Positions 1 through 55,403 of a stretch of DNA of 55,403 nucleotides are shown piece by piece. Both the position numbers and the translations under genes were made by a program. The stretch's first letter is position 1, and each line of letters opens with the position of its first letter. The stretch spans positions 1 through 55,403 of the forward strand of contig JASBUF010000079.1 in assembly GCA_030148085.1 (NCBI GenBank), in the 5' to 3' direction. The stretch comes from Methylophaga sp. GTDB taxonomy: Bacteria > Pseudomonadota > Gammaproteobacteria > Nitrosococcales > Methylophagaceae. The notes beneath the pieces were generated by a model. It did not search any database. It saw nothing but the letters and a program-made list of their open reading frames with translations, and was not told the DNA's origin.

Positions 1-240
1 GCAATCAAGACATGGGAACCTGATGTTCTTCACGGACTCCCGATGAGTCCACCTGCTGAACCCCTGTTCAGCCGAATTCTATTTCTTCGCCGGGCGCCGC
101 ATCGACCTCGTTGGAGGGAGCGACGCATTGTTTAGGTCTTCGTGGTAAAAAGTCGGTATACTGACCTCATTTTACGCACGGACCAACGTTCGAATATAAC
201 AGCCTATCGCCATCTCAGCAACTTCAAAATTTCCCGAATT
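1..240 (-). promoter_or_regulatory. Probable structured 5' leader and promoter region of a leftward gene (likely rne)
   Basis: No convincing ORF lies in the first 240 bases. Three short inverted repeats follow one another: 56-71 (stem CTGAAC/GTTCAG, 4-base loop), 34-50 (GGACTC/GAGTCC, 5-base loop) and 16-28 (GAAC/GTTC). In many gammaproteobacteria rluC is divergent from rne, and rne mRNAs carry long structured leaders through which RNase E controls its own message. The position beside rluC-HAD-sppA therefore suggests the 5' leader of rne, whose coding part would lie left of the window. An AT-rich stretch around 145-200 could hold the divergent promoters. The repeats are seen; the identity is inferred. 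Confidence 0.45.
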
Positions 241-241
241 T

Positions 242-1198
242 ATGCAAGGCCATCAAGCGCAATCGCAAAAAGTCCAATTCATCGAAATCACCACGCATCA
301 GGCGGGGCAGCGTATCGACAATTTTCTGCTCAGTCTGGAAAAAGGCGTGCCCAAAAGCCGGATCTACCGGGCGCTGCGCAAAGGTGAAGTCCGTGTCAAC
401 AAAGGTCGCATCAAACAAACCTATAAATTGCAGGCTGGTGATGTGGTGCGTGTCCCCCCGTTACGGGTGGCCGAAAACACAACACCGACACAGGTGAATG
501 AGTCGCTTAAGCAGGAACTGCTGAACGCCATTATTTTTGAAGATGAGGCCATGTTGGTTCTCAACAAACCAGCTGGACTCGCCGTGCATGCTGGCAGTCA
601 GATTCAACTTGGCATTATAGAAGCTCTGCGTATCATTAAACAGGACTTACCATTCCTGGAGTTGGTACACCGTTTGGATCGTGATACCTCCGGCTGTCTG
701 CTACTGGCCAAGAGCCGTGACAGTCTGCTGCATCTACAGCAACAAATGCTCACTGACGGTATCGATAAACGTTACCTGACCCTGCTCAAAGGTACTATGA
801 GCAGCAAAGAACAACTCGTTGAGCAGCCACTGCAGAAAAATACCCTGTCATCCGGCGAACGCATGGTACGTGTCGATCCGGAAGGTAAAAAATCCAAGAC
901 CTTATTTATCCAACAGCAATCCTCGGATATCGCTCAACTGACAGAGGTCAAATTGTTTACAGGCCGTACGCACCAGATTCGGGTGCATGCAGCCTGGACG
1001 GGGCATCCGGTAGCTGGTGATGATAAATACGGTGACCGCGAGTTTAATAAAACCATAAAGAATTTCGGTCTGAAACGCTTATTTCTGCATGCCTGGCGCT
1101 TAACCATTGTGCACCCGCTAAGCGGTGAGACCTTAGCGCTGGAAGCACCACTACCGGCCTCGCTGAACGACGTTATTCAAAAACTGCCACACTCATGA
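242..1198 (+). CDS. rluC: 23S rRNA pseudouridine synthase RluC
   Basis: Encodes 318 residues, the usual size of RluC, which makes pseudouridines at positions 955, 2504 and 2580 of 23S rRNA in E. coli. An N-terminal S4 RNA-binding domain covers about residues 20-80. The RluA-type catalytic signature HRLDRDTSG is at 143-151, with D146 the expected catalytic aspartate, and the later GRTHQIRVH motif is present. The start is the only reasonable ATG before the S4 domain; no strong ribosome site precedes it. It overlaps the HAD gene by four bases (ATGA), so the two are probably translationally coupled. RluC rather than RluD is chosen from gene order (HAD phosphatase and sppA follow) as well as from length. 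Confidence 0.93.
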   Translation: MQGHQAQSQKVQFIEITTHQAGQRIDNFLLSLEKGVPKSRIYRALRKGEVRVNKGRIKQTYKLQAGDVVRVPPLRVAENTTPTQVNESLKQELLNAIIFEDEAMLVLNKPAGLAVHAGSQIQLGIIEALRIIKQDLPFLELVHRLDRDTSGCLLLAKSRDSLLHLQQQMLTDGIDKRYLTLLKGTMSSKEQLVEQPLQKNTLSSGERMVRVDPEGKKSKTLFIQQQSSDIAQLTEVKLFTGRTHQIRVHAAWTGHPVAGDDKYGDREFNKTIKNFGLKRLFLHAWRLTIVHPLSGETLALEAPLPASLNDVIQKLPHS

Positions 1199-1857
1199 AG
1201 CAATACCAACTCATTGTGTTTGACTGGGATGGCACCTTAATGGACTCCACCGGTCACATCGTCAGTTGTATGCGTCAGGCCATCAACAAGCTGGAATTAG
1301 CACCACTTGCAGATGAGACCATCAGCCATATTATCGGACTGGGTCTGCATGAAGCCGTACAAACCCTCTACCCCGCTGGCAACGCAGCGCTCTGGTCCAG
1401 CCTGGCTGATTGCTACCGCCAGACCTGGCTCAGCAGTCCGGAAGAAACCCCACTTTTTGATAATGCCCGTGACTTACTCAACAGCTTAGCCGAGCAGGAT
1501 ATTCTGCTTGGCGTGGCGACAGGTAAAAGTCGCCGTGGTCTGGACAAGGTGCTGAAAGCCACCGGCTTGGGTGACATGTTCGTGGCTACCCGTTGCGCCG
1601 ACGAATGTCATTCCAAGCCACACCCGCAAATGCTGATGGAACTGATGGACTACACCGGCACTACAGCTAGTGAGACCATCATGGTCGGTGATACCGAATT
1701 TGACCTGCTAATGGCGAAAAATGCCGGCGCCCATGGGCTGGGCATCACCCACGGCGCTCATGATGAAGCCAAGCTTGCGGCCTGTGAGCCGCAGGCCATC
1801 GTGCATGACCTCTTTCAGGTGCAGCACTGGTTGACTCATTCCGCCAACAAGTTTTGA
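1195..1857 (+). CDS. HAD-superfamily phosphatase (phosphoglycolate phosphatase-like)
   Basis: 220 residues. Motif I FDWDGT (nucleophile D10, acid D12), a central threonine motif around VATGKS, and motif IV VGDTEFDLLMA are all present, so an active Mg-dependent phosphohydrolase is expected. An alpha-helical cap lies between motifs I and II (subclass I). The family contains phosphoglycolate phosphatase (Gph) and pyrophosphatase PpaX. The same gene sits between rluC and sppA in Pseudomonas and relatives, where its substrate is not settled, so no symbol is given. The start overlaps the rluC stop, indicating an operon. Confidence 0.85.
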   Translation: MKQYQLIVFDWDGTLMDSTGHIVSCMRQAINKLELAPLADETISHIIGLGLHEAVQTLYPAGNAALWSSLADCYRQTWLSSPEETPLFDNARDLLNSLAEQDILLGVATGKSRRGLDKVLKATGLGDMFVATRCADECHSKPHPQMLMELMDYTGTTASETIMVGDTEFDLLMAKNAGAHGLGITHGAHDEAKLAACEPQAIVHDLFQVQHWLTHSANKF

Positions 1858-1894
1858 TATGATGTAATCTTTTTTCTATTCAGGGCTGAATACC

Positions 1895-2878
1895 ATGGCG
1901 ACATTTGGCGACTTCCCGCCGGAAAGCGGTAGTAATAATGCACAATCCCAGTCGAATGACTCACAGTGGGAACGTAATCTGTTAAAAGACCTCGCCTTTG
2001 CCGCTATTAAAGAACAACGTGCCAAACGTCGTTGGGGCCTGGTATTCAAGCTGTTTATCCTGCTCTACCTGGTTGCCTTTCTGATGCTGGCCTACTCACC
2101 GGGCAAACTGAGCACCGCAAGCGAGGCCCATACCGCTTTGGTCGATATTAGTGGTGTGATTGCAGCCGACGCCGATGCCAATGCTGATGCCCTGATTACC
2201 GGTATCCGTGACGCCTTTGAGAGTAAAACGGCCAAAGGCCTGATTTTGCGTCTCAATACCCCCGGTGGCAGCCCTGTTCAGTCCGGGCTGGTCAATGACG
2301 AGATTCACCGGCTGCGTGCTCAGCGCCCGGACTTTCCGGTCTATGCTGTGGTGCAGGATGTATGTGCTTCCGGTGGTTACTACATCGCTGTTGCCGCTGA
2401 TGAAATTTATGCTGACAAGGCCAGCATCGTCGGCTCAATCGGTGTTCGTATGGACAGTTTTGGTCTCACCGGTCTGATTGATAAACTTGGCGTCGAACGC
2501 CGCTCTCTGACTGCTGGTGAAAATAAGGCCTTCCTTGATCCGTTCCTGCCGATGAAAGACAAAGACATCGAACACGCCCAGCACATGCTCGATACCATTC
2601 ACCAGCAGTTTATTACGGTGGTCAAAGAAGGTCGTGGCGATCGTTTAAAAGATGATAAACAATTGTTTTCTGGTTTATTCTGGTCTGGTGAGCAAGCCAT
2701 AGAACTTGGTCTTATCGACGGCCTGGCCGGCAGCGGTAAGGTAGCCAGAGAACTCATTGGTGCCGAAGACATTATCGATTACACCCCGCGTCCTAACTAT
2801 TTGGATCAATTTGCTGGAAAACTGGGCGCATCCATTGCTACTCTTGTGACCGGGAAAACTAATTGGAGCCTGCAATGA
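1895..2878 (+). CDS. sppA: Membrane-anchored signal peptide peptidase SppA (S49 family)
   Basis: 327 residues, the short form of SppA with one protease domain, unlike the duplicated 618-residue E. coli enzyme. A hydrophilic N-terminal tail is followed by one membrane segment at about 48-67, so the protease domain is expected in the periplasm. The Ser/Lys dyad can be proposed as S159 in VCASGGYY and K211 in TAGENK, the spacing seen in short SppA enzymes. The ClpP-like GSIG motif is also present. The family digests released signal peptides and membrane fragments. The stop overlaps the start of a small ORF (ATGA), which links sppA to the next two genes. Confidence 0.9.
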   Translation: MATFGDFPPESGSNNAQSQSNDSQWERNLLKDLAFAAIKEQRAKRRWGLVFKLFILLYLVAFLMLAYSPGKLSTASEAHTALVDISGVIAADADANADALITGIRDAFESKTAKGLILRLNTPGGSPVQSGLVNDEIHRLRAQRPDFPVYAVVQDVCASGGYYIAVAADEIYADKASIVGSIGVRMDSFGLTGLIDKLGVERRSLTAGENKAFLDPFLPMKDKDIEHAQHMLDTIHQQFITVVKEGRGDRLKDDKQLFSGLFWSGEQAIELGLIDGLAGSGKVARELIGAEDIIDYTPRPNYLDQFAGKLGASIATLVTGKTNWSLQ

Positions 2879-3015
2879 GCCAGCCAGCGTTGACCGAGGC
2901 AGAAATCAAGGAAAGAGAAGAACGGTTTCGCTACACAGACAGAACTCACCCCCTAATTCAGGTTCTGTTCAAACTGAAGTTACCCGAAAACCTGCCTGTG
3001 GGGCCAGAACAATGA
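2875..3015 (+). CDS. Small ORF of 46 codons, translationally coupled between sppA and the HDOD gene
   Basis: Reading from the ATG that overlaps the sppA stop gives an uninterrupted 46-residue frame that ends in TGA overlapping the ATG of the next gene. Both junctions are ATGA overlaps, the pattern expected of a real gene in a coupled operon. The product is highly charged at its N-terminal half (many Glu, Arg, Lys), has a central THPLIQVLF segment and no membrane segment or signal. I do not recognise a family. If it were not translated, the HDOD gene would need its own initiation site, and no strong ribosome site is seen there. Confidence 0.6.
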   Translation: MSQPALTEAEIKEREERFRYTDRTHPLIQVLFKLKLPENLPVGPEQ

Positions 3016-3857
3016 GTCTGACACCACAAGCTTTGGTCAATAAATCGCTGGAACTCGTCTCGCCGCCCAGTACCTTCATACAACTGAATGAACTGATTCA
3101 GGATCCGAACAGCGCCATTGATGACATCAGCGCAGTCATCAATACTGACCCCGCTTTAGCCACCCGGCTGCTACGTATTGTGAACAGCCCGTTTTATGGC
3201 TTCCCGTCACAGATCAACACCATTTCCCGCGCCATCACCATCGTAGGAACTCGGGAGTTAACCCACCTGGTACTGGCTACCTCTGTTATGAATGCATTCA
3301 GAGGCATCCCCTCTACACTGATTGATCTGGATGAATTCTGGCGTCACAGTTTTGCCAGCGCCATCACCGCTAAGTTGCTGGCGGAAGAATGCGGCCAGAG
3401 TGCCAGCGAGCGTTTTTTTATTGCTGGTTTACTGCATAATATTGGCAGTCTGGTGCTTTATCAGTCTATGCCTGAACTGGCGGGCGAAGCGATTCGCAGC
3501 GCCGAGTTTGGTCACGAAGTGCTGTTCAAAGCAGAACAGCGTGTTATCGGGTTTGACCATGCCGAAGTCGGCTATGCCCTGGCCAGAGCCTGGCATCTGC
3601 CGCACTCTCTGCAAGAAGTCACCCGCTATCATCACCGCCCTGCTGAGGCCGAAGACTTTCCGCTGGACGTCGCCATCGTCCATGTGGCTGACGTTCTGGT
3701 CTCTGCTGTGCCATTTGGCCATAGCGGTGATAACCATGTGCCGCCACTGGATCCGGCAGCCTGGGAATTACTGGGACTCAATGAGTTACAAATTCCTTTT
3801 CTGTTACAACAGGTGAACGAACAAATCGGCCGCCTGAGTTCTGCGATGCTGACGTAG
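3012..3857 (+). CDS. HDOD domain protein
   Basis: 281 residues with one HDOD domain at about 15-215. This is a domain related to HD-GYP and HD phosphohydrolases, found in bacterial signalling proteins. The position equivalent to the metal-binding His-Asp pair reads LLHNIG (H142-N143), so the aspartate is missing; HDOD proteins often lack catalytic residues and are thought to act by binding partners. No receiver, GGDEF or EAL domain is attached. The start codon overlaps the small upstream ORF. Family members affect motility, cyclic-di-GMP signalling or stress responses in various bacteria; the role here cannot be read from the sequence. Confidence 0.85.
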   Translation: MSLTPQALVNKSLELVSPPSTFIQLNELIQDPNSAIDDISAVINTDPALATRLLRIVNSPFYGFPSQINTISRAITIVGTRELTHLVLATSVMNAFRGIPSTLIDLDEFWRHSFASAITAKLLAEECGQSASERFFIAGLLHNIGSLVLYQSMPELAGEAIRSAEFGHEVLFKAEQRVIGFDHAEVGYALARAWHLPHSLQEVTRYHHRPAEAEDFPLDVAIVHVADVLVSAVPFGHSGDNHVPPLDPAAWELLGLNELQIPFLLQQVNEQIGRLSSAMLT

Positions 3858-3903
3858 GACGATTCTTAACGTTAACGATGAAATAAATATTAAGAGGCTA
3901 ATA

Positions 3904-4551
3904 ATGAGAACGGTTCTCCTCGGTGCCCCAGGCTCCGGTAAAGGCACCCAAGGTGTCGTGTTATCCAACAAATTCAATATCCCTCAGATCTCAACCGGTG
4001 ATCTGCTGCGTGCCGCTGTCAAAGCAGGCACTGAACTGGGCAAGAAAGCGAAAAGCGCGATGGATGCCGGCGCGCTGGTTTCGGACGATATCGTTATCGG
4101 TCTGATCCGTGAACGTCTTTCAGAAGATGACGCTCAGAATGGTTATATTCTGGACGGTTTCCCACGCAATATTCCTCAGGCAGAAGCGCTCGATGCGATG
4201 CTGGAGCAACTGGGTCAGCCTCTGCAAGGTGTGGTTTTGCTGGATGTGCCGTTTGAAGAACTGATGCAACGTCTGACTGGCCGTCGTACCTGTAAGGACT
4301 GCGGTGCCATCTACAATATCTACCTGTCCCCACCGAAAAACGAAGGTCACTGTGATCGTTGCGGCGGCGAATTATTCCAGCGTGAAGACGATAACGAAGA
4401 AACCATCGGTAACCGTCTGAAAGTCTATGAAGATCAGACCGCGCCACTGATCGGTTTTTACCAAAACCAAAACAAACTGCACAGCATCGCCGGTACCGGT
4501 GATATCGACGACATCACCAACAAAGTTGGTGCGGTATTCGACAAAATCTAA
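3904..4551 (+). CDS. adk: Adenylate kinase with a four-cysteine LID
   Basis: 215 residues. Catalyses ATP + AMP = 2 ADP in the cytoplasm. The P-loop GAPGSGKGTQ is at 7-16, the DGFPR motif at 84-88 and a long-form LID at about 122-160. The LID carries Cys130, Cys133, Cys150 and Cys153 in a CxxC...CxxC arrangement, the zinc-binding type common in Gram-positive enzymes. The E. coli enzyme instead has His/Ser/Asp/Thr there. A good ribosome site (AAGAGG) precedes the ATG. It is followed directly by a terminator-like hairpin, so adk probably ends a transcript. Confidence 0.96.
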   Translation: MRTVLLGAPGSGKGTQGVVLSNKFNIPQISTGDLLRAAVKAGTELGKKAKSAMDAGALVSDDIVIGLIRERLSEDDAQNGYILDGFPRNIPQAEALDAMLEQLGQPLQGVVLLDVPFEELMQRLTGRRTCKDCGAIYNIYLSPPKNEGHCDRCGGELFQREDDNEETIGNRLKVYEDQTAPLIGFYQNQNKLHSIAGTGDIDDITNKVGAVFDKI

Positions 4552-4564
4552 GTTCACTTAAAAA

Positions 4565-4596
4565 CCGGCCCTGTCTTTTCAGGGCCGGCATTATTC
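4565..4596 (+). terminator. Terminator-like hairpin after adk
   Basis: A perfect 9-bp stem (CCGGCCCTG/CAGGGCCGG) with a 6-base loop lies 14 bases after the adk stop. The following tract (CATTATTCTG) is only moderately T-rich, so termination may be partial. The next gene starts 12 bases after the stem, so read-through could supply its mRNA. Confidence 0.6.
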
Positions 4597-4600
4597 TGTA

Positions 4601-5458
4601 ATGGCCACTATTCTCGCCATCGGCATCGCCACTATCGATATCATCAATCATGTCAGCCAGTTCCCGGCTGAAGATGATGAAGTTCGTGCCATTTCACAAT
4701 TCATTACCCGCGGTGGCAATGCCACCAACACACTGGTCGTATTAAGCCAGCTCGGTCATCGTTGTCACTGGAGTGGCGTATTAATTGATGAACCAGACAG
4801 TCTGGTGGTGAAGAAAGACCTTGACCAACACCAGATAGACTATTCTTCTTGTCTGCGCCTGAACACAGGCAAAATGCCAACCTCTTACATTACCCTGAAT
4901 GAGGCCAATGCCAGTCGCACCATCGTGCACCACCGCGACTGTCCTGAACTGCCCTTTGCCCACTTCAAGCACCTCGATATCGCTACTTTTGACTGGATTC
5001 ATTTCGAAGGTCGTAATGTTGAAGAGCTGGAGAAAATGCTGCATTGGCTGCGCCAGCATCATCCCGATATCCCCTGCTCGCTGGAGGTCGAAAAACAACG
5101 CACCGGCATTGAAGCCCTGTTTCATCTGGTCGATGTGCTGATGTTCTCTCGTCCTTATGCCAAATCGCAGGGGTTTGAAAATGCGGCAGATTTTCTACAA
5201 GCCCAGACAGCCCCCGGCCTGATGAGCTGTACTTGGGGAGAACAAGGTGCCTGGCTGCACAACGGCAAAGAGATCATTCACAGCCCGGCATTTCCCCCTG
5301 AGAGGGTGGTCGATACCTTAGGCGCCGGTGATACCTTTAATGCCGGCCTGATTTCAGCCCTGGTTAATAAAGATTCTCCTGAGCAGGCATTGCATTCCGC
5401 CTGTCAGCTTGCCGGACAAAAATGTGGGCAATTCGGTTTTGACAATTTAAGCAGCTAA
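4601..5458 (+). CDS. PfkB-family sugar kinase (ketohexokinase-like)
   Basis: 285 residues, a ribokinase/PfkB fold carbohydrate kinase. The N-terminal GG..N substrate motif (RGGNATN, about 37-43) and the C-terminal signature GAGDTFNAG (241-249) with catalytic base D244 are intact. The overall pattern, including the start ILAIGIATID and the central FEGRN, resembles ketohexokinase-like members more than ribokinase or 1-phosphofructokinase. The substrate is probably a ketose or related sugar, but this cannot be fixed from sequence. It is separated from the Rieske gene by two bases, suggesting co-transcription. Confidence 0.8.
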   Translation: MATILAIGIATIDIINHVSQFPAEDDEVRAISQFITRGGNATNTLVVLSQLGHRCHWSGVLIDEPDSLVVKKDLDQHQIDYSSCLRLNTGKMPTSYITLNEANASRTIVHHRDCPELPFAHFKHLDIATFDWIHFEGRNVEELEKMLHWLRQHHPDIPCSLEVEKQRTGIEALFHLVDVLMFSRPYAKSQGFENAADFLQAQTAPGLMSCTWGEQGAWLHNGKEIIHSPAFPPERVVDTLGAGDTFNAGLISALVNKDSPEQALHSACQLAGQKCGQFGFDNLSS

Positions 5459-5460
5459 CA

Positions 5461-5832
5461 ATGACTAAGATTTATCTGTGCGAAACGAACGAGATTGAGG
5501 AATACCAGACCAAGGGGTTTACCATCGAGATTGGAGATGACTCGTTGGACTTCTTTCTGCTCAAACTGGATGGGCAAATCCGCGCTTTTCTCAACTTCTG
5601 CCCACACTTGGGCATTCCGCTGAACTGGCAGCCGGATGAGTTTATGTCACTGGAAGGCACCCATATCCAATGCTCGACCCATGGTGCTTTATTTCAACTG
5701 GAAGATGGCTACTGCTTTTCCGGCCCTTGTCGCGGTGAAAGCCTGACCCCGCTAAACCTAGAAATCGAAGAGGATAATAAAGTCTACTTGGTCTCCACCG
5801 AAGACGCAGATAAACAGTCCGATACCGCCTGA
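5461..5832 (+). CDS. Small Rieske [2Fe-2S] protein
   Basis: 123 residues consisting of a single Rieske domain. The two cluster-binding motifs are CPHLG (C47, H49) and CSTHG (C71, H74), matching C-x-H...C-x2-H. No membrane segment or signal is present, so a soluble ferredoxin-like electron carrier is likely. The neighbours (a sugar kinase upstream, tmcA convergent) do not reveal an oxygenase partner. The last 49 bases overlap the 3' end of tmcA on the other strand, so the C-terminal tail of each protein shares DNA with the other. Confidence 0.85.
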   Translation: MTKIYLCETNEIEEYQTKGFTIEIGDDSLDFFLLKLDGQIRAFLNFCPHLGIPLNWQPDEFMSLEGTHIQCSTHGALFQLEDGYCFSGPCRGESLTPLNLEIEEDNKVYLVSTEDADKQSDTA

Positions 5833-7820
5833 CGCAACAATTTGATGGCTTCAGCACGGCCATGAAGCTCATGTAATGAGCACACCTCAGCCATCTCACG
5901 TTGCTGCAGGATCAGCATCACCAGTAACTGTTGCTGGCTCTGCGTTAACTGTCTGAATGACTCACTACTGAAAGTCATTGTCAGCCATTGCCACAAGGCG
6001 AACTGACTTGATTCCAGTGCCCGTTGCTTGTGGGCAAAGCTTTCTACCTGTCTCTGATCTTCAGCCGCTGTTTTTATTTGTGGCGTAGGAAGTGCCTGAG
6101 CGAGACTTAAGACCAGCTCCGCAGAAAGCTGTTTTAACTGCGCCAGGAGTAAAAAAGGCCAGGCCTGAGCAAATTGCTGTTGCCCACTTAACAGCATCTC
6201 TTCACCAGCTTCAGAGACCGGCTTAAACATCATCACGGCGATACTGCCAGTCACCTCGTCCCGGTGTTGACCTAGACGTAAAGGTGTATAGCCACTTTTT
6301 AGCCAAAAGTGGTTTACGGCCGTTTCCATCGCAAAGCTGGTGCCCAACAGATCATAATGGCCTTGCGCCTGTTGCCAGAGTTTATCCAGCAATAGCTGCC
6401 CCAGTCCCTGCCGCTGCAAGGCGGGATGTACAGCAATACGAATCACCCGCTGGTAACGGTACTGTCCGGCTTGCGGCAAACCGGCATGACTCAATAAAGA
6501 CTGGGGTAATAGCTGCCCTTTAAGGCGACGCTGGCCATCGAAGATTTGCTGTGCCAATTCATCATCAATAGGCGCTTCATCCACCAGCCAGGCACTGGCG
6601 ACGACATGACCCTCGTACCGCAAAACAGCGACAGCAACATCATCATGATCGAGTAGCATTTGCAGATCCGATGGCCGGGTTCGGTAGTGCGCCAACACCA
6701 TCAACCCAAACATTTCTCTCAGCTCATTTTCATCAGCGGTCAGTGATACTTGTGACATCACTTCAAACTGAATCTTATCCGTCGTAACAACGCCCAAGAC
6801 CTCATCAGAGCATGGCTCGGCATTCAGCAATAAAGCATCAAAACTGAACTGTTCCAGCTTATCGTCTACCGCCCAACGCACAGGTTGAGTCAACGACAGG
6901 CTGCGCCAGTCCGGTGTCAGTCTGTCCAGGGTCGCTTTGAAACGGATGGCAAAGCCGCGCCCAGTGCCTTCATAACCATGCAAGGTGGTGGCAAAGACCA
7001 TGCGTGAATAGGCTTGAAGCATCTGCTCAAGCAGCTGTGCCGGTATCGCAGCCGCCTCGTCGACGATCAATAAGTCGGCTTTGGGTAGTTGAGCCAATAA
7101 GGCATCAGTAGCAACAAATTGAATACTGGTCTGCTGCCAAGTGATGGCAAAGGCTGACTGCTCTGCCCCCTCCAACCCTGCTTTGGCATGTTTAAACAGA
7201 GTTTCACAATTTCTAATGCTCGGCGCAGTCACCAGGATCTGTTTTTTGCCCTGTTTGAGTAATTCGGCTGCGGCCATACCCAGCAAGGAGGATTTTCCCC
7301 GCCCTCGATCAGCATGGATCACCAAAGGCCGGCGACGATGTCCTTTGACGACATGTAACACAGCCTTAATGGCCTCAAGCTGCTCATCCGTTGCTTTAAT
7401 AGGATTAGGTGTTTGCGTTGAAGGAAAAGTGAGCTCAACAGTCTGCTGCTGACGTTGCTCAATAAACTGCACTGCAGAAGAACTATGAGCAAGTTGCAGA
7501 AAACGTTCTAACCAAAGAGTGGAGGCCGGCTTAGCAGGCAATAGCAGTAACAGGTAACCACCAGCTTGTAGACTGCCAATAAGACTGCCGAAGGCATTAG
7601 CAGAAAACGTGCTCTGTGCATCAAAGATAATCAGCTGATTATCGCGGCCGAGTTGCTGTAGAGCCTGTTTACTGCTGAGCGCAACCTCAGGCCGATCAGC
7701 ATCGTCTGATAGCCAGCAACGCTGAATCTCGTTAGCCTGCTGGTATGCATGTTGCGCCTGCTCAATCAGCCAGTCGTGCTCACCTTGCAGAATCAAACAC
7801 TGACGTTGCGGCAGGCTCAT
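5784..7820 (-). CDS. tmcA: tRNA(Met) cytidine acetyltransferase TmcA
   Basis: 678 residues. TmcA makes N4-acetylcytidine at the wobble base of elongator tRNA(Met), using acetyl-CoA and ATP or GTP. Domain order fits: an N-terminal DUF1726 region, an RNA-helicase-like ATPase with Walker A DRGRGKSS at 171-178 and Walker B LLIVDEAAAI, a GNAT acetyltransferase core around 390-530 (motif RQGLGQLLL), and a C-terminal tRNA-binding tail. It starts four bases after the slyX stop and is the last gene of metH-slyX-tmcA. The stop is placed inside the convergent Rieske gene. Confidence 0.92.
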   Translation of the reverse strand: MSLPQRQCLILQGEHDWLIEQAQHAYQQANEIQRCWLSDDADRPEVALSSKQALQQLGRDNQLIIFDAQSTFSANAFGSLIGSLQAGGYLLLLLPAKPASTLWLERFLQLAHSSSAVQFIEQRQQQTVELTFPSTQTPNPIKATDEQLEAIKAVLHVVKGHRRRPLVIHADRGRGKSSLLGMAAAELLKQGKKQILVTAPSIRNCETLFKHAKAGLEGAEQSAFAITWQQTSIQFVATDALLAQLPKADLLIVDEAAAIPAQLLEQMLQAYSRMVFATTLHGYEGTGRGFAIRFKATLDRLTPDWRSLSLTQPVRWAVDDKLEQFSFDALLLNAEPCSDEVLGVVTTDKIQFEVMSQVSLTADENELREMFGLMVLAHYRTRPSDLQMLLDHDDVAVAVLRYEGHVVASAWLVDEAPIDDELAQQIFDGQRRLKGQLLPQSLLSHAGLPQAGQYRYQRVIRIAVHPALQRQGLGQLLLDKLWQQAQGHYDLLGTSFAMETAVNHFWLKSGYTPLRLGQHRDEVTGSIAVMMFKPVSEAGEEMLLSGQQQFAQAWPFLLLAQLKQLSAELVLSLAQALPTPQIKTAAEDQRQVESFAHKQRALESSQFALWQWLTMTFSSESFRQLTQSQQQLLVMLILQQREMAEVCSLHELHGRAEAIKLLRQAVSDCLSASSVETK

Positions 7821-7824
7821 GGTT

Positions 7825-8028
7825 TTAATAATGCGGTGGCGGGGGTTCGTCGCTCTGACGCATCATTTGGGTCTGATGCATGCTCTCAATCTGTGCTTTC
7901 AAGCCAGCAATCAGGGTTTCTAGGCGGTCGATCTGTTTCTGCTGATTGGTGACGACCTCATTCAGCTCGTCCAGCAGACTGTCCTGAAAAGCCAGACGCG
8001 TTTGCAGATCAACGATATCGTCATTCAT
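7825..8028 (-). CDS. slyX: SlyX family protein
   Basis: 67 residues, the normal size for SlyX. Almost all of it is a predicted coiled coil with regular heptads (residues about 3-45), followed by a polar tail ending in PPPPHY, the proline-rich tail typical of the family. The function of SlyX is unknown. The start codon overlaps the metH stop, indicating translational coupling. Confidence 0.85.
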   Translation of the reverse strand: MNDDIVDLQTRLAFQDSLLDELNEVVTNQQKQIDRLETLIAGLKAQIESMHQTQMMRQSDEPPPPHY

Positions 8029-11000
8029 CAGATATCTCCGTCATAAGACAGGGCTGGCCCCAACCAGCGTTCGGCCGTGACCATATCCCAGCCTTTACGC
8101 TGCGCATAGTCTTCGACCTGATCCTGATCAATTTTGCCGAGGCCAAAGTAACGCGAGTCGGGATGTGCAAAGTAGAAACCACTGACCGCGGCGGTTGGTA
8201 GCATCGCAAAGGATTCGGTAATGGTCATACCGGCATGGGTTTCAGGATCAATCAGCTCCCACAGCAGCCCTTTTTCAGTGTGATCGGGACAGGCCGGATA
8301 GCCAGGTGCTGGGCGGATCCCCTGATATTTTTCATCAATCAGCGCTTCGTTATCAAGGCTCTCATCGCTGGCATAGCCCCAGAACTCCTTACGCACCCGT
8401 TCATGCATACGCTCGGCAAAGGCTTCCGCCAGACGATCGGCCAAGGCTTTCAGCATGATGCTGTGGTAGTCGTCGTGATCTTGTTCAAAGCGCTCAACAT
8501 GTTCATCAATACCGATACCCGCCGTGACCGCAAAGGCACCGATATAGTCATTGACGCCAGTACCTTTAGGCGCCACAAAATCCGCCAATGCCGCATTGGG
8601 ACGACCTGGCGGACGCTCTGTTTGCTGACGCAGGCTGTGCAAAGTCATCAGCAGTTCAGTGCGCGCATCATCTTTGTAAACTTCAATATCGTCGTCATTG
8701 ACGCTGTTGGCTGGGAAAAGACCAATCACCGCTTTCGCCTTCAGCCACTTTTCATCAACGATTTGCTTGAGCATCTTTTGCGCATCATGGAACAAATGCG
8801 TGGCGTGTTCGCCGACGATCTCGTCTTCCAGAATGCGCGGAAATTTACCCGCCAGTTCCCATGACTGGAAGAACGGCGTCCAATCGATACGATCGACCAG
8901 TTCGTCCAGTGGATAGTCATCAAACACTTCCAGACCCAGCTTGGCCGGTTTGGTCGGCTGATAAGCCTGCCAATCAATCTTGGTTTTATTAGCGCGAGCT
9001 TCAGCAATCGGCAACTGACGACGTGAGCTCTTACGACCGCCATGACGCGCGCGTTTTTCTTCGTAATCCTGTTTAACTTCGGCAACAAAGCCATCACGTG
9101 AATCTTTGCTGACCAGCTTCTGTGCCACACCCACCGCACGTGAGGCATCTTTCACATAGATCGTGCAACCATCGTAATTCGGTTCAATTTTGACGGCGGT
9201 ATGGATCAATGAGGTGGTCGCGCCGCCAATCATCAATGGAATTTCAAAACCGAGACGCTTCATTTCCTTGGCGACATGCACCATTTCATCAAGCGACGGC
9301 GTGATCAGGCCGGACAGGCCGATGATATCGACATTTTCTTTGCGGGCGGTGTCGAGAATGGTCTGTGCCGGTACCATCACGCCCAGATCGATGACTTCGA
9401 AGTTATTACACTGCAAGACAACACCGACGATGTTTTTGCCAATGTCATGTACATCGCCTTTGACCGTAGCCATCAGGATCTTGCCATTGTTCTTAGTGGT
9501 ATCTCCCTCTTCCTTCGCCGCTTCAATAAACGGCATCAGATAAGCCACGGCTTTTTTCATCACGCGGGCAGATTTAACCACCTGCGGCAGGAACATCTTA
9601 CCCTCGCCGAACAGGTCACCGACGACATTCATGCCGTCCATCAATGGACCTTCGATCACTTCCAGCGGTTTTGCAAATCTCTGTCTGGCTTCTTCGGTAT
9701 CGTCTTCAACGTAGTCCGCAATACCTTTAACTAGTGCATGTTCCAACCTCTTGGCCACCGGCAACTCGCGCCAGGCCAGATCTTCCTGTTTGGTAGGGCC
9801 AGAGCCGCCTTCACCTTTGTATTTTTCGGCAATCTCCAGCAGTCGGTCAGTCGCATCGTCACGGCGGTTCTGAATCACGTCTTCTACGCGCTCACGCAGC
9901 TCTTCCGGCAGATCGTCATAAATCGCCAGCTGACCTGCATTGACGATACCCATGTCCATGCCCGCCTTGATAGCGTGATAGAGGAATACGGCATGGATTG
10001 CTTCTCGCACCGGATTATTACCACGGAAAGAGAACGACACGTTGGACACACCACCGCTGATCATCGCGTGCGGCAGGCTTTGTTTGATATCACGGGTGGC
10101 TTCAATAAAGTCCATCGCGTAATTATTATGCTCTTCAATACCGGTCGCGACCGCGAAGATATTCGGGTCGAAAATGATATCTTCCGGTGGGAAGTGGACT
10201 TTTTCCGTCAGCACTTCGTAGCTACGGGTACAGATTTCACGCTTACGCTCACGGGTGTCAGCCTGGCCCACTTCATCAAACGCCATCACAATCACGGCGG
10301 CACCGTAACGTCGCACCAGCTTGGCCTGCTCGATAAACTTCTCTTCGCCTTCTTTCAAGCTGATCGAGTTAACGATGCCCTTACCCTGAATGCATTTCAG
10401 ACCGGCCTCGATGACTTCCCATTTGGAAGAGTCGATCATCACCGGCACACGGCTGATATCCGGTTCCGCTGCCAACAGATTAAGGAAGGTCACCATCGCC
10501 TCTTGCGAGTCGAGCATGCCCTCGTCCATATTGATATCGATGATCTGCGCGCCGTTTTCGACCTGCTGCCGCGCGACTTCCAGCGCCGTGTCGTAGTCGC
10601 CCTCTTTGATCAGCTTGGCAAATCGAGCAGAACCGGTGACATTGGTACGTTCACCAACATTCACAAACAGACTGTCTTCGGTGATATTCAGGGGTTCCAG
10701 ACCACTCAGTCGGCAGTGGTGCAGGTTTTCTTTTGGTTTACGCGGCTTGATATCGGCTACCGCTTCGGCAATCGCCTTAATATGTGCAGGCGTCGTACCA
10801 CAGCAACCGCCAACAATATTCAAAAAGCCGGACTCAGCCCACTCCTTGATATGCACCGCCATGGTTTCCGGCGATTCATCGTATTCACCGAATTCATTCG
10901 GCAGGCCCGCATTAGGGTGTGCACTGACGAAGGTGGTGGTGACATTGGACAGCTCTTCGACGTATTGACGCAGTTGTTCTGCACCCAACGCACAGTTCAG

Positions 11001-11729
11001 ACCAATACTGATCGGTTGAATATGTGACAGCGAGTTCCAGAAGGCTTCAGCGGTTTGACCCGACAGGGTACGACCACTGGCGTCAGTAATGGTACCGGAG
11101 ATCATCACCGGCAGATGAATAGCATGGTCCTCGCAGAATTTATCGATAGCAAACAAGGCCGCCTTGGCATTCAACGTATCGAATACCGTTTCGACCATAA
11201 GCAGATCGGCGCCACCATCAACCAGACCACGGATAGCTTCCGTATAAGACACCACCAGCTCATCAAAGGTGACGTTACGAAAGCCCGGGTTATTGACGTC
11301 AGGCGAGATACTCGCGGTGCGGTTGGTAGGGCCCAACACGCCGGTCACAAAACGCGGTTTATCCGGATTTTTAGCGGTAAATTCAGCGGCGACTTCTTTG
11401 GCGAGTGCTGCCGATACCTTATTCAGCTCATAGACCAGATCTTCCATCTGGTAATCTGCCATCGCAATCGAAGTACCGTTAAAAGTATTGGTTTCGACAA
11501 TATCAGCACCGGCTTCGAAATAGGCGCGGTGGATATCGCGGATAATGCCGGGCTGGGTCAGCGATAACAGATCATTATTGCCTTTGACATCACAGGGGTG
11601 ATTTTCAAAGCGCTCACCACGAAAGTCCTTTTCTTCCAGCTTATAGCTTTGAATTAAGGTCCCCATCCCGCCATCCAGGATCAGGATTTTTTCATCAAGC
11701 AGGGTACGGAGCTGGTGATAGACGGTCAT
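8028..11729 (-). CDS. metH: Cobalamin-dependent methionine synthase MetH
   Basis: 1233 residues, full length. Transfers a methyl group from 5-methyltetrahydrofolate to homocysteine through cobalamin. Four modules can be read in order: the homocysteine methyltransferase barrel (about 1-330) with zinc ligands in GLNCALG and GGCCGTTP; the folate-binding pterin domain (about 355-620); the cobalamin cap and binding domain (about 650-895) with the DVHDIGKN motif that supplies the histidine ligand; and the C-terminal AdoMet activation domain (about 900-1233). No cobalamin riboswitch is recognisable in the 115 bases upstream. Long antisense frames across this gene are shadows. Confidence 0.97.
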
Positions 11730-11844
11730 GAATTCGGCAAACCAATTTAGAGTCGGAAAAACAGCGAATTATAACAGATAAAATGAAGACAACTGCCGCG
11801 CACTGCCCTGTCAAACCAAAGCGGATTTCACTCCAGTCGAATGC

Positions 11845-13950
11845 TCAGACCTTGAACAAGGACAGTCTGCTCTGTAGTGTGCCCGCAGCCTCATCCAGCT
11901 TGTTGCCAACCAGCCTCAGTTGCTGCGCCCCTTTTGATGTCTGCTGTACCAGTTCAAAGACCTGTGTCAGGTTATGGCTGACATCCTCACACACCGCGCT
12001 TTGTTCTTCGGTGGCGGAAGCAATCTCCATCGTCATTTCCGTGACTTCTTCAATGGCCTGACTGATATCATCCAATTCCACTTCTGCCTGTTGAGCCAGC
12101 GCCACGGTCTCCACCACATCCTGACTACTCAGCTGCATGGCCTTCAAGACTTCCTGATTAGCTTGTTGCAAGCTATCGAGCTTGTCGTGAATCGCAACAG
12201 TAGCCTGCCGTGTTTGGCTCACTAACGCTCTTATTTCCTCAGCCATACCGGCAAAACCGCTCTCTCTGCTCCCGCTAAGTTCCGCTTGCTTCTCAGCATT
12301 CATCGCAAGCGTATCGGCCTGCTGCGTAATGCTTTCGATAACGGAAAGTGTCTCGGCGATACTCTGGCTATTTTTTCCGAGTTCGAGCAAAGCAGCTTCT
12401 GATTGTTCAACCGAGTTCCGGACACTGTTGATGGAAGCCACCTTCTTCTGAGCCAGTCCGGCCCCGGCTGCTGCTGCGTCATTGACCAGTTGGACCAGTT
12501 GTGATGTCCGTTCGGCATTGACGGCTATTTGCTGGGCCGATGCCGCCATCTCCGTCACGGCGGCGACCATGTCCTCAATCAGGCTTTCCTGATTCAGCAT
12601 CTGCATGCTGGTTTCTACACTGATCTGACGCCCTTCGGCTGACAGCGAGCTGACTTCGCCCGCTACCGGTAACAACTGCTTAACCAGATTACGTAAGTTT
12701 TCGATAAAGGTATTAAGCAGGCCTGACAATTTGCCGGTTTCATCACGGTAGGTGATATTAAGGCGACGGGTCAGATCCCCCTCGCCTTCGGCAATCGAGG
12801 CGACTAAATCCGTCATTTCCTTCAATGGACGAATGCTCTTACGGGCAACCAGCCAGATTGTCGCCACACCGAGTACGGCCAGCACTAATCCCAACAAGGT
12901 CGTGGTGGTAATAAAGCGCTGCTGTGCCTTATCCAGAAACTGCTCCTGCACCGCGATATCTGCCATCACAATCTCTTCCGGTACTTCCAGATAAGCCACC
13001 CAGTGTTGGTTGTGGCCTGGCAGTTGAAACGGCTTGAGTACAATAAATTGCCCGTTTGCATTCAAAATCCGCGTGTTGCCGCTGGCGGCTGCCTGCCTGA
13101 GATTGTCGCTTATTGAAGGTTCCAGCGCGCTCAGGTTCTGACCGATTAAATCGGGGCGTTGGCTATGTCCGGAAATGACCCCTCTGGGACTGACCAGTAA
13201 GGTCCGACCATGACCGTCATATAGCCCGTTAGCCACCTCGCTGATAACGGACTGCAGGAAACTGGCCGAAATATCCACCCCACTGATACCGATAAAGTTA
13301 CCATCCTGCTTGATAGGAGCCACCAGACTGGTCAGCAAAACTTGCTGACCATCGACGGGGTACAGATAAGGGTCGATGACACAGCTTTTTCCGCTTTCTT
13401 TAGAGCACAGGTAATATTCACCGACCCTGACATCATTCTCATCGCGTCTGGTATCTTCTAGACCTTCCAGTAGCGCTACCGTGAAACCACGCTCATTTCT
13501 GGTGACATAAGGCATGAACCTTCCCATAGCATCACTGCCACGAGCCTGTTTCGACAGGAGATCGGCCCCATCAAGAGCATCAGGTTCAAACGCAACATAA
13601 GCCCCCAGATCATCAGTATTCTCTACCAGCGTTTGCTCCAGCATAGCGAGGGTCAATGCCCGCTTATTCTCATTGTTTCCTGCTTGAATCACCGCTTGTA
13701 TTGCGGCTGCGTTGGCGTGCACAGTTTGCATCGCAGAGACCAGCGGCATAGATAATTCAACTGAAGTATCTCTGGCCAGCACCCGCAAGTACTCTTCAAC
13801 CTGGCTCCGAGTCACATCATAGCTATGGCTTGAAAGCGATTGTTTGATCTTGTCAAATTGCCAGACTCCAACGAGAGCCGCCATCAATACAACGCTAAGC
13901 AGGCTTAGGCCAGCCCAAATGCTAAAACGCTGTTGTATGGAAAAGTGCAT
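11845..13950 (-). CDS. Methyl-accepting chemotaxis-like receptor with a divergent signalling tip
   Basis: 701 residues, the same length as the adjacent paralogue. A membrane segment at about 11-32 precedes a periplasmic Cache-type sensor (about 35-345) with a conserved pair C182/C190. A second membrane segment (about 349-369), HAMP (about 370-425) and a cytoplasmic helical hairpin to the C-terminus follow. At the hairpin tip (about 541-575) the usual consensus is lost: by alignment to Tsr, E385, R388, E391 and R394 become Q, L, S and S, while the flanks stay similar (GFA, EEIRAL). CheA/CheW coupling is therefore doubtful. There is no frameshift. A GGGAG ribosome site precedes the ATG. Confidence 0.88.
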   Translation of the reverse strand: MHFSIQQRFSIWAGLSLLSVVLMAALVGVWQFDKIKQSLSSHSYDVTRSQVEEYLRVLARDTSVELSMPLVSAMQTVHANAAAIQAVIQAGNNENKRALTLAMLEQTLVENTDDLGAYVAFEPDALDGADLLSKQARGSDAMGRFMPYVTRNERGFTVALLEGLEDTRRDENDVRVGEYYLCSKESGKSCVIDPYLYPVDGQQVLLTSLVAPIKQDGNFIGISGVDISASFLQSVISEVANGLYDGHGRTLLVSPRGVISGHSQRPDLIGQNLSALEPSISDNLRQAAASGNTRILNANGQFIVLKPFQLPGHNQHWVAYLEVPEEIVMADIAVQEQFLDKAQQRFITTTTLLGLVLAVLGVATIWLVARKSIRPLKEMTDLVASIAEGEGDLTRRLNITYRDETGKLSGLLNTFIENLRNLVKQLLPVAGEVSSLSAEGRQISVETSMQMLNQESLIEDMVAAVTEMAASAQQIAVNAERTSQLVQLVNDAAAAGAGLAQKKVASINSVRNSVEQSEAALLELGKNSQSIAETLSVIESITQQADTLAMNAEKQAELSGSRESGFAGMAEEIRALVSQTRQATVAIHDKLDSLQQANQEVLKAMQLSSQDVVETVALAQQAEVELDDISQAIEEVTEMTMEIASATEEQSAVCEDVSHNLTQVFELVQQTSKGAQQLRLVGNKLDEAAGTLQSRLSLFKV

Positions 13951-14241
13951 CGTATACTCCCAAAAAGCTTGCTATCTCATGTCACAAGAGGCTGCCGCTT
14001 GAAATAACAGGTGCGAAACTGCGACCAACCTCGTGAAGATCATGTTCATTAACACGAAGCGCTTAGATGGGAAGACCACCAAAAGGTTGCCCTTCCCATA
14101 ATCAAGTTATCGTTTATGCACAGTCACTGGCAGGCCAACATGACATCGCACAATCTCGTCTATTATGCCAGCACCACATCACTGACATTCTTTTGCCTCT
14201 ACAGAGCTATGGACTATCTCCGCCTCTTCCCCGGGCTAGCT
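13951..14241 (-). promoter_or_regulatory. Spacer between the two receptor genes with one long inverted repeat
   Basis: No gene is visible. The clearest structure is an imperfect hairpin at 14069-14097 (outer stem GGGAAG/CTTCCC, inner ACC/GGT around AAAA). It lacks a T-run on either strand, so it is not a standard terminator. It lies about 120 bases before the downstream receptor start and may be leader structure. No cyclic-di-GMP riboswitch pattern was recognised. Confidence 0.35.
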
Positions 14242-16347
14242 TTAGACCTTAAACAAGGACAGTCTGTTTTGAAGTCCACTGGCAGCCTGATCCAAATCAT
14301 TTCCGACCCGACTCAATTGCTGAGCCCCTTCAGTTGTCTGCTGAACCAGGTGGGAAATCTGAGACAGATTCTTGCTGACTTCCTCACAGACTGCACTTTG
14401 CTGCTCCGTTGCTGATGCGGTCTGTAGCGTCATTTCTGTGACCTCTTCAACAGCCTTGCTGATTTCACTTAACACCGCTTCTGCCTGCTGAGCTAGCTTC
14501 ACGGTTTCTGCTACCTGCTGCCCACTCAGTTGCATGGCCGTTGAGACTTCCAGATTCCCTTGATGCAAGGTATTGAGCTTGTTATGAATATCGATCGTCG
14601 CATCCTGGGTGCGACTTGCAAGGGCTCTTACCTCATCAGCCACAACAGCAAAGCCTCGGCCTTTTTCACCGGCACGGGCAGCCTCAATGGCGGCGTTGAG
14701 TGCCAGCAGATTGGTTTGCTCTGCTATTCCCTGAATCACTGATAAAATTTCAGCGATCCCATCGCTGTTCTTTTCCAACTCTAATAACGCCACCTCTGAT
14801 TGTCTGACAGAGTGACTGACTTTATTGATGGAAATGGCGGTTTTCTGCACTAAGCCAGCTCCCGAAGCGGCGGCATCATTCGCCTCCTGAACAAAATGTG
14901 AGGTTCGCTCAGCATTACCCGCTATTTGCTGTGCTGATGCTGCCATTTCAGTGACTGCAGAGACCATGCCTTCAATTAGTTGCTGTTGCTCGAGCATTTG
15001 CGCGCTGGTTTCTTCACTAATCCGAAGCCCTTCCGCTGACAAGGAGCTGACATGACTGCCAACGGGAAGTAATTGCAAGATAAGCGTACGTAACTTATCA
15101 ATGAAGGTATTCAGAAAACCTGACAGCTTGCCGGTTTCATCGCGGTTGGAAATGCTCAACTTACGAGTGAGATCGCCTTCGCCCTCGGCAATAGAGGCGA
15201 CCAGTTCGGTCATTTCAGTCAGTGGGCGCGTACTGTTTCGGGCTACGAACCAGACTGTCACTACCCCCAGCACGGCCAGTAAAAATCCGAGTAATGTTGT
15301 TGTTGTAATAAAACGCTTTTGCGCACTATCAAGGAACTGTTCTTGCTCTGCCACCGTTGCCATCACGATCGCTTCCGGCACCTCCAGATAAGTCACCCAG
15401 CGCTGTTTGCTTCCGGGGAGTTGGAAGGGTTGAAGAACAATAAATTGACCATTTGAGCTGAGCACCTGAGTTTCACCGCTAGATGCAGCCTCCTTGATAT
15501 TTTCATGTATCGAGACATCAAGCACCGCCAGGTTCTGACCAATCAAATCAGGATGTTTACTGTGACCGGAAATGATGCCTCTTGGACTCACCAGAAGTGT
15601 TTGTCCCTCTCCGTTATAGAGTCCATCAGCGACATCACTGATCACTGACTGCAAGAAACTAGCGGTGATATCCACACCACTGATACCCATAAACTTGCCA
15701 TTACGCATCACTGGTGCCACCAGACTGGTAAGCAAGGTCTCTTGACCATCAATCGGATATAAATAGGGATCGATCACACAACTGGTTTTGATGTCTTTGG
15801 AGCAGAGGTAATATTCGCCAGCCCTGATACCGTTATCATCACGGGTGGCATCCTCAAGCCCTTCCAGCGGCTCTACGACAAACCCTGAATCTACTCTTAC
15901 TACATAGGGTAGAAAGCGTCCCGAATCATCGCTGCCTTTTGATTGTCTGAACAGATAATCGTCACCATCAAAGGCATTGGGCTCAAACGCCACGTAGGTA
16001 CCGAGAAAATCCGGATTGTCCAGCAGGGTTTGTTCCAGCACTCCGAGCGCCAGAGCCCGCTTATCCACATCCGCCGCTGAAACAGTGATAGCCTGCATAG
16101 CAGACGCAGTTGCTTGAGCTGTCTGCAAAGCCTTTTCGAGCGGCATCGATAACGCTGCAGACGTATCATTGGCCAGCACATGAAGATATTCTTCCACCTG
16201 AGTATAGGTCACGTCGAAGCTGTGACTAGCGAGGGACTGCTTGATTTTGTCGAACTGCCAGACGCCAATAAGCGCGGTGACCAAGACTACGCTGAGCAAG
16301 CTTAAACCTGCCCAGATACTGAAGCGTTGCTGAATGGTAAAGTGCAT
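14242..16347 (-). CDS. Methyl-accepting chemotaxis receptor (Cache, HAMP, canonical tip)
   Basis: 701 residues from the chosen start. The frame is open to 16449, but the ATG at 16347 is preferred: it aligns exactly with the start of the paralogue ([13 protein letters not shown]) and has the same GGGAG ribosome site. Architecture: membrane segment about 11-32, periplasmic Cache sensor with a conserved cysteine pair, second membrane segment, HAMP and a methyl-accepting hairpin. The tip carries the canonical [19 protein letters not shown] followed by [13 protein letters not shown], so coupling to CheA/CheW is expected. It arose with the downstream gene by tandem duplication. The ligand is unknown. 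Confidence 0.92.
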
Positions 16348-16630
16348 CCTTAACTCCCAAGAGGCTTGTAATCCTATCCTCACCCACTGACGCTGATAGT
16401 CAGAAACAGGTGAAACACCAGATGCTAAACATGCCCAGACCGCCCCCACGACCCATCATTGTTTAGCTGTACCCCTTGTCCGCTGGCGGATGCTGATGAA
16501 GCTGTAATGAATGCATTAGCCATGCGGGATATCACTTTAGATTGTGACAGTGCGCCAATCTGCCACACTTTGTTTTGTAGCGCAATCAAGATTTTTTTGA
16601 AAAAAACTGCCTTGGTGTGACACAAACAAC
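16348..16630 (-). promoter_or_regulatory. Upstream region of the receptor pair with a candidate sigma-28-like promoter
   Basis: At 16513-16539 the minus strand reads TAAAGTGA, 11 bases, GCTAATGC. The flagellar sigma factor FliA consensus is TAAAGTTT-N11-GCCGATAA. The -35 matches 6 of 8 with correct spacing; the -10 matches only 4 of 8. Motility receptors are often FliA-dependent, so this is plausible but weak. A small GC-rich hairpin (TCCGC/GCGGA) lies at about 16480-16491. Confidence 0.3.
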
Positions 16631-18340
16631 TCAATAAAGGCGCATACCGACTTTTTTAATGTCGTCGCCCTCGACTTCCTTTACCACCCAGTGAATCCCA
16701 TGCCAGTCAACATCATCACCTACCACCGGATGGCCGCCTACACGACGGGCAATAAACTCCCCCAAAGTCAGGTGTTGCTGACGACCACTCACCGTCAGAC
16801 CATAGGCTTTGGCTACCTCTTCCAGTGGCGCATCGCCGTTCAGCACAAACGCACCGAAAAACGCCTGCTGCGCTTTTGCCAGCTTGGTTTCGCCGCTGAA
16901 GATTTGATTGAGCTGCTCCAGATCTTCTTCGCGGCTTATCACGCACAATACATCACCAATCTTGAGCCGGGTATTACCCTTTGGGTGTAGCATGACTCGT
17001 CCGCGGAACAGACCTGAAATCAGCGCACCGGAAGGAAATTGCAGCAATTGGATGGGTTGATCATCCAGGCTCGGGTTTTCCACCGTGTAAACAAATATCT
17101 CGTAGTCTTGCTCTGGCAGAATACCCAAAGCCCCACGTTGTCTCGGACTGACACCCACAGGAACCTGGATCTGCATCAGCCGGGCCATCGGTGACAGGGT
17201 ACCGCCCTGTATCAGCAGGGACAGCAACACCACAGCAAAGGCAACGTTGAAATACAGCGTCGCATTTTCGACACCACCAATAACCGGGAAGATCGCCAAT
17301 ACAATTGGCACCGCACCACGCAAGCCCACCCACGATATAAACCCAAGCTCGCGTTTACGGAATTTGAAAAATGGTCTCAACGTAATCAATACGGCCAATG
17401 GTCTTGCTACAAAAATTAACGCCAGTGCAATAAGGAGAGATGGCAAGGCATAATGCAGTACTTGATGTGGCGTCACCAGCAAGCCCAAGACCAGGAACAG
17501 TCCAATCTGACTGAGCCAGGCAAGCCCATCATGAACTGGCAAAATATGCTGCAAATGTCGGCCTGGCTGGTTACCGATGAGCAGACCGCAGAGGTAAATC
17601 GCCAGAAATCCACTGCCGCCAATGACACTAGCCAGACCAAAGGTGGAAAAGCCCATCGCCAGGGCCAGTAAGGAATACAAGGCAGGTGCCAGTTCAACCT
17701 TGTTCAGCAGTTTGCTCGTCAGCCAGCCACCACCCAGCCCGACCGCAATGCCCAGACCAAATTGCTGCACAAAGAAGATGACTGAATCCCACGGCGTCTG
17801 AAACTCACCGACCAATAGTTCAATCAACATCAGAGTCAAGAAAATCGCCATCGGATCATTGGTTCCGGACTCAATTTCCAGAGTCGCACCAACCCGTTCG
17901 TTGATATTGATGCCCTGCCCGCGCAGCATGGAAAAGACCGCCGCGGCATCTGTCGACCCTACAATCGCGCCAATCAGCAGGCCTTCGAGCAGGCTTAATT
18001 CAAAAATCCAGGTGGCGATCAGTCCCACAATACCACTGGTGACAAAGACACCCAGAGTTGCTAGCGACAAGGCCGGTTTAAAGCCAACGCGAAAAGTTTT
18101 TAGACGTGTTCTCAGGCCGCCATCGAGCAGAATCATCGCCAAAGCCAAATGACCGATAATGAAAGCCTGCGAGTAGTTATCAAACTGAATACCGAGCAGT
18201 CCATCTTCACCGGCCAACATGCCAAGGACGAGGAAAATAATCAGTATCGGTAAGCCAAATAGCGACGATAAGCGGCTGGCCAGAATACTTAAAGCGATCA
18301 GAAAACCGCTAAGCAGAAATAAGGTATTTATAGAATCCAT
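16631..18340 (-). CDS. cvrA: K+/H+ antiporter CvrA (NhaP2 type)
   Basis: 569 residues, close to the E. coli CvrA length of 578. The N-terminal 400 residues form a multi-spanning cation:proton antiporter domain of the CPA1 family with many hydrophobic segments. A cytoplasmic TrkA_C-like domain (about 405-490) and a C-terminal CorC_HlyC-type domain (about 495-569) follow, the arrangement diagnostic of CvrA/NhaP2. The family exchanges K+ (and Na+) for H+ across the inner membrane and helps volume and pH control. It lies upstream of, and in the same direction as, the receptor genes, 283 bases away. Confidence 0.9.
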   Translation of the reverse strand: MDSINTLFLLSGFLIALSILASRLSSLFGLPILIIFLVLGMLAGEDGLLGIQFDNYSQAFIIGHLALAMILLDGGLRTRLKTFRVGFKPALSLATLGVFVTSGIVGLIATWIFELSLLEGLLIGAIVGSTDAAAVFSMLRGQGININERVGATLEIESGTNDPMAIFLTLMLIELLVGEFQTPWDSVIFFVQQFGLGIAVGLGGGWLTSKLLNKVELAPALYSLLALAMGFSTFGLASVIGGSGFLAIYLCGLLIGNQPGRHLQHILPVHDGLAWLSQIGLFLVLGLLVTPHQVLHYALPSLLIALALIFVARPLAVLITLRPFFKFRKRELGFISWVGLRGAVPIVLAIFPVIGGVENATLYFNVAFAVVLLSLLIQGGTLSPMARLMQIQVPVGVSPRQRGALGILPEQDYEIFVYTVENPSLDDQPIQLLQFPSGALISGLFRGRVMLHPKGNTRLKIGDVLCVISREEDLEQLNQIFSGETKLAKAQQAFFGAFVLNGDAPLEEVAKAYGLTVSGRQQHLTLGEFIARRVGGHPVVGDDVDWHGIHWVVKEVEGDDIKKVGMRLY

Positions 18341-18391
18341 TGTTCTTTCTTCTGGCGTTTCCAGACGTTCACTGCGTCGGCTGAACGATGA

Positions 18392-18874
18392 TTAATAGGC
18401 GGGGTCTATCGATGTTGAGCCAAAGCCGAATTCACCTTCCTCTTCCAGCGTAATAAAGGGCAGTAAGCGACCAACGTCAAACTTGGCGGTAAAACGGTAA
18501 TGCAGGCTGTCCTGTTTGCCCGACAACAACTGGCTAATCAGACGGGCACTGCCCAACAGATCCGGGCTGGCACTCACAGTAAATTCTGCAGAACCATAAG
18601 CAGGCACTTCCGGTAAATCGGGTTCAGCGCCACTCAAGATTCGTTGGTCATCGATCTCGACGGAATAACTCATACCGTATATCGGTAGCGCTACCCGGTT
18701 TGGGTTCACAACCCGCAGGCCAATCAGGAATGTGAGCGAGGCTGCCTGAGACTGAGGAGCCAGGCTGAATGACGTGATGGAGACCTGCGGTTTTTCATAG
18801 CTATCCATCAGGCTGGCACAGCCTGTGAGTACTAAGAAGAAGGTGAAAAACGCTGCTTTTAAATACTGTTGCAT
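18392..18874 (-). CDS. LEA type 2 family lipoprotein
   Basis: 160 residues. The N-terminus is a lipoprotein signal with lipobox LTGC (acylated Cys19); Ala at +2 predicts outer-membrane sorting by Lol. The mature part is a single beta-rich domain of the LEA14/WHy type (about 30-150), with the pattern FLIGLRVVNPNRVALPIYGM typical of these proteins. Family members occur in plants and bacteria and are linked to desiccation or stress responses, but the molecular role in bacteria is not established. A GAGG ribosome site precedes the ATG. It is 51 bases from cvrA in the same direction. Confidence 0.82.
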   Translation of the reverse strand: MQQYLKAAFFTFFLVLTGCASLMDSYEKPQVSITSFSLAPQSQAASLTFLIGLRVVNPNRVALPIYGMSYSVEIDDQRILSGAEPDLPEVPAYGSAEFTVSASPDLLGSARLISQLLSGKQDSLHYRFTAKFDVGRLLPFITLEEEGEFGFGSTSIDPAY

Positions 18875-18887
18875 GCTAAAGCCTCAA

Positions 18888-18925
18888 GTTCAGAATAACT
18901 CCAGTTTAAAGGAGCTGTTCTGAAC
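18888..18925 (-). repeat. Long hairpin just before the LEA lipoprotein start
   Basis: GTTCAGAA at 18888-18895 pairs with TTCTGAAC at 18918-18925, and CTCC with GGAG inside, leaving an AT-rich loop. No T-run follows on the minus strand. It lies 14 bases upstream of the start codon, so it would sit in the 5' leader and could influence translation or act as a weak terminator. Confidence 0.5.
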
Positions 18926-19025
18926 TGTCGCTGAAGCTTTTCAGAAAATTACATATTGACGGCTTTAGCTGACGCTAATTGCTGAACCAGCCAGTCAGAG
19001 CTACTTACTTGAGATGGTTAGGGCG

Positions 19026-19063
19026 AAAAAAGCGCTGCACTTTCCATGCGGAAAATACAGCGC
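19026..19063 (-). terminator. Rho-independent terminator of the His-rich gene
   Basis: On the minus strand a hairpin with outer stem GCGCTG/CAGCGC and inner stem TTTCC/GGAAA is followed directly by six T. It lies 40 bases downstream of the small exported protein gene and separates it from the lipoprotein gene. Confidence 0.8.
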
Positions 19064-19102
19064 CCAGTTTAAATCAGGATAAGTAAGAGATTGTTAAACG
19101 AG

Positions 19103-19369
19103 TTATTGACCTCGTTCTTCCAGAACCTGTTCATCACCCATTTGGTGCGCTGGGTGAGGCGCATTTTCTGACTCTTTAGCAGCCTCCAGATTCTCTTTGG
19201 CTTCTTCACTCAACTGTTCTTTTTTATCAGTGTCAGACTCTACTTGTGCCCCCATTTCATGGGCTGGATGTTTGCTACCTTCATGCGCTTCTTCATGATG
19301 GTCAGCCAACGCAGTCGTCATCGAAAACAGCAGTGCTACAAATGTTGTTAGTAAACCTTGCTTTAACAT
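19103..19369 (-). CDS. Small exported His-rich protein with a repeated HPAH(E/Q)MG motif
   Basis: 88 residues from the ATG at 19369. This start is preferred over the longer open frame because an excellent AGGAGG ribosome site lies just before it and a signal peptide begins there (cleavage expected after ALA, about residue 22). The mature protein starts with a His/Glu cluster (HHEEAHEG). It contains HPAHEMG and HPAHQMG about 38 residues apart, separated by a Lys/Glu-rich helical stretch. There is no cysteine. The His/Met pairs suggest periplasmic metal binding, perhaps copper or nickel. I do not recognise a named family. It is monocistronic with its own terminator. Confidence 0.75.
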   Translation of the reverse strand: MLKQGLLTTFVALLFSMTTALADHHEEAHEGSKHPAHEMGAQVESDTDKKEQLSEEAKENLEAAKESENAPHPAHQMGDEQVLEERGQ

Positions 19370-19539
19370 GGTTACCTCCTTTTCAAGTAGCGTGAATGTT
19401 GTGAAAAGAAGCTGATTAAACACTAGGTGTTCATCAGCACTACCGACACCGTAACGAACCTGACCACGTAGATCAAACCCGCCGAAAAACAATAAAAATA
19501 ATTATTAAACAATTAGTTACTTTATTATTTCACAATTAT

Positions 19540-19554
19540 TCAGGAATATCCTGA
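19540..19554 (-). terminator. Weak terminator-like hairpin after leuA
   Basis: TCAGG/CCTGA stem with a 5-base loop begins seven bases after the leuA stop and is followed by AT-rich sequence on the minus strand without a clear T-run. It may contribute to transcription end. Confidence 0.35.
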
Positions 19555-19560
19555 GCAAAT

Positions 19561-21273
19561 TTAAGAGTGTCTTCCTTCTACGACAAGGTTCACTTGCTGA
19601 GGTTCATCCTGAACAATGGCAATCGCTCGATTGATGCCATTCAGTAAGGCCTTAATCGCTGCCGTCGTAATATTCTTGTCTTGCCCGACACCAAACACTG
19701 GCGCAGCATCGCCCACTTTGACTTCGACATAACTGACCGCGGCCGCATCTGAACCGGCGCTCATACCATGCTCATGGTAATCCGCCACCGTCACGGCCTC
19801 TCCGAGATGCTCACTTAAGGCTTTGGCTGCAGCATCTAATGGGCCGTTACCGTGACCGCCCAGTTCGATACGCTGTTCGTTATGCTGCACCACCATTTGG
19901 GTCACCACATCGCTGGTTTCGGCATCAATAACGTGACTGCTCATATAGCGATATGGCGCATCAACCTGCAAATAGGACTGCTCAAACAAGCTGACAATGC
20001 TCGCCGTGTCGACTTCTTTACTGGTCTCATCACTGACTTTCTGCACAATGCGGCTGAACTCAATCTGCAAGCGACGTGGTAATTCAAAGCCAGTCGCATT
20101 CTGCAACAGGAAGCTGACGCCACCTTTACCCGACTGACTGTTCACACGCACCACGGCATCGTAGCTGCGGTTCAAATCAGCAGGATCGATCGGCAAATAC
20201 GGAATCTGCCAAAAATCATCCGCTTGCTGTGCCGCAAACCCTTTTTTAATCGCATCCTGATGTGAGCCGGAAAATGCGGTAAACACCAACTCACCGGCAT
20301 ATGGGTGACGCGGATGCACCGGCAACTGTGTGGTTTCCTCGTACATCTGACGGATTTGATCGATTCGGCTGAAATCCAAGTTCGGGTTGATGCCTTGTGA
20401 ATACAAGTTCAACGCCAAGGTCACTAAATCGACATTACCGGTACGTTCTCCGTTGCCAAACAAGCAGCCTTCGACACGGTCAGCACCGGCCATCACCGCG
20501 AGTTCTGCCGCAGCGACTGCGGTGCCACGATCATTATGCGGATGCACACTGAGGATGATGCTGTCCCGGTTATTCAGGTTACGATGCATCCACTCAATCT
20601 GATCGGCATAGGTGTTTGGTGTGGACATTTCTACCGTAGCCGGCAAGTTGAGAATCATCTTGTTCTCAGGTGTGGGTTGCCAGACAGCCGAGACGGCATC
20701 ACAGACTTCTTTGGCAAACTCCACTTCACTACTGGAAAATACTTCCGGCGAGTACTGATAGACCCATTCCGTTTCCGGCTGTTTGGCCGTCATCTCTTTG
20801 ACCCAACGGGTACCACGTTCGGCGATCGCTTTCACACCGGCCTTATCAGTGCGATAAACCACTTCACGAAACGTCGGTGAAATCGGGTTATACATATGAA
20901 GAATGGCACGACGCGCACCTTTCAACGACTCCACAGTGCGCGCAATCAAATCTTCACGCGCCTGAGTCAACACCTCAATGGTGACATCATCAGGAATACG
21001 GTTTTCCTCAATCAACCGACGCACCACGGTAAAGTCGGTGTCAGAGGCAGAAGGGAAACCGACTTCGATTTCCTTAAAGCCAATGCGTACCAACTCATCG
21101 AAATAACGCAATTTGGTCTCGACTGACATTGGGTCGATAAGAGCCTGATTACCATCACGCAGATCGGTACTCATCCAAATCGGGGCTTTATTCAGCACGG
21201 CATTGGGCCATTGACGATCGGTCAATTTTATCGGCTCAAAGCGGCGATATTTCTGCTCTGGATGGGTAATCAT
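19561..21273 (-). CDS. leuA: 2-isopropylmalate synthase (long LeuA form)
   Basis: 570 residues. Catalyses the first committed step of leucine synthesis, condensing acetyl-CoA with 2-oxoisovalerate. The length and N-terminal sequence match the second LeuA type found in Actinobacteria, Pseudomonas and some other proteobacteria, not the 523-residue E. coli type. The barrel carries DLRDGNQA near the N-terminus and the metal motif SVHPHND. The C-terminal regulatory domain for leucine feedback covers about 430-565. An AGGAGC ribosome site is near the ATG. It is divergent from an Lrp-type regulator, with a 300-base region between. Confidence 0.95.
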
Positions 21274-21470
21274 GGTCGGCTCCTGACAATCTCATAATTT
21301 GGTTAGCTGAAAACCTTGGCACTGAACTGACCTTTTCAACCCGGTTAGGTAGAAACCTACGAATGTCGACCATCACTTGTGATGATGTGGGAGCACTCGT
21401 GTCAGCGGAAGCTTGTGGCTATCGCGCTGCCAGTCTCAGCTATGGGAAATAGTATAGAGCGTTGAGCACA
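21274..21470 (-). promoter_or_regulatory. leuA leader with candidate -10 and hairpins
   Basis: On the minus strand a TATACT hexamer at 21451-21456 could be the -10 of leuA, giving a leader of about 170 bases. The leader holds a perfect CATCAC/GTGATG repeat (21370-21383) and overlapping TAGGT/ACCTA and GTAG/CTAC repeats around 21345-21361 that could form alternative stems. No leader peptide rich in leucine codons was found, so classical attenuation is not supported. Confidence 0.4.
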
Positions 21471-21555
21471 GAATTAAATTGCGAAGATGACCTTAAATTC
21501 GATTTAAACAGCATTAAATTGCTTAAATATACATTTAAGTGAAATAATATTTCAC
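21471..21555. promoter_or_regulatory. AT-rich repeat array between leuA and the Lrp-type gene
   Basis: Within 85 bases there are two copies of ATTAAATTGC (21473-21482 and 21513-21522), further TTAAAT or ATTTAA units (21493-21498, 21502-21507, 21523-21528, 21533-21538), and a perfect 7-bp inverted repeat GTGAAAT-AAT-ATTTCAC at 21539-21555. Lrp-type proteins bind several AT-rich sites cooperatively, so this is a likely operator array for control of one or both genes. Confidence 0.55.
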
Positions 21556-21579
21556 ATCAGCTTGCTGGAGACTAAATTC

Positions 21580-22050
21580 ATGTCTGAACAGATTGATCGC
21601 TATGACCAGATGATTCTGGATATTCTCCAGCATCAGGGGCGCATTACCAATCAGGAACTGGCTGAAGCCATTAAGCTCTCCCCCTCACCGTGCCTGAGAC
21701 GCGTGCGACAGATGGAAGAGGATGGATTAATTGAAGGCTATGTCGCCCTACTTAATGCCAAAAAGCTGGGTCTCACGTTAATGGCCTTTATCGGCATCAG
21801 TATGGACCGGCATACCCCAGAGCGCTTTGAAACCTTGGAATCGACACTAGCCGAATACCCGGAAGTGCTGGAATGCCACCTGATCACCGGACAGGATGCG
21901 GATTATTTGTTAAAAGTCATCGTCCGCGATATGGATGCTTACCAGCAGTTTTTGCTGAATAAACTGACGCGAATTGAGGGTGTCTCAGGCGTGCACACTT
22001 CGTTTGTGATGAAGTCAGCAATCAACACCACCGCCATTCCGGTTACGTAA
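21580..22050 (+). CDS. Lrp/AsnC family transcriptional regulator
   Basis: 156 residues from ATG 21580; an upstream in-frame TTG is less likely. An N-terminal winged helix-turn-helix covers about 5-60 (motif LAEAIKLSPSPCLRRVRQME), and a C-terminal RAM (AsnC-type ligand) domain about 68-150 contains the usual G-x-DYLLKV pattern (GQDADYLLKV). These regulators bind amino acids and assemble into octamers. Divergence from leuA over a repeat-rich intergenic region suggests control of leuA and autoregulation. The last 8 bases overlap the convergent rarD gene. Confidence 0.9.
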   Translation: MSEQIDRYDQMILDILQHQGRITNQELAEAIKLSPSPCLRRVRQMEEDGLIEGYVALLNAKKLGLTLMAFIGISMDRHTPERFETLESTLAEYPEVLECHLITGQDADYLLKVIVRDMDAYQQFLLNKLTRIEGVSGVHTSFVMKSAINTTAIPVT

Positions 22051-22927
22051 TAGCTATTTTTTTGCCACGTAGCTGCTGCCACAAACCGGCGACAAACAAG
22101 AGTAATGCCAGCCACACCAGAATAAAGGTAACCAGTCTCTCCTTTGGGAAGTGTTCATTAAGGACATAGACCCCAATCAGAAACTGAATGGTCGGGTTGA
22201 TATACATAATAAAACCGACGATAGACAGATTGATTCGGCGCGTCGCCATCGCAAACAATACCAGTGGTAATGCCGTCAAAAAACCTGAGCAGATAAGCAA
22301 GATCGTTGTTGATTTATCTAGCCCAAAGCCCATATCCGCTTGCTGGGTCAGGCTTTGCCATGCCACAAAACCCAATGCGAACGGTAATAACCATAAGGTT
22401 TCGATAGTCAGACCATTGAGTCCGTCAACTGGGTGAACCTTACGTACCAGACCATAAAAAGCAAAGGCAAAGGCCAACACCACGCCCACCCATGGTAGAG
22501 ATCCAAAACTCCAAAGCTCCCACAACACGGCCATGGCTGCCAGCACACCCGCCCAGGCTTGTAGAGGGTGCAACGACTCCTTCAGAATCAAACGCCCCAT
22601 CAGTAAACTGACGACCGGCATGATGAAATAGCCCAGACTGGTTTCCAAGACGCGGTGCTGCCCAACTGCCCAGATGTAAACCAGCCAGTTAATGCCAATC
22701 AGCACCGATGAAACACCCAGCCAGATCCGCGTGGTTTTTTGTTGCAAAGCCATACGCAGTAGTCGCCCACGTCCCAAAATCAGGGCTAAAGAAAACGTCG
22801 CCACTAGTGACCAGATGATTCGATGCGATAGTACCTCCACCGCTGATACGTGGTTCAGGTAGCTGAAAAACAGGGGAAAGATTCCCCAGATGGAATAGGC
22901 CAGAACGGCCAGAGTCAGACCTTGCAT
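22043..22927 (-). CDS. rarD: RarD-type EamA transporter
   Basis: 294 residues with about ten hydrophobic segments in two five-helix EamA repeats, the drug/metabolite transporter fold. The N-terminal GLTLAVLAYSIWGIFPLFF and HRIIWS patterns are typical of RarD, named from E. coli chloramphenicol sensitivity. The substrate is unknown. It lies in the inner membrane. Downstream end overlaps the Lrp-type gene by eight bases. It is 28 bases from the alkyltransferase-like gene in the same direction, so rarD, the ATL gene and lysE-like gene may form one transcript. Confidence 0.85.
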   Translation of the reverse strand: MQGLTLAVLAYSIWGIFPLFFSYLNHVSAVEVLSHRIIWSLVATFSLALILGRGRLLRMALQQKTTRIWLGVSSVLIGINWLVYIWAVGQHRVLETSLGYFIMPVVSLLMGRLILKESLHPLQAWAGVLAAMAVLWELWSFGSLPWVGVVLAFAFAFYGLVRKVHPVDGLNGLTIETLWLLPFALGFVAWQSLTQQADMGFGLDKSTTILLICSGFLTALPLVLFAMATRRINLSIVGFIMYINPTIQFLIGVYVLNEHFPKERLVTFILVWLALLLFVAGLWQQLRGKKIAIT

Positions 22928-22955
22928 AACGCTCCTTAATCAGACGCGTAGTGTA

Positions 22956-23291
22956 TCAATTATCAGGTGCTGAATCGCTTGAAATCCCGTTCCATTGATA
23001 GTGTTTTAGTCGTATCTTCTCACCTTCAAAAACAACGCCCTCCTGCTCCAGCCTTCTGCGCTGCATTTGATAGGCATCACTTCCCACCGGGAACGAAATC
23101 TGCCCCTTCGCATTAATCACCCGATGCCACGGCAAACTAGTGCCGTGTGGTAATTGTTTAAGTGTGTGGCCAACATAACGGGCATAGCCCGGATACCCAC
23201 AAAGTTTGGCAATTTGACCATAAGCAGTGACCTTTCCCTGCGGGATCGACGCCAATACCTGCCAGATCATCTCATTTAACTCAACATTCAA
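22956..23291 (-). CDS. Alkyltransferase-like protein (ATL), methyltransferase fold without the active cysteine
   Basis: 111 residues resembling the C-terminal DNA-binding half of O6-methylguanine-DNA methyltransferase. The catalytic PCHRV motif reads PWHRV (Trp for Cys at about 54), the change that defines ATL proteins such as E. coli YbaZ and yeast Atl1. The helix-turn-helix region and tyrosine/arginine for base flipping (TAYGQIA, YARYVG) are present. ATLs bind O6-alkylguanine without repairing it and direct the lesion to nucleotide excision repair. The gene ends two bases or so from the LysE gene's region, with tight spacing. Confidence 0.9.
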   Translation of the reverse strand: MNVELNEMIWQVLASIPQGKVTAYGQIAKLCGYPGYARYVGHTLKQLPHGTSLPWHRVINAKGQISFPVGSDAYQMQRRRLEQEGVVFEGEKIRLKHYQWNGISSDSAPDN

Positions 23292-23292
23292 T

Positions 23293-23910
23293 TTACAGTC
23301 CCAATAGCAGATGCAACGCGAGCGCGATAAAAACCAAACCCGCCGCTCTGTTTAAGCCTTTCTGTAGAGTTTCTGATTCATTGAGCCATGCCGACAGTCT
23401 GGCTGCAAGCAGTGCCATCGTGCCAAAGACGGTTATTGTAGCCATAGCAAAAATTGCCCCTAACAGAACAATATACAGGCTGACCGACTCAGTACCGGAT
23501 GGCACAAACTGTGGCAAAAAAGCGAGAAAAAACAGACTCACTTTAGGGTTAGTGACATTCATAATAATGCCGCGACGATACGACCACAAAAACCCTACAT
23601 GCTGTTCAGAAGAACCGGTTTTTATCACTGTCGCCGTAAATGCCTGCCAGGCTAGATAAAGCAGATAAGCTGCGCCGATCACTTTCAGCGTGGCGAATGC
23701 CCAGGTTGAGGTTTGTAATACCACGGCAACGCCCAGCGCCACAGCAGTGGTATGCACCAGCAAACCAGTACATAAGCCCAATACCACAGCAAACCCGGCT
23801 CTCCAACCACGTAATACGGAGTGCGTAATCACGAAAATATTGTCCGGACCAGGTGCTATCGCTAGAAGCACTGAGGCAATCCAAAAGGTAATGAGCATCA
23901 CGTTATCCAT
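23293..23910 (-). CDS. LysE/RhtB family exporter
   Basis: 205 residues with five to six membrane segments. The N-terminal APGPDNIFV signature is the hallmark of the LysE/RhtB family, and TNPKVSLFFLAFLPQFV is the second conserved motif. Members export amino acids such as homoserine, threonine or lysine across the inner membrane; the substrate here is not deducible. One base separates its stop from the start of the ATL gene, so they are probably co-transcribed. It is divergent from the PP2C-kinase gene. Confidence 0.88.
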   Translation of the reverse strand: MDNVMLITFWIASVLLAIAPGPDNIFVITHSVLRGWRAGFAVVLGLCTGLLVHTTAVALGVAVVLQTSTWAFATLKVIGAAYLLYLAWQAFTATVIKTGSSEQHVGFLWSYRRGIIMNVTNPKVSLFFLAFLPQFVPSGTESVSLYIVLLGAIFAMATITVFGTMALLAARLSAWLNESETLQKGLNRAAGLVFIALALHLLLGL

Positions 23911-23990
23911 TGTCGTTCACTATTCAAATCCATGTTCAAACTTAAAAATATGCTGCATGATAGAACGCAATACGTCTAAGACCATGATAA

Positions 23991-25718
23991 ATGACATCAT
24001 CGCTCTCCCTCACCGTTGGTCAACACAGCCGGGCAGGACGCAAGGCGGTAAATCAAGATCGTTGCGGTGTATTTATTCCAGATGGACTCGAGCTGACCAC
24101 CAAAGGCATTGTGGCTGCCATAGCCGATGGTATAAGCAGCAGTGACGTTAGTCAGGAAGCCAGTAGCACCGCTATTTCCAGCTTTATTGAAGACTACTAT
24201 GCCACCCCCGACTCATGGTCTGTGGTTACCTCGGCGGAGCGGGTGTTACAGTCGATAAATTCCTGGCTGTATGGCCTCAGCCGCAACAGCCCCTATCGTT
24301 TTGAGCCAGAAAAAGGCTATATCTGCACTTTTAGCGGCCTTATTTTTAAAGGCAATATGGCGCATGTGTTTCATGCTGGTGATAGCCGTATCTACCGTGT
24401 TAATCAGAAGGCGCTGGAACAGCTCACCCAGGATCACCGTCAACAGGATGCAGAACTTGGCGAGTACCTGACCCGGGCTATAGGACTGGAACAACAGCTG
24501 CGTACGGATACACAGAAACTCACCATTGAGCCCGGTGATCTGTTTTTACTGGCCACTGATGGTGTGTATGACTTTATCAACCATCAACAACTGTTGGATG
24601 CCCTGAAAGCACACCCCGATGATCTGCACCGTGCAGCAGAAGTGCTGGTAGAACAAGCCTTAGAAGCAGGCAGTGAAGACAACCTGACCTTACAGATCAT
24701 TCGTGTTGAAACGATTCCAGCGGCAGGTCAGCATCAGTTACAGACTCAATCAGTACAATTACCACTACCACCGGAACTCACGCCCGGCTTGAACTTTGAC
24801 GGCTATGAAATTGTGCGGGAGCTCTATGCCAGCAGCCGTAGCCATGTGTTTCTGGCTGTCGATACGGAAACAGACACACTGGTCGCACTCAAAACCCTGT
24901 CCACGGAATTGGAAGACAGCCCAGAGGCTATAGAACGTTTTTTGATGGAAGACTGGATCGCCAAGCGTCTTGATCATGTGAACTGTCTCAAGGCCCATCA
25001 AACTCAACGCCGTCCCAACTATCTCTACAGCGTCAGCGAATATGTCGATGGTCAGACCTTAACCCAATGGATGCATGACAACCCTGAACCTAACCTCGAT
25101 GAAGTGCGTCGTATCATCGAGCAGGTTGGCGCCGGCCTTCAGGCCATGCACCGCAAGGAAATGATTCATCAGGATATTCGCCCCGATAACATCATGCTCG
25201 ATAAAACTGGTACGGTGAAAATTATTGATTTCGGCTCTACCCGCATTGCCGGTCTGGCCGAACTTGGCGCTGAAAGTGAACTGATCCTCGGCACCGCCCA
25301 ATTCACCGCACCGGAATATTTCCTCGGTTATGCCGGCACCGCCCAGTCCGATATTTTTTCTTTGGGCGTACTGACCTATCACCTGCTTTCTCACTCGCTG
25401 CCCTTTGGTAGTAAAGTGTCACAAGCCTATAGCGTTGCCGCACAACGAAAACTCAATTATCAGTCATTGATTGGTGAAGATCGCACAGTCCCGTTTTGGG
25501 TCGATGACACTATCAGAAAAGCCGTGCATATTCAGCCTCATCGCCGTTATCTGGAAGTGGCTGAGTTTCTGTATGACCTTAGCCACCCCAATAAAGCCTT
25601 CGTTAATAAGGCCCGACCACCATTAATAGAGCGTGATCCGGTTTTATTCTGGAAGTGTGTCTCATTGGGCTTGGTGTTAATACTGATCTATCAAAATCTT
25701 CTGTCTGAGCTTAGCTGA
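23991..25718 (+). CDS. PP2C phosphatase - Ser/Thr protein kinase fusion with C-terminal membrane anchor
   Basis: 575 residues. The N-terminal 240 residues are a PP2C-type phosphatase with metal-binding aspartates in AAIADGISS, HAGDSRIY, ATDGVYDF and SEDN. After a linker comes a protein kinase domain (about 265-530): lysine in VALKTL, catalytic loop HQDIRPDN (HQD in place of HRD) and DFGSTR. The glycine loop (ELYASSRSH) is degenerate. A membrane segment at about 556-573 ends the protein, so both domains face the cytoplasm. Such bifunctional proteins often neighbour nitrate-assimilation genes elsewhere; none are present here. The ribosome site is weak. Confidence 0.88.
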   Translation: MTSSLSLTVGQHSRAGRKAVNQDRCGVFIPDGLELTTKGIVAAIADGISSSDVSQEASSTAISSFIEDYYATPDSWSVVTSAERVLQSINSWLYGLSRNSPYRFEPEKGYICTFSGLIFKGNMAHVFHAGDSRIYRVNQKALEQLTQDHRQQDAELGEYLTRAIGLEQQLRTDTQKLTIEPGDLFLLATDGVYDFINHQQLLDALKAHPDDLHRAAEVLVEQALEAGSEDNLTLQIIRVETIPAAGQHQLQTQSVQLPLPPELTPGLNFDGYEIVRELYASSRSHVFLAVDTETDTLVALKTLSTELEDSPEAIERFLMEDWIAKRLDHVNCLKAHQTQRRPNYLYSVSEYVDGQTLTQWMHDNPEPNLDEVRRIIEQVGAGLQAMHRKEMIHQDIRPDNIMLDKTGTVKIIDFGSTRIAGLAELGAESELILGTAQFTAPEYFLGYAGTAQSDIFSLGVLTYHLLSHSLPFGSKVSQAYSVAAQRKLNYQSLIGEDRTVPFWVDDTIRKAVHIQPHRRYLEVAEFLYDLSHPNKAFVNKARPPLIERDPVLFWKCVSLGLVLILIYQNLLSELS

Positions 25719-25844
25719 CTTGCCAAATTACTCATCCTCCAACAATAGTGGTTTGACACACTTCGTCTCAGCTAAGCGCCAAGTTGAGTAAATCACTCGT
25801 TTTAGTTGTCCACATCAACAAGCAACGACGAATGGAGTCATTCT

Positions 25845-26876
25845 ATGCCGAGTAGCTTATTTTTTCGCCAGGCCACTTTTGTCATAGCCAGCATTTTCAT
25901 TTTGACAGTACTTTTCAATAGTCGCGCGCCTGCAGAACCAAAAGCCAATAATCTAGCCAGTCTGCTAACCATTAAAGAATGGAATGTGCCATGGAAAGAT
26001 AGCCGCCCCCGCGATCCCTATGTGGCACCCGATGGTATCGTCTGGTTTGTCGGTCAGGTCGGCAATTATGTCGCCAAGCTGAACCCTGAAACAGGTGAAA
26101 TGAAAAAATTTGATATTCCCGGCGCTGGGCCACATACCGTGGTCGTTAGTGAAGACGGAACGCCTTGGTATGCAGGGAATAAGGACAAGCATATCGGCCA
26201 GGTGAATCCTGAAACCGGTCAAGTAACCCTGTTTCTGATGCCGGAAGGCATCAAAGACCCACACACCATGGACTGGACCTCCGACGGCCAGCTCTGGTTT
26301 ACCGCGCAGTGGTCGAATATCGTCGGCAAACTGAACACCGATACCGGCAAAGTCGAAAAAGTCGCGTTGCCCGATCGGAATATGCGGCCCTATGGCTTGA
26401 TAGTCGGCCCGGATGAGAGACCCTGGATAGCCTTTATGGGCACGAATGCGATTGGCACGATTAATCCGCACACGATGGCCTTGGAGATTATTCATACCCC
26501 CGGTGAAGACAGCCTGATTCGACGTATCGATATGACCTCAGACGGGCGGATATGGTGGGGTGATAACTCAATGGGGCATATTGGTGTCTACGACCCAAAC
26601 GGTAAAACCATGAAACAGTGGCCGACACCGGGCGGTGAAGCAGCCGGAATTTATGCGCTTACCGTCGATGATAGGGATAGGCTGTGGTATGTCGAAACAG
26701 GCCTACAACCGAATCGCTTTATCGGCTTCGATACCCGCACCGAGCAGTTTATTTCTATCAATGAGGTCCCCTCCGGCGGCATTAGCATTCGCCATATGGT
26801 GTTTGATAAAAAAAGCCGTGCTATCTGGTTTGCGACAGATGCCAATACGGTAGGTCGAGCCACGGTACCTGAGTAG
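25845..26876 (+). CDS. Virginiamycin B lyase-like beta-propeller protein, exported
   Basis: 343 residues from ATG 25845, chosen because GGAG lies seven bases before it and a signal or signal-anchor segment (about 8-27) starts there; an upstream TTG also keeps the frame. Repeats of the form DG..WF....GKLNP.TG occur about every 42 residues (for example around WFVGQVGNYV, WYAGNKDKH, WFTAQWSN, WWGDNSMGH), giving a seven-bladed propeller as in Vgb streptogramin lyases. Real Vgb enzymes are usually cytoplasmic and shorter, so an exported relative with an unknown role is more likely than antibiotic resistance. Confidence 0.8.
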   Translation: MPSSLFFRQATFVIASIFILTVLFNSRAPAEPKANNLASLLTIKEWNVPWKDSRPRDPYVAPDGIVWFVGQVGNYVAKLNPETGEMKKFDIPGAGPHTVVVSEDGTPWYAGNKDKHIGQVNPETGQVTLFLMPEGIKDPHTMDWTSDGQLWFTAQWSNIVGKLNTDTGKVEKVALPDRNMRPYGLIVGPDERPWIAFMGTNAIGTINPHTMALEIIHTPGEDSLIRRIDMTSDGRIWWGDNSMGHIGVYDPNGKTMKQWPTPGGEAAGIYALTVDDRDRLWYVETGLQPNRFIGFDTRTEQFISINEVPSGGISIRHMVFDKKSRAIWFATDANTVGRATVPE

Positions 26877-27310
26877 CCACTCACTGTCGCTTAGCGCAGA
26901 ATCATGCCCAGTCAGAACAAAAAGTGATGAAATTTTCCCTACCGCTAAATTTTTTTATTATCTTCTCTATAGCATGTGAAAAGCAGAGTTCAGCGGTCAG
27001 ATATTAACGGCGCCGACACGGTCAAACACATCTACAGCAGAGTGATTTGCTCGGATAAGTCTAATCCGGCTAAGACATTTATTTCATTGCTTGAAAATAA
27101 TGCCCCAACACCAGTAGGCAACAGCTTTAAAGAGAGGGTTTCAACAGGAGGGACTTGCCATATTAACACTATTTTTTGACTTGTGAAGTGGCCTCTATAA
27201 GCTAAGATTTCCTCCCACTCACAATCCAATTTTTAGCCCTTTGCAAGCTCAGTTTCTTTGATCATAATCAAATCAGGCCAACTTCTAATCGACAAGAGGA
27301 CTTCTTGCAT
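26877..27310. other. 434-base spacer without a convincing gene
   Basis: A GTG-initiated 67-codon frame (26976-27179, +) is the only candidate; it has no clear ribosome site and no recognisable domain, so it is not called. An inverted repeat CGGAT/ATCCG lies at 27052-27068. AT-rich stretches occur around 26950-26972 and 27165-27180. An FNR-type site is listed separately. The region could hold the promoter of the PIN-PhoH gene and perhaps a small RNA, but nothing definite is seen. Confidence 0.4.
27258..27271. promoter_or_regulatory. Perfect FNR/ANR-type site TTGAT-N4-ATCAA
   Basis: The sequence TTGATCATAATCAA matches the FNR/ANR consensus at all ten specified positions. Its centre lies 46 bases before the ATG of the PIN-PhoH gene. 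For class II activation (centre at -41.5) the transcript would begin a few bases before the start codon, so repression or a different transcript direction is equally possible. An FNR-family gene is not in the window. Confidence 0.6.
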
Positions 27311-28723
27311 ATGATTAAACGACCCGCCGCCGGCAGACGCCTGTTCATCCTCGACACTAACGTGCTGATGCATGATCCCACTGCCCTCTTCCGCTTTGAT
27401 GAACATGATGTGTATCTGCCTATGGTGGTACTGGAAGAACTGGATCGCGGTAAAAAAGGCTTATCGGAAGTGTCTCGCAATGTCCGTCAGGTCAGTCGTT
27501 TTCTAGATGAGTTGCTGCTACAGGCAGAAGACAGTGACGCCATCAGTACTGGCATTCCCTTACCCAGCGTCAACAACAGCAGTGACCTGCACCATGCAAC
27601 GGGCCGCCTGTTTTTTCAGACCACGCAAATGCAGCGTGAAATCCCCAAGGAATTGCCCAGCCATCAGGGTGATAACGCCATTCTGAGTGTGGCCATTGCT
27701 TTACAACAGACCATCACCGATGCCACTGTGATTCTGGTTTCCAAAGACATCAACCTGCGGATTAAGGCCACGGTTTTGGGCCTCTGCGCCGAAGACTACT
27801 ACAACGATAAAGTGCTCGATGATGTCGATTTGCTGTATCGCGGTTCAGCAGAATTGGCCGCCGATTTCTGGGATGACCTCAACCGTCTGGAATCATGGAC
27901 AGAAGATGGTCAAACCTTCTATGAAGTCGAAGGTGAGGTTGTTAAAGACTGGTATCCCAACCAACTTATCTACTCACCGGGAGAACACAACAATATTGAA
28001 GCCGTAGTCAGATCGGTGACCGAAAATAACGCCGACATCCAGTTGATTCATGACTATCGCCGTGAAAACCATGCGGTCTGGGGTATTACCGCCAGAAACC
28101 GTGAGCAGAACTTTGCGCTGAACCTGCTGATGGATCCAGATATCGATTTTGTCACCCTGCTCGGTCAGGCCGGTACCGGTAAAACCCTACTGACGCTGGC
28201 TGCTGCCTTGACCCAAACGGTGGAGCACAAACGCTACAGCGAAATTATCATGACCCGCGTCACCGTGCCGGTGGGTGAAGATATCGGTTTCCTGCCGGGT
28301 ACCGAAGAAGAAAAAATGACCCCGTGGATGGGCGCATTGATGGATAACCTCGAAGTACTCAATAAAACCGAGGGTGGTGAATGGGGGCGTCAGGCCACCA
28401 ATGATTTGCTGCAACGCTGGATCAAAATCCGCTCGTTGAACTTTATGCGCGGCCGTACCTTCCTCAACCGTTTTATCATCATCGATGAAGCACAAAACCT
28501 GACCTCGAAACAGATGAAAACCCTGATCACCCGCGCAGGTCCGGGCACCAAGATTGTCTGCCTGGGTAATATCGCGCAGATTGATACACCGTACCTGAGT
28601 GAAACCACATCCGGCCTGACCTATGTGGTCGATCATTTCAAATACTGGCAGCACAGCGGCCATATAACCCTGATGCGTGGTGAACGTTCACGACTGGCTG
28701 ACTTTGCATCAGAACATCTGTAA
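27311..28723 (+). CDS. PIN domain - PhoH ATPase fusion protein
   Basis: 470 residues from ATG 27311; a TTG six bases earlier, closer to the AGAGGA ribosome site, is possible. An N-terminal PIN nuclease domain (about 10-150) has DTNVLMHDP and later acidic residues (EELD, DNAI, VSKD). The C-terminal half is a PhoH-type P-loop ATPase with GQAGTGKTLL and Walker B FIIIDEAQN. PIN-PhoH fusions (PhoH2) are reported as RNA helicase/RNases in mycobacteria. The fusion is common in gammaproteobacteria and here stands alone, without the vapB-like antitoxin gene seen in Actinobacteria. Confidence 0.9.
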   Translation: MIKRPAAGRRLFILDTNVLMHDPTALFRFDEHDVYLPMVVLEELDRGKKGLSEVSRNVRQVSRFLDELLLQAEDSDAISTGIPLPSVNNSSDLHHATGRLFFQTTQMQREIPKELPSHQGDNAILSVAIALQQTITDATVILVSKDINLRIKATVLGLCAEDYYNDKVLDDVDLLYRGSAELAADFWDDLNRLESWTEDGQTFYEVEGEVVKDWYPNQLIYSPGEHNNIEAVVRSVTENNADIQLIHDYRRENHAVWGITARNREQNFALNLLMDPDIDFVTLLGQAGTGKTLLTLAAALTQTVEHKRYSEIIMTRVTVPVGEDIGFLPGTEEEKMTPWMGALMDNLEVLNKTEGGEWGRQATNDLLQRWIKIRSLNFMRGRTFLNRFIIIDEAQNLTSKQMKTLITRAGPGTKIVCLGNIAQIDTPYLSETTSGLTYVVDHFKYWQHSGHITLMRGERSRLADFASEHL

Positions 28724-28869
28724 AAAAGGAGTTTTAACTGGATAAATCAGGCACTTTTGCCTGTATAGGTGGCAATCGTGCCGGAACATGATATAAAGGG
28801 AATCACTGGCTGGAGCGTCCCACCTCCATAGCCAAGAACTATAACTATATAAAAATATGGACGGGCACA

Positions 28870-29484
28870 ATGCATTATGCTGGTTCCGACAGGCGAGAGT
28901 TTTTTCGTATCAATGACACGGTCGTTGTTGATTACAAAGTGATAGGAAGTGAGAGTGTTCCCCTTGTTGCACGTCGTATAGCGCAATCGACGGATGACGA
29001 TGAGAGCACTGAAAAGGCGCAACTGCGTGCTATTCAAAACGCATTCAGTCATATCGTCGATCAAATCAATCATCATGACCGCGAAATCGCTCGAGCGCTT
29101 CGCATGCTTGATGAAAAGATCAATCTGGTCGCGCAGAGTGTTCAGCGCTACAACAACCCAGTTGACCCCGATGATTTAACCGATGCCAACCTCAGTGGGG
29201 GTGGTATCGCCTTCATGGTAGATAGCCCGGTAGAAATACGTGGCCACGTTGAATTACACATGCAGCTTCTCCCCACAGCCAATACCATTCACGCGCTTGC
29301 TACAGTCATTTCCTGCGAACGACTAATGGGAGCTTCACCGGAAAAACCTTTCCACTTGCGTATGGCCTTTACCCATATGGATGATCAGGATCGTAATCTG
29401 CTGGTAAAACATACTCTCAACCGTCAGGCTGAGATGTTACGCGGTGGTATGGCGAGTGAGGGCATGAGCCTACGTGAGTTTTAA
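28870..29484 (+). CDS. PilZ domain cyclic-di-GMP receptor-like protein
   Basis: 204 residues. The N-terminus has the RxxxR-type element (DRREFFR, residues 7-13) and a conserved NLSGGGIAF motif (D/NxSxxG), the two halves of a PilZ cyclic-di-GMP binding site, though a long helical region of about 70 residues (50-115) separates them. This layout resembles the PilZN-PilZ or YcgR-like groups. It probably changes motility or surface behaviour when cyclic-di-GMP rises. No partner is adjacent. A terminator follows it. Confidence 0.8.
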   Translation: MHYAGSDRREFFRINDTVVVDYKVIGSESVPLVARRIAQSTDDDESTEKAQLRAIQNAFSHIVDQINHHDREIARALRMLDEKINLVAQSVQRYNNPVDPDDLTDANLSGGGIAFMVDSPVEIRGHVELHMQLLPTANTIHALATVISCERLMGASPEKPFHLRMAFTHMDDQDRNLLVKHTLNRQAEMLRGGMASEGMSLREF

Positions 29485-29522
29485 CGCTTTTTAGGGGAAT
29501 TAGCCCTACATTTCACGATTAC

Positions 29523-29555
29523 ACGGCCAGTTGTCTATACTGGCCGTCTTGTTTT
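29523..29555 (+). terminator. Rho-independent terminator after the PilZ gene
   Basis: Stem ACGGCCAG/CTGGCCGT with a 9-base loop, followed by CTTGTTTT, 38 bases after the PilZ stop. It ends 20 bases before the chosen start of the glutathione S-transferase gene, which argues against the longer frame for that gene. Confidence 0.8.
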
Positions 29556-29575
29556 ATCAGATGCCCCGCTTTGCC

Positions 29576-30223
29576 ATGGCTTTACCGATTCTCTACAGTT
29601 TCCGTCGTTGTCCCTACGCTATGCGTGCCCGCTTAGCCATTGCCAGCAGTAAAATCCCGTGCGAACTACGTGAAGTGGTACTGAAAGATAAACCCGCTCA
29701 GTTGATTTCACTTTCTGCCAAGGCCACCGTGCCGGTGTTACACACCACTGACGGTGAGGTTATCGATGAAAGTATCGATATCGCCTACTGGGCCTTACAA
29801 CAGAACGACCCGCAGCAATGGTTGCTGTCTTTGTCGATGCAGCAGCAGGATCAGCTACGCGAATTAATTGAACTCAATGACGGCGAATTTAAATATTTTC
29901 TCGACCGTTATAAGTACGCTGATCGCTATCCGGAACATGATGAACAGTATTATCGTGAACAGGGTGAGAAAACGCTCACCAAGCTGGAAACATTACTTGC
30001 TCAGAATGGCTGTTTGTTAACAACGCAATGGACACTGGCTGATATCGCTTTGCTGCCGTTTATCCGTCAGTTCGCTTTTGTCGACAAAGCTTGGTTTCAC
30101 AGCGCGCCCTACCCGCATGTGCGTCGCTGGCTGAATGACTTTCTGGATAGTGCGCTGTTTAAGCAGATCATGCCGAAGTTTGCCCAATGGCATGAGGGTG
30201 ATGCGCCGGTAAGGTTTCCTTAA
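29576..30223 (+). CDS. Glutathione S-transferase family protein
   Basis: 215 residues from ATG 29576. The longer open frame would start inside the preceding terminator, and the thioredoxin fold begins right after this ATG (LPILYSFRRCPYAMRAR). The N-terminal GST domain has a CPYA motif with Cys12, typical of omega-like or glutaredoxin-like GSTs, and the conserved cis-proline region TVPVL. The all-helical C-terminal domain contains the WTLADIALLPF motif. Activity may be thiol transfer or dehalogenation rather than classical conjugation; the substrate is unknown. The 3' end overlaps the convergent gene by four bases. Confidence 0.87.
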   Translation: MALPILYSFRRCPYAMRARLAIASSKIPCELREVVLKDKPAQLISLSAKATVPVLHTTDGEVIDESIDIAYWALQQNDPQQWLLSLSMQQQDQLRELIELNDGEFKYFLDRYKYADRYPEHDEQYYREQGEKTLTKLETLLAQNGCLLTTQWTLADIALLPFIRQFAFVDKAWFHSAPYPHVRRWLNDFLDSALFKQIMPKFAQWHEGDAPVRFP

Positions 30224-30903
30224 GGGCAGCGCGCTCTCGCTTCTGAGCTGGACAAGTCGTAATACTGATAACGGCAAATCATGGTCTGCTCATCAGCGGC
30301 TTCCACATCCATGCTTTTTTGTAGGCGCTGCCACAAACTGATGCGATCGGAATTATCCAGCAGATCTTCTTGATGATTCCGATTGTTCATCCATAAGCCC
30401 TTGCCGTTAAAGCTATAGACTGGCCATAAATCATCGCGCTCGCTGGCTGGCAGTATCAAGGTATTGAGATTATCCAGAACCAGTGGTGTCGACTTCGGCG
30501 TCTCGTAGTAACTGACTACCATATGCGCCTGATTAATCGTCAGCGCTTTCACATAAGTCAGCCGCAACTTGTCTTCCTGCATACCCATTTCAGTCAAAGT
30601 GAAAAACTTGGCGATGGAAAAATCCTCACAATCACCGCCACCACTGACAATGGTCTGCAAAGGCGTTGCCCAATAATCTTGCTGTTTCCAGTGTTTAATA
30701 TCATCGACAAACACCAGTTGATTCACGAAATCATTGGCGGCTTTCATGCGCTGGGCATCTGACCAGTCTTGGCCTTTATCAATCAATGCATGCCAGGAGG
30801 CCACGCGGGCTTCAATTTCCGGGCTGATCCCTGAGTCTTTTTTCGGCGATGAAGAACAACCGACCATCAACACCAGCAAAGCGATAACGGCTAACTGTTT
30901 CAT
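30220..30903 (-). CDS. LapG-like transglutaminase-fold cysteine protease, predicted lipoprotein
   Basis: 227 residues from ATG 30903 (GGAGG ribosome site; the upstream in-frame ATG lies inside bioD). It belongs to the DUF920/BTLCP family that includes LapG, the periplasmic protease that releases large adhesins when cyclic-di-GMP is low. The triad is Cys92 in GGGDCEDF, His127 in NQAHMVV and Asp144 in LVLDNL. LapG normally has a cleavable signal; here a lipobox MVGC gives acylated Cys16 with Ser at +2, predicting an outer-membrane lipoprotein. No LapD or LapA gene is in the window. It is the distal gene of the biotin operon. Confidence 0.85.
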   Translation of the reverse strand: MKQLAVIALLVLMVGCSSSPKKDSGISPEIEARVASWHALIDKGQDWSDAQRMKAANDFVNQLVFVDDIKHWKQQDYWATPLQTIVSGGGDCEDFSIAKFFTLTEMGMQEDKLRLTYVKALTINQAHMVVSYYETPKSTPLVLDNLNTLILPASERDDLWPVYSFNGKGLWMNNRNHQEDLLDNSDRISLWQRLQKSMDVEAADEQTMICRYQYYDLSSSEARARCP

Positions 30904-31571
30904 GGCGTAACCTCCAGACACAAAAACTCAGCAGACGATTGCCCCACGACTAGTTCCGGCACGATACCCAAACACGGTGCGGTAATGTGCTGTTTCAGCG
31001 TGGCGATAATCTCAGCCGACTCATTCTGCTGATCCAAGTGGTTTGCCACCCAGCCAACCAGTTTCAGGCCACGCTGCTGAATGGCTTCGACGCTTAATAA
31101 GGCATGGTTAATACAGCCAAGTTTAATGGCCACCACCAGTACCACCGGCAAATTCAAATCTACTGCCAGATCAGCCATCGTTTTTTCATCATTGAGCGGT
31201 ACAAGCCAGCCTCCCGCCCCTTCCACGACCACCGCATCGGCCTGTTTCGCGATAGCCTCAAACTGTTGTTTGATGACTGACACGGAAATAGTAACGTTCG
31301 CTTGCTCCGCTGCAATATGAGGAGCAATGGCTGGTTCAAACGCAAATGGGTTCACTGTAGCGTAAGGCAACTCAACATCACTCTGCGCAACCATTGCCAG
31401 AGCATCTTCATTCTTCAATTGCCCGTCAATCCACTCACAACCACTGGCAATCGGTTTCATTCCAGCCGTTTTCAGTCCCTGTTTTTGTAGAACAGCCATG
31501 AGACCAGTCGAAATTCGGGTTTTGCCGACTTCAGTATCTGTCCCGGTGACAAAAATATACGGAGGAATCAT
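30900..31571 (-). CDS. bioD: Dethiobiotin synthetase BioD
   Basis: 223 residues. Forms the ureido ring of dethiobiotin from 7,8-diaminopelargonate, CO2 and ATP. The P-loop GTDTEVGKT sits at the N-terminus, with VVEGAGGWLVPL as the second conserved motif. Its ATG overlaps the bioC stop (ATGA) and its stop is within the start region of the LapG-like gene, so the block is one translationally coupled operon. bioA is not in the window. Confidence 0.95.
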   Translation of the reverse strand: MIPPYIFVTGTDTEVGKTRISTGLMAVLQKQGLKTAGMKPIASGCEWIDGQLKNEDALAMVAQSDVELPYATVNPFAFEPAIAPHIAAEQANVTISVSVIKQQFEAIAKQADAVVVEGAGGWLVPLNDEKTMADLAVDLNLPVVLVVAIKLGCINHALLSVEAIQQRGLKLVGWVANHLDQQNESAEIIATLKQHITAPCLGIVPELVVGQSSAEFLCLEVTP

Positions 31572-32461
31572 CGGCGTTTTATCTCACTGAGTGGAATATG
31601 CACACTGCCATCGGCTTCAGGTTTTTGAGTGGCTTGAGGCAGTTTCCAACCATGACCAAACACGACTTCGTAACTGGCCGGTATCAGCCCATCTTGCCTG
31701 AATTGCTCATAAGCAGACACGACCTTACTCATTAAAGTTTTGCCTGTCAGACCGCGGCGACGCCCTTCATTCACATTATGTGCACCGAGAATTTTCAGAT
31801 CGCGCATCATCGCCATCGGCGTCGGATAAGTCAGGGTATACGGTTCCACATCCAGCACACAATCAGCCAGCCCACTCGCCATCATCGCGTCACCGACATC
31901 GTGGATATCAAAAAAGACATTGACGTGGGGATAGTCATCGACCTGTGCCCATGCCTGACGCAGTTCAGTCAAGGTATCCGGCCCCAGCGAGGTGAACATC
32001 AACAAGCCTTCAGGTTTCAGCACACGATGAATTTCGCGGAAACTGCTTTTCGGGTCGCACCACTGTAAGGACAAATTCGCAAACACCAAGTCGACACTGT
32101 TATCAGCCAGCGGGATTGACTCTGCGTCACCGGCAATGGCCTGCAGATGATTCTGGCCGGGTAACCAGCGTTTTAAACCCAAGTCCTGTCGGTAGCGCTT
32201 TTTTGCCTGCTGTAACATCCCGGCAGCGATATCCATCGCCAGTAATTGAGCCTGCGGATAACGCTGCTGTAACAAGGCTAGATTTCTGCCGGTTCCAGCA
32301 CCTAAATCCAGAATGGTTTTGGGTGTCATAGTCGTTAAAGACAAACGTTCCAATAACTCATCGGCGGTTTGTCGCTGCAACACCGCCACATCATCGTATT
32401 GCGACGCGGCGGCGGCAAAGGACTGCGCCATTTTGGCTTTGTCAGGACGATAATCAACCAT
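31568..32461 (-). CDS. bioC: Malonyl-ACP O-methyltransferase BioC
   Basis: 297 residues, a class I AdoMet methyltransferase. The glycine-rich motif LDLGAGTGRN is at about 46-55 and the post motif LVFANLSLQWC is typical of BioC. It methylates malonyl-ACP so that fatty-acid synthesis can build the pimeloyl chain; BioH later removes the methyl group. The gene overlaps bioH by eight bases and bioD by four. Confidence 0.95.
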   Translation of the reverse strand: MVDYRPDKAKMAQSFAAAASQYDDVAVLQRQTADELLERLSLTTMTPKTILDLGAGTGRNLALLQQRYPQAQLLAMDIAAGMLQQAKKRYRQDLGLKRWLPGQNHLQAIAGDAESIPLADNSVDLVFANLSLQWCDPKSSFREIHRVLKPEGLLMFTSLGPDTLTELRQAWAQVDDYPHVNVFFDIHDVGDAMMASGLADCVLDVEPYTLTYPTPMAMMRDLKILGAHNVNEGRRRGLTGKTLMSKVVSAYEQFRQDGLIPASYEVVFGHGWKLPQATQKPEADGSVHIPLSEIKRR

Positions 32462-33215
32462 GGATAAACTGTTCTACTAATTGCTGACACTGTTGGGGTT
32501 GGGCAATAAACGGCGCATGGCCGCCACCGTCAATCAAACTCACCTTAAGCTCTGGATTCAACTTCACTGCGTACTCAGACAAAGAAGCTGGAATCAGGGT
32601 GTCCCGGTTGCCCAGAATTAACTGCACCGGACAATGAAGCTCTGACAACGCCTCTCGCATATCCCAATGAAGCAAGCAATCCAGTCCCGCATGTAAGGCA
32701 GCAGGGTCCGGTGTGTGTTGCGTTGCCAATTGCTGGCTCAATTCCCGAATAGTCGTCCGGCTTTGTTCTGCGCCCTTGGCTTGTAACATCAAAAACCGTT
32801 GCAAGGTCTGTTGCTGATCGACATCAAGATTGGCGGCAAAACTTTCAAACACACTTGCTTCCATCGCACAAGGCCAGTCAGTCTTTTGTACAAATAACGG
32901 GGTTGCCGCCATCAAACTGAGTTTATTCACTCTCTGTGGATAGCGCTGAGCAAAGGCCAGACCGATTAGACCACCTAATGACCACCCGAGCCACACAGCC
33001 TGTTCCGGGGTGTTTTCCGCAAGTTCAAGCAATAACTTTTCAAGCTCAAGCGCGCCATCCTGCCAGTCGCTATGACCATGTCCTGGCAGATCAACCAAAT
33101 ACAGGGTGAAGTGCTCTGCCAAACCATCCGCCAATTGGTGCCAGACACCGCTATGCATGCTCCAGCCATGCAGCATCACCAGATCAGGCCCTTTGCCGCG
33201 CCGTTCAATGTGCAT
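32454..33215 (-). CDS. bioH: Pimeloyl-ACP methyl ester carboxylesterase BioH
   Basis: 253 residues, an alpha/beta hydrolase. The nucleophile elbow is GWSLGG (Ser79 counting from ATG 33215), with acid in GNRDTLIP and histidine in GGGHAPF. It hydrolyses pimeloyl-ACP methyl ester and ends the BioC-dependent phase of pimelate synthesis. The ATG at 33215 is preferred over one six codons upstream because a TTGGAG ribosome site lies eight bases before it and the protein begins with the usual MHIE..G. It overlaps bioF by eleven bases. Confidence 0.93.
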   Translation of the reverse strand: MHIERRGKGPDLVMLHGWSMHSGVWHQLADGLAEHFTLYLVDLPGHGHSDWQDGALELEKLLLELAENTPEQAVWLGWSLGGLIGLAFAQRYPQRVNKLSLMAATPLFVQKTDWPCAMEASVFESFAANLDVDQQQTLQRFLMLQAKGAEQSRTTIRELSQQLATQHTPDPAALHAGLDCLLHWDMREALSELHCPVQLILGNRDTLIPASLSEYAVKLNPELKVSLIDGGGHAPFIAQPQQCQQLVEQFIHG

Positions 33216-34380
33216 GACATTGCTCCAAGGCATCCAGTAAGGTATTTACCTGTTGTTCTGTATGCGCCGCCGAGAGAGTAATGCGCAGTCGCGCGGTATT
33301 GTTGGGCACCGTCGGTGGTCGTATCACGCCGACCAGAATGCCTTGCTCTTCAAGCTTTTTACCAATGGCCAAGGCTTGTTTGTCATCACCGATGACAACT
33401 GGCTGGATTGGGGTTTGCGAGGGCATTAAATCCAGTCCTAGTTGTTCCGCACCTTGGCGGAACTGCTGAATCAAGGCCTGTAATTTTTCCCGGCGCCAAT
33501 CTTCCTCTTCAACCAGTTTCAGGCTGGCTATTGTGGCTGCGGCAATCGCCGGAGGCTGCGCCGTGGTGTAGACATAACTGCGCGCCTGCTGAATTAAGGT
33601 TTCAATCACCGTTTCATCTGCTGCGACAAAGGCACCACCGGTGCCGAAGGCTTTACCCAATGTGCCCACCAGTATCGGTGCTTCATTAGCCTCAATACCA
33701 AAGTGCGATACGGTGCCGCGCCCGCCTTTGCCAATTGTGCCAAAACCATGGGCATCATCCACCAGCACGGCGGCTCGGTGTTGTTCGGCCAAAGCCATAA
33801 TCTCGGGTAATGGCGCAATATCGCCATCCATGCTGAACACACCATCTACTGCGATAAGTTTATGTTTCGCCGTCGCTGCCGTGTGCAGACGTTTATGTAA
33901 GCGCGCCATATCGGCATGCGGGAATCGATACTGTTCTGCTTCCGTCAGACGGCCGCCATCGAGCAAAGAAGCATGATTGAGTTTGTCCTGCACAATGGCA
34001 TCGCCACGAGTCAGCAGACCATCAATCACACCGAGATTGGCCATATAGCCAGTAGAAAACAGTAAGACACGGGGCTGACCGGTAAACTCGGCTAAAGCTA
34101 CTTCCAAGGCTTGGTGATAATAGCTATGGCCGGTCAACAGGTGTGCGGCACCACTGCCCACCCCTTCCTTATCAATCGCCTGTTTGAAGGCCTGTTTGAT
34201 ATCAGGGTGGGCGGCGAGACCGAGATAGTCGTTGCTGCAAAATGAGAGCATGGGTTTGCCATCAACTGTGATGGAAACACCCTGCTCGCCCAGACGTATC
34301 CGGGCTTGGCGGTAACGACCCGCCGCTTTACGTTCGGATAAAGCGGCGTTTAATTTATCATGCCAAGGGAGTTGAGACAC
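33205..34380 (-). CDS. bioF: 8-amino-7-oxononanoate synthase BioF
   Basis: 391 residues, a fold-type I PLP enzyme. Condenses pimeloyl-ACP with L-alanine. Motifs: FCSNDYLGLA, GSGAAHLLTGH, DDAHGFG, and GTLGKAFG with the PLP lysine. It follows bioB by nine bases and overlaps bioH. Full length with no irregularities. Confidence 0.96.
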   Translation of the reverse strand: MSQLPWHDKLNAALSERKAAGRYRQARIRLGEQGVSITVDGKPMLSFCSNDYLGLAAHPDIKQAFKQAIDKEGVGSGAAHLLTGHSYYHQALEVALAEFTGQPRVLLFSTGYMANLGVIDGLLTRGDAIVQDKLNHASLLDGGRLTEAEQYRFPHADMARLHKRLHTAATAKHKLIAVDGVFSMDGDIAPLPEIMALAEQHRAAVLVDDAHGFGTIGKGGRGTVSHFGIEANEAPILVGTLGKAFGTGGAFVAADETVIETLIQQARSYVYTTAQPPAIAAATIASLKLVEEEDWRREKLQALIQQFRQGAEQLGLDLMPSQTPIQPVVIGDDKQALAIGKKLEEQGILVGVIRPPTVPNNTARLRITLSAAHTEQQVNTLLDALEQCHAH

Positions 34381-34389
34381 TCGTGGAAA

Positions 34390-35400
34390 TCAGGCCGCCG
34401 AACACTGTTTATCTTCGGATTTTTCTTCACCGACCCAAGGGTTAATGCCTAGACGTTTGAACAGTTGCTGGTCGTGATTCGCATCCGGGTTATCGGTAGT
34501 CAGCAGTTTATCGCCATAGAAAATCGAGTTGGCACCGACCAGGAAACACATCGCCTGCATCTCATCACTCATGTTTTCACGACCGGCTGACAGGCGCACG
34601 AATGATTTTGGCATCATGATACGCGCCACAGCGATAGTGCGAACAAACTCCAATGAGTCGAGGTTATCGATACCGTTCAGTGGTGTGCCTTCAACCTGAA
34701 CCAACAGATTGATTGGTACGCTCTGTGGTTGGGTCGGTAAGTTGGCCAGACTGATCAGCAGACCTGCACGGTCTTTACGGCTTTCGCCCATACCGACAAT
34801 ACCGCCACTGCAGACATTGATACCGGCATCACGAACGTGACCTAACGTATTCAGACGATCTTCATAGGTACGGGTGGTGATGATGTCACCATAGAATTCT
34901 GGCGAGGTATCGAGGTTGTGGTTGTAGTAATCCAGACCGGCTTCTTTCAGACGTTTGGCCTGATGCTCTTCCAGCATGCCCAACGTCACACAGGTTTCCA
35001 GGCCCAGGCTTTTCACACCTTCAACCATGGCAGCAACACGCTCGACATCACGGTCTTTCAGGTTACGCCAGGCTGCGCCCATGCAGAAACGGCTGGCACC
35101 AGCGTCTTTGGCCTCATTGGCAGACTTCATCACCTGTTCCAGCGGCATCAAAGGTTCGGCTTTGACCGCAGAAGGATGGTGAGCACTTTGTGGGCAGTAG
35201 CCGCAGTCTTCGGCGCAGCCACCGGTTTTAATGCTGAGCAGGGTACTGATTTGCACGGCGTTCGGGTCAAAGTTCTGACGATGAACGGTTTGTGCTTGAT
35301 AGAGCAGATCGTTAAAAGGCAGCGCAAACAGCGCTTCTACTTCTTCCTGCTTCCAGTCTTGACGAATCGTCGCTTGGGTTTCTGCTACATTCTCAGGCAT
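34390..35400 (-). CDS. bioB: Biotin synthase BioB
   Basis: 336 residues, a radical AdoMet enzyme that inserts sulphur into dethiobiotin. The AdoMet cluster motif is CAEDCGYC (Cys62, Cys66, Cys69), and YYNHNLDTS and the later R-containing motif VRLSAGR for the [2Fe-2S] cluster are present. First gene of bioB-F-H-C-D; only about 43 bases separate it from divergent comF, so its promoter must overlap comF. Confidence 0.97.
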
Positions 35401-35443
35401 GATGACTCTTCACTGATTTAAAGGATTAAATTGGGTGACGGTC

Positions 35444-36157
35444 ATGGCTAAATTCAGCACGTTGACACATCGAGCTTTGGAATTATACAGGAAAGTGTTT
35501 CCAATACCTTGTTTGCTCTGTGGCCTGGCGACGGAGCGGGATCCGCTGTGTCAGGCCTGTATTGCCGATCTGGCGTACTTAGGGCCTGCCTGTCCACGCT
35601 GTGCACTACCGCTACAAACAGGGCAAATTTGCGGTCAATGTCTGCGCGCGCCACCACCTCAGCATCTGAGTTTCAGTCTGTTTCGCTATCAAGGCGGCAT
35701 ACGCCGCTGCATCACCGGCTTTAAGTTTCATCAGCAATTGGCGTTTGCCCACTTATTTGCGAATCTGATGAGCGAACAACTACAACATCGCGAAAAGCTG
35801 CCAGACTACCTGATTCCTGTTCCCCTGCACGCTATGCGGCTGCGTCGACGCGGCTTTAACCAATCTCTGGAAGTGGCAAGGCAACTGGGCAAGCTATTGA
35901 ATATCGACTGTCGCCCTGATCTTCTACGACGAATCAAGGCCACGCGCGCCCAAAGCGATCTCAAATTCAGGCAGCGTAAAGCCAATCTGCGCGGGGCTTT
36001 TCAGTGTAGCTCCACTAAGCTGCCAGAGCATATTGCCTTGCTGGATGATGTGATGACCTCAGGACATACCTCTGCAGAAGCGGCAAAAACCTTATTGAAT
36101 CAGGGTGCTAAATGCGTTGAAGTATGGACAATTGCCCGTGCAATACGCCATTATTAA
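35444..36157 (+). CDS. comF: ComF family phosphoribosyltransferase-like protein
   Basis: 237 residues from ATG 35444; a GTG nine bases earlier is possible. An N-terminal zinc-ribbon has CLLCG, CQAC, CPRC and CGQC pairs (about 20-65). The C-terminal phosphoribosyltransferase domain ends with the PRPP-binding LLDDVMTSGHT. ComF (GntX in E. coli) is needed for DNA uptake and use of DNA as nutrient in competent bacteria; the biochemical role is not fully known. Divergent from bioB, the arrangement found in many gammaproteobacteria. Confidence 0.92.
   Translation: MAKFSTLTHRALELYRKVFPIPCLLCGLATERDPLCQACIADLAYLGPACPRCALPLQTGQICGQCLRAPPPQHLSFSLFRYQGGIRRCITGFKFHQQLAFAHLFANLMSEQLQHREKLPDYLIPVPLHAMRLRRRGFNQSLEVARQLGKLLNIDCRPDLLRRIKATRAQSDLKFRQRKANLRGAFQCSSTKLPEHIALLDDVMTSGHTSAEAAKTLLNQGAKCVEVWTIARAIRHY
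35462..35502. promoter_or_regulatory. Overlapping promoter elements inside the 5' end of comF, likely driving bioB
   Basis: On the minus strand a perfect TATAAT lies at 35482-35487, 82 bases before the bioB ATG, and a 13-base palindrome GGAAA-GTG-TTTCC (35490-35502) sits just upstream of it. On the plus strand TTGACA (35462-35467) and TATACA (35484-35489) are 16 bases apart. A canonical BirA operator pair was not found, so biotin repression is not shown. Confidence 0.45.
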
Positions 36158-36190
36158 GCGCAGAGCTGATTCCGCTGATAAGGCGTCTGG

Positions 36191-37255
36191 ATGCCCGATA
36201 CCGCCACTTTACAAGCCCGTCTGGATGAACTGCTTCGCATCGCCAAAAGCAATGAGCGGAAACAGGAGAATTTTCAGCAATATGAGCTGGCGCTGTTAAA
36301 TAGTAGCAGCCTGCAAGAACTGTTGAGTATTGTGCTGGATCAGCACAAAGAACGCTTTCAGCTCAGTGAAGTCACCCTGCTGATGTATGACCCCGAATAT
36401 GAGTTGCAGCGACTGGTACAAGCTGAACACACCACTCCACCCTGGCCTGGGCAATTACTGTTTACCGACTCCGCCCACCTCGTCAATCAGCACTTTAGCC
36501 CTCAACAAAAACCGCGATTACAGAAGTATTCGCCCCACCAGCACGCCTATTTATTTCCGAATCAGGATGAGCTGGGCTCCGTTGCGTTGTTGCCGTTAGT
36601 TCGCCAGAACATGTTGATTGGCAGTCTGAACCTGGGCAGTCGTAATGAAAACCGCTTCCAGGGACAAATCGGCACCCTGTTTCTTGAGCATCTCGCCGCT
36701 GTCGTGTCCGCCTGTATCGAAAACACCCGGCTACAGGAACACATCAAATTGGTGGGTCTGCGTGACCCCTTAACCGGCATCAATAACAGACGATTTTTTG
36801 ACCAGCGTTTGAAAGAGGAAGCCAGCCGTGCCAAACGCTACGACAGACCGCTCTCCTGTCTGTTTCTCGATATCGATTTTTTCAAACGCATCAATGATCA
36901 GTATGGTCATCAGGCCGGTGATAAGGTGCTCAAACAGGTGTCATCGATGCTGAATGACCGGCTGCGTCAAACCGATGTATTGGCCCGTTTCGGCGGTGAA
37001 GAGTTCGTTATTCTGCTGCCTGACACTGATCAGGGCGATGCGGTGGAGATTGCCGAGCAGATCCGTGAACGCATTGATCGGGCCCGCTTTGTGATTCCTT
37101 CCGGCAAATCCGTCAACGTCACCCTCTCCATCGGTCTGGCTGTACTACATCCACAAAACCATATTAACGATGCCAAGCAACTCTTGAGCGCGGCTGATCA
37201 GGCCGTTTACGCCGCAAAACTGTCAGGCCGCAACCGAGTGAAACAGGCGCACTGA
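36191..37255 (+). CDS. Diguanylate cyclase with an N-terminal DUF484/GAF-like domain
   Basis: 354 residues. A short helical start (1-45) is followed by a GAF-like domain resembling DUF484 (about 50-180) and a GGDEF domain (about 190-350). The active-site motif is GGEEF, preceded five residues earlier by RQTD, a complete RxxD inhibitory I-site, so an active, product-inhibited cyclic-di-GMP synthase is expected. No membrane segment is seen, so it is cytoplasmic. AAGG precedes the ATG. Its stop overlaps the start of the K+ channel gene (TGATG), which implies coupled expression. Confidence 0.9.
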   Translation: MPDTATLQARLDELLRIAKSNERKQENFQQYELALLNSSSLQELLSIVLDQHKERFQLSEVTLLMYDPEYELQRLVQAEHTTPPWPGQLLFTDSAHLVNQHFSPQQKPRLQKYSPHQHAYLFPNQDELGSVALLPLVRQNMLIGSLNLGSRNENRFQGQIGTLFLEHLAAVVSACIENTRLQEHIKLVGLRDPLTGINNRRFFDQRLKEEASRAKRYDRPLSCLFLDIDFFKRINDQYGHQAGDKVLKQVSSMLNDRLRQTDVLARFGGEEFVILLPDTDQGDAVEIAEQIRERIDRARFVIPSGKSVNVTLSIGLAVLHPQNHINDAKQLLSAADQAVYAAKLSGRNRVKQAH

Positions 37256-37683
37256 TGCTGCTCGCGACCTTTGTCATCAATGCCACGATTGTCATTCTGA
37301 CCGTGCTGATTCATTACGAAACCCTGTACCTCTTGGCTAAACGGCTGGCGACGGTGCAAATCGTCCACCGTTACCGGGTGCTGTTGGCGGTCATGGTAAT
37401 TATGCTGGCTCATATATTAGAAATCTGGCTGTTTGCCTTGGGCTATTTTTTTATGATTCATTTCGGCGACTTCGGCACGCTCAGCGGCAATATCGATCTC
37501 AGTCTGCTCGACTGCAGCTATTTCTCCTTCACCACCTACACCACGCTGGGGTATGGTGATATTGAACCCAGTGGTTATCTGCGTTTTCTGACCGGATTGG
37601 AGTCACTGACAGGGCTGGTTATGATTACCTGGTCTGCATCCTTTGTATTCCTGGAAATGCAGAAGTACTGGCCCAAGCGCTAA
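37255..37683 (+). CDS. Small potassium channel family protein
   Basis: 142 residues. Three hydrophobic segments are visible (about 4-24, 42-67 and 110-135), with the selectivity filter TTLGYGD at 96-102 between the last two, as in two-helix K+ channels (Ion_trans_2). There is no RCK or cyclic-nucleotide domain. The gene starts within the stop of the diguanylate cyclase, an uncommon pairing. Whether the channel responds to nucleotides or just shares transcription cannot be told. Confidence 0.85.
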   Translation: MLLATFVINATIVILTVLIHYETLYLLAKRLATVQIVHRYRVLLAVMVIMLAHILEIWLFALGYFFMIHFGDFGTLSGNIDLSLLDCSYFSFTTYTTLGYGDIEPSGYLRFLTGLESLTGLVMITWSASFVFLEMQKYWPKR

Positions 37684-37712
37684 CTCCTCTGCAATGGGAA
37701 AAGGAGGCTGTT

Positions 37713-38297
37713 ATGAATGCCCGAATTGACTATTTGCTTCAACAAATCCGGCAACTGGAAGAAGAGCTCAGGGCCGAACTCAGTCAGCGCAGCCAAGTCA
37801 TTGGCTTTACCATTAAAGGCCGAAAAGTCGAGTTTGAGCGCTCCATCAAACAGGCGCACAAAAAGCTCAAATACAGCCTATGGCGCTGGTTAGGGATTCG
37901 CCCTGTCAATATCATTACCATGCCGATTATTTACGCGATGATTGTGCCGCTAGTACTGATTGACGTATTGGTGAGCTTTTACCAGTACAGCTGTTTTCCC
38001 ATCTACAAAATCAAGTTGGTCAAACGCCGCGACTATATTGTGTTTGACCGCCATCATCTCAGTTACCTCAACAGCATTGAGCGCTGGCACTGTGTTTATT
38101 GCGCCTATGGTAATGGGGTGGTTGCCTACATCCGTGAAATTCTGGCCCGCACCGAGCAATATTTCTGCCCGATTAAACATGCAAACAAAGTGCTGGGTAC
38201 CCACGACCGTTATCAATCGTTTATCGAGTATGGCGATGCTGAGAACTACCACCAGCGGTTGCAGGCGTTCCGTCAGCAACTGGCCAACCAAGATTAG
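37713..38297 (+). CDS. Conserved membrane protein of unknown function with a Cys/His cluster
   Basis: 194 residues, not assigned to a named family by me. An N-terminal coiled coil (about 5-55) is followed by a hydrophobic hairpin or single long membrane segment (about 64-97), then a soluble tail with HCVYC (126-130), FCPIKH (151-156) and two adjacent histidines (114-115). The spacing of Cys127, Cys130, Cys152 and His156 suggests a metal site. A GGAGG-like ribosome site (AAGGAGG) lies before the ATG. It follows the channel gene by 29 bases and overlaps the convergent nuclease gene by four. Confidence 0.72.
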   Translation: MNARIDYLLQQIRQLEEELRAELSQRSQVIGFTIKGRKVEFERSIKQAHKKLKYSLWRWLGIRPVNIITMPIIYAMIVPLVLIDVLVSFYQYSCFPIYKIKLVKRRDYIVFDRHHLSYLNSIERWHCVYCAYGNGVVAYIREILARTEQYFCPIKHANKVLGTHDRYQSFIEYGDAENYHQRLQAFRQQLANQD

Positions 38298-39124
38298 CGC
38301 GGTAAAACCATCAAAGCGCTGGGATGCTGGATATACAGTCTCTGCTGTTTGCCCTGCTTACGTAACCAGCCACGTGCTTCCAAAGGTTTGTTTAAATAGC
38401 TTTCCAGAGGTGGAAATAAGCCTAATTGGGCTTTCGGAATACTGATAAGCAGGGATTCGGAAACCATCAAGTTCATGTATTTTCTGGTTTCAAACAGGCG
38501 TCGGGCCGTCAGTTCCCAGCGCTGCCAGTCACTGTAACTTTTGGCGGCATCAAAGATCCTGAAATGCTGAGCTTGGTAGTCTGGCATTTGCCAGATACCC
38601 CGTTTCTTTTGTTCAGCAGAGTGCTGCGCCTGAATTAATACGTCGGCATAGAGCAGGTTGGGAGGTATCAGGGTCAACATCGCCAGCCCCTGTTCCAACA
38701 GCAGCGCATTGAGATACTGACCTGACTCCAGAAACACATGTGCCAATCGTCTATCGTACTTATCAAACTGCTGCGCATCGTATTGCAGCCATACCGTTGG
38801 ATTACGCAAGGTGTGCTGCAACCAGTCTCTGGCCACCTCACCACCCGGCTGTGACTGGCGATAACGGCTTTGCACTTCTGGCGTATTAATGCCAATCAAG
38901 CGGATTTTCTCGCCGCCATCGAGTAGCAGCGTATCGCCATCAACCACTTTGCGGACTCTGACCTTGTAGCGGTAAGCCACATCCAGCTGGACTTTTTCCG
39001 CGCCGGTAGTTGGCTTATCGCTAAAAATGGCATTGCCCGACTTATCCTGACTCCGGTAGACCTCGGCATCAGCATAACCAGCCACCAGCAGCAATAATGC
39101 ACACAGAACACTCCTTGTCAGCAT
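38294..39124 (-). CDS. Exported thermonuclease-family nuclease with DUF4124 segment
   Basis: 276 residues. A signal peptide (1-20) leads into a short DUF4124-like segment (VYRSQDKSGNAIFSD, 22-36) and then a staphylococcal nuclease domain (about 52-200). Catalytic positions can be matched: D62/D64 in VDGDT, R75, E83 in INTPEV, and an arginine pair in YDRRLAHV (125-126). The C-terminal 70 residues resemble an SH3-like or unassigned tail. A secreted or periplasmic Ca-dependent nuclease is expected, perhaps for scavenging nucleic acids. Confidence 0.86.
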   Translation of the reverse strand: MLTRSVLCALLLLVAGYADAEVYRSQDKSGNAIFSDKPTTGAEKVQLDVAYRYKVRVRKVVDGDTLLLDGGEKIRLIGINTPEVQSRYRQSQPGGEVARDWLQHTLRNPTVWLQYDAQQFDKYDRRLAHVFLESGQYLNALLLEQGLAMLTLIPPNLLYADVLIQAQHSAEQKKRGIWQMPDYQAQHFRIFDAAKSYSDWQRWELTARRLFETRKYMNLMVSESLLISIPKAQLGLFPPLESYLNKPLEARGWLRKQGKQQRLYIQHPSALMVLPR

Positions 39125-39133
39125 CGTCTCTTC

Positions 39134-39631
39134 CTATGTGCGGAAAATGGCGCTCAGCAGCTTCTCCATAAGCTGCTGTTGCTGAGTCACCTGCTCTCGC
39201 AGTGACTGTACCAGTTGCTTTAACATCGCTGCCACAGCATTAAAGCTGTCGCCATAATTTTCCGTATGAGCGGCTTCAACCGAGGCAAAAATAGCCAGAT
39301 ATTCCCCTTTTTTTACCAATTGAGGCATCGCTGAAAGCATCACCTGTAGCTGATTGAGGCTACGAGTGATGTCTTTACATGCTGACAAAGACTGACACAG
39401 CGTTATGTGTTGTTTGACACTTTGTAGCTCCTGTTGGATTTCCTGCCCCAGCTCTTGAATCGCATGCGTCAGAACCCGAAACGCATCACCTTCGCTACCG
39501 GCGCGCGCGGCCGCACTGACGGCATTCGACGACAATAGGTGCATTTGCTTTAACAAAGGCTGCATTGGCGCCAGCGCCGCTTCAAGCTCTCGCAGACACG
39601 CCCTGTGTGGTTGCTCAAGCTGACCGGTCAT
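39134..39631 (-). CDS. Soluble coiled-coil protein resembling an isolated chemoreceptor tip
   Basis: 165 residues, without signal or membrane segment, almost entirely helical. Residues about 29-66 ([20 protein letters not shown] and onward) align with the chemoreceptor hairpin tip consensus [23 protein letters not shown]; the N, AAR, AG, G and F positions are kept, while other contacts are changed. A second helical segment (about 75-165) would form the return arm. There is no sensor, HAMP or methylation region. It lies between ubiA, whose start it overlaps, and the nuclease gene. It may be a soluble adaptor or a decayed receptor fragment. Confidence 0.6.
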
Positions 39632-40503
39632 ACTGCAGGCGCAAACAGATAATGCAACACCAGACTGACAAACAAGGTCAGTCCCACCCAGTTATTATTC
39701 AAAAAAGCCTGCAGACAGGCCTGAGGCTCGCGCTTACGACTGATAAATTGCTGATAAACAAACAAGCCCAACATCACCAGCAAGCCCAGATAAAACACGC
39801 TGCTCATAGCCAGTTGCTTACCTATCATCACCAGCACCAGCAGAAAGGCAATCTGCAAAATGGCCAGAATTTTCAGATCATCATCGCCAAATAGCACGGC
39901 GGTGGATTTGACCCCGGCCAGTAAGTCATCTTCCCTATCCGCCATCGCATAAAAGGTATCGTAGACTGTAGTCCAGATGATATTGGCCAAAAACAGTAAC
40001 CAGGCCACCACTGGAACGGTTCCGGTCTGCGCCGCAAAGGCCATCGGAATCGCCCAGCCAAAGGCCATACCAAGATACAGCTGAGGAAGATAGGTATAGC
40101 GTTTCATAAATGGATAGCTGGCCGCTAGAGCGACACCGACCAGAGACATCCAGATGGTCAGCGTATTGAGCAGCGAGACTAGGTAAAAGGCGATGAGGGC
40201 GATTCCCCCAAAGACCAGCAGCGCATCCCGTGCTTTCAGCTCGCCGGTAGCTAAAGGTCGTGCACGCGTGCGCCAGACCTGGCCGTCAATATCACGGTCT
40301 GCATAGTCGTTAATCGCACAACCGGCACTGCGCATCAAAATGACGCCAAACACAAACACAAACAGTACGGTGGTATCCGGCAGCCCTTCCGCCGCCATCC
40401 ACAGCGCGCTTAAGGTAGGCCACATCAATAGTAGGATACCAATCGGCCGATCCAGTCGCATCAGACGGATATACGGCGATAAGGTGCGCTTGATTGTGCT
40501 CAC
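39628..40503 (-). CDS. ubiA: 4-hydroxybenzoate octaprenyltransferase UbiA
   Basis: 291 residues, an integral membrane prenyltransferase with about eight to nine membrane segments. The two aspartate-rich motifs NDYADRDID and [13 protein letters not shown] bind the polyprenyl diphosphate through Mg2+. It attaches the isoprenoid chain to 4-hydroxybenzoate, the second step of ubiquinone synthesis. It overlaps ubiC by four bases. Confidence 0.95.
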
Positions 40504-41045
40504 TCAGAACTCCATTTATTCGATGGTAAAAAAACTTCACTCACCAGCAAGGCTTTGCCATTGAGGTAAAAAGAGGAACGTCTGGCCCACAAGCAGTCAG
40601 GCCGTGCCTCAATATCGCGGGTTGCCAAGACATACTGCGCCATATCCGGCGTTAAACAAGCAACCTGAATCGGTCCACGTTTTAAACTGGGATCGGTAAA
40701 CAGCATCTCACCGAGAGACTGGTTACCCAAGGCTTTAAACCGGGCACGCATGGCCTGATAGGTTTTAATCGGCACTAGGGTTCGTGCGTAAATCTGCGGG
40801 GTGTCACCATCCAGCAGGTGTACTTCACGCTGAAACAGACGTCTGGCCGGGTGCTGACGTAATAACAACGCTTCATCCGGCAATGGCCGCTGCCAGCTTG
40901 AACGTAATAGATTGACAGAAAATTGCTGCTCACAAGCCTGCTGTAACAATCGAGTTAGCGAGCCGGTGTCTGTGAGCCACCAACGTAACGATGTCGGTAA
41001 TGCCTGTAGCAAAGGGGGCTGCCAACTGGTCCAGTTTTTCATCAA
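40500..41045 (-). CDS. ubiC: Chorismate lyase UbiC
   Basis: 181 residues. Converts chorismate to 4-hydroxybenzoate and pyruvate, the substrate of UbiA encoded next to it. Conserved features include the arginine-rich ARTLVP region, the [11 protein letters not shown] segment and the C-terminal [22 protein letters not shown] pattern with the catalytic glutamate near the end (SEVF). Tight spacing to recG (9 bases) and overlap with ubiA indicate one transcript. Confidence 0.93.
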
Positions 41046-41054
41046 ACGGTTATC

Positions 41055-43142
41055 TCAAACATGGCCAAAATCCAACTTATGCGCAAACCAGCGTAATACC
41101 AGCGCATCGGCCAGCTTCGGAGCTTCCTGCAATAAAACGCGCGCGGCCCGGTCCATTACAGCAAGCAAATCCTGATCTTCAATCAAATCAGCCACCCTGA
41201 ATTGCGGCAAGCCGGTCTGACGGGTACCCAGCACCTCGCCGGGGCCACGGATCTCCAAATCCCGCTGGGCAATAACAAAACCATCATTACTTTCACGCAG
41301 ACACTTCAGCCTAGCCTGCCCATTTTCGGATAAAGGCGGATGGTACATCAAGACACAATGACTCTCGATTTGTCCACGCCCGACCCGGCCACGCAGTTGA
41401 TGTAACTGCGACAAACCAAGGCGTTCGGCATTTTCAATGACCATTAGACTGGCATTGGGCACATCGACGCCGACTTCAATCACCGTGGTCGCGACCAGCA
41501 TATCGAGTTCGCCTAGCTTAAAGGCGGTCATCACCCGCTCTTTGTCAGTCGGCTTCATGCGACCGTGGACCAGCCCGATGCGTAAATCAGGCAGGCTGTC
41601 CTGCAACGCAGTCGCGGTATCTTCTGCCGCCTGACATTGCAGGTGTTCAGATTCTTCAATCAGCGTGCATACCCAATACACCTGTCGCTGCTGCTGGCAG
41701 GCGGCATGCACCCGAGCAATCACGTCGTCACGGCGGGTATCAGGTAAAACCACGGTGGTCACGGGCGTTCTTCCCGGTGGCAGTTCATCAATCACCGAGA
41801 CATTCAAATCCGCATAAGCTGTCATCGCCAGCGTGCGTGGGATCGGCGTCGCCGTCATCACTAATTGATGGGGCATCGAATCGATATCGCGCCCCTTGTC
41901 ACGTAATGCCAGGCGCTGATGCACGCCAAAGCGGTGTTGCTCATCAATAATCACAAGGCCCAGATTATTGAAGGTGACTTCATCCTGAAACAGAGCGTGG
42001 GTGCCCACCACGACTTTAATCTCACCGGACTGCAACTGCTCCAATACCTGTTTGCGTTCAGATGCGGTTTGCTTGCCCGCACACCAGCCAACCTGGATAC
42101 CGAGTGGTGATAGCCAGTTAGAAAAAGTACGAAAATGCTGCTCAGCGAGTAATTCCGTCGGCGCCATCATCACTGCCTGACAGCCTGCCGCCACCGCTTC
42201 AACAGCGGCCAATGCGGCGACAACGGTTTTGCCCGAGCCGACATCGCCCTGCACCAGTCGCTGCATCGGGTGCGGCTGTGCAATATCCTGCAAAATATCG
42301 TCAATCACCCGCTGCTGAGCCTTGGTTAATGGGAACGGTAATGCCTGTAATAACTGCTGGCGGTAAGCCTTGTCTCCTTTAAGCATGGGTGCCGTATGGT
42401 GCTGCGTCTGCGCCCGCAGTTTTTTCATGGTCAGTTGCTGCGCCAGCAACTCTTCATAGGCGAGACGCTTCTGGGCCGGATGTTGTCGCTCGAGCAACTG
42501 GTCAACGGCCGCATCGGGTGGTGGCTGATGAACATATTTCAATGCTTCAACCAACGAGTATTCAGCGGCATCATGCAGGCGCGCTGCGGGCGTCAATAGC
42601 TCCGGCATGGCCTCTTTATCAAGCAAAGCCAAAGCCTGCTTCATCAACTTGCGTAATGACAGCTGATGCAGGCCTTCGGTAGTGGGATAGATCGGGGTCA
42701 GCTCATTATCTACCGGCACGATGCCATCTGCCGCCAACAACTGATATTCCGGGTGCACCATTTCAAGTGAGGATGGACCATTGCGGACTTCACCAAAACA
42801 GCGGATACGTCGCCCCTTGGCTAATTGTTCCTGCTGCGCTTTGGAAAAATGAAAGAATCGCAGAATCAGGCTGCCAGTGCCATCTGAGACATGACATAGC
42901 AACGAACGACGGCGGCCAAACTTAACTTGGGAGAGTTGAATGGTGCCTTCCACCAGCACTTCCTGCTGGGGACGCAGCGCACCGAAAGGCATTAAACGAG
43001 TGCGATCCTGATAGCGTAAAGGCAGATGAAACAGCAGATCCTGCACCTGCTGAACACCAATCTTGATTAGGCGTTCAGCAACTTTGCCGCCGACGCCTTT
43101 GAGGGCCGTCACCGGCTGTGATAACAATTCACCCGCCACCAC
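41055..43142 (-). CDS. recG: ATP-dependent DNA helicase RecG
   Basis: 695 residues, full length. N-terminal wedge/OB domain (about 10-200), then superfamily 2 helicase motifs: Walker A GDVGSGKT, DEQH box (IIDEQHRFG), TATPIPRT and the C-terminal helicase half with TTVIEVGVDVPNA and LRGRVGRG. RecG reverses stalled forks and branch-migrates Holliday junctions. It lies downstream of spoT and ridA, as in many gammaproteobacteria. Confidence 0.96.
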   Translation of the reverse strand: MVAGELLSQPVTALKGVGGKVAERLIKIGVQQVQDLLFHLPLRYQDRTRLMPFGALRPQQEVLVEGTIQLSQVKFGRRRSLLCHVSDGTGSLILRFFHFSKAQQEQLAKGRRIRCFGEVRNGPSSLEMVHPEYQLLAADGIVPVDNELTPIYPTTEGLHQLSLRKLMKQALALLDKEAMPELLTPAARLHDAAEYSLVEALKYVHQPPPDAAVDQLLERQHPAQKRLAYEELLAQQLTMKKLRAQTQHHTAPMLKGDKAYRQQLLQALPFPLTKAQQRVIDDILQDIAQPHPMQRLVQGDVGSGKTVVAALAAVEAVAAGCQAVMMAPTELLAEQHFRTFSNWLSPLGIQVGWCAGKQTASERKQVLEQLQSGEIKVVVGTHALFQDEVTFNNLGLVIIDEQHRFGVHQRLALRDKGRDIDSMPHQLVMTATPIPRTLAMTAYADLNVSVIDELPPGRTPVTTVVLPDTRRDDVIARVHAACQQQRQVYWVCTLIEESEHLQCQAAEDTATALQDSLPDLRIGLVHGRMKPTDKERVMTAFKLGELDMLVATTVIEVGVDVPNASLMVIENAERLGLSQLHQLRGRVGRGQIESHCVLMYHPPLSENGQARLKCLRESNDGFVIAQRDLEIRGPGEVLGTRQTGLPQFRVADLIEDQDLLAVMDRAARVLLQEAPKLADALVLRWFAHKLDFGHV

Positions 43143-43168
43143 AACCGGCTAGTCCCTTAGTCGTAAAT

Positions 43169-43555
43169 TTAAGCGTTCAGATGTAAAACGGCGTCCATTT
43201 CGACCGGTACATCTTTAGGCAGAGAGGCCACACCAATCGCAGCACGCGCCGGATATGGCTGCTCAAAATACTCCGTCATAATTTCATTAACGGTACCGAA
43301 GTAGCTGAGATCGGTCAGGAAAATGTTCAATTTGACGATATCCTGCAGGCTACCACCTGAGGCTTTGGCTACGGCTGACAGATTATCGAACACGCGACGC
43401 ACCTGGGCTGAGAAGTCACCTTCCAGTACCGTCATGGTTTCCGGCACCAATGGGATCTGGCCGGACAGATAAACGATATCACCGACTTTGACTGCCTGAG
43501 AGTACGGACCGATGGCTTCAGGGGCATCGGCGGTATGAATAATTTCGCGTGTCAT
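43169..43555 (-). CDS. ridA: RidA family imine/enamine deaminase
   Basis: 128 residues from ATG 43555. An earlier TTG in frame lies inside the ribosome site TTGGAG and is rejected. Conserved features: AIGPYSQAV near the N-terminus, VYLSGQIPL, the catalytic arginine in [19 protein letters not shown], and a C-terminal glutamate. RidA hydrolyses reactive 2-aminoacrylate formed by PLP enzymes such as serine/threonine dehydratase. Between spoT and recG, replacing trmH found there in E. coli. Confidence 0.93.
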
Positions 43556-43588
43556 TGAAAACTCCAAAAAGCTGCAGCAGTGCAGCGG

Positions 43589-45745
43589 TTAATTAATACG
43601 GGAAATGCGTTCGACCATGTCGAGCAGGCGCAGACGACGGATGACACGCGCCAGATGCTGACGGCTGTGAACTTCAATGGTCAGGCGCAGATCGGAGTAA
43701 CCACCATCGCGCTCATCGACCACCACATTGTCGATATTCGAATCCGCTTCTGATACCACCGCCGCAACGGTCGCCAGCACACCGCGCTGGTTTTTCACAT
43801 GCACCATGATGTCGACAGGGAAGTCACGCGAGACATCCGGTGACCAGGCTACATCCAGCCATTTCTCATTCTGTACCCGCAGGTGCGAGGTATTTTTACA
43901 GCTGCGCTGATGAATGATAATGCCGCGACCGGTACTGACATAACCGTGGATAGGGTCGCCCGGAATCGGATGACAGCAACGGGCAAAGCTTACCACCATC
44001 CCTTCGGTACCGGCAATCAACAAGGCCTGAGGCTCTTTATCCGGTGTCGATTCATGCACCAGCTTCTGCGCAATCAGCAAAGCAGAATGGTTACCCAGAC
44101 CGATATCTTCCAGCAAATCATCAAACTGCTTGAGCTCAAACTCATTGACCAATTCGTTGAAACGCTCAACCGGGATCTCATCCAGATTGGTGGAGAAGGC
44201 AGTCAGGTGTTTATTTAGCAAGCGACGGCCAAGCAGGATGGCTTCTTCGGTCTGCAAATGACGCAGATAATGACGAATACTGGTGCGCGCTTTGGCGGTC
44301 ACCACAAAGTTGAGCCAGGCCGGATTCGGATGCGAGTTTGGTGAAGTAATAATTTCTACCGACTCGCCGGTTTCCAGTTGTGTGCTCAGCGGTGCCAGAT
44401 GGCGTCCAACGCGAGCTGCGACGCAGTTATTACCGACATCGGTATGTACTGCGTAAGCAAAGTCAACGGCGGTCGCACCACGAGGCAGAGTCAGAATCTC
44501 GCCTTTTGGCGTCGAGACATAAATTTCATCCGGGAACAGATCAATGCGCAGGTTTTCCAGGAACTCCATGGAATCACCAGAGCCTTTCTGCATTTCCAGA
44601 ATACCTTGCAGCCATTGCCGTGCTTTGCGGTGCGCCAGGTTATTGCCGACCGATTCACCGGTTTTGTAGAGCCAGTGCGCCGCAACCCCGGCTTCGGCCA
44701 TATGGTCCATATCGCGGGAGCGGATTTGAACCTCAATAGGCACACCGTAGGGACCAAACAATACCGTATGCAATGACTGGTAGCCGTTGGCTTTAGGGAT
44801 AGCAATATAGTCTTTGAACTTGCCCTGCACCGGCTTGTACAGATTGTGGACAACACCCAGCATACGGTAACAGGCATCGACATCGTCAACGATGATGCGG
44901 AAGGCATACACATCCATCACTTCAGAGAATGACAGCTGCTTGGCCACCATTTTTTTGTACAGACTGTAGAGATTCTTCTCCCGTCCCTGAATATCCGCGC
45001 TCAGGCCTTCCTGTTCCATCCGGTTGAGGATTGACGCAGTGATCTGGGTAACGATCTCTTTACGGTTGCCACGTGCTTTTCGCACCGCATCCTGCAACAC
45101 GCGGTAACGGATCGGATAAAGAACGTGGAAACCCAGATCTTCCAGTTCACAACGCATCAGATTCATGCCGAGACGTTGTGCAATCGGGGCGTAGATATCA
45201 AGAGTTTCGTGAGCGATGCGGCGACGCTTTTCAGGACGCAAATGGCCCAGCGTACGCATATTGTGTAGACGATCTGCGAGCTTGACGATAATGACGCGGA
45301 TATCGCGCGACATCGCTAGCAGCATTTTGCGCAGGTTTTCTGCCTGCGCATGTTTGGTTGTTTCAAACGTGGCTTTCGCCAGCTTGGTGACGCCTTCAAC
45401 CAGCTCCGCCACCTCATCACCGAATTCGAGCGCCAAACCATCTCGCGTGAGTGCCGTGTCTTCAATCACATCATGCAGCAGGCCGGCCATGATGCATTCG
45501 TAATCCATATGCATCATCGCCAAGACATGGGCTACCGCCAGCGGGTGAGTGATATAGCGCTCACCGCTACGGCGGGTCTGACCTTCGTGTGCCTGATCCG
45601 CAAAGTGATAGGCACGACGAATCGAGTCAACGTGTTTTGCTTCCAGGTAATTCGATGTCGCAAAACACAGATCATCGATGGTGAGTTTTGGTTCTGACTC
45701 CTGAATAAAATCCAGTTCAGAGGCGACTGAAGGTTTTGCGCTCAC
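43589..45745 (-). CDS. spoT: Bifunctional (p)ppGpp synthetase/hydrolase SpoT
   Basis: 718 residues. N-terminal HD hydrolase domain with intact H53, H67 and H91-D92 (LLHDVIED), RelA/SpoT synthetase domain (about 235-350; YAFRIIV, KDYIAIPKANGYQS), TGS (about 400-460), conserved Cys region and C-terminal ACT domain (about 645-718). The synthetase motif R..D..A..I..D differs little from E. coli SpoT, so weak synthesis with strong hydrolysis is expected. It balances (p)ppGpp under carbon, iron or fatty-acid stress. Order gmk-rpoZ-spoT is conserved. Confidence 0.95.
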   Translation of the reverse strand: MSAKPSVASELDFIQESEPKLTIDDLCFATSNYLEAKHVDSIRRAYHFADQAHEGQTRRSGERYITHPLAVAHVLAMMHMDYECIMAGLLHDVIEDTALTRDGLALEFGDEVAELVEGVTKLAKATFETTKHAQAENLRKMLLAMSRDIRVIIVKLADRLHNMRTLGHLRPEKRRRIAHETLDIYAPIAQRLGMNLMRCELEDLGFHVLYPIRYRVLQDAVRKARGNRKEIVTQITASILNRMEQEGLSADIQGREKNLYSLYKKMVAKQLSFSEVMDVYAFRIIVDDVDACYRMLGVVHNLYKPVQGKFKDYIAIPKANGYQSLHTVLFGPYGVPIEVQIRSRDMDHMAEAGVAAHWLYKTGESVGNNLAHRKARQWLQGILEMQKGSGDSMEFLENLRIDLFPDEIYVSTPKGEILTLPRGATAVDFAYAVHTDVGNNCVAARVGRHLAPLSTQLETGESVEIITSPNSHPNPAWLNFVVTAKARTSIRHYLRHLQTEEAILLGRRLLNKHLTAFSTNLDEIPVERFNELVNEFELKQFDDLLEDIGLGNHSALLIAQKLVHESTPDKEPQALLIAGTEGMVVSFARCCHPIPGDPIHGYVSTGRGIIIHQRSCKNTSHLRVQNEKWLDVAWSPDVSRDFPVDIMVHVKNQRGVLATVAAVVSEADSNIDNVVVDERDGGYSDLRLTIEVHSRQHLARVIRRLRLLDMVERISRIN

Positions 45746-45750
45746 AGGCG

Positions 45751-46011
45751 TTATTCTTCGGTTTGCAGCTCTTCTTCGCTGACAATACTTTCTTCAGCAT
45801 GCTGACGCGCGCTGGTTTTGTTCAGAATCTCTGGACCCACCAGACCCTGAGCGATTTCGCGCAATGCCAGTACAGTTGGCTTGTCATTATCCAGCTCAAC
45901 CATTGGGTCATCGCCCATAGCGATTTCACGTGCACGTTTGGCCGCTACCAGCACCAGCTGGAAACGGTTTTCAACGTTTTCTAAACAATCTTCAACAGTG
46001 GTACGAGCCAT
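45751..46011 (-). CDS. rpoZ: RNA polymerase omega subunit
   Basis: 86 residues, normal for omega. The conserved MART.VEDCLE start and [15 protein letters not shown] segment that contacts beta-prime are intact. Omega helps polymerase assembly and takes part in ppGpp binding at site 1. Five bases before spoT, so co-transcribed with it. Confidence 0.95.
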
Positions 46012-46112
46012 CAGTCTTTCCCCGTAAATGAAAACATGTAAGTTTACGAAATATCAGCGTTTTAAGCTAGGTAAAGAATAAGTAATACGAGCCATCCGCC
46101 CGAATCTCGCTC

Positions 46113-46724
46113 CTAGTCCAGCAGCTCACTGATAAGGTCGGCCTGCTTTAGTTTTTGCAGGTCCAAAGTATGGCGCTTGGCCATAATAATTGCCGTCAGG
46201 CTTTCCAACGCCTGCTCAAAGTCATCGTTGACAATCAGGTAATCAAATTCAACGTAGTGTGAAATCTCATTTTCGGCATCACGCATACGCCGTGCAATCA
46301 CATCCTCATTGTCTTGACCACGACTACGTAGACGTTGTTCCAGCGTGGATTTCGACGGCGGAAGAATAAAAATTCCGCAGCTATCCTTAAAGTTGTGACG
46401 AACCTGTTGTGCGCCCTGCCAGTCGATTTCCAGAATAACGTCAAAGCCCTGTCCTAACAAGGCTTCTACAGCCGATGCTGAAGTGCCGTAGCTGTTATCA
46501 AAGACGGTCGCAGACTCCAGAAAGTCACCATTGTCACGCATTTGGGCAAAACTATCCTGACTGACGAAATGGTAGTCACGACCATCAACCTCACCTTCTC
46601 TGGGCGGCCGTGTCGTATGCGAGACCGATAAACGTATCGTATCGTGACGGTCTACCAAAGCATTCACCAGACTGGTTTTTCCGGCACCAGAGGGCGCGGC
46701 TACGATGAACAAACTTCCTATCAT
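46113..46724 (-). CDS. gmk: Guanylate kinase
   Basis: 203 residues. Phosphorylates GMP to GDP. P-loop APSGAGKTSL at 9-18, GMP-binding SHTTRPPREGE with Y52-type tyrosine region (GRDYHF), and the LID are present. First gene of gmk-rpoZ-spoT, with about 100 bases before rpoZ, room for an internal promoter. Confidence 0.96.
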   Translation of the reverse strand: MIGSLFIVAAPSGAGKTSLVNALVDRHDTIRLSVSHTTRPPREGEVDGRDYHFVSQDSFAQMRDNGDFLESATVFDNSYGTSASAVEALLGQGFDVILEIDWQGAQQVRHNFKDSCGIFILPPSKSTLEQRLRSRGQDNEDVIARRMRDAENEISHYVEFDYLIVNDDFEQALESLTAIIMAKRHTLDLQKLKQADLISELLD

Positions 46725-46743
46725 GTCACTGACCTTGTAACGC

Positions 46744-46771
46744 TAAGCAATAAAGCAGGCATGAGCCTGCT
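46744..46771 (-). terminator. Terminator-like hairpin between yicC and gmk
   Basis: A perfect 7-bp stem AGCAGGC/GCCTGCT with a 4-base loop (46754-46771); on the minus strand it is followed by TTTATTGCTT. It lies about 54 bases after the yicC stop and would separate yicC from gmk. Confidence 0.6.
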
Positions 46772-46824
46772 GAATTGTGCTGAATTTTCGAAAAAAACAT
46801 TATACCGATGCGAGTCAGCCAGAA

Positions 46825-47691
46825 TCATTCGATATTCTGGATCTGTTCACGCATCTGCTCGATCAATACTTTCAAATCAACTGAGAAACGGGTGGTGCCG
46901 GTATCAATCGATTTGGAACCCAGCGTATTGGCCTCACGGTTGAGTTCCTGCATCAAAAAGTCGAGACGGCGGCCGATAGGCTCATTGCGCTTGAGTACGT
47001 GTTCAACCTCTTTGACATGACTCTGCAGACGGTCGAGTTCTTCAGCGACATCGCTTTTCTGTGCCAGTAGCACCATTTCCTGTTCCAGACGCTCAGGTTC
47101 CAGGTTAACGGCCAGTTCCTGTACTTTTTCTTGCAGTTTATTGCGTTGATTTTCCAGAATCGTTGGCATCAATTCACGAACCTGCGCGGCAATGTCTGAG
47201 ATCTGCTCACAGCGCTGCTCGATCATCAATTGCAATGCCGCGCCTTCACGTTCACGGGTAGCGACTAAGTCTGCCAACGCTTGCTCCAGAGATTGCATTA
47301 CCAGTGCAGCCAGCGCTTCCTGATCCAGGCTTTCTGTTTGAATCACACCCGGCCATTGCAGCACTTTCATCATATCCAGCGGCGCTGCGTTATCACTTAA
47401 ACCTGCCAGTTGCTGATAACGGGCCAGAACGGTTTCAGCGAGGGCCTGATTGATTTGAATGGCATCCTGCTGCTGTTCAGGCGCTTTATAGCGCAATGTC
47501 ACTTCCACCTTACCGCGGCTCAGCGTATCGCTGATAAGCTTGCGCATCGCCATTTCCAGAGAACGGAAGCTTTCGTCAAGACGGAAGCCCACTTCGAGGT
47601 AACGATGGTTGACCGAACGAATTTCCCAGCTAAGGGTACCCAGGTCTGTTTGCGCCTCATGGCGGGCAAACGCAGTCATGCTTCGAGTCAC
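46825..47691 (-). CDS. yicC: YicC family endoribonuclease
   Basis: 288 residues from a GTG start at 47691. This start gives VTRSMTAFAR, matching the MIRSMTA start and 287-residue length of E. coli YicC; the open frame to 47760 overlaps the promoter region of rph. The N-terminal YicC_N domain (about 1-155) and C-terminal DUF1732 (about 205-288, ending MREQIQNIE) are present. E. coli YicC is reported to take part in RNA decay, including of the small RNA RyhB. It is divergent from rph, the usual arrangement. Confidence 0.9.
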   Translation of the reverse strand: MTRSMTAFARHEAQTDLGTLSWEIRSVNHRYLEVGFRLDESFRSLEMAMRKLISDTLSRGKVEVTLRYKAPEQQQDAIQINQALAETVLARYQQLAGLSDNAAPLDMMKVLQWPGVIQTESLDQEALAALVMQSLEQALADLVATREREGAALQLMIEQRCEQISDIAAQVRELMPTILENQRNKLQEKVQELAVNLEPERLEQEMVLLAQKSDVAEELDRLQSHVKEVEHVLKRNEPIGRRLDFLMQELNREANTLGSKSIDTGTTRFSVDLKVLIEQMREQIQNIE

Positions 47692-47766
47692 AGCGGTGAA
47701 TTCCAGATATGAAGAAAGAAGCGCCGATCTTACCGAAAACGGCCTGCGACTGACAGTCACGACGGG

Positions 47767-47772
47767 TATAAT
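47767..47772 (+). promoter_or_regulatory. -10 element of rph promoter
   Basis: A perfect TATAAT lies 31 bases before the rph ATG, predicting a leader of about 25 bases. The matching -35 is weak. The site lies in the 112-base gap between divergent yicC and rph. Confidence 0.55.
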
Positions 47773-47803
47773 GTGCCAAATTTGACTCAGGGAATTTCCG
47801 ATT

Positions 47804-48523
47804 ATGCGTCCAAGTGGTCGTCAAGCCGATGAATTAAGACAAGTCACCATCACCCGTAATTACACCAAGCATGCCGAAGGCTCTGTATTGGTTGAGTTCG
47901 GTGACACTAAAGTGTTGTGTACTGCCTCAGTGGAAGAGCGCATTCCCCCATTTCTGCGTGGCAGTGGCGAAGGCTGGGTCACCGCCGAATACGGCATGCT
48001 GCCGCGCTCGACCGGTTCACGTATGCAACGTGAAGCATCACGTGGCAAACAAGGTGGCCGCACCATGGAAATTCAACGTCTGATCGGCCGTTCATTACGT
48101 GCGGCGATTGATCTGAAATCGCTGGGCGAACGCTCTATTACCATTGATTGTGATGTGATTCAGGCCGATGGCGGTACTCGTACCGCATCAATCACCGGTG
48201 CCTATGTCGCATTGCATGATGCCATCAGCTATCTGATTAAAAACAAGAAAATCAAAAAGAACCCGCTGTTCGGTCAGGTGGCATCGATTTCTGTCGGTAT
48301 TCATAACGGCACACCCGTGCTGGATCTGGATTACGTTGAAGATTCATCTGCCGAAACGGATATGAATGTAGTCATGAACGAAGCCGGGGCGTATATTGAA
48401 TTACAAGGCACGGCAGAAGGTCATGCCTTCCGTGCCGATGAGCTGCAATCCATGCTGGATCTTGCCAAGCATGGCATTGATCAGCTGATGGAAAAACAAC
48501 GGGAAGCATTGGCGACATCATGA
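47804..48523 (+). CDS. rph: Ribonuclease PH
   Basis: 239 residues. Phosphorolytic 3'-to-5' exoribonuclease that trims tRNA and other stable RNAs. The start MRPSGR, the phosphate-binding [13 protein letters not shown] and the [20 protein letters not shown] region are conserved. Unlike the frameshifted rph of E. coli K-12, this copy is intact. It overlaps rdgB by four bases. Confidence 0.96.
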
Positions 48524-49125
48524 GCCAAATCGTACTGGCCAGTGGCAATCAGGGTAAGTTGCGTGAATTCGCGCAACTGCTCGCCCCACTGAGCATCGAA
48601 ATCCTGACTCAATCTGAACTCGGTGTCAGCGAGGCGGCCGAGACCGGCCTCAGTTTCATTGAAAACGCCATTATCAAGGCGCGCAATGCCTGTGCTCAGA
48701 CTGGCCTGCCTGCCATTGCTGATGACTCAGGTATTGAAGTCGATGCCTTGCATGGTGCACCAGGTATTTATTCATCCCGCTATGCCGGTGACGAGGCCAG
48801 TGATGCTGACAATATTGAGGCTCTGCTAAAAGCGCTGAATGGTGTACCCGCGTCAGAACGCAATGCCCGCTTCCAGTGTGTGGTGGTGTATATGCGCCAT
48901 GCCAACGATCCGACACCTCTGATTTGTCAGGGCACCTGGCATGGCCAGATCCTGAGTGAAGCGGCCGGTGACGGCGGCTTTGGTTACGACCCGGTGTTTT
49001 TTGTACCGGAAACTGACTGCAGTGCCGCCGAACTGTCATCGCAACAAAAACATGCGATCAGTCACCGTGGTCAGGCCATGCGCTGTTTTATTGAAGAGTT
49101 TCAGTATGCACGGCACCTGCCCTGA
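48520..49125 (+). CDS. rdgB: dITP/XTP pyrophosphatase RdgB (HAM1 family)
   Basis: 201 residues. Removes non-canonical purine nucleotides by hydrolysing ITP, dITP and XTP to monophosphates. Motifs: [12 protein letters not shown] at the N-terminus, [11 protein letters not shown], and the C-terminal SHRGQAM. The start overlaps rph (ATGA). Confidence 0.95.
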
Positions 49126-49137
49126 GGCTGTCGCGTT

Positions 49138-49800
49138 GTGTTTGTTTCACATACCGGACTGACAGCACTACTTGCCTGTTGTTTGCTACTGTCAGCCTGT
49201 AACAGCAAGCCCTATGCAGAACACCCCATCAAACCGATTCGTCTGGTGGATTCGGTACATGAACGCTGGCAACAATCACATCGCAACTTTATTGGCTTTC
49301 CTTCCCCACAGGCTTTTTCAGTGTGTCACGATCTGAGTTGTCACTCCGTCACTAATCTCAGTCTGGATGACGATGAGTGGGCACGGGTGAAACGGCTGTT
49401 TTCGCCAAAAGCAGCGTATGCCGAAAGCGAACGGCAACAGATTCAGCAGGCTATTGCTTTTCTGGAGCAAATCGTCGGCTCCAAAACCGGTACGTCGCAC
49501 GATCTGGCCAAAAACCAGCTAATAGGCAGCCGACAAGGCCAGCTAGATTGTATTGATGAAGCCACGAATACCACGGTATATCTACGTATGATTGAATCAG
49601 AAGGTTTATTACAGTGGCATCAAACCGCTCCGCGCACGTCACGCGGTTTGTTGATAGGTCGTGCCCCGCACAACACGGCCACGATGATAGACACACAAAG
49701 CTCAGTGCGTTATGCCGTCGATGCCTGGTACTTTGATAATGGCAAGCCGCCAGCCATTGTCACGTTGGATAGCTGGAAACAAGGCTGGCGACCGGAGTAA
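49138..49800 (+). CDS. Lipoprotein of unknown function with a C-x4-C-H motif
   Basis: 220 residues from a GTG start. The signal peptide ends in lipobox LSAC (acylated Cys21; Asn at +2). The mature protein has CHDLSCH at 63-69, a C-x4-C-H arrangement, then a helical stretch and a C-terminal beta-rich region (SSVRYAVDAWYFDNG.PP.IV). I recognise it only as a conserved hypothetical that often lies between rdgB and hemW. The Cys/His cluster could bind metal or haem or form a disulphide; only one such motif exists, so a haem role is speculative. Seven bases before hemW. Confidence 0.7.
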   Translation: MFVSHTGLTALLACCLLLSACNSKPYAEHPIKPIRLVDSVHERWQQSHRNFIGFPSPQAFSVCHDLSCHSVTNLSLDDDEWARVKRLFSPKAAYAESERQQIQQAIAFLEQIVGSKTGTSHDLAKNQLIGSRQGQLDCIDEATNTTVYLRMIESEGLLQWHQTAPRTSRGLLIGRAPHNTATMIDTQSSVRYAVDAWYFDNGKPPAIVTLDSWKQGWRPE

Positions 49801-49806
49801 CTTTTC

Positions 49807-50967
49807 ATGTTCAACTTTACCGCTTTGCCGCCGCTTAGCCTCTATATTCACGTGCCCTGGTGTGTACGCAAATGCCCGTATTGCGACTTCAACTCTCACA
49901 CCAGCCCACAGCAGATCCCTGAAAACGTCTATGTTGATGCGTTGATCCGAGATTTGGAGCAGGAAGTGCCGTTAGTCTGGGGGCGCAGCGTACAGACCAT
50001 CTTTATCGGTGGTGGCACGCCCAGTCTGTTATCAGCAGAAGCCTATGACCGGCTGTTTTCCGCAATCCGTGCACTGCTACCTTTACACCCCAACGCCGAG
50101 ATCACGCTGGAAGCTAACCCAGGCACGGTCGAGGCTGAACGCTTCAGAGATTATTATGCTGTGGGCATCAACCGTTTATCGATTGGTATTCAAAGCTTCG
50201 ATAATGATGCACTGAACAAGCTTGGTCGTATTCATGACAGTGCTCAGGCCATTCGCGCTGTCGAGGCTGCAAAGAATGCAGGCTACGACAATTTCAATTT
50301 GGATTTGATGTTTGGCCTGCCCGGACAGGATGAAGCCAAAGCCCGTCATGATGTGGATACCGCCATCAGCTTGGCACCGTCACATATTTCCTATTACCAA
50401 CTGACGATCGAACCCAACACCCTGTTCCATGCGCATCCGCCAACCTTGCCGGAAGATGATCCGATTTACGATTGGCAACTGGCCAATCAGGCACGACTTG
50501 CTGAAGCGGGCTATCTGCAATACGAAACATCAGCCTATGCCAAGGCTGGCCGTCAATGTCGTCACAATATCAATTACTGGCAGTTTGGCGATTATCTCGG
50601 CATTGGCGCAGGTGCCCACGGCAAAATCAGTAGCGCCTCACCACAGCAAATTGCTCGCAGTGTAAAGCAAAAACAACCGCAGGCGTTTATCGACATGGCG
50701 GGCACTGATGCCTGTTTGCTGGAGTCGACACTGGTTGATAAAAACGAGGTAGGTTTTGAGTTTATGCTCAATGCCATGCGCTTGCTGGATGGCGTTCCCA
50801 CTCATCTCTTTCAACAACATACCGGCGTACCCATCTCGACGATAAAACACCCGTTGAAAAACGCTGAAGAATTAGGATTACTCGAACACACCATCACGCA
50901 GTTGCGACCTACTAAAAAAGGCCAACTGTATCTCAATAGCCTGATTGAGCTATTTCTGACAGCGTAG
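49807..50967 (+). CDS. hemW: Heme chaperone HemW (radical SAM)
   Basis: 386 residues. Radical AdoMet motif CVRKCPYCDF (Cys19, Cys23, Cys26). The fourth cysteine of true HemN is absent (Phe follows), which marks HemW, a haem-binding chaperone that delivers haem to respiratory enzymes rather than a coproporphyrinogen dehydrogenase. GGGTPSLL, GIQSFDN and the C-terminal HemN_C domain are present. Follows rdgB and a lipoprotein, as in many gammaproteobacteria. Confidence 0.93.
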   Translation: MFNFTALPPLSLYIHVPWCVRKCPYCDFNSHTSPQQIPENVYVDALIRDLEQEVPLVWGRSVQTIFIGGGTPSLLSAEAYDRLFSAIRALLPLHPNAEITLEANPGTVEAERFRDYYAVGINRLSIGIQSFDNDALNKLGRIHDSAQAIRAVEAAKNAGYDNFNLDLMFGLPGQDEAKARHDVDTAISLAPSHISYYQLTIEPNTLFHAHPPTLPEDDPIYDWQLANQARLAEAGYLQYETSAYAKAGRQCRHNINYWQFGDYLGIGAGAHGKISSASPQQIARSVKQKQPQAFIDMAGTDACLLESTLVDKNEVGFEFMLNAMRLLDGVPTHLFQQHTGVPISTIKHPLKNAEELGLLEHTITQLRPTKKGQLYLNSLIELFLTA

Positions 50968-51000
50968 TATCCTGTCCTTAATCACTCAAGGAGCGTATCT

Positions 51001-51294
51001 ATGCCGAAGATCAGCATAATGATTGCAGGATTGCTGTTGGCCTTTTCCAGCGTACAGGCAGAAGTTATTTCTATTGCTGACCCGCGCTACGATGTCCCCA
51101 ACTCCGATAGTGGCGTAGTTCGCCCGACTCAGGGTATGGACATGAGCCAAGTCGAACAGAAGTTCGGCGCCCCGGAGTCCAAGGTTGCGGCTGTTGGAGA
51201 ACCACCGATCAGTCGTTGGATCTACCCGGGATTCAGTGTCTTCTTTGAATATGACAAAGTCATTCATTCCGTCATAAAACGTGACGATCAGTGA
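51001..51294 (+). CDS. Small secreted protein of unknown function
   Basis: 97 residues. A signal peptide (cleavage about after VQA, residue 20) and a strong ribosome site AAGGAG are clear. The mature 77 residues contain MSQVEQKFGAPESK and PPISRWIYPGFSVFFEYDKVIHSV, a pattern reminiscent of small BamE/SmpA-like folds (helix then GxP and a beta hairpin), but I do not assign it. Its stop overlaps the GTG start of the MOSC gene. Confidence 0.75.
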   Translation: MPKISIMIAGLLLAFSSVQAEVISIADPRYDVPNSDSGVVRPTQGMDMSQVEQKFGAPESKVAAVGEPPISRWIYPGFSVFFEYDKVIHSVIKRDDQ

Positions 51295-51938
51295 TAGTCC
51301 GATCGGTTAACGTTTCCCTACCCAAACAGGTTCAACACAAAAACAAAACCGTCTCCACCGGCATATTCAAACAGCCGGTGTCGGGACGTGTTGCGGTGAA
51401 TCAGTTCAATCTGGCTGGCGACCAGCAGGTTGATCTGGTCAATCATGGTGGTGAACACAAGGCCGTCTATGGCTTTGCTAGCGGTCATTATACCTTCTGG
51501 CAAAAAAAACTCGGACAAGCTGAAATTCACTACGGACAATTCGGTGAAAACCTGACCATTGATGGTCTGGATGAAAACTTACTGTGTATCGGTGACCAGT
51601 TACAGGTTGGCGAGTCTGTGCTCGAAATCACCCAGCCTCGGGTACCCTGCTTTAAGCTGGGACTGGCTTTTGGTCGTGAAGATATGCCCCATCTGTTTGT
51701 GGAAAACGCCGCGACCGGTATTTACTTTAGGGTGATAGAGACCGGCTCAATTGCCAGTGGTAATGACGTGAAACTGCATCAGGCACATCCGACCAAGCTC
51801 AGTGTTCAGCGCCTGTTTAAAGCCTATTTTGACAACAGCCTGCCTGAGACGGATAAAAAGGCCGTGATGCAACAGGCCTTAGAGATAGACGCCTTGTCTA
51901 TTGAGTGGCGGGAAAAACTGGAAACCCGACTGGGTTAG
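51291..51938 (+). CDS. MOSC domain protein (YiiM-like)
   Basis: 215 residues from GTG 51291, coupled to the upstream gene. The MOSC domain (about 30-165) has VNHGGEHKAVYGF, GQFGENLT.DGL and the conserved cysteine in RVPCFKLG. Similar to E. coli YiiM, which reduces 6-N-hydroxylaminopurine with molybdenum cofactor. A C-terminal 3-alpha domain of about 45 residues follows (LSVQRLFKAYFDN). No cofactor-synthesis genes are near. The end overlaps the convergent gene by four bases. Confidence 0.86.
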   Translation: MIVRSVNVSLPKQVQHKNKTVSTGIFKQPVSGRVAVNQFNLAGDQQVDLVNHGGEHKAVYGFASGHYTFWQKKLGQAEIHYGQFGENLTIDGLDENLLCIGDQLQVGESVLEITQPRVPCFKLGLAFGREDMPHLFVENAATGIYFRVIETGSIASGNDVKLHQAHPTKLSVQRLFKAYFDNSLPETDKKAVMQQALEIDALSIEWREKLETRLG

Positions 51939-52453
51939 TCTTCGGTCGGGGCGGGCTCAATGCCCAGAAAACGACGCAAGGCCCACTTCGGCAGCGTACC
52001 TACGCGGGCATGGTGTAAGGAGTCGGATTCAATCACAATCAACACCAACACACTGACCAGCGTCGGTAAGATACCCAAACCACCAATCATCGCGTAGACC
52101 GCTTCCTTCATCATGCCGAGATAGGTTTTGCCTAGCCAGCCTAGCGCAGATACTGTCACCAATAGCATCAGTATCATGAAAAAGAACTTGCTCCAGCGAC
52201 GTGCGACCTGCCAGTGTGCCCAGATAAACTCACTGTCTTCACGCTTGACCTTGCTGGAACGGTAATAGGTGTAGGCCAGTGCCGCAAACGAAAGCAGCGG
52301 CACGATGACCAGATACTTCATATAGCTCGAACCAAACGTCGCAATCGCGGTAAACAACAAAATGTGATTACCAATCAGATTGCTAAGGAAAATATCGTGC
52401 GGCACTTTGGCCGACGCCATTTCCTGTTCATTAGGCTCGGGCAGTTGACTCAC
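51935..52453 (-). CDS. Inner-membrane protein of unknown function
   Basis: 172 residues with four predicted membrane segments (about 24-40, 45-62, 90-110 and 125-148). The sequence has no recognised motif; a HARVGTLPKWALRRFLG amphipathic tail follows the last segment. It is two bases downstream of thrC and may share its transcript. No function is proposed. Confidence 0.7.
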   Translation of the reverse strand: MSQLPEPNEQEMASAKVPHDIFLSNLIGNHILLFTAIATFGSSYMKYLVIVPLLSFAALAYTYYRSSKVKREDSEFIWAHWQVARRWSKFFFMILMLLVTVSALGWLGKTYLGMMKEAVYAMIGGLGILPTLVSVLVLIVIESDSLHHARVGTLPKWALRRFLGIEPAPTED

Positions 52454-52455
52454 TA

Positions 52456-53601
52456 TTACTGCGCCATGTTGCTCAGAATGGCATCACGTACTGATTCCAG
52501 ATCAGCAGAAACAGTAACAACTGGTGCGGTGCTCTGAGAGATCGCGGTGTCAGGATCTTTCAGACCATGGCCAGTGAGCGTACAAACTATCGTGCTACCT
52601 TCAGGGATCTTGCCTGATTTGATATCACGCAATGCACCGGCCAGAGAGGTTGCTGAAGCCGGCTCACAGAACACACCTTCTTTTTCTGCCAGCAGCTTTT
52701 GCGCAGCCAGGATTTCTTCGTCTGAGCACTCATCAAACCAACCACCTGACTCTTCCTGAACTTTCCAGGCCTTGTCCCAGCTTTGTGGATGGCCGATGCG
52801 AATCGCTGTTGCGACGGTTTCTGGATCATCCACCATGTGACCACGCATAAACGGCGCACTACCTGCAGCCTGATAACCCACCATTTTTGGACGGTTACCG
52901 ACAATCGCACCGCCGGCGTATTTACAGTGTCCATCACAGTAAGCACATGAGTCAGTCACATGATCACCGGAGTTGCACGAGTATTCACAGTAACCAATCC
53001 AATGTGCTGTGATGTTACCGGCATTACCCACTGGCAGGCAGTGATAGTCAGGGGCACGGCCCAGTTCTTCAACAATCTCAAATGCCGCAGTTTTCTGACC
53101 TTGCAGACGATAAGGATTAATTGAGTTTACGATGGTGACAGGCGCATGTTCGGCCACTTCCTTAACCAGACGCATACCTTCATCAAAGTTGCCTTTGATT
53201 TGAATCACAGTGGCACCATGCATCATCGCCTGCGCCAGTTTGCCCTGTGCAATTTTGCCGTCAGGGATCAATACAAACGCGGCAATACCAGCACGTGCTG
53301 CATAGGCTGCAGCTGCCGCTGAGGTGTTACCCGTTGAGGCACAGATGATCGCTTTACTGCCTTCTTCAACAGCCTTGGTGACGGCCATGGTCATACCGCG
53401 GTCCTTGAATGAACCTGTCGGGTTCAGACCTTCGTATTTGACATAGATATCGACATCTTTACCCAGCTCTTTGGTGATGTGATTCAGCTTGATCAGTGGG
53501 GTATTACCCTCACCAAGGCTAATCAGGCGGGTATCGTCATTGACCGGCAAACGATCGCGGTAGCGTTCAATCAGTCCAGTATAACGTGGGCGAAAAGACA
53601 T
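52456..53601 (-). CDS. thrC: Threonine synthase with a cysteine-rich insertion
   Basis: 381 residues. Converts O-phosphohomoserine to threonine with PLP. It belongs to the compact bacterial type (about 350 residues, as in Bacillus), not the 430-470-residue E. coli type. The PLP lysine is in TGSFKDRG (K66) and the phosphate cup in VGNAGNIT. Just after [14 protein letters not shown] there are about 30 extra residues with Cys205, 209, 219, 222 and 226 (C-x3-C-x9-C-x2-C-x3-C) and two histidines, after which the normal fold resumes ([11 protein letters not shown]). AGAGGA precedes the ATG. It is 35 bases downstream of hom. Confidence 0.94.
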
Positions 53602-53636
53602 AATGATTTCCTCTAAACTAAATTCGGTTGCGGAAA

Positions 53637-54944
53637 TTAACCGCCTAGTGATTCCATGCGGATCCGCATAATGGCATCGGGCACGGTATCGAGTGCCTCG
53701 ATTTGTTCGATTGCGCGATCCATGTTTTTCTCGACGACAGCCTGAGTCAGCATGATGATCGGCACCAAACCGCCATGATCTTCTTTTTGCAGGATCGCCT
53801 CAATGTTGATGCCTTCGTCACTCAGAATACGGGTGATATCAGCCAGAACACCCGGTACATCCAGCGTGTGAATACGCAGGTAGTATGAAGTCACGACTTC
53901 GTTCATTGGCAGGATGGGCGTGTCTTTCAGCGCATCAGGCTGGAACGCCAGATGCGGTACACGATTTTCCGGATCGGTGGTCAAAGCACGCACAATATCC
54001 ACAATATCAGCAACAACGGCAGAGGCTGTGGCATCAGAGCCGGCACCCGCGCCGTAGTATAAGGTAGGGCCTACAGCATCACCTTTAACAACGACTGCGT
54101 TCATCACGCCATTTACATTGGCAATCAGACGACGTTCTGGAATCAGGGTTGGATGGACACGCAGTTCAACGCCCGAATCCATTTTCTTGGCAATACCCAG
54201 ATGTTTGATGCGGTAACCCAGTTCTGCGGCATACTGCACATCTTCCTGTGAAATTTTGCTGATGCCCTCGGTGTAGCACTTGTAGTATTGCAGCGGAATA
54301 CCAAAAGCAATCGACGCCATAATGGTCAGTTTATGTGCCGCATCAATTCCTTCGATATCAAAGGTCGGATCGGCTTCGGCATAACCCAGCGCCTGTGCTT
54401 CGGCCAGCACATCCGCAAAATCACGACCTTTCTCACGCATCTCGGTCAGGATGAAGTTACCGGTGCCGTTGATGATGCCTGCCAGCCACTCGATACGGTT
54501 CCCCGCCAGGCCTTCACGCATGGCTTTGATAATAGGAATACCGCCCGCAACAGCGGCTTCAAACGCAATGGTGACGCCTTTTTCCTGCGCCAGAGCAAAC
54601 AACTCGTTACCGTGCATGGCAATCAGCGCCTTGTTGGCAGTGACGACATGCTTACCGTTTTCGATCGCTTGGGTCACCAGATCTTTAGCAATACCGGTAC
54701 CGCCAATCAGTTCGACAACGATTTGAATCTCAGGATCGTTGATCACCTCAAAGGCATCATCGGTCAGATTGATGTTTGAGGTATCGCAACTCTTCGGTTT
54801 ATCCAGATCACGATCCGCCGCACGATAGATTTCAATATCACGGCCGGCACGACGACTGATTTCACGCGAGTTCCGGGTCAGCACATTGACGGTACCACTA
54901 CCGACGGTGCCCAGACCCAGGATGCCGATTTTTACTGATTGCAC
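53637..54944 (-). CDS. hom: Homoserine dehydrogenase
   Basis: 435 residues, monofunctional form. Reduces aspartate semialdehyde to homoserine. NAD(P)-binding GLGTVGSG at the N-terminus, catalytic ELIGGTG and [14 protein letters not shown] motifs, and a C-terminal ACT domain (about 350-430) for threonine feedback. Order alaC-hom-thrC puts the branch to threonine in one transcript; the metH gene elsewhere in the window uses homocysteine from the other branch. Confidence 0.96.
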
Positions 54945-54952
54945 ACAGCCCC

Positions 54953-55403
54953 CTAAGCTTTTCTCATCATGTCACGGATCCCACGGATCGCCTGACGTGT
55001 ACGGTGTTCATTTTCAATCAAGCCGAAGCGAACGTATTCATCGCCGTATTCACCGAAACCGATACCCGGTGAGACCGCGACTTTCGCTTCCTTGAGTAAT
55101 TTTTTACTGAATTCGAGCGAGCCCATTTCACGGTATTTTTCCGGAATACGTGCCCACACAAACATGGTGGCTTTGGGTTTATCCACCTGCCAGCCAATCG
55201 CATTGAGACCATCACAAAGCACATCACGACGGTTCTTGTAGGTCTTCACAATCTCGTCAACACAGTCCTGAGGACCTTCCAGTGCGGTGATTGCCGCTAC
55301 CTGAATCGGCGTGAACATGCCGTAGTCGAGGTAAGACTTCATCCGTGCCAAAGCAGCAACCAATGTCGCATTACCAGACATAAAGCCAACGCGCCAGCCC
55401 GGC
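54953..55403 (-). CDS. alaC: Alanine transaminase AlaC, 3' part only (start lies outside the window)
   Basis: The frame stays open to the right edge, so about 150 C-terminal residues are seen. The visible part runs from PGWRVGF through [21 protein letters not shown] and [15 protein letters not shown] to the end, and closely follows the C-terminal half of E. coli AlaC, a fold-type I PLP aminotransferase forming alanine from pyruvate and glutamate. The PLP lysine lies upstream of the window. Eight bases separate it from hom; the alaC-hom-thrC order is common in gammaproteobacteria. Confidence 0.9.

Follow-up and report, generated by a model that had tools for sequence, protein, structure and literature searches.

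Compact threonine synthases (ThrC; TIGR00260) are well-studied PLP enzymes, and structures have been solved for several of them (2zsj, 6cgq/6nmx, 1uim/1v7c and 2d1f). A metal module is on record for a threonine synthase as well: in PMC5906684, 1VB3 is given as carrying a zinc ribbon of type-1B, rubredoxin-type, and the title of a 2017 article cited there places this ribbon at the N-terminus. The ThrC encoded in the window, i.e. the whole 55,403-nucleotide stretch of Methylophaga sp. DNA that was analysed, shares the fold and the catalytic core of the compact enzymes, and its internal insert, with three strictly kept cysteines, is probably the seat of a metal, either iron-sulphur or zinc, that lies apart from the active site. 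The features discussed below are as follows.

52456..53601, minus strand: thrC, compact threonine synthase of 381 aa, matching TIGR00260
53637..54944, minus strand: hom, homoserine dehydrogenase, immediately upstream of thrC (NCBIfam NF004976, 594.5 bits against a cut-off of 205)
52915..52977, minus strand: insert of 21 residues (63 nt) relative to L288, L295 and L297, residues about 209-231 (by DNA alignment, to which the coordinates refer, about 209-229)
52924..52956, minus strand: core motif T216-x2-C219-x2-C222-x3-C226, kept in triad-bearing proteins
52987..52989, minus strand: C205, at the end of helix 194-208, an optional extra Cys
52975..52977, minus strand: C209, an optional extra Cys
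52945-52947, minus strand: codon of C219
52936-52938, minus strand: codon of C222
52924-52926, minus strand: codon of C226

The thrC product scored 321.1 bits against TIGR00260 (curated cut-off 167.1), gave PALP as its only Pfam match and was the sole ThrC above the cut-off in a family search of the window's genome, the assembly of which is about 90% complete. The N-domain of the long-type ThrC (PF14821) was not present. Residues S64-F65-K66-D67-R68-G69 and V191-G192-N193-A194-G195-N196 were invariant in 53 aligned sequences, and G63 was kept in at least 90% of them; the first motif is that of the PLP lysine and the second that of the phosphate loop. The enzyme is predicted to convert O-phosphohomoserine to threonine by the same catalytic core as other compact ThrC. 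A match to hom was found in the fetched flank of 99 of the 104 thrC loci examined. A gene for a small predicted membrane protein without an NCBIfam match (51935-52453, minus strand) lies 2 bp past the thrC stop; it was rejected as an operon partner, as only four of the 104 loci had a match to it in the flank, all of them triad-bearing in the sense given below. The C-terminal part of an AlaC-like aminotransferase gene stands at the window's end (54953-55381, minus strand); of the 407-residue profile it covers no more than residues 256-396, and the gene probably continues past the window.

The earlier note on this DNA had described, inside ThrC, an insertion of about 30 residues with cysteines at 205, 209, 219, 222 and 226 and two histidines. 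All of these residues were found in place, the histidines being 214 and 225, and the first cysteine of the protein is C87. The frame is clean, as had been claimed, and a frameshift artefact was discarded, because one 381-aa frame is open throughout and the same insert is found in relatives. The insertion is real, and its length comes down to 21 residues when the protein is aligned with congeneric compact ThrC (L288, L295 and L297), where the edges shift with gap placement; in the DNA alignment the loop takes 162 nt in the window thrC and 99 nt in the same-genus compact thrC. The 31 residues first assigned to it (205-235, positions 52897-52989) include about 10 that compact ThrC share. The four closest solved ThrC, of 351-360 aa each, do lack the segment: the alignments of 2zsj, 6cgq and 1uim break between ThrC residues 207-212 and 235-237, and 2d1f is without about 20 residues, as judged by its length.

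Among 262 distinct ThrC (rows under 300 aa left out), 132 carried C219, C222 and C226, here called the triad, 35 had the insert without the triad and 95 were short. Conservation of the cysteines in relatives thus extends to these three, while C205 (Cys in 64 of the 132 triad-bearing proteins) and C209 (12/90) are optional, and neither histidine is general (H214 in 32/90, H225 in 28/90). The five-cysteine site with two histidines had to be given up, the conserved set being three only. The position of T216 is occupied by Thr in 129 triad-bearing proteins and by Cys in three (L059, L239 and L242), perhaps as the result of one or two events, the carriers being close relatives. The cysteines are spaced x2, x3 in 131 of the 132 proteins and x2, x4 in one; Gly stands two residues after the second core Cys in 126 of those 131, Tyr or Phe two after the last in 124/132, and Phe, Tyr or Trp two after the first in 101/132.

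At the three core positions TGT and TGC are used almost evenly in the 132 distinct proteins (64/68, 56/76 and 56/76), so codons change while the Cys stays, more than by chance, a result to be read bearing in mind that the triad itself defines this class. Since the invariance of the triad is partly a matter of definition, the class was redefined by insert length. It then held 167 proteins, of which 132 had all three cysteines; the other 35, scored by alignment-free best fit, had none (21), one (8) or two (6). By alignment columns, in a smaller set, exactly two core cysteines were seen in 2 of 24 (L139, C-H-C, and L135, T-C-C). A cooperative site would be expected to go in just this nearly all-or-none manner. 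Co-evolution of the triad with residues elsewhere in the protein was set aside: I202, R237, E284 and Y164 were enriched in triad-bearing ThrC, but supported branches gave 6 independent pairs, a number too small to build on.

Further cysteines drift through the insert region. At least one non-core Cys occurs there in 106 of the 132 triad-bearing proteins, over more than ten positions; exactly one is found in 78, against a Poisson expectation of 48.5, and none in 26. Cys density reaches 3.9% in the rest of the insert region versus 1.5% in the rest of the protein. At the C205 position, 90 sequences gave Cys (47), Ser (33), Thr (9) and Arg (1), and C205 was dropped as a fixed fourth ligand in view of its count of 64/132. 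C205 and another extra Cys tend not to occur together (odds ratio 0.42; naive p 0.023, with kinship ignored), at best a sign of weak compensation. No fourth ligand is invariant among the 132 proteins, and no column at residues 227-274 has Cys in more than 50% of them; a drifting Cys acting as the fourth ligand is plausible.

In a set of 80 homologous loci taken from named genomes, the insert of 24 has the motif C-x2-C-x3(4)-C; the titles of these include Candidatus Thiodiazotropha, Venteria ishoeyi, Halothiobacillus, Cycloclasticus, Nitrococcus, Acidithiobacillus, Ferrovum and a betaproteobacterial bin. Of 369 genomes drawn across the class, 198 matched the ThrC profile with an E-value no worse than 1e-60. 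The 93 one-stretch matches, all of which were compared, comprised 66 with the triad, 10 with the insert without it and 17 with neither; 105 were broken or partial, and the 17 of these fetched among the matches listed gave 16 short ThrC and one cut by a contig end. The triad occurs, then, in at least 66 of the 198 matching genomes, and the idea of an insert private to the window's genome was abandoned on the counts from both samples. Within the order to which the window belongs, matches came from 60 of 63 genomes, and the 50 compared included 30 with the triad, 19 with a short ThrC and one (L282) with a thrC frame broken near the insert, the second piece of which holds the triad (assembly error or pseudogene). 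A phylum-wide draw of 398 genomes gave 76 matches, 68 of them outside the class and most of these in one family (f207); none of the 21 full ThrC compared from outside the class had the insert (partial row L204 left out), which was also absent from L075, L076, L078, L079 and L080 of other phyla or classes. As far as this limited sampling goes, no insert was met outside the Gammaproteobacteria as GTDB defines them. Methylomonas and relatives (L031, L037, L041, L042, L043, L048, L060, L067 and L077) have a shorter extension of the same loop without the triad (28 versus 23 residues), so loop length varies in several ways.

The ThrC tree of 196 rows, which was made by a quick method with the insert columns left out and contains long branches, needs 22 changes of the triad state (at least 6 on well supported branches), 15 of insert presence (at least 4 well supported) and 14 of insert-without-triad (at least 5 well supported). 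Rooted on the cyanobacterial ThrC L080, which is a weak rooting, the tree has triad-bearing lineages close to the base of the gammaproteobacterial clade and so suggests an early gain followed by many losses. For the window's order, the ThrC tree needs three changes of the triad label, one of them from L282, labelled short, whereas the tree of the adjacent Hom (48 rows, L282 left out) needs eight, at least six of them forced; this difference points to an exchange of insert-bearing and insert-free thrC alleles, next to hom, among close relatives. The ThrC of L295 is short, while its Hom stands very near those of the insert-bearing L248, L249, L252 and L253 on the tree; L288 and L255, too, have closely related (near-identical or sister) hom genes next to ThrC with and without the insert. 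That either version serves close relatives, ThrC copies having been counted by family search in the window's genome, speaks for a role of the insert in tuning the enzyme and not in making catalysis possible, and natural pairs with nearly the same hom and a ThrC with or without the module (L295 against the four just named) make its role cleanly testable.

The AlphaFold2 model of the window ThrC, based on the 53-row alignment, had a mean pLDDT of 88.9 and a pTM of 0.89. The predicted order is strand 186-190, helix 194-208, coil 209-238 and strand 239-245, and the insert is predicted, with fair confidence (blocks 86 and 84), as coil throughout. The 15-residue helix, which spans about 22 Å, starts in VGNAGN, which in this fold is the PLP-phosphate loop, and the insert follows it; by this order the insert would be across the large domain from PLP, at the opposite helix end from the cofactor. 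From this order of secondary-structure elements, the location near the active-site entrance proposed in the earlier note is not supported. Foldseek against PDB placed solved ThrC first, with 52-54% identity to the compact ones and TM-scores of 0.79-0.88, yet with an rmsd of about 11-13 Å; such an rmsd despite those TM-scores probably means that some portion of the model is positioned otherwise, and its global geometry was not relied on.

The Acinetobacter-type ThrC (e.g. L045 of Acinetobacter towneri, 379 aa) has an insert at the same site and is of nearly equal length, but all three cysteines are replaced (V, D, D). The same replacement, with insert length nearly kept, was seen in Acinetobacter and relatives (L045, L046, L047, L052-L056 and L058). 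The L045 insert, Cys-less as it is, was predicted to hold a short turn of helix and strands of two residues each (blocks 90 and 93), with higher confidence than the Cys-bearing insert, so order in the loop as such needs no Cys. The prediction is no more than suggestive of an apparent metal-free remake of the module, another way to order the loop.

The idea of a zinc or Fe-S site survives in that the pattern of conserved cysteines suits a metal, although the make-up of five cysteines and two histidines does not. Since C-x2-C-x3-C matches real [4Fe-4S] motifs, iron-sulphur is somewhat favoured and zinc is a close rival. Our tentative preference, which falls just short of even, is for a structural or regulatory [4Fe-4S]-type iron-sulphur knuckle on C219, C222 and C226, outside catalysis. 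The wide occurrence of the triad (132/262), its nearly all-or-none state among the 167 proteins with the insert and the 14 tree changes of the insert-without-triad state (at least 5 well supported) agree with it. The motif with its aromatic residue is that of Molybdop_Fe4S4, CPYCGVGC, as retrieved from L303, L307 and L309, i.e. for three of eight loci from relatives, the pattern having caught an upstream ferredoxin-type stretch in the other five. If T216 is counted, the spacing becomes that of the ferredoxin CxxCxxCxxxC, and Cys is the sole substitute at this position, an argument weakened by the other cysteines common in the loop (C205, 64/132). Complex-I ferredoxin-type subunits made up 30 of the 35 PDB neighbours of the insert profile, but all were weak (best E 0.16) and not significant, and two others were BCL11A and BCL11B, which we take to be zinc-finger proteins. 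The excess of proteins with one extra Cys (78 against 48.5), the Cys-rich insert region and the fair AlphaFold2 confidence on the insert are also in keeping with a cluster, whereas the Cys-less insert of L045 was predicted with the higher confidence. Against a cluster stand the lack of an invariant fourth ligand and the weak compensation among extra cysteines. Known Molybdop_Fe4S4 and ferredoxin [4Fe-4S] motifs have further ligands outside the short loop, and no conserved downstream Cys corresponds to these at residues 227-274. No Pfam iron-sulphur family matched the whole ThrC, nor the three triad-bearing inserts of the 132 that were searched, at E up to 10. L139, which reads C-x2-H-x3-C, also speaks against iron-sulphur, the Cys-to-His swap being commoner for zinc sites.

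That swap, together with the two BCL11 proteins, counts for a structural zinc knuckle, in which C219, C222, C226 and a variable fourth ligand (Cys, His, Asp or water) would order the loop with no redox role. We regard it as distinctly possible: the knuckle C-x2-C-x-G-x-C is compact (Gly in 126/131), a drifting fourth Cys is at hand in 106/132, and a different zinc ribbon is reported for the threonine synthase 1VB3 in PMC5906684. Of the four conserved ligands that such a knuckle would call for, three are invariant and the fourth is variable or absent. It fits less well with the 26 of 132 proteins that have no extra Cys in the insert region, with the missing Cys column at 227-274 and with a spacing that copies [4Fe-4S] motifs. 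A metal-free thiol switch, with a disulphide made or broken to alter loop order and activity, could make use of three close cysteines in one loop that are lost nearly together; we consider it unlikely, as a disulphide needs two cysteines, yet three are kept at the fixed 2,3 spacing (131/132) and only 6 of the 35 triad-less inserts match two positions. Finally, the loop might be a dispensable surface element without specific function, its cysteines being inherited baggage. Insert-free ThrC in close relatives, even beside a nearly identical hom (L295), and the repeated losses on the ThrC tree are what such a loop would leave, but synonymous change of the Cys codons and the bimodal loss of the triad do not fit drift, and we hold this explanation to be very improbable.

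If the preferred iron-sulphur reading is correct, a small metal-binding knuckle would have been grafted where the helix that begins in the PLP-phosphate loop reaches its C-terminus, with C219, C222 and C226 as three ligands; the fourth would be T216, a drifting Cys (in this protein C205 or C209) or some remote residue, unless the site is left open. Assembly of the cluster would order the loop and hold the helix carrying the PLP-phosphate loop; with iron short or the cluster oxidised the loop might relax, and activity or stability might drop. The metal and its identity, its distance from PLP and its effect on activity are all points that we infer here rather than show. In its widest and more doubtful form, the proposal is that a sizeable share of gammaproteobacterial compact ThrC are unrecognised three-Cys [4Fe-4S] proteins built on a fold-type II PLP enzyme, through which threonine synthesis would sense iron or oxygen, this control being lost with the cysteines, with the insert or by a swapped-in insert-free allele. 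Should the insert bind either zinc or a cluster, many gammaproteobacteria would depend on metal supply for one step in making amino acids, a dependence missed by structures and annotation, the solved structures found being without the module.

Each of the known systems resembles the insert in part. Molybdop_Fe4S4 (PF04879) shares the C-x2-C-x3-C spacing and the aromatic residue at the second place behind the first Cys, but the insert gave no match to this profile, has no conserved downstream Cys and alone has Thr at -3. The ferredoxin motif CxxCxxCxxxC has equal spacing if T216 is taken for its first Cys, and three relatives do have Cys there, whereas this position is Thr in 129/132 and no Pfam ferredoxin family was matched. 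The zinc ribbon of 1VB3 is likewise a Cys metal module (putative in the window ThrC) in a threonine synthase; unlike the N-terminal ribbon type, the window ThrC has no Cys before C87, and its module is internal, with a single C-x2-C-x3-C. No description of an internal ThrC insert was found in the open-access literature, a scope that most subscription papers fall outside. Thus, threonine synthase and its zinc ribbon are already known, and the internal three-Cys insert is, with respect to that literature, apparently new.
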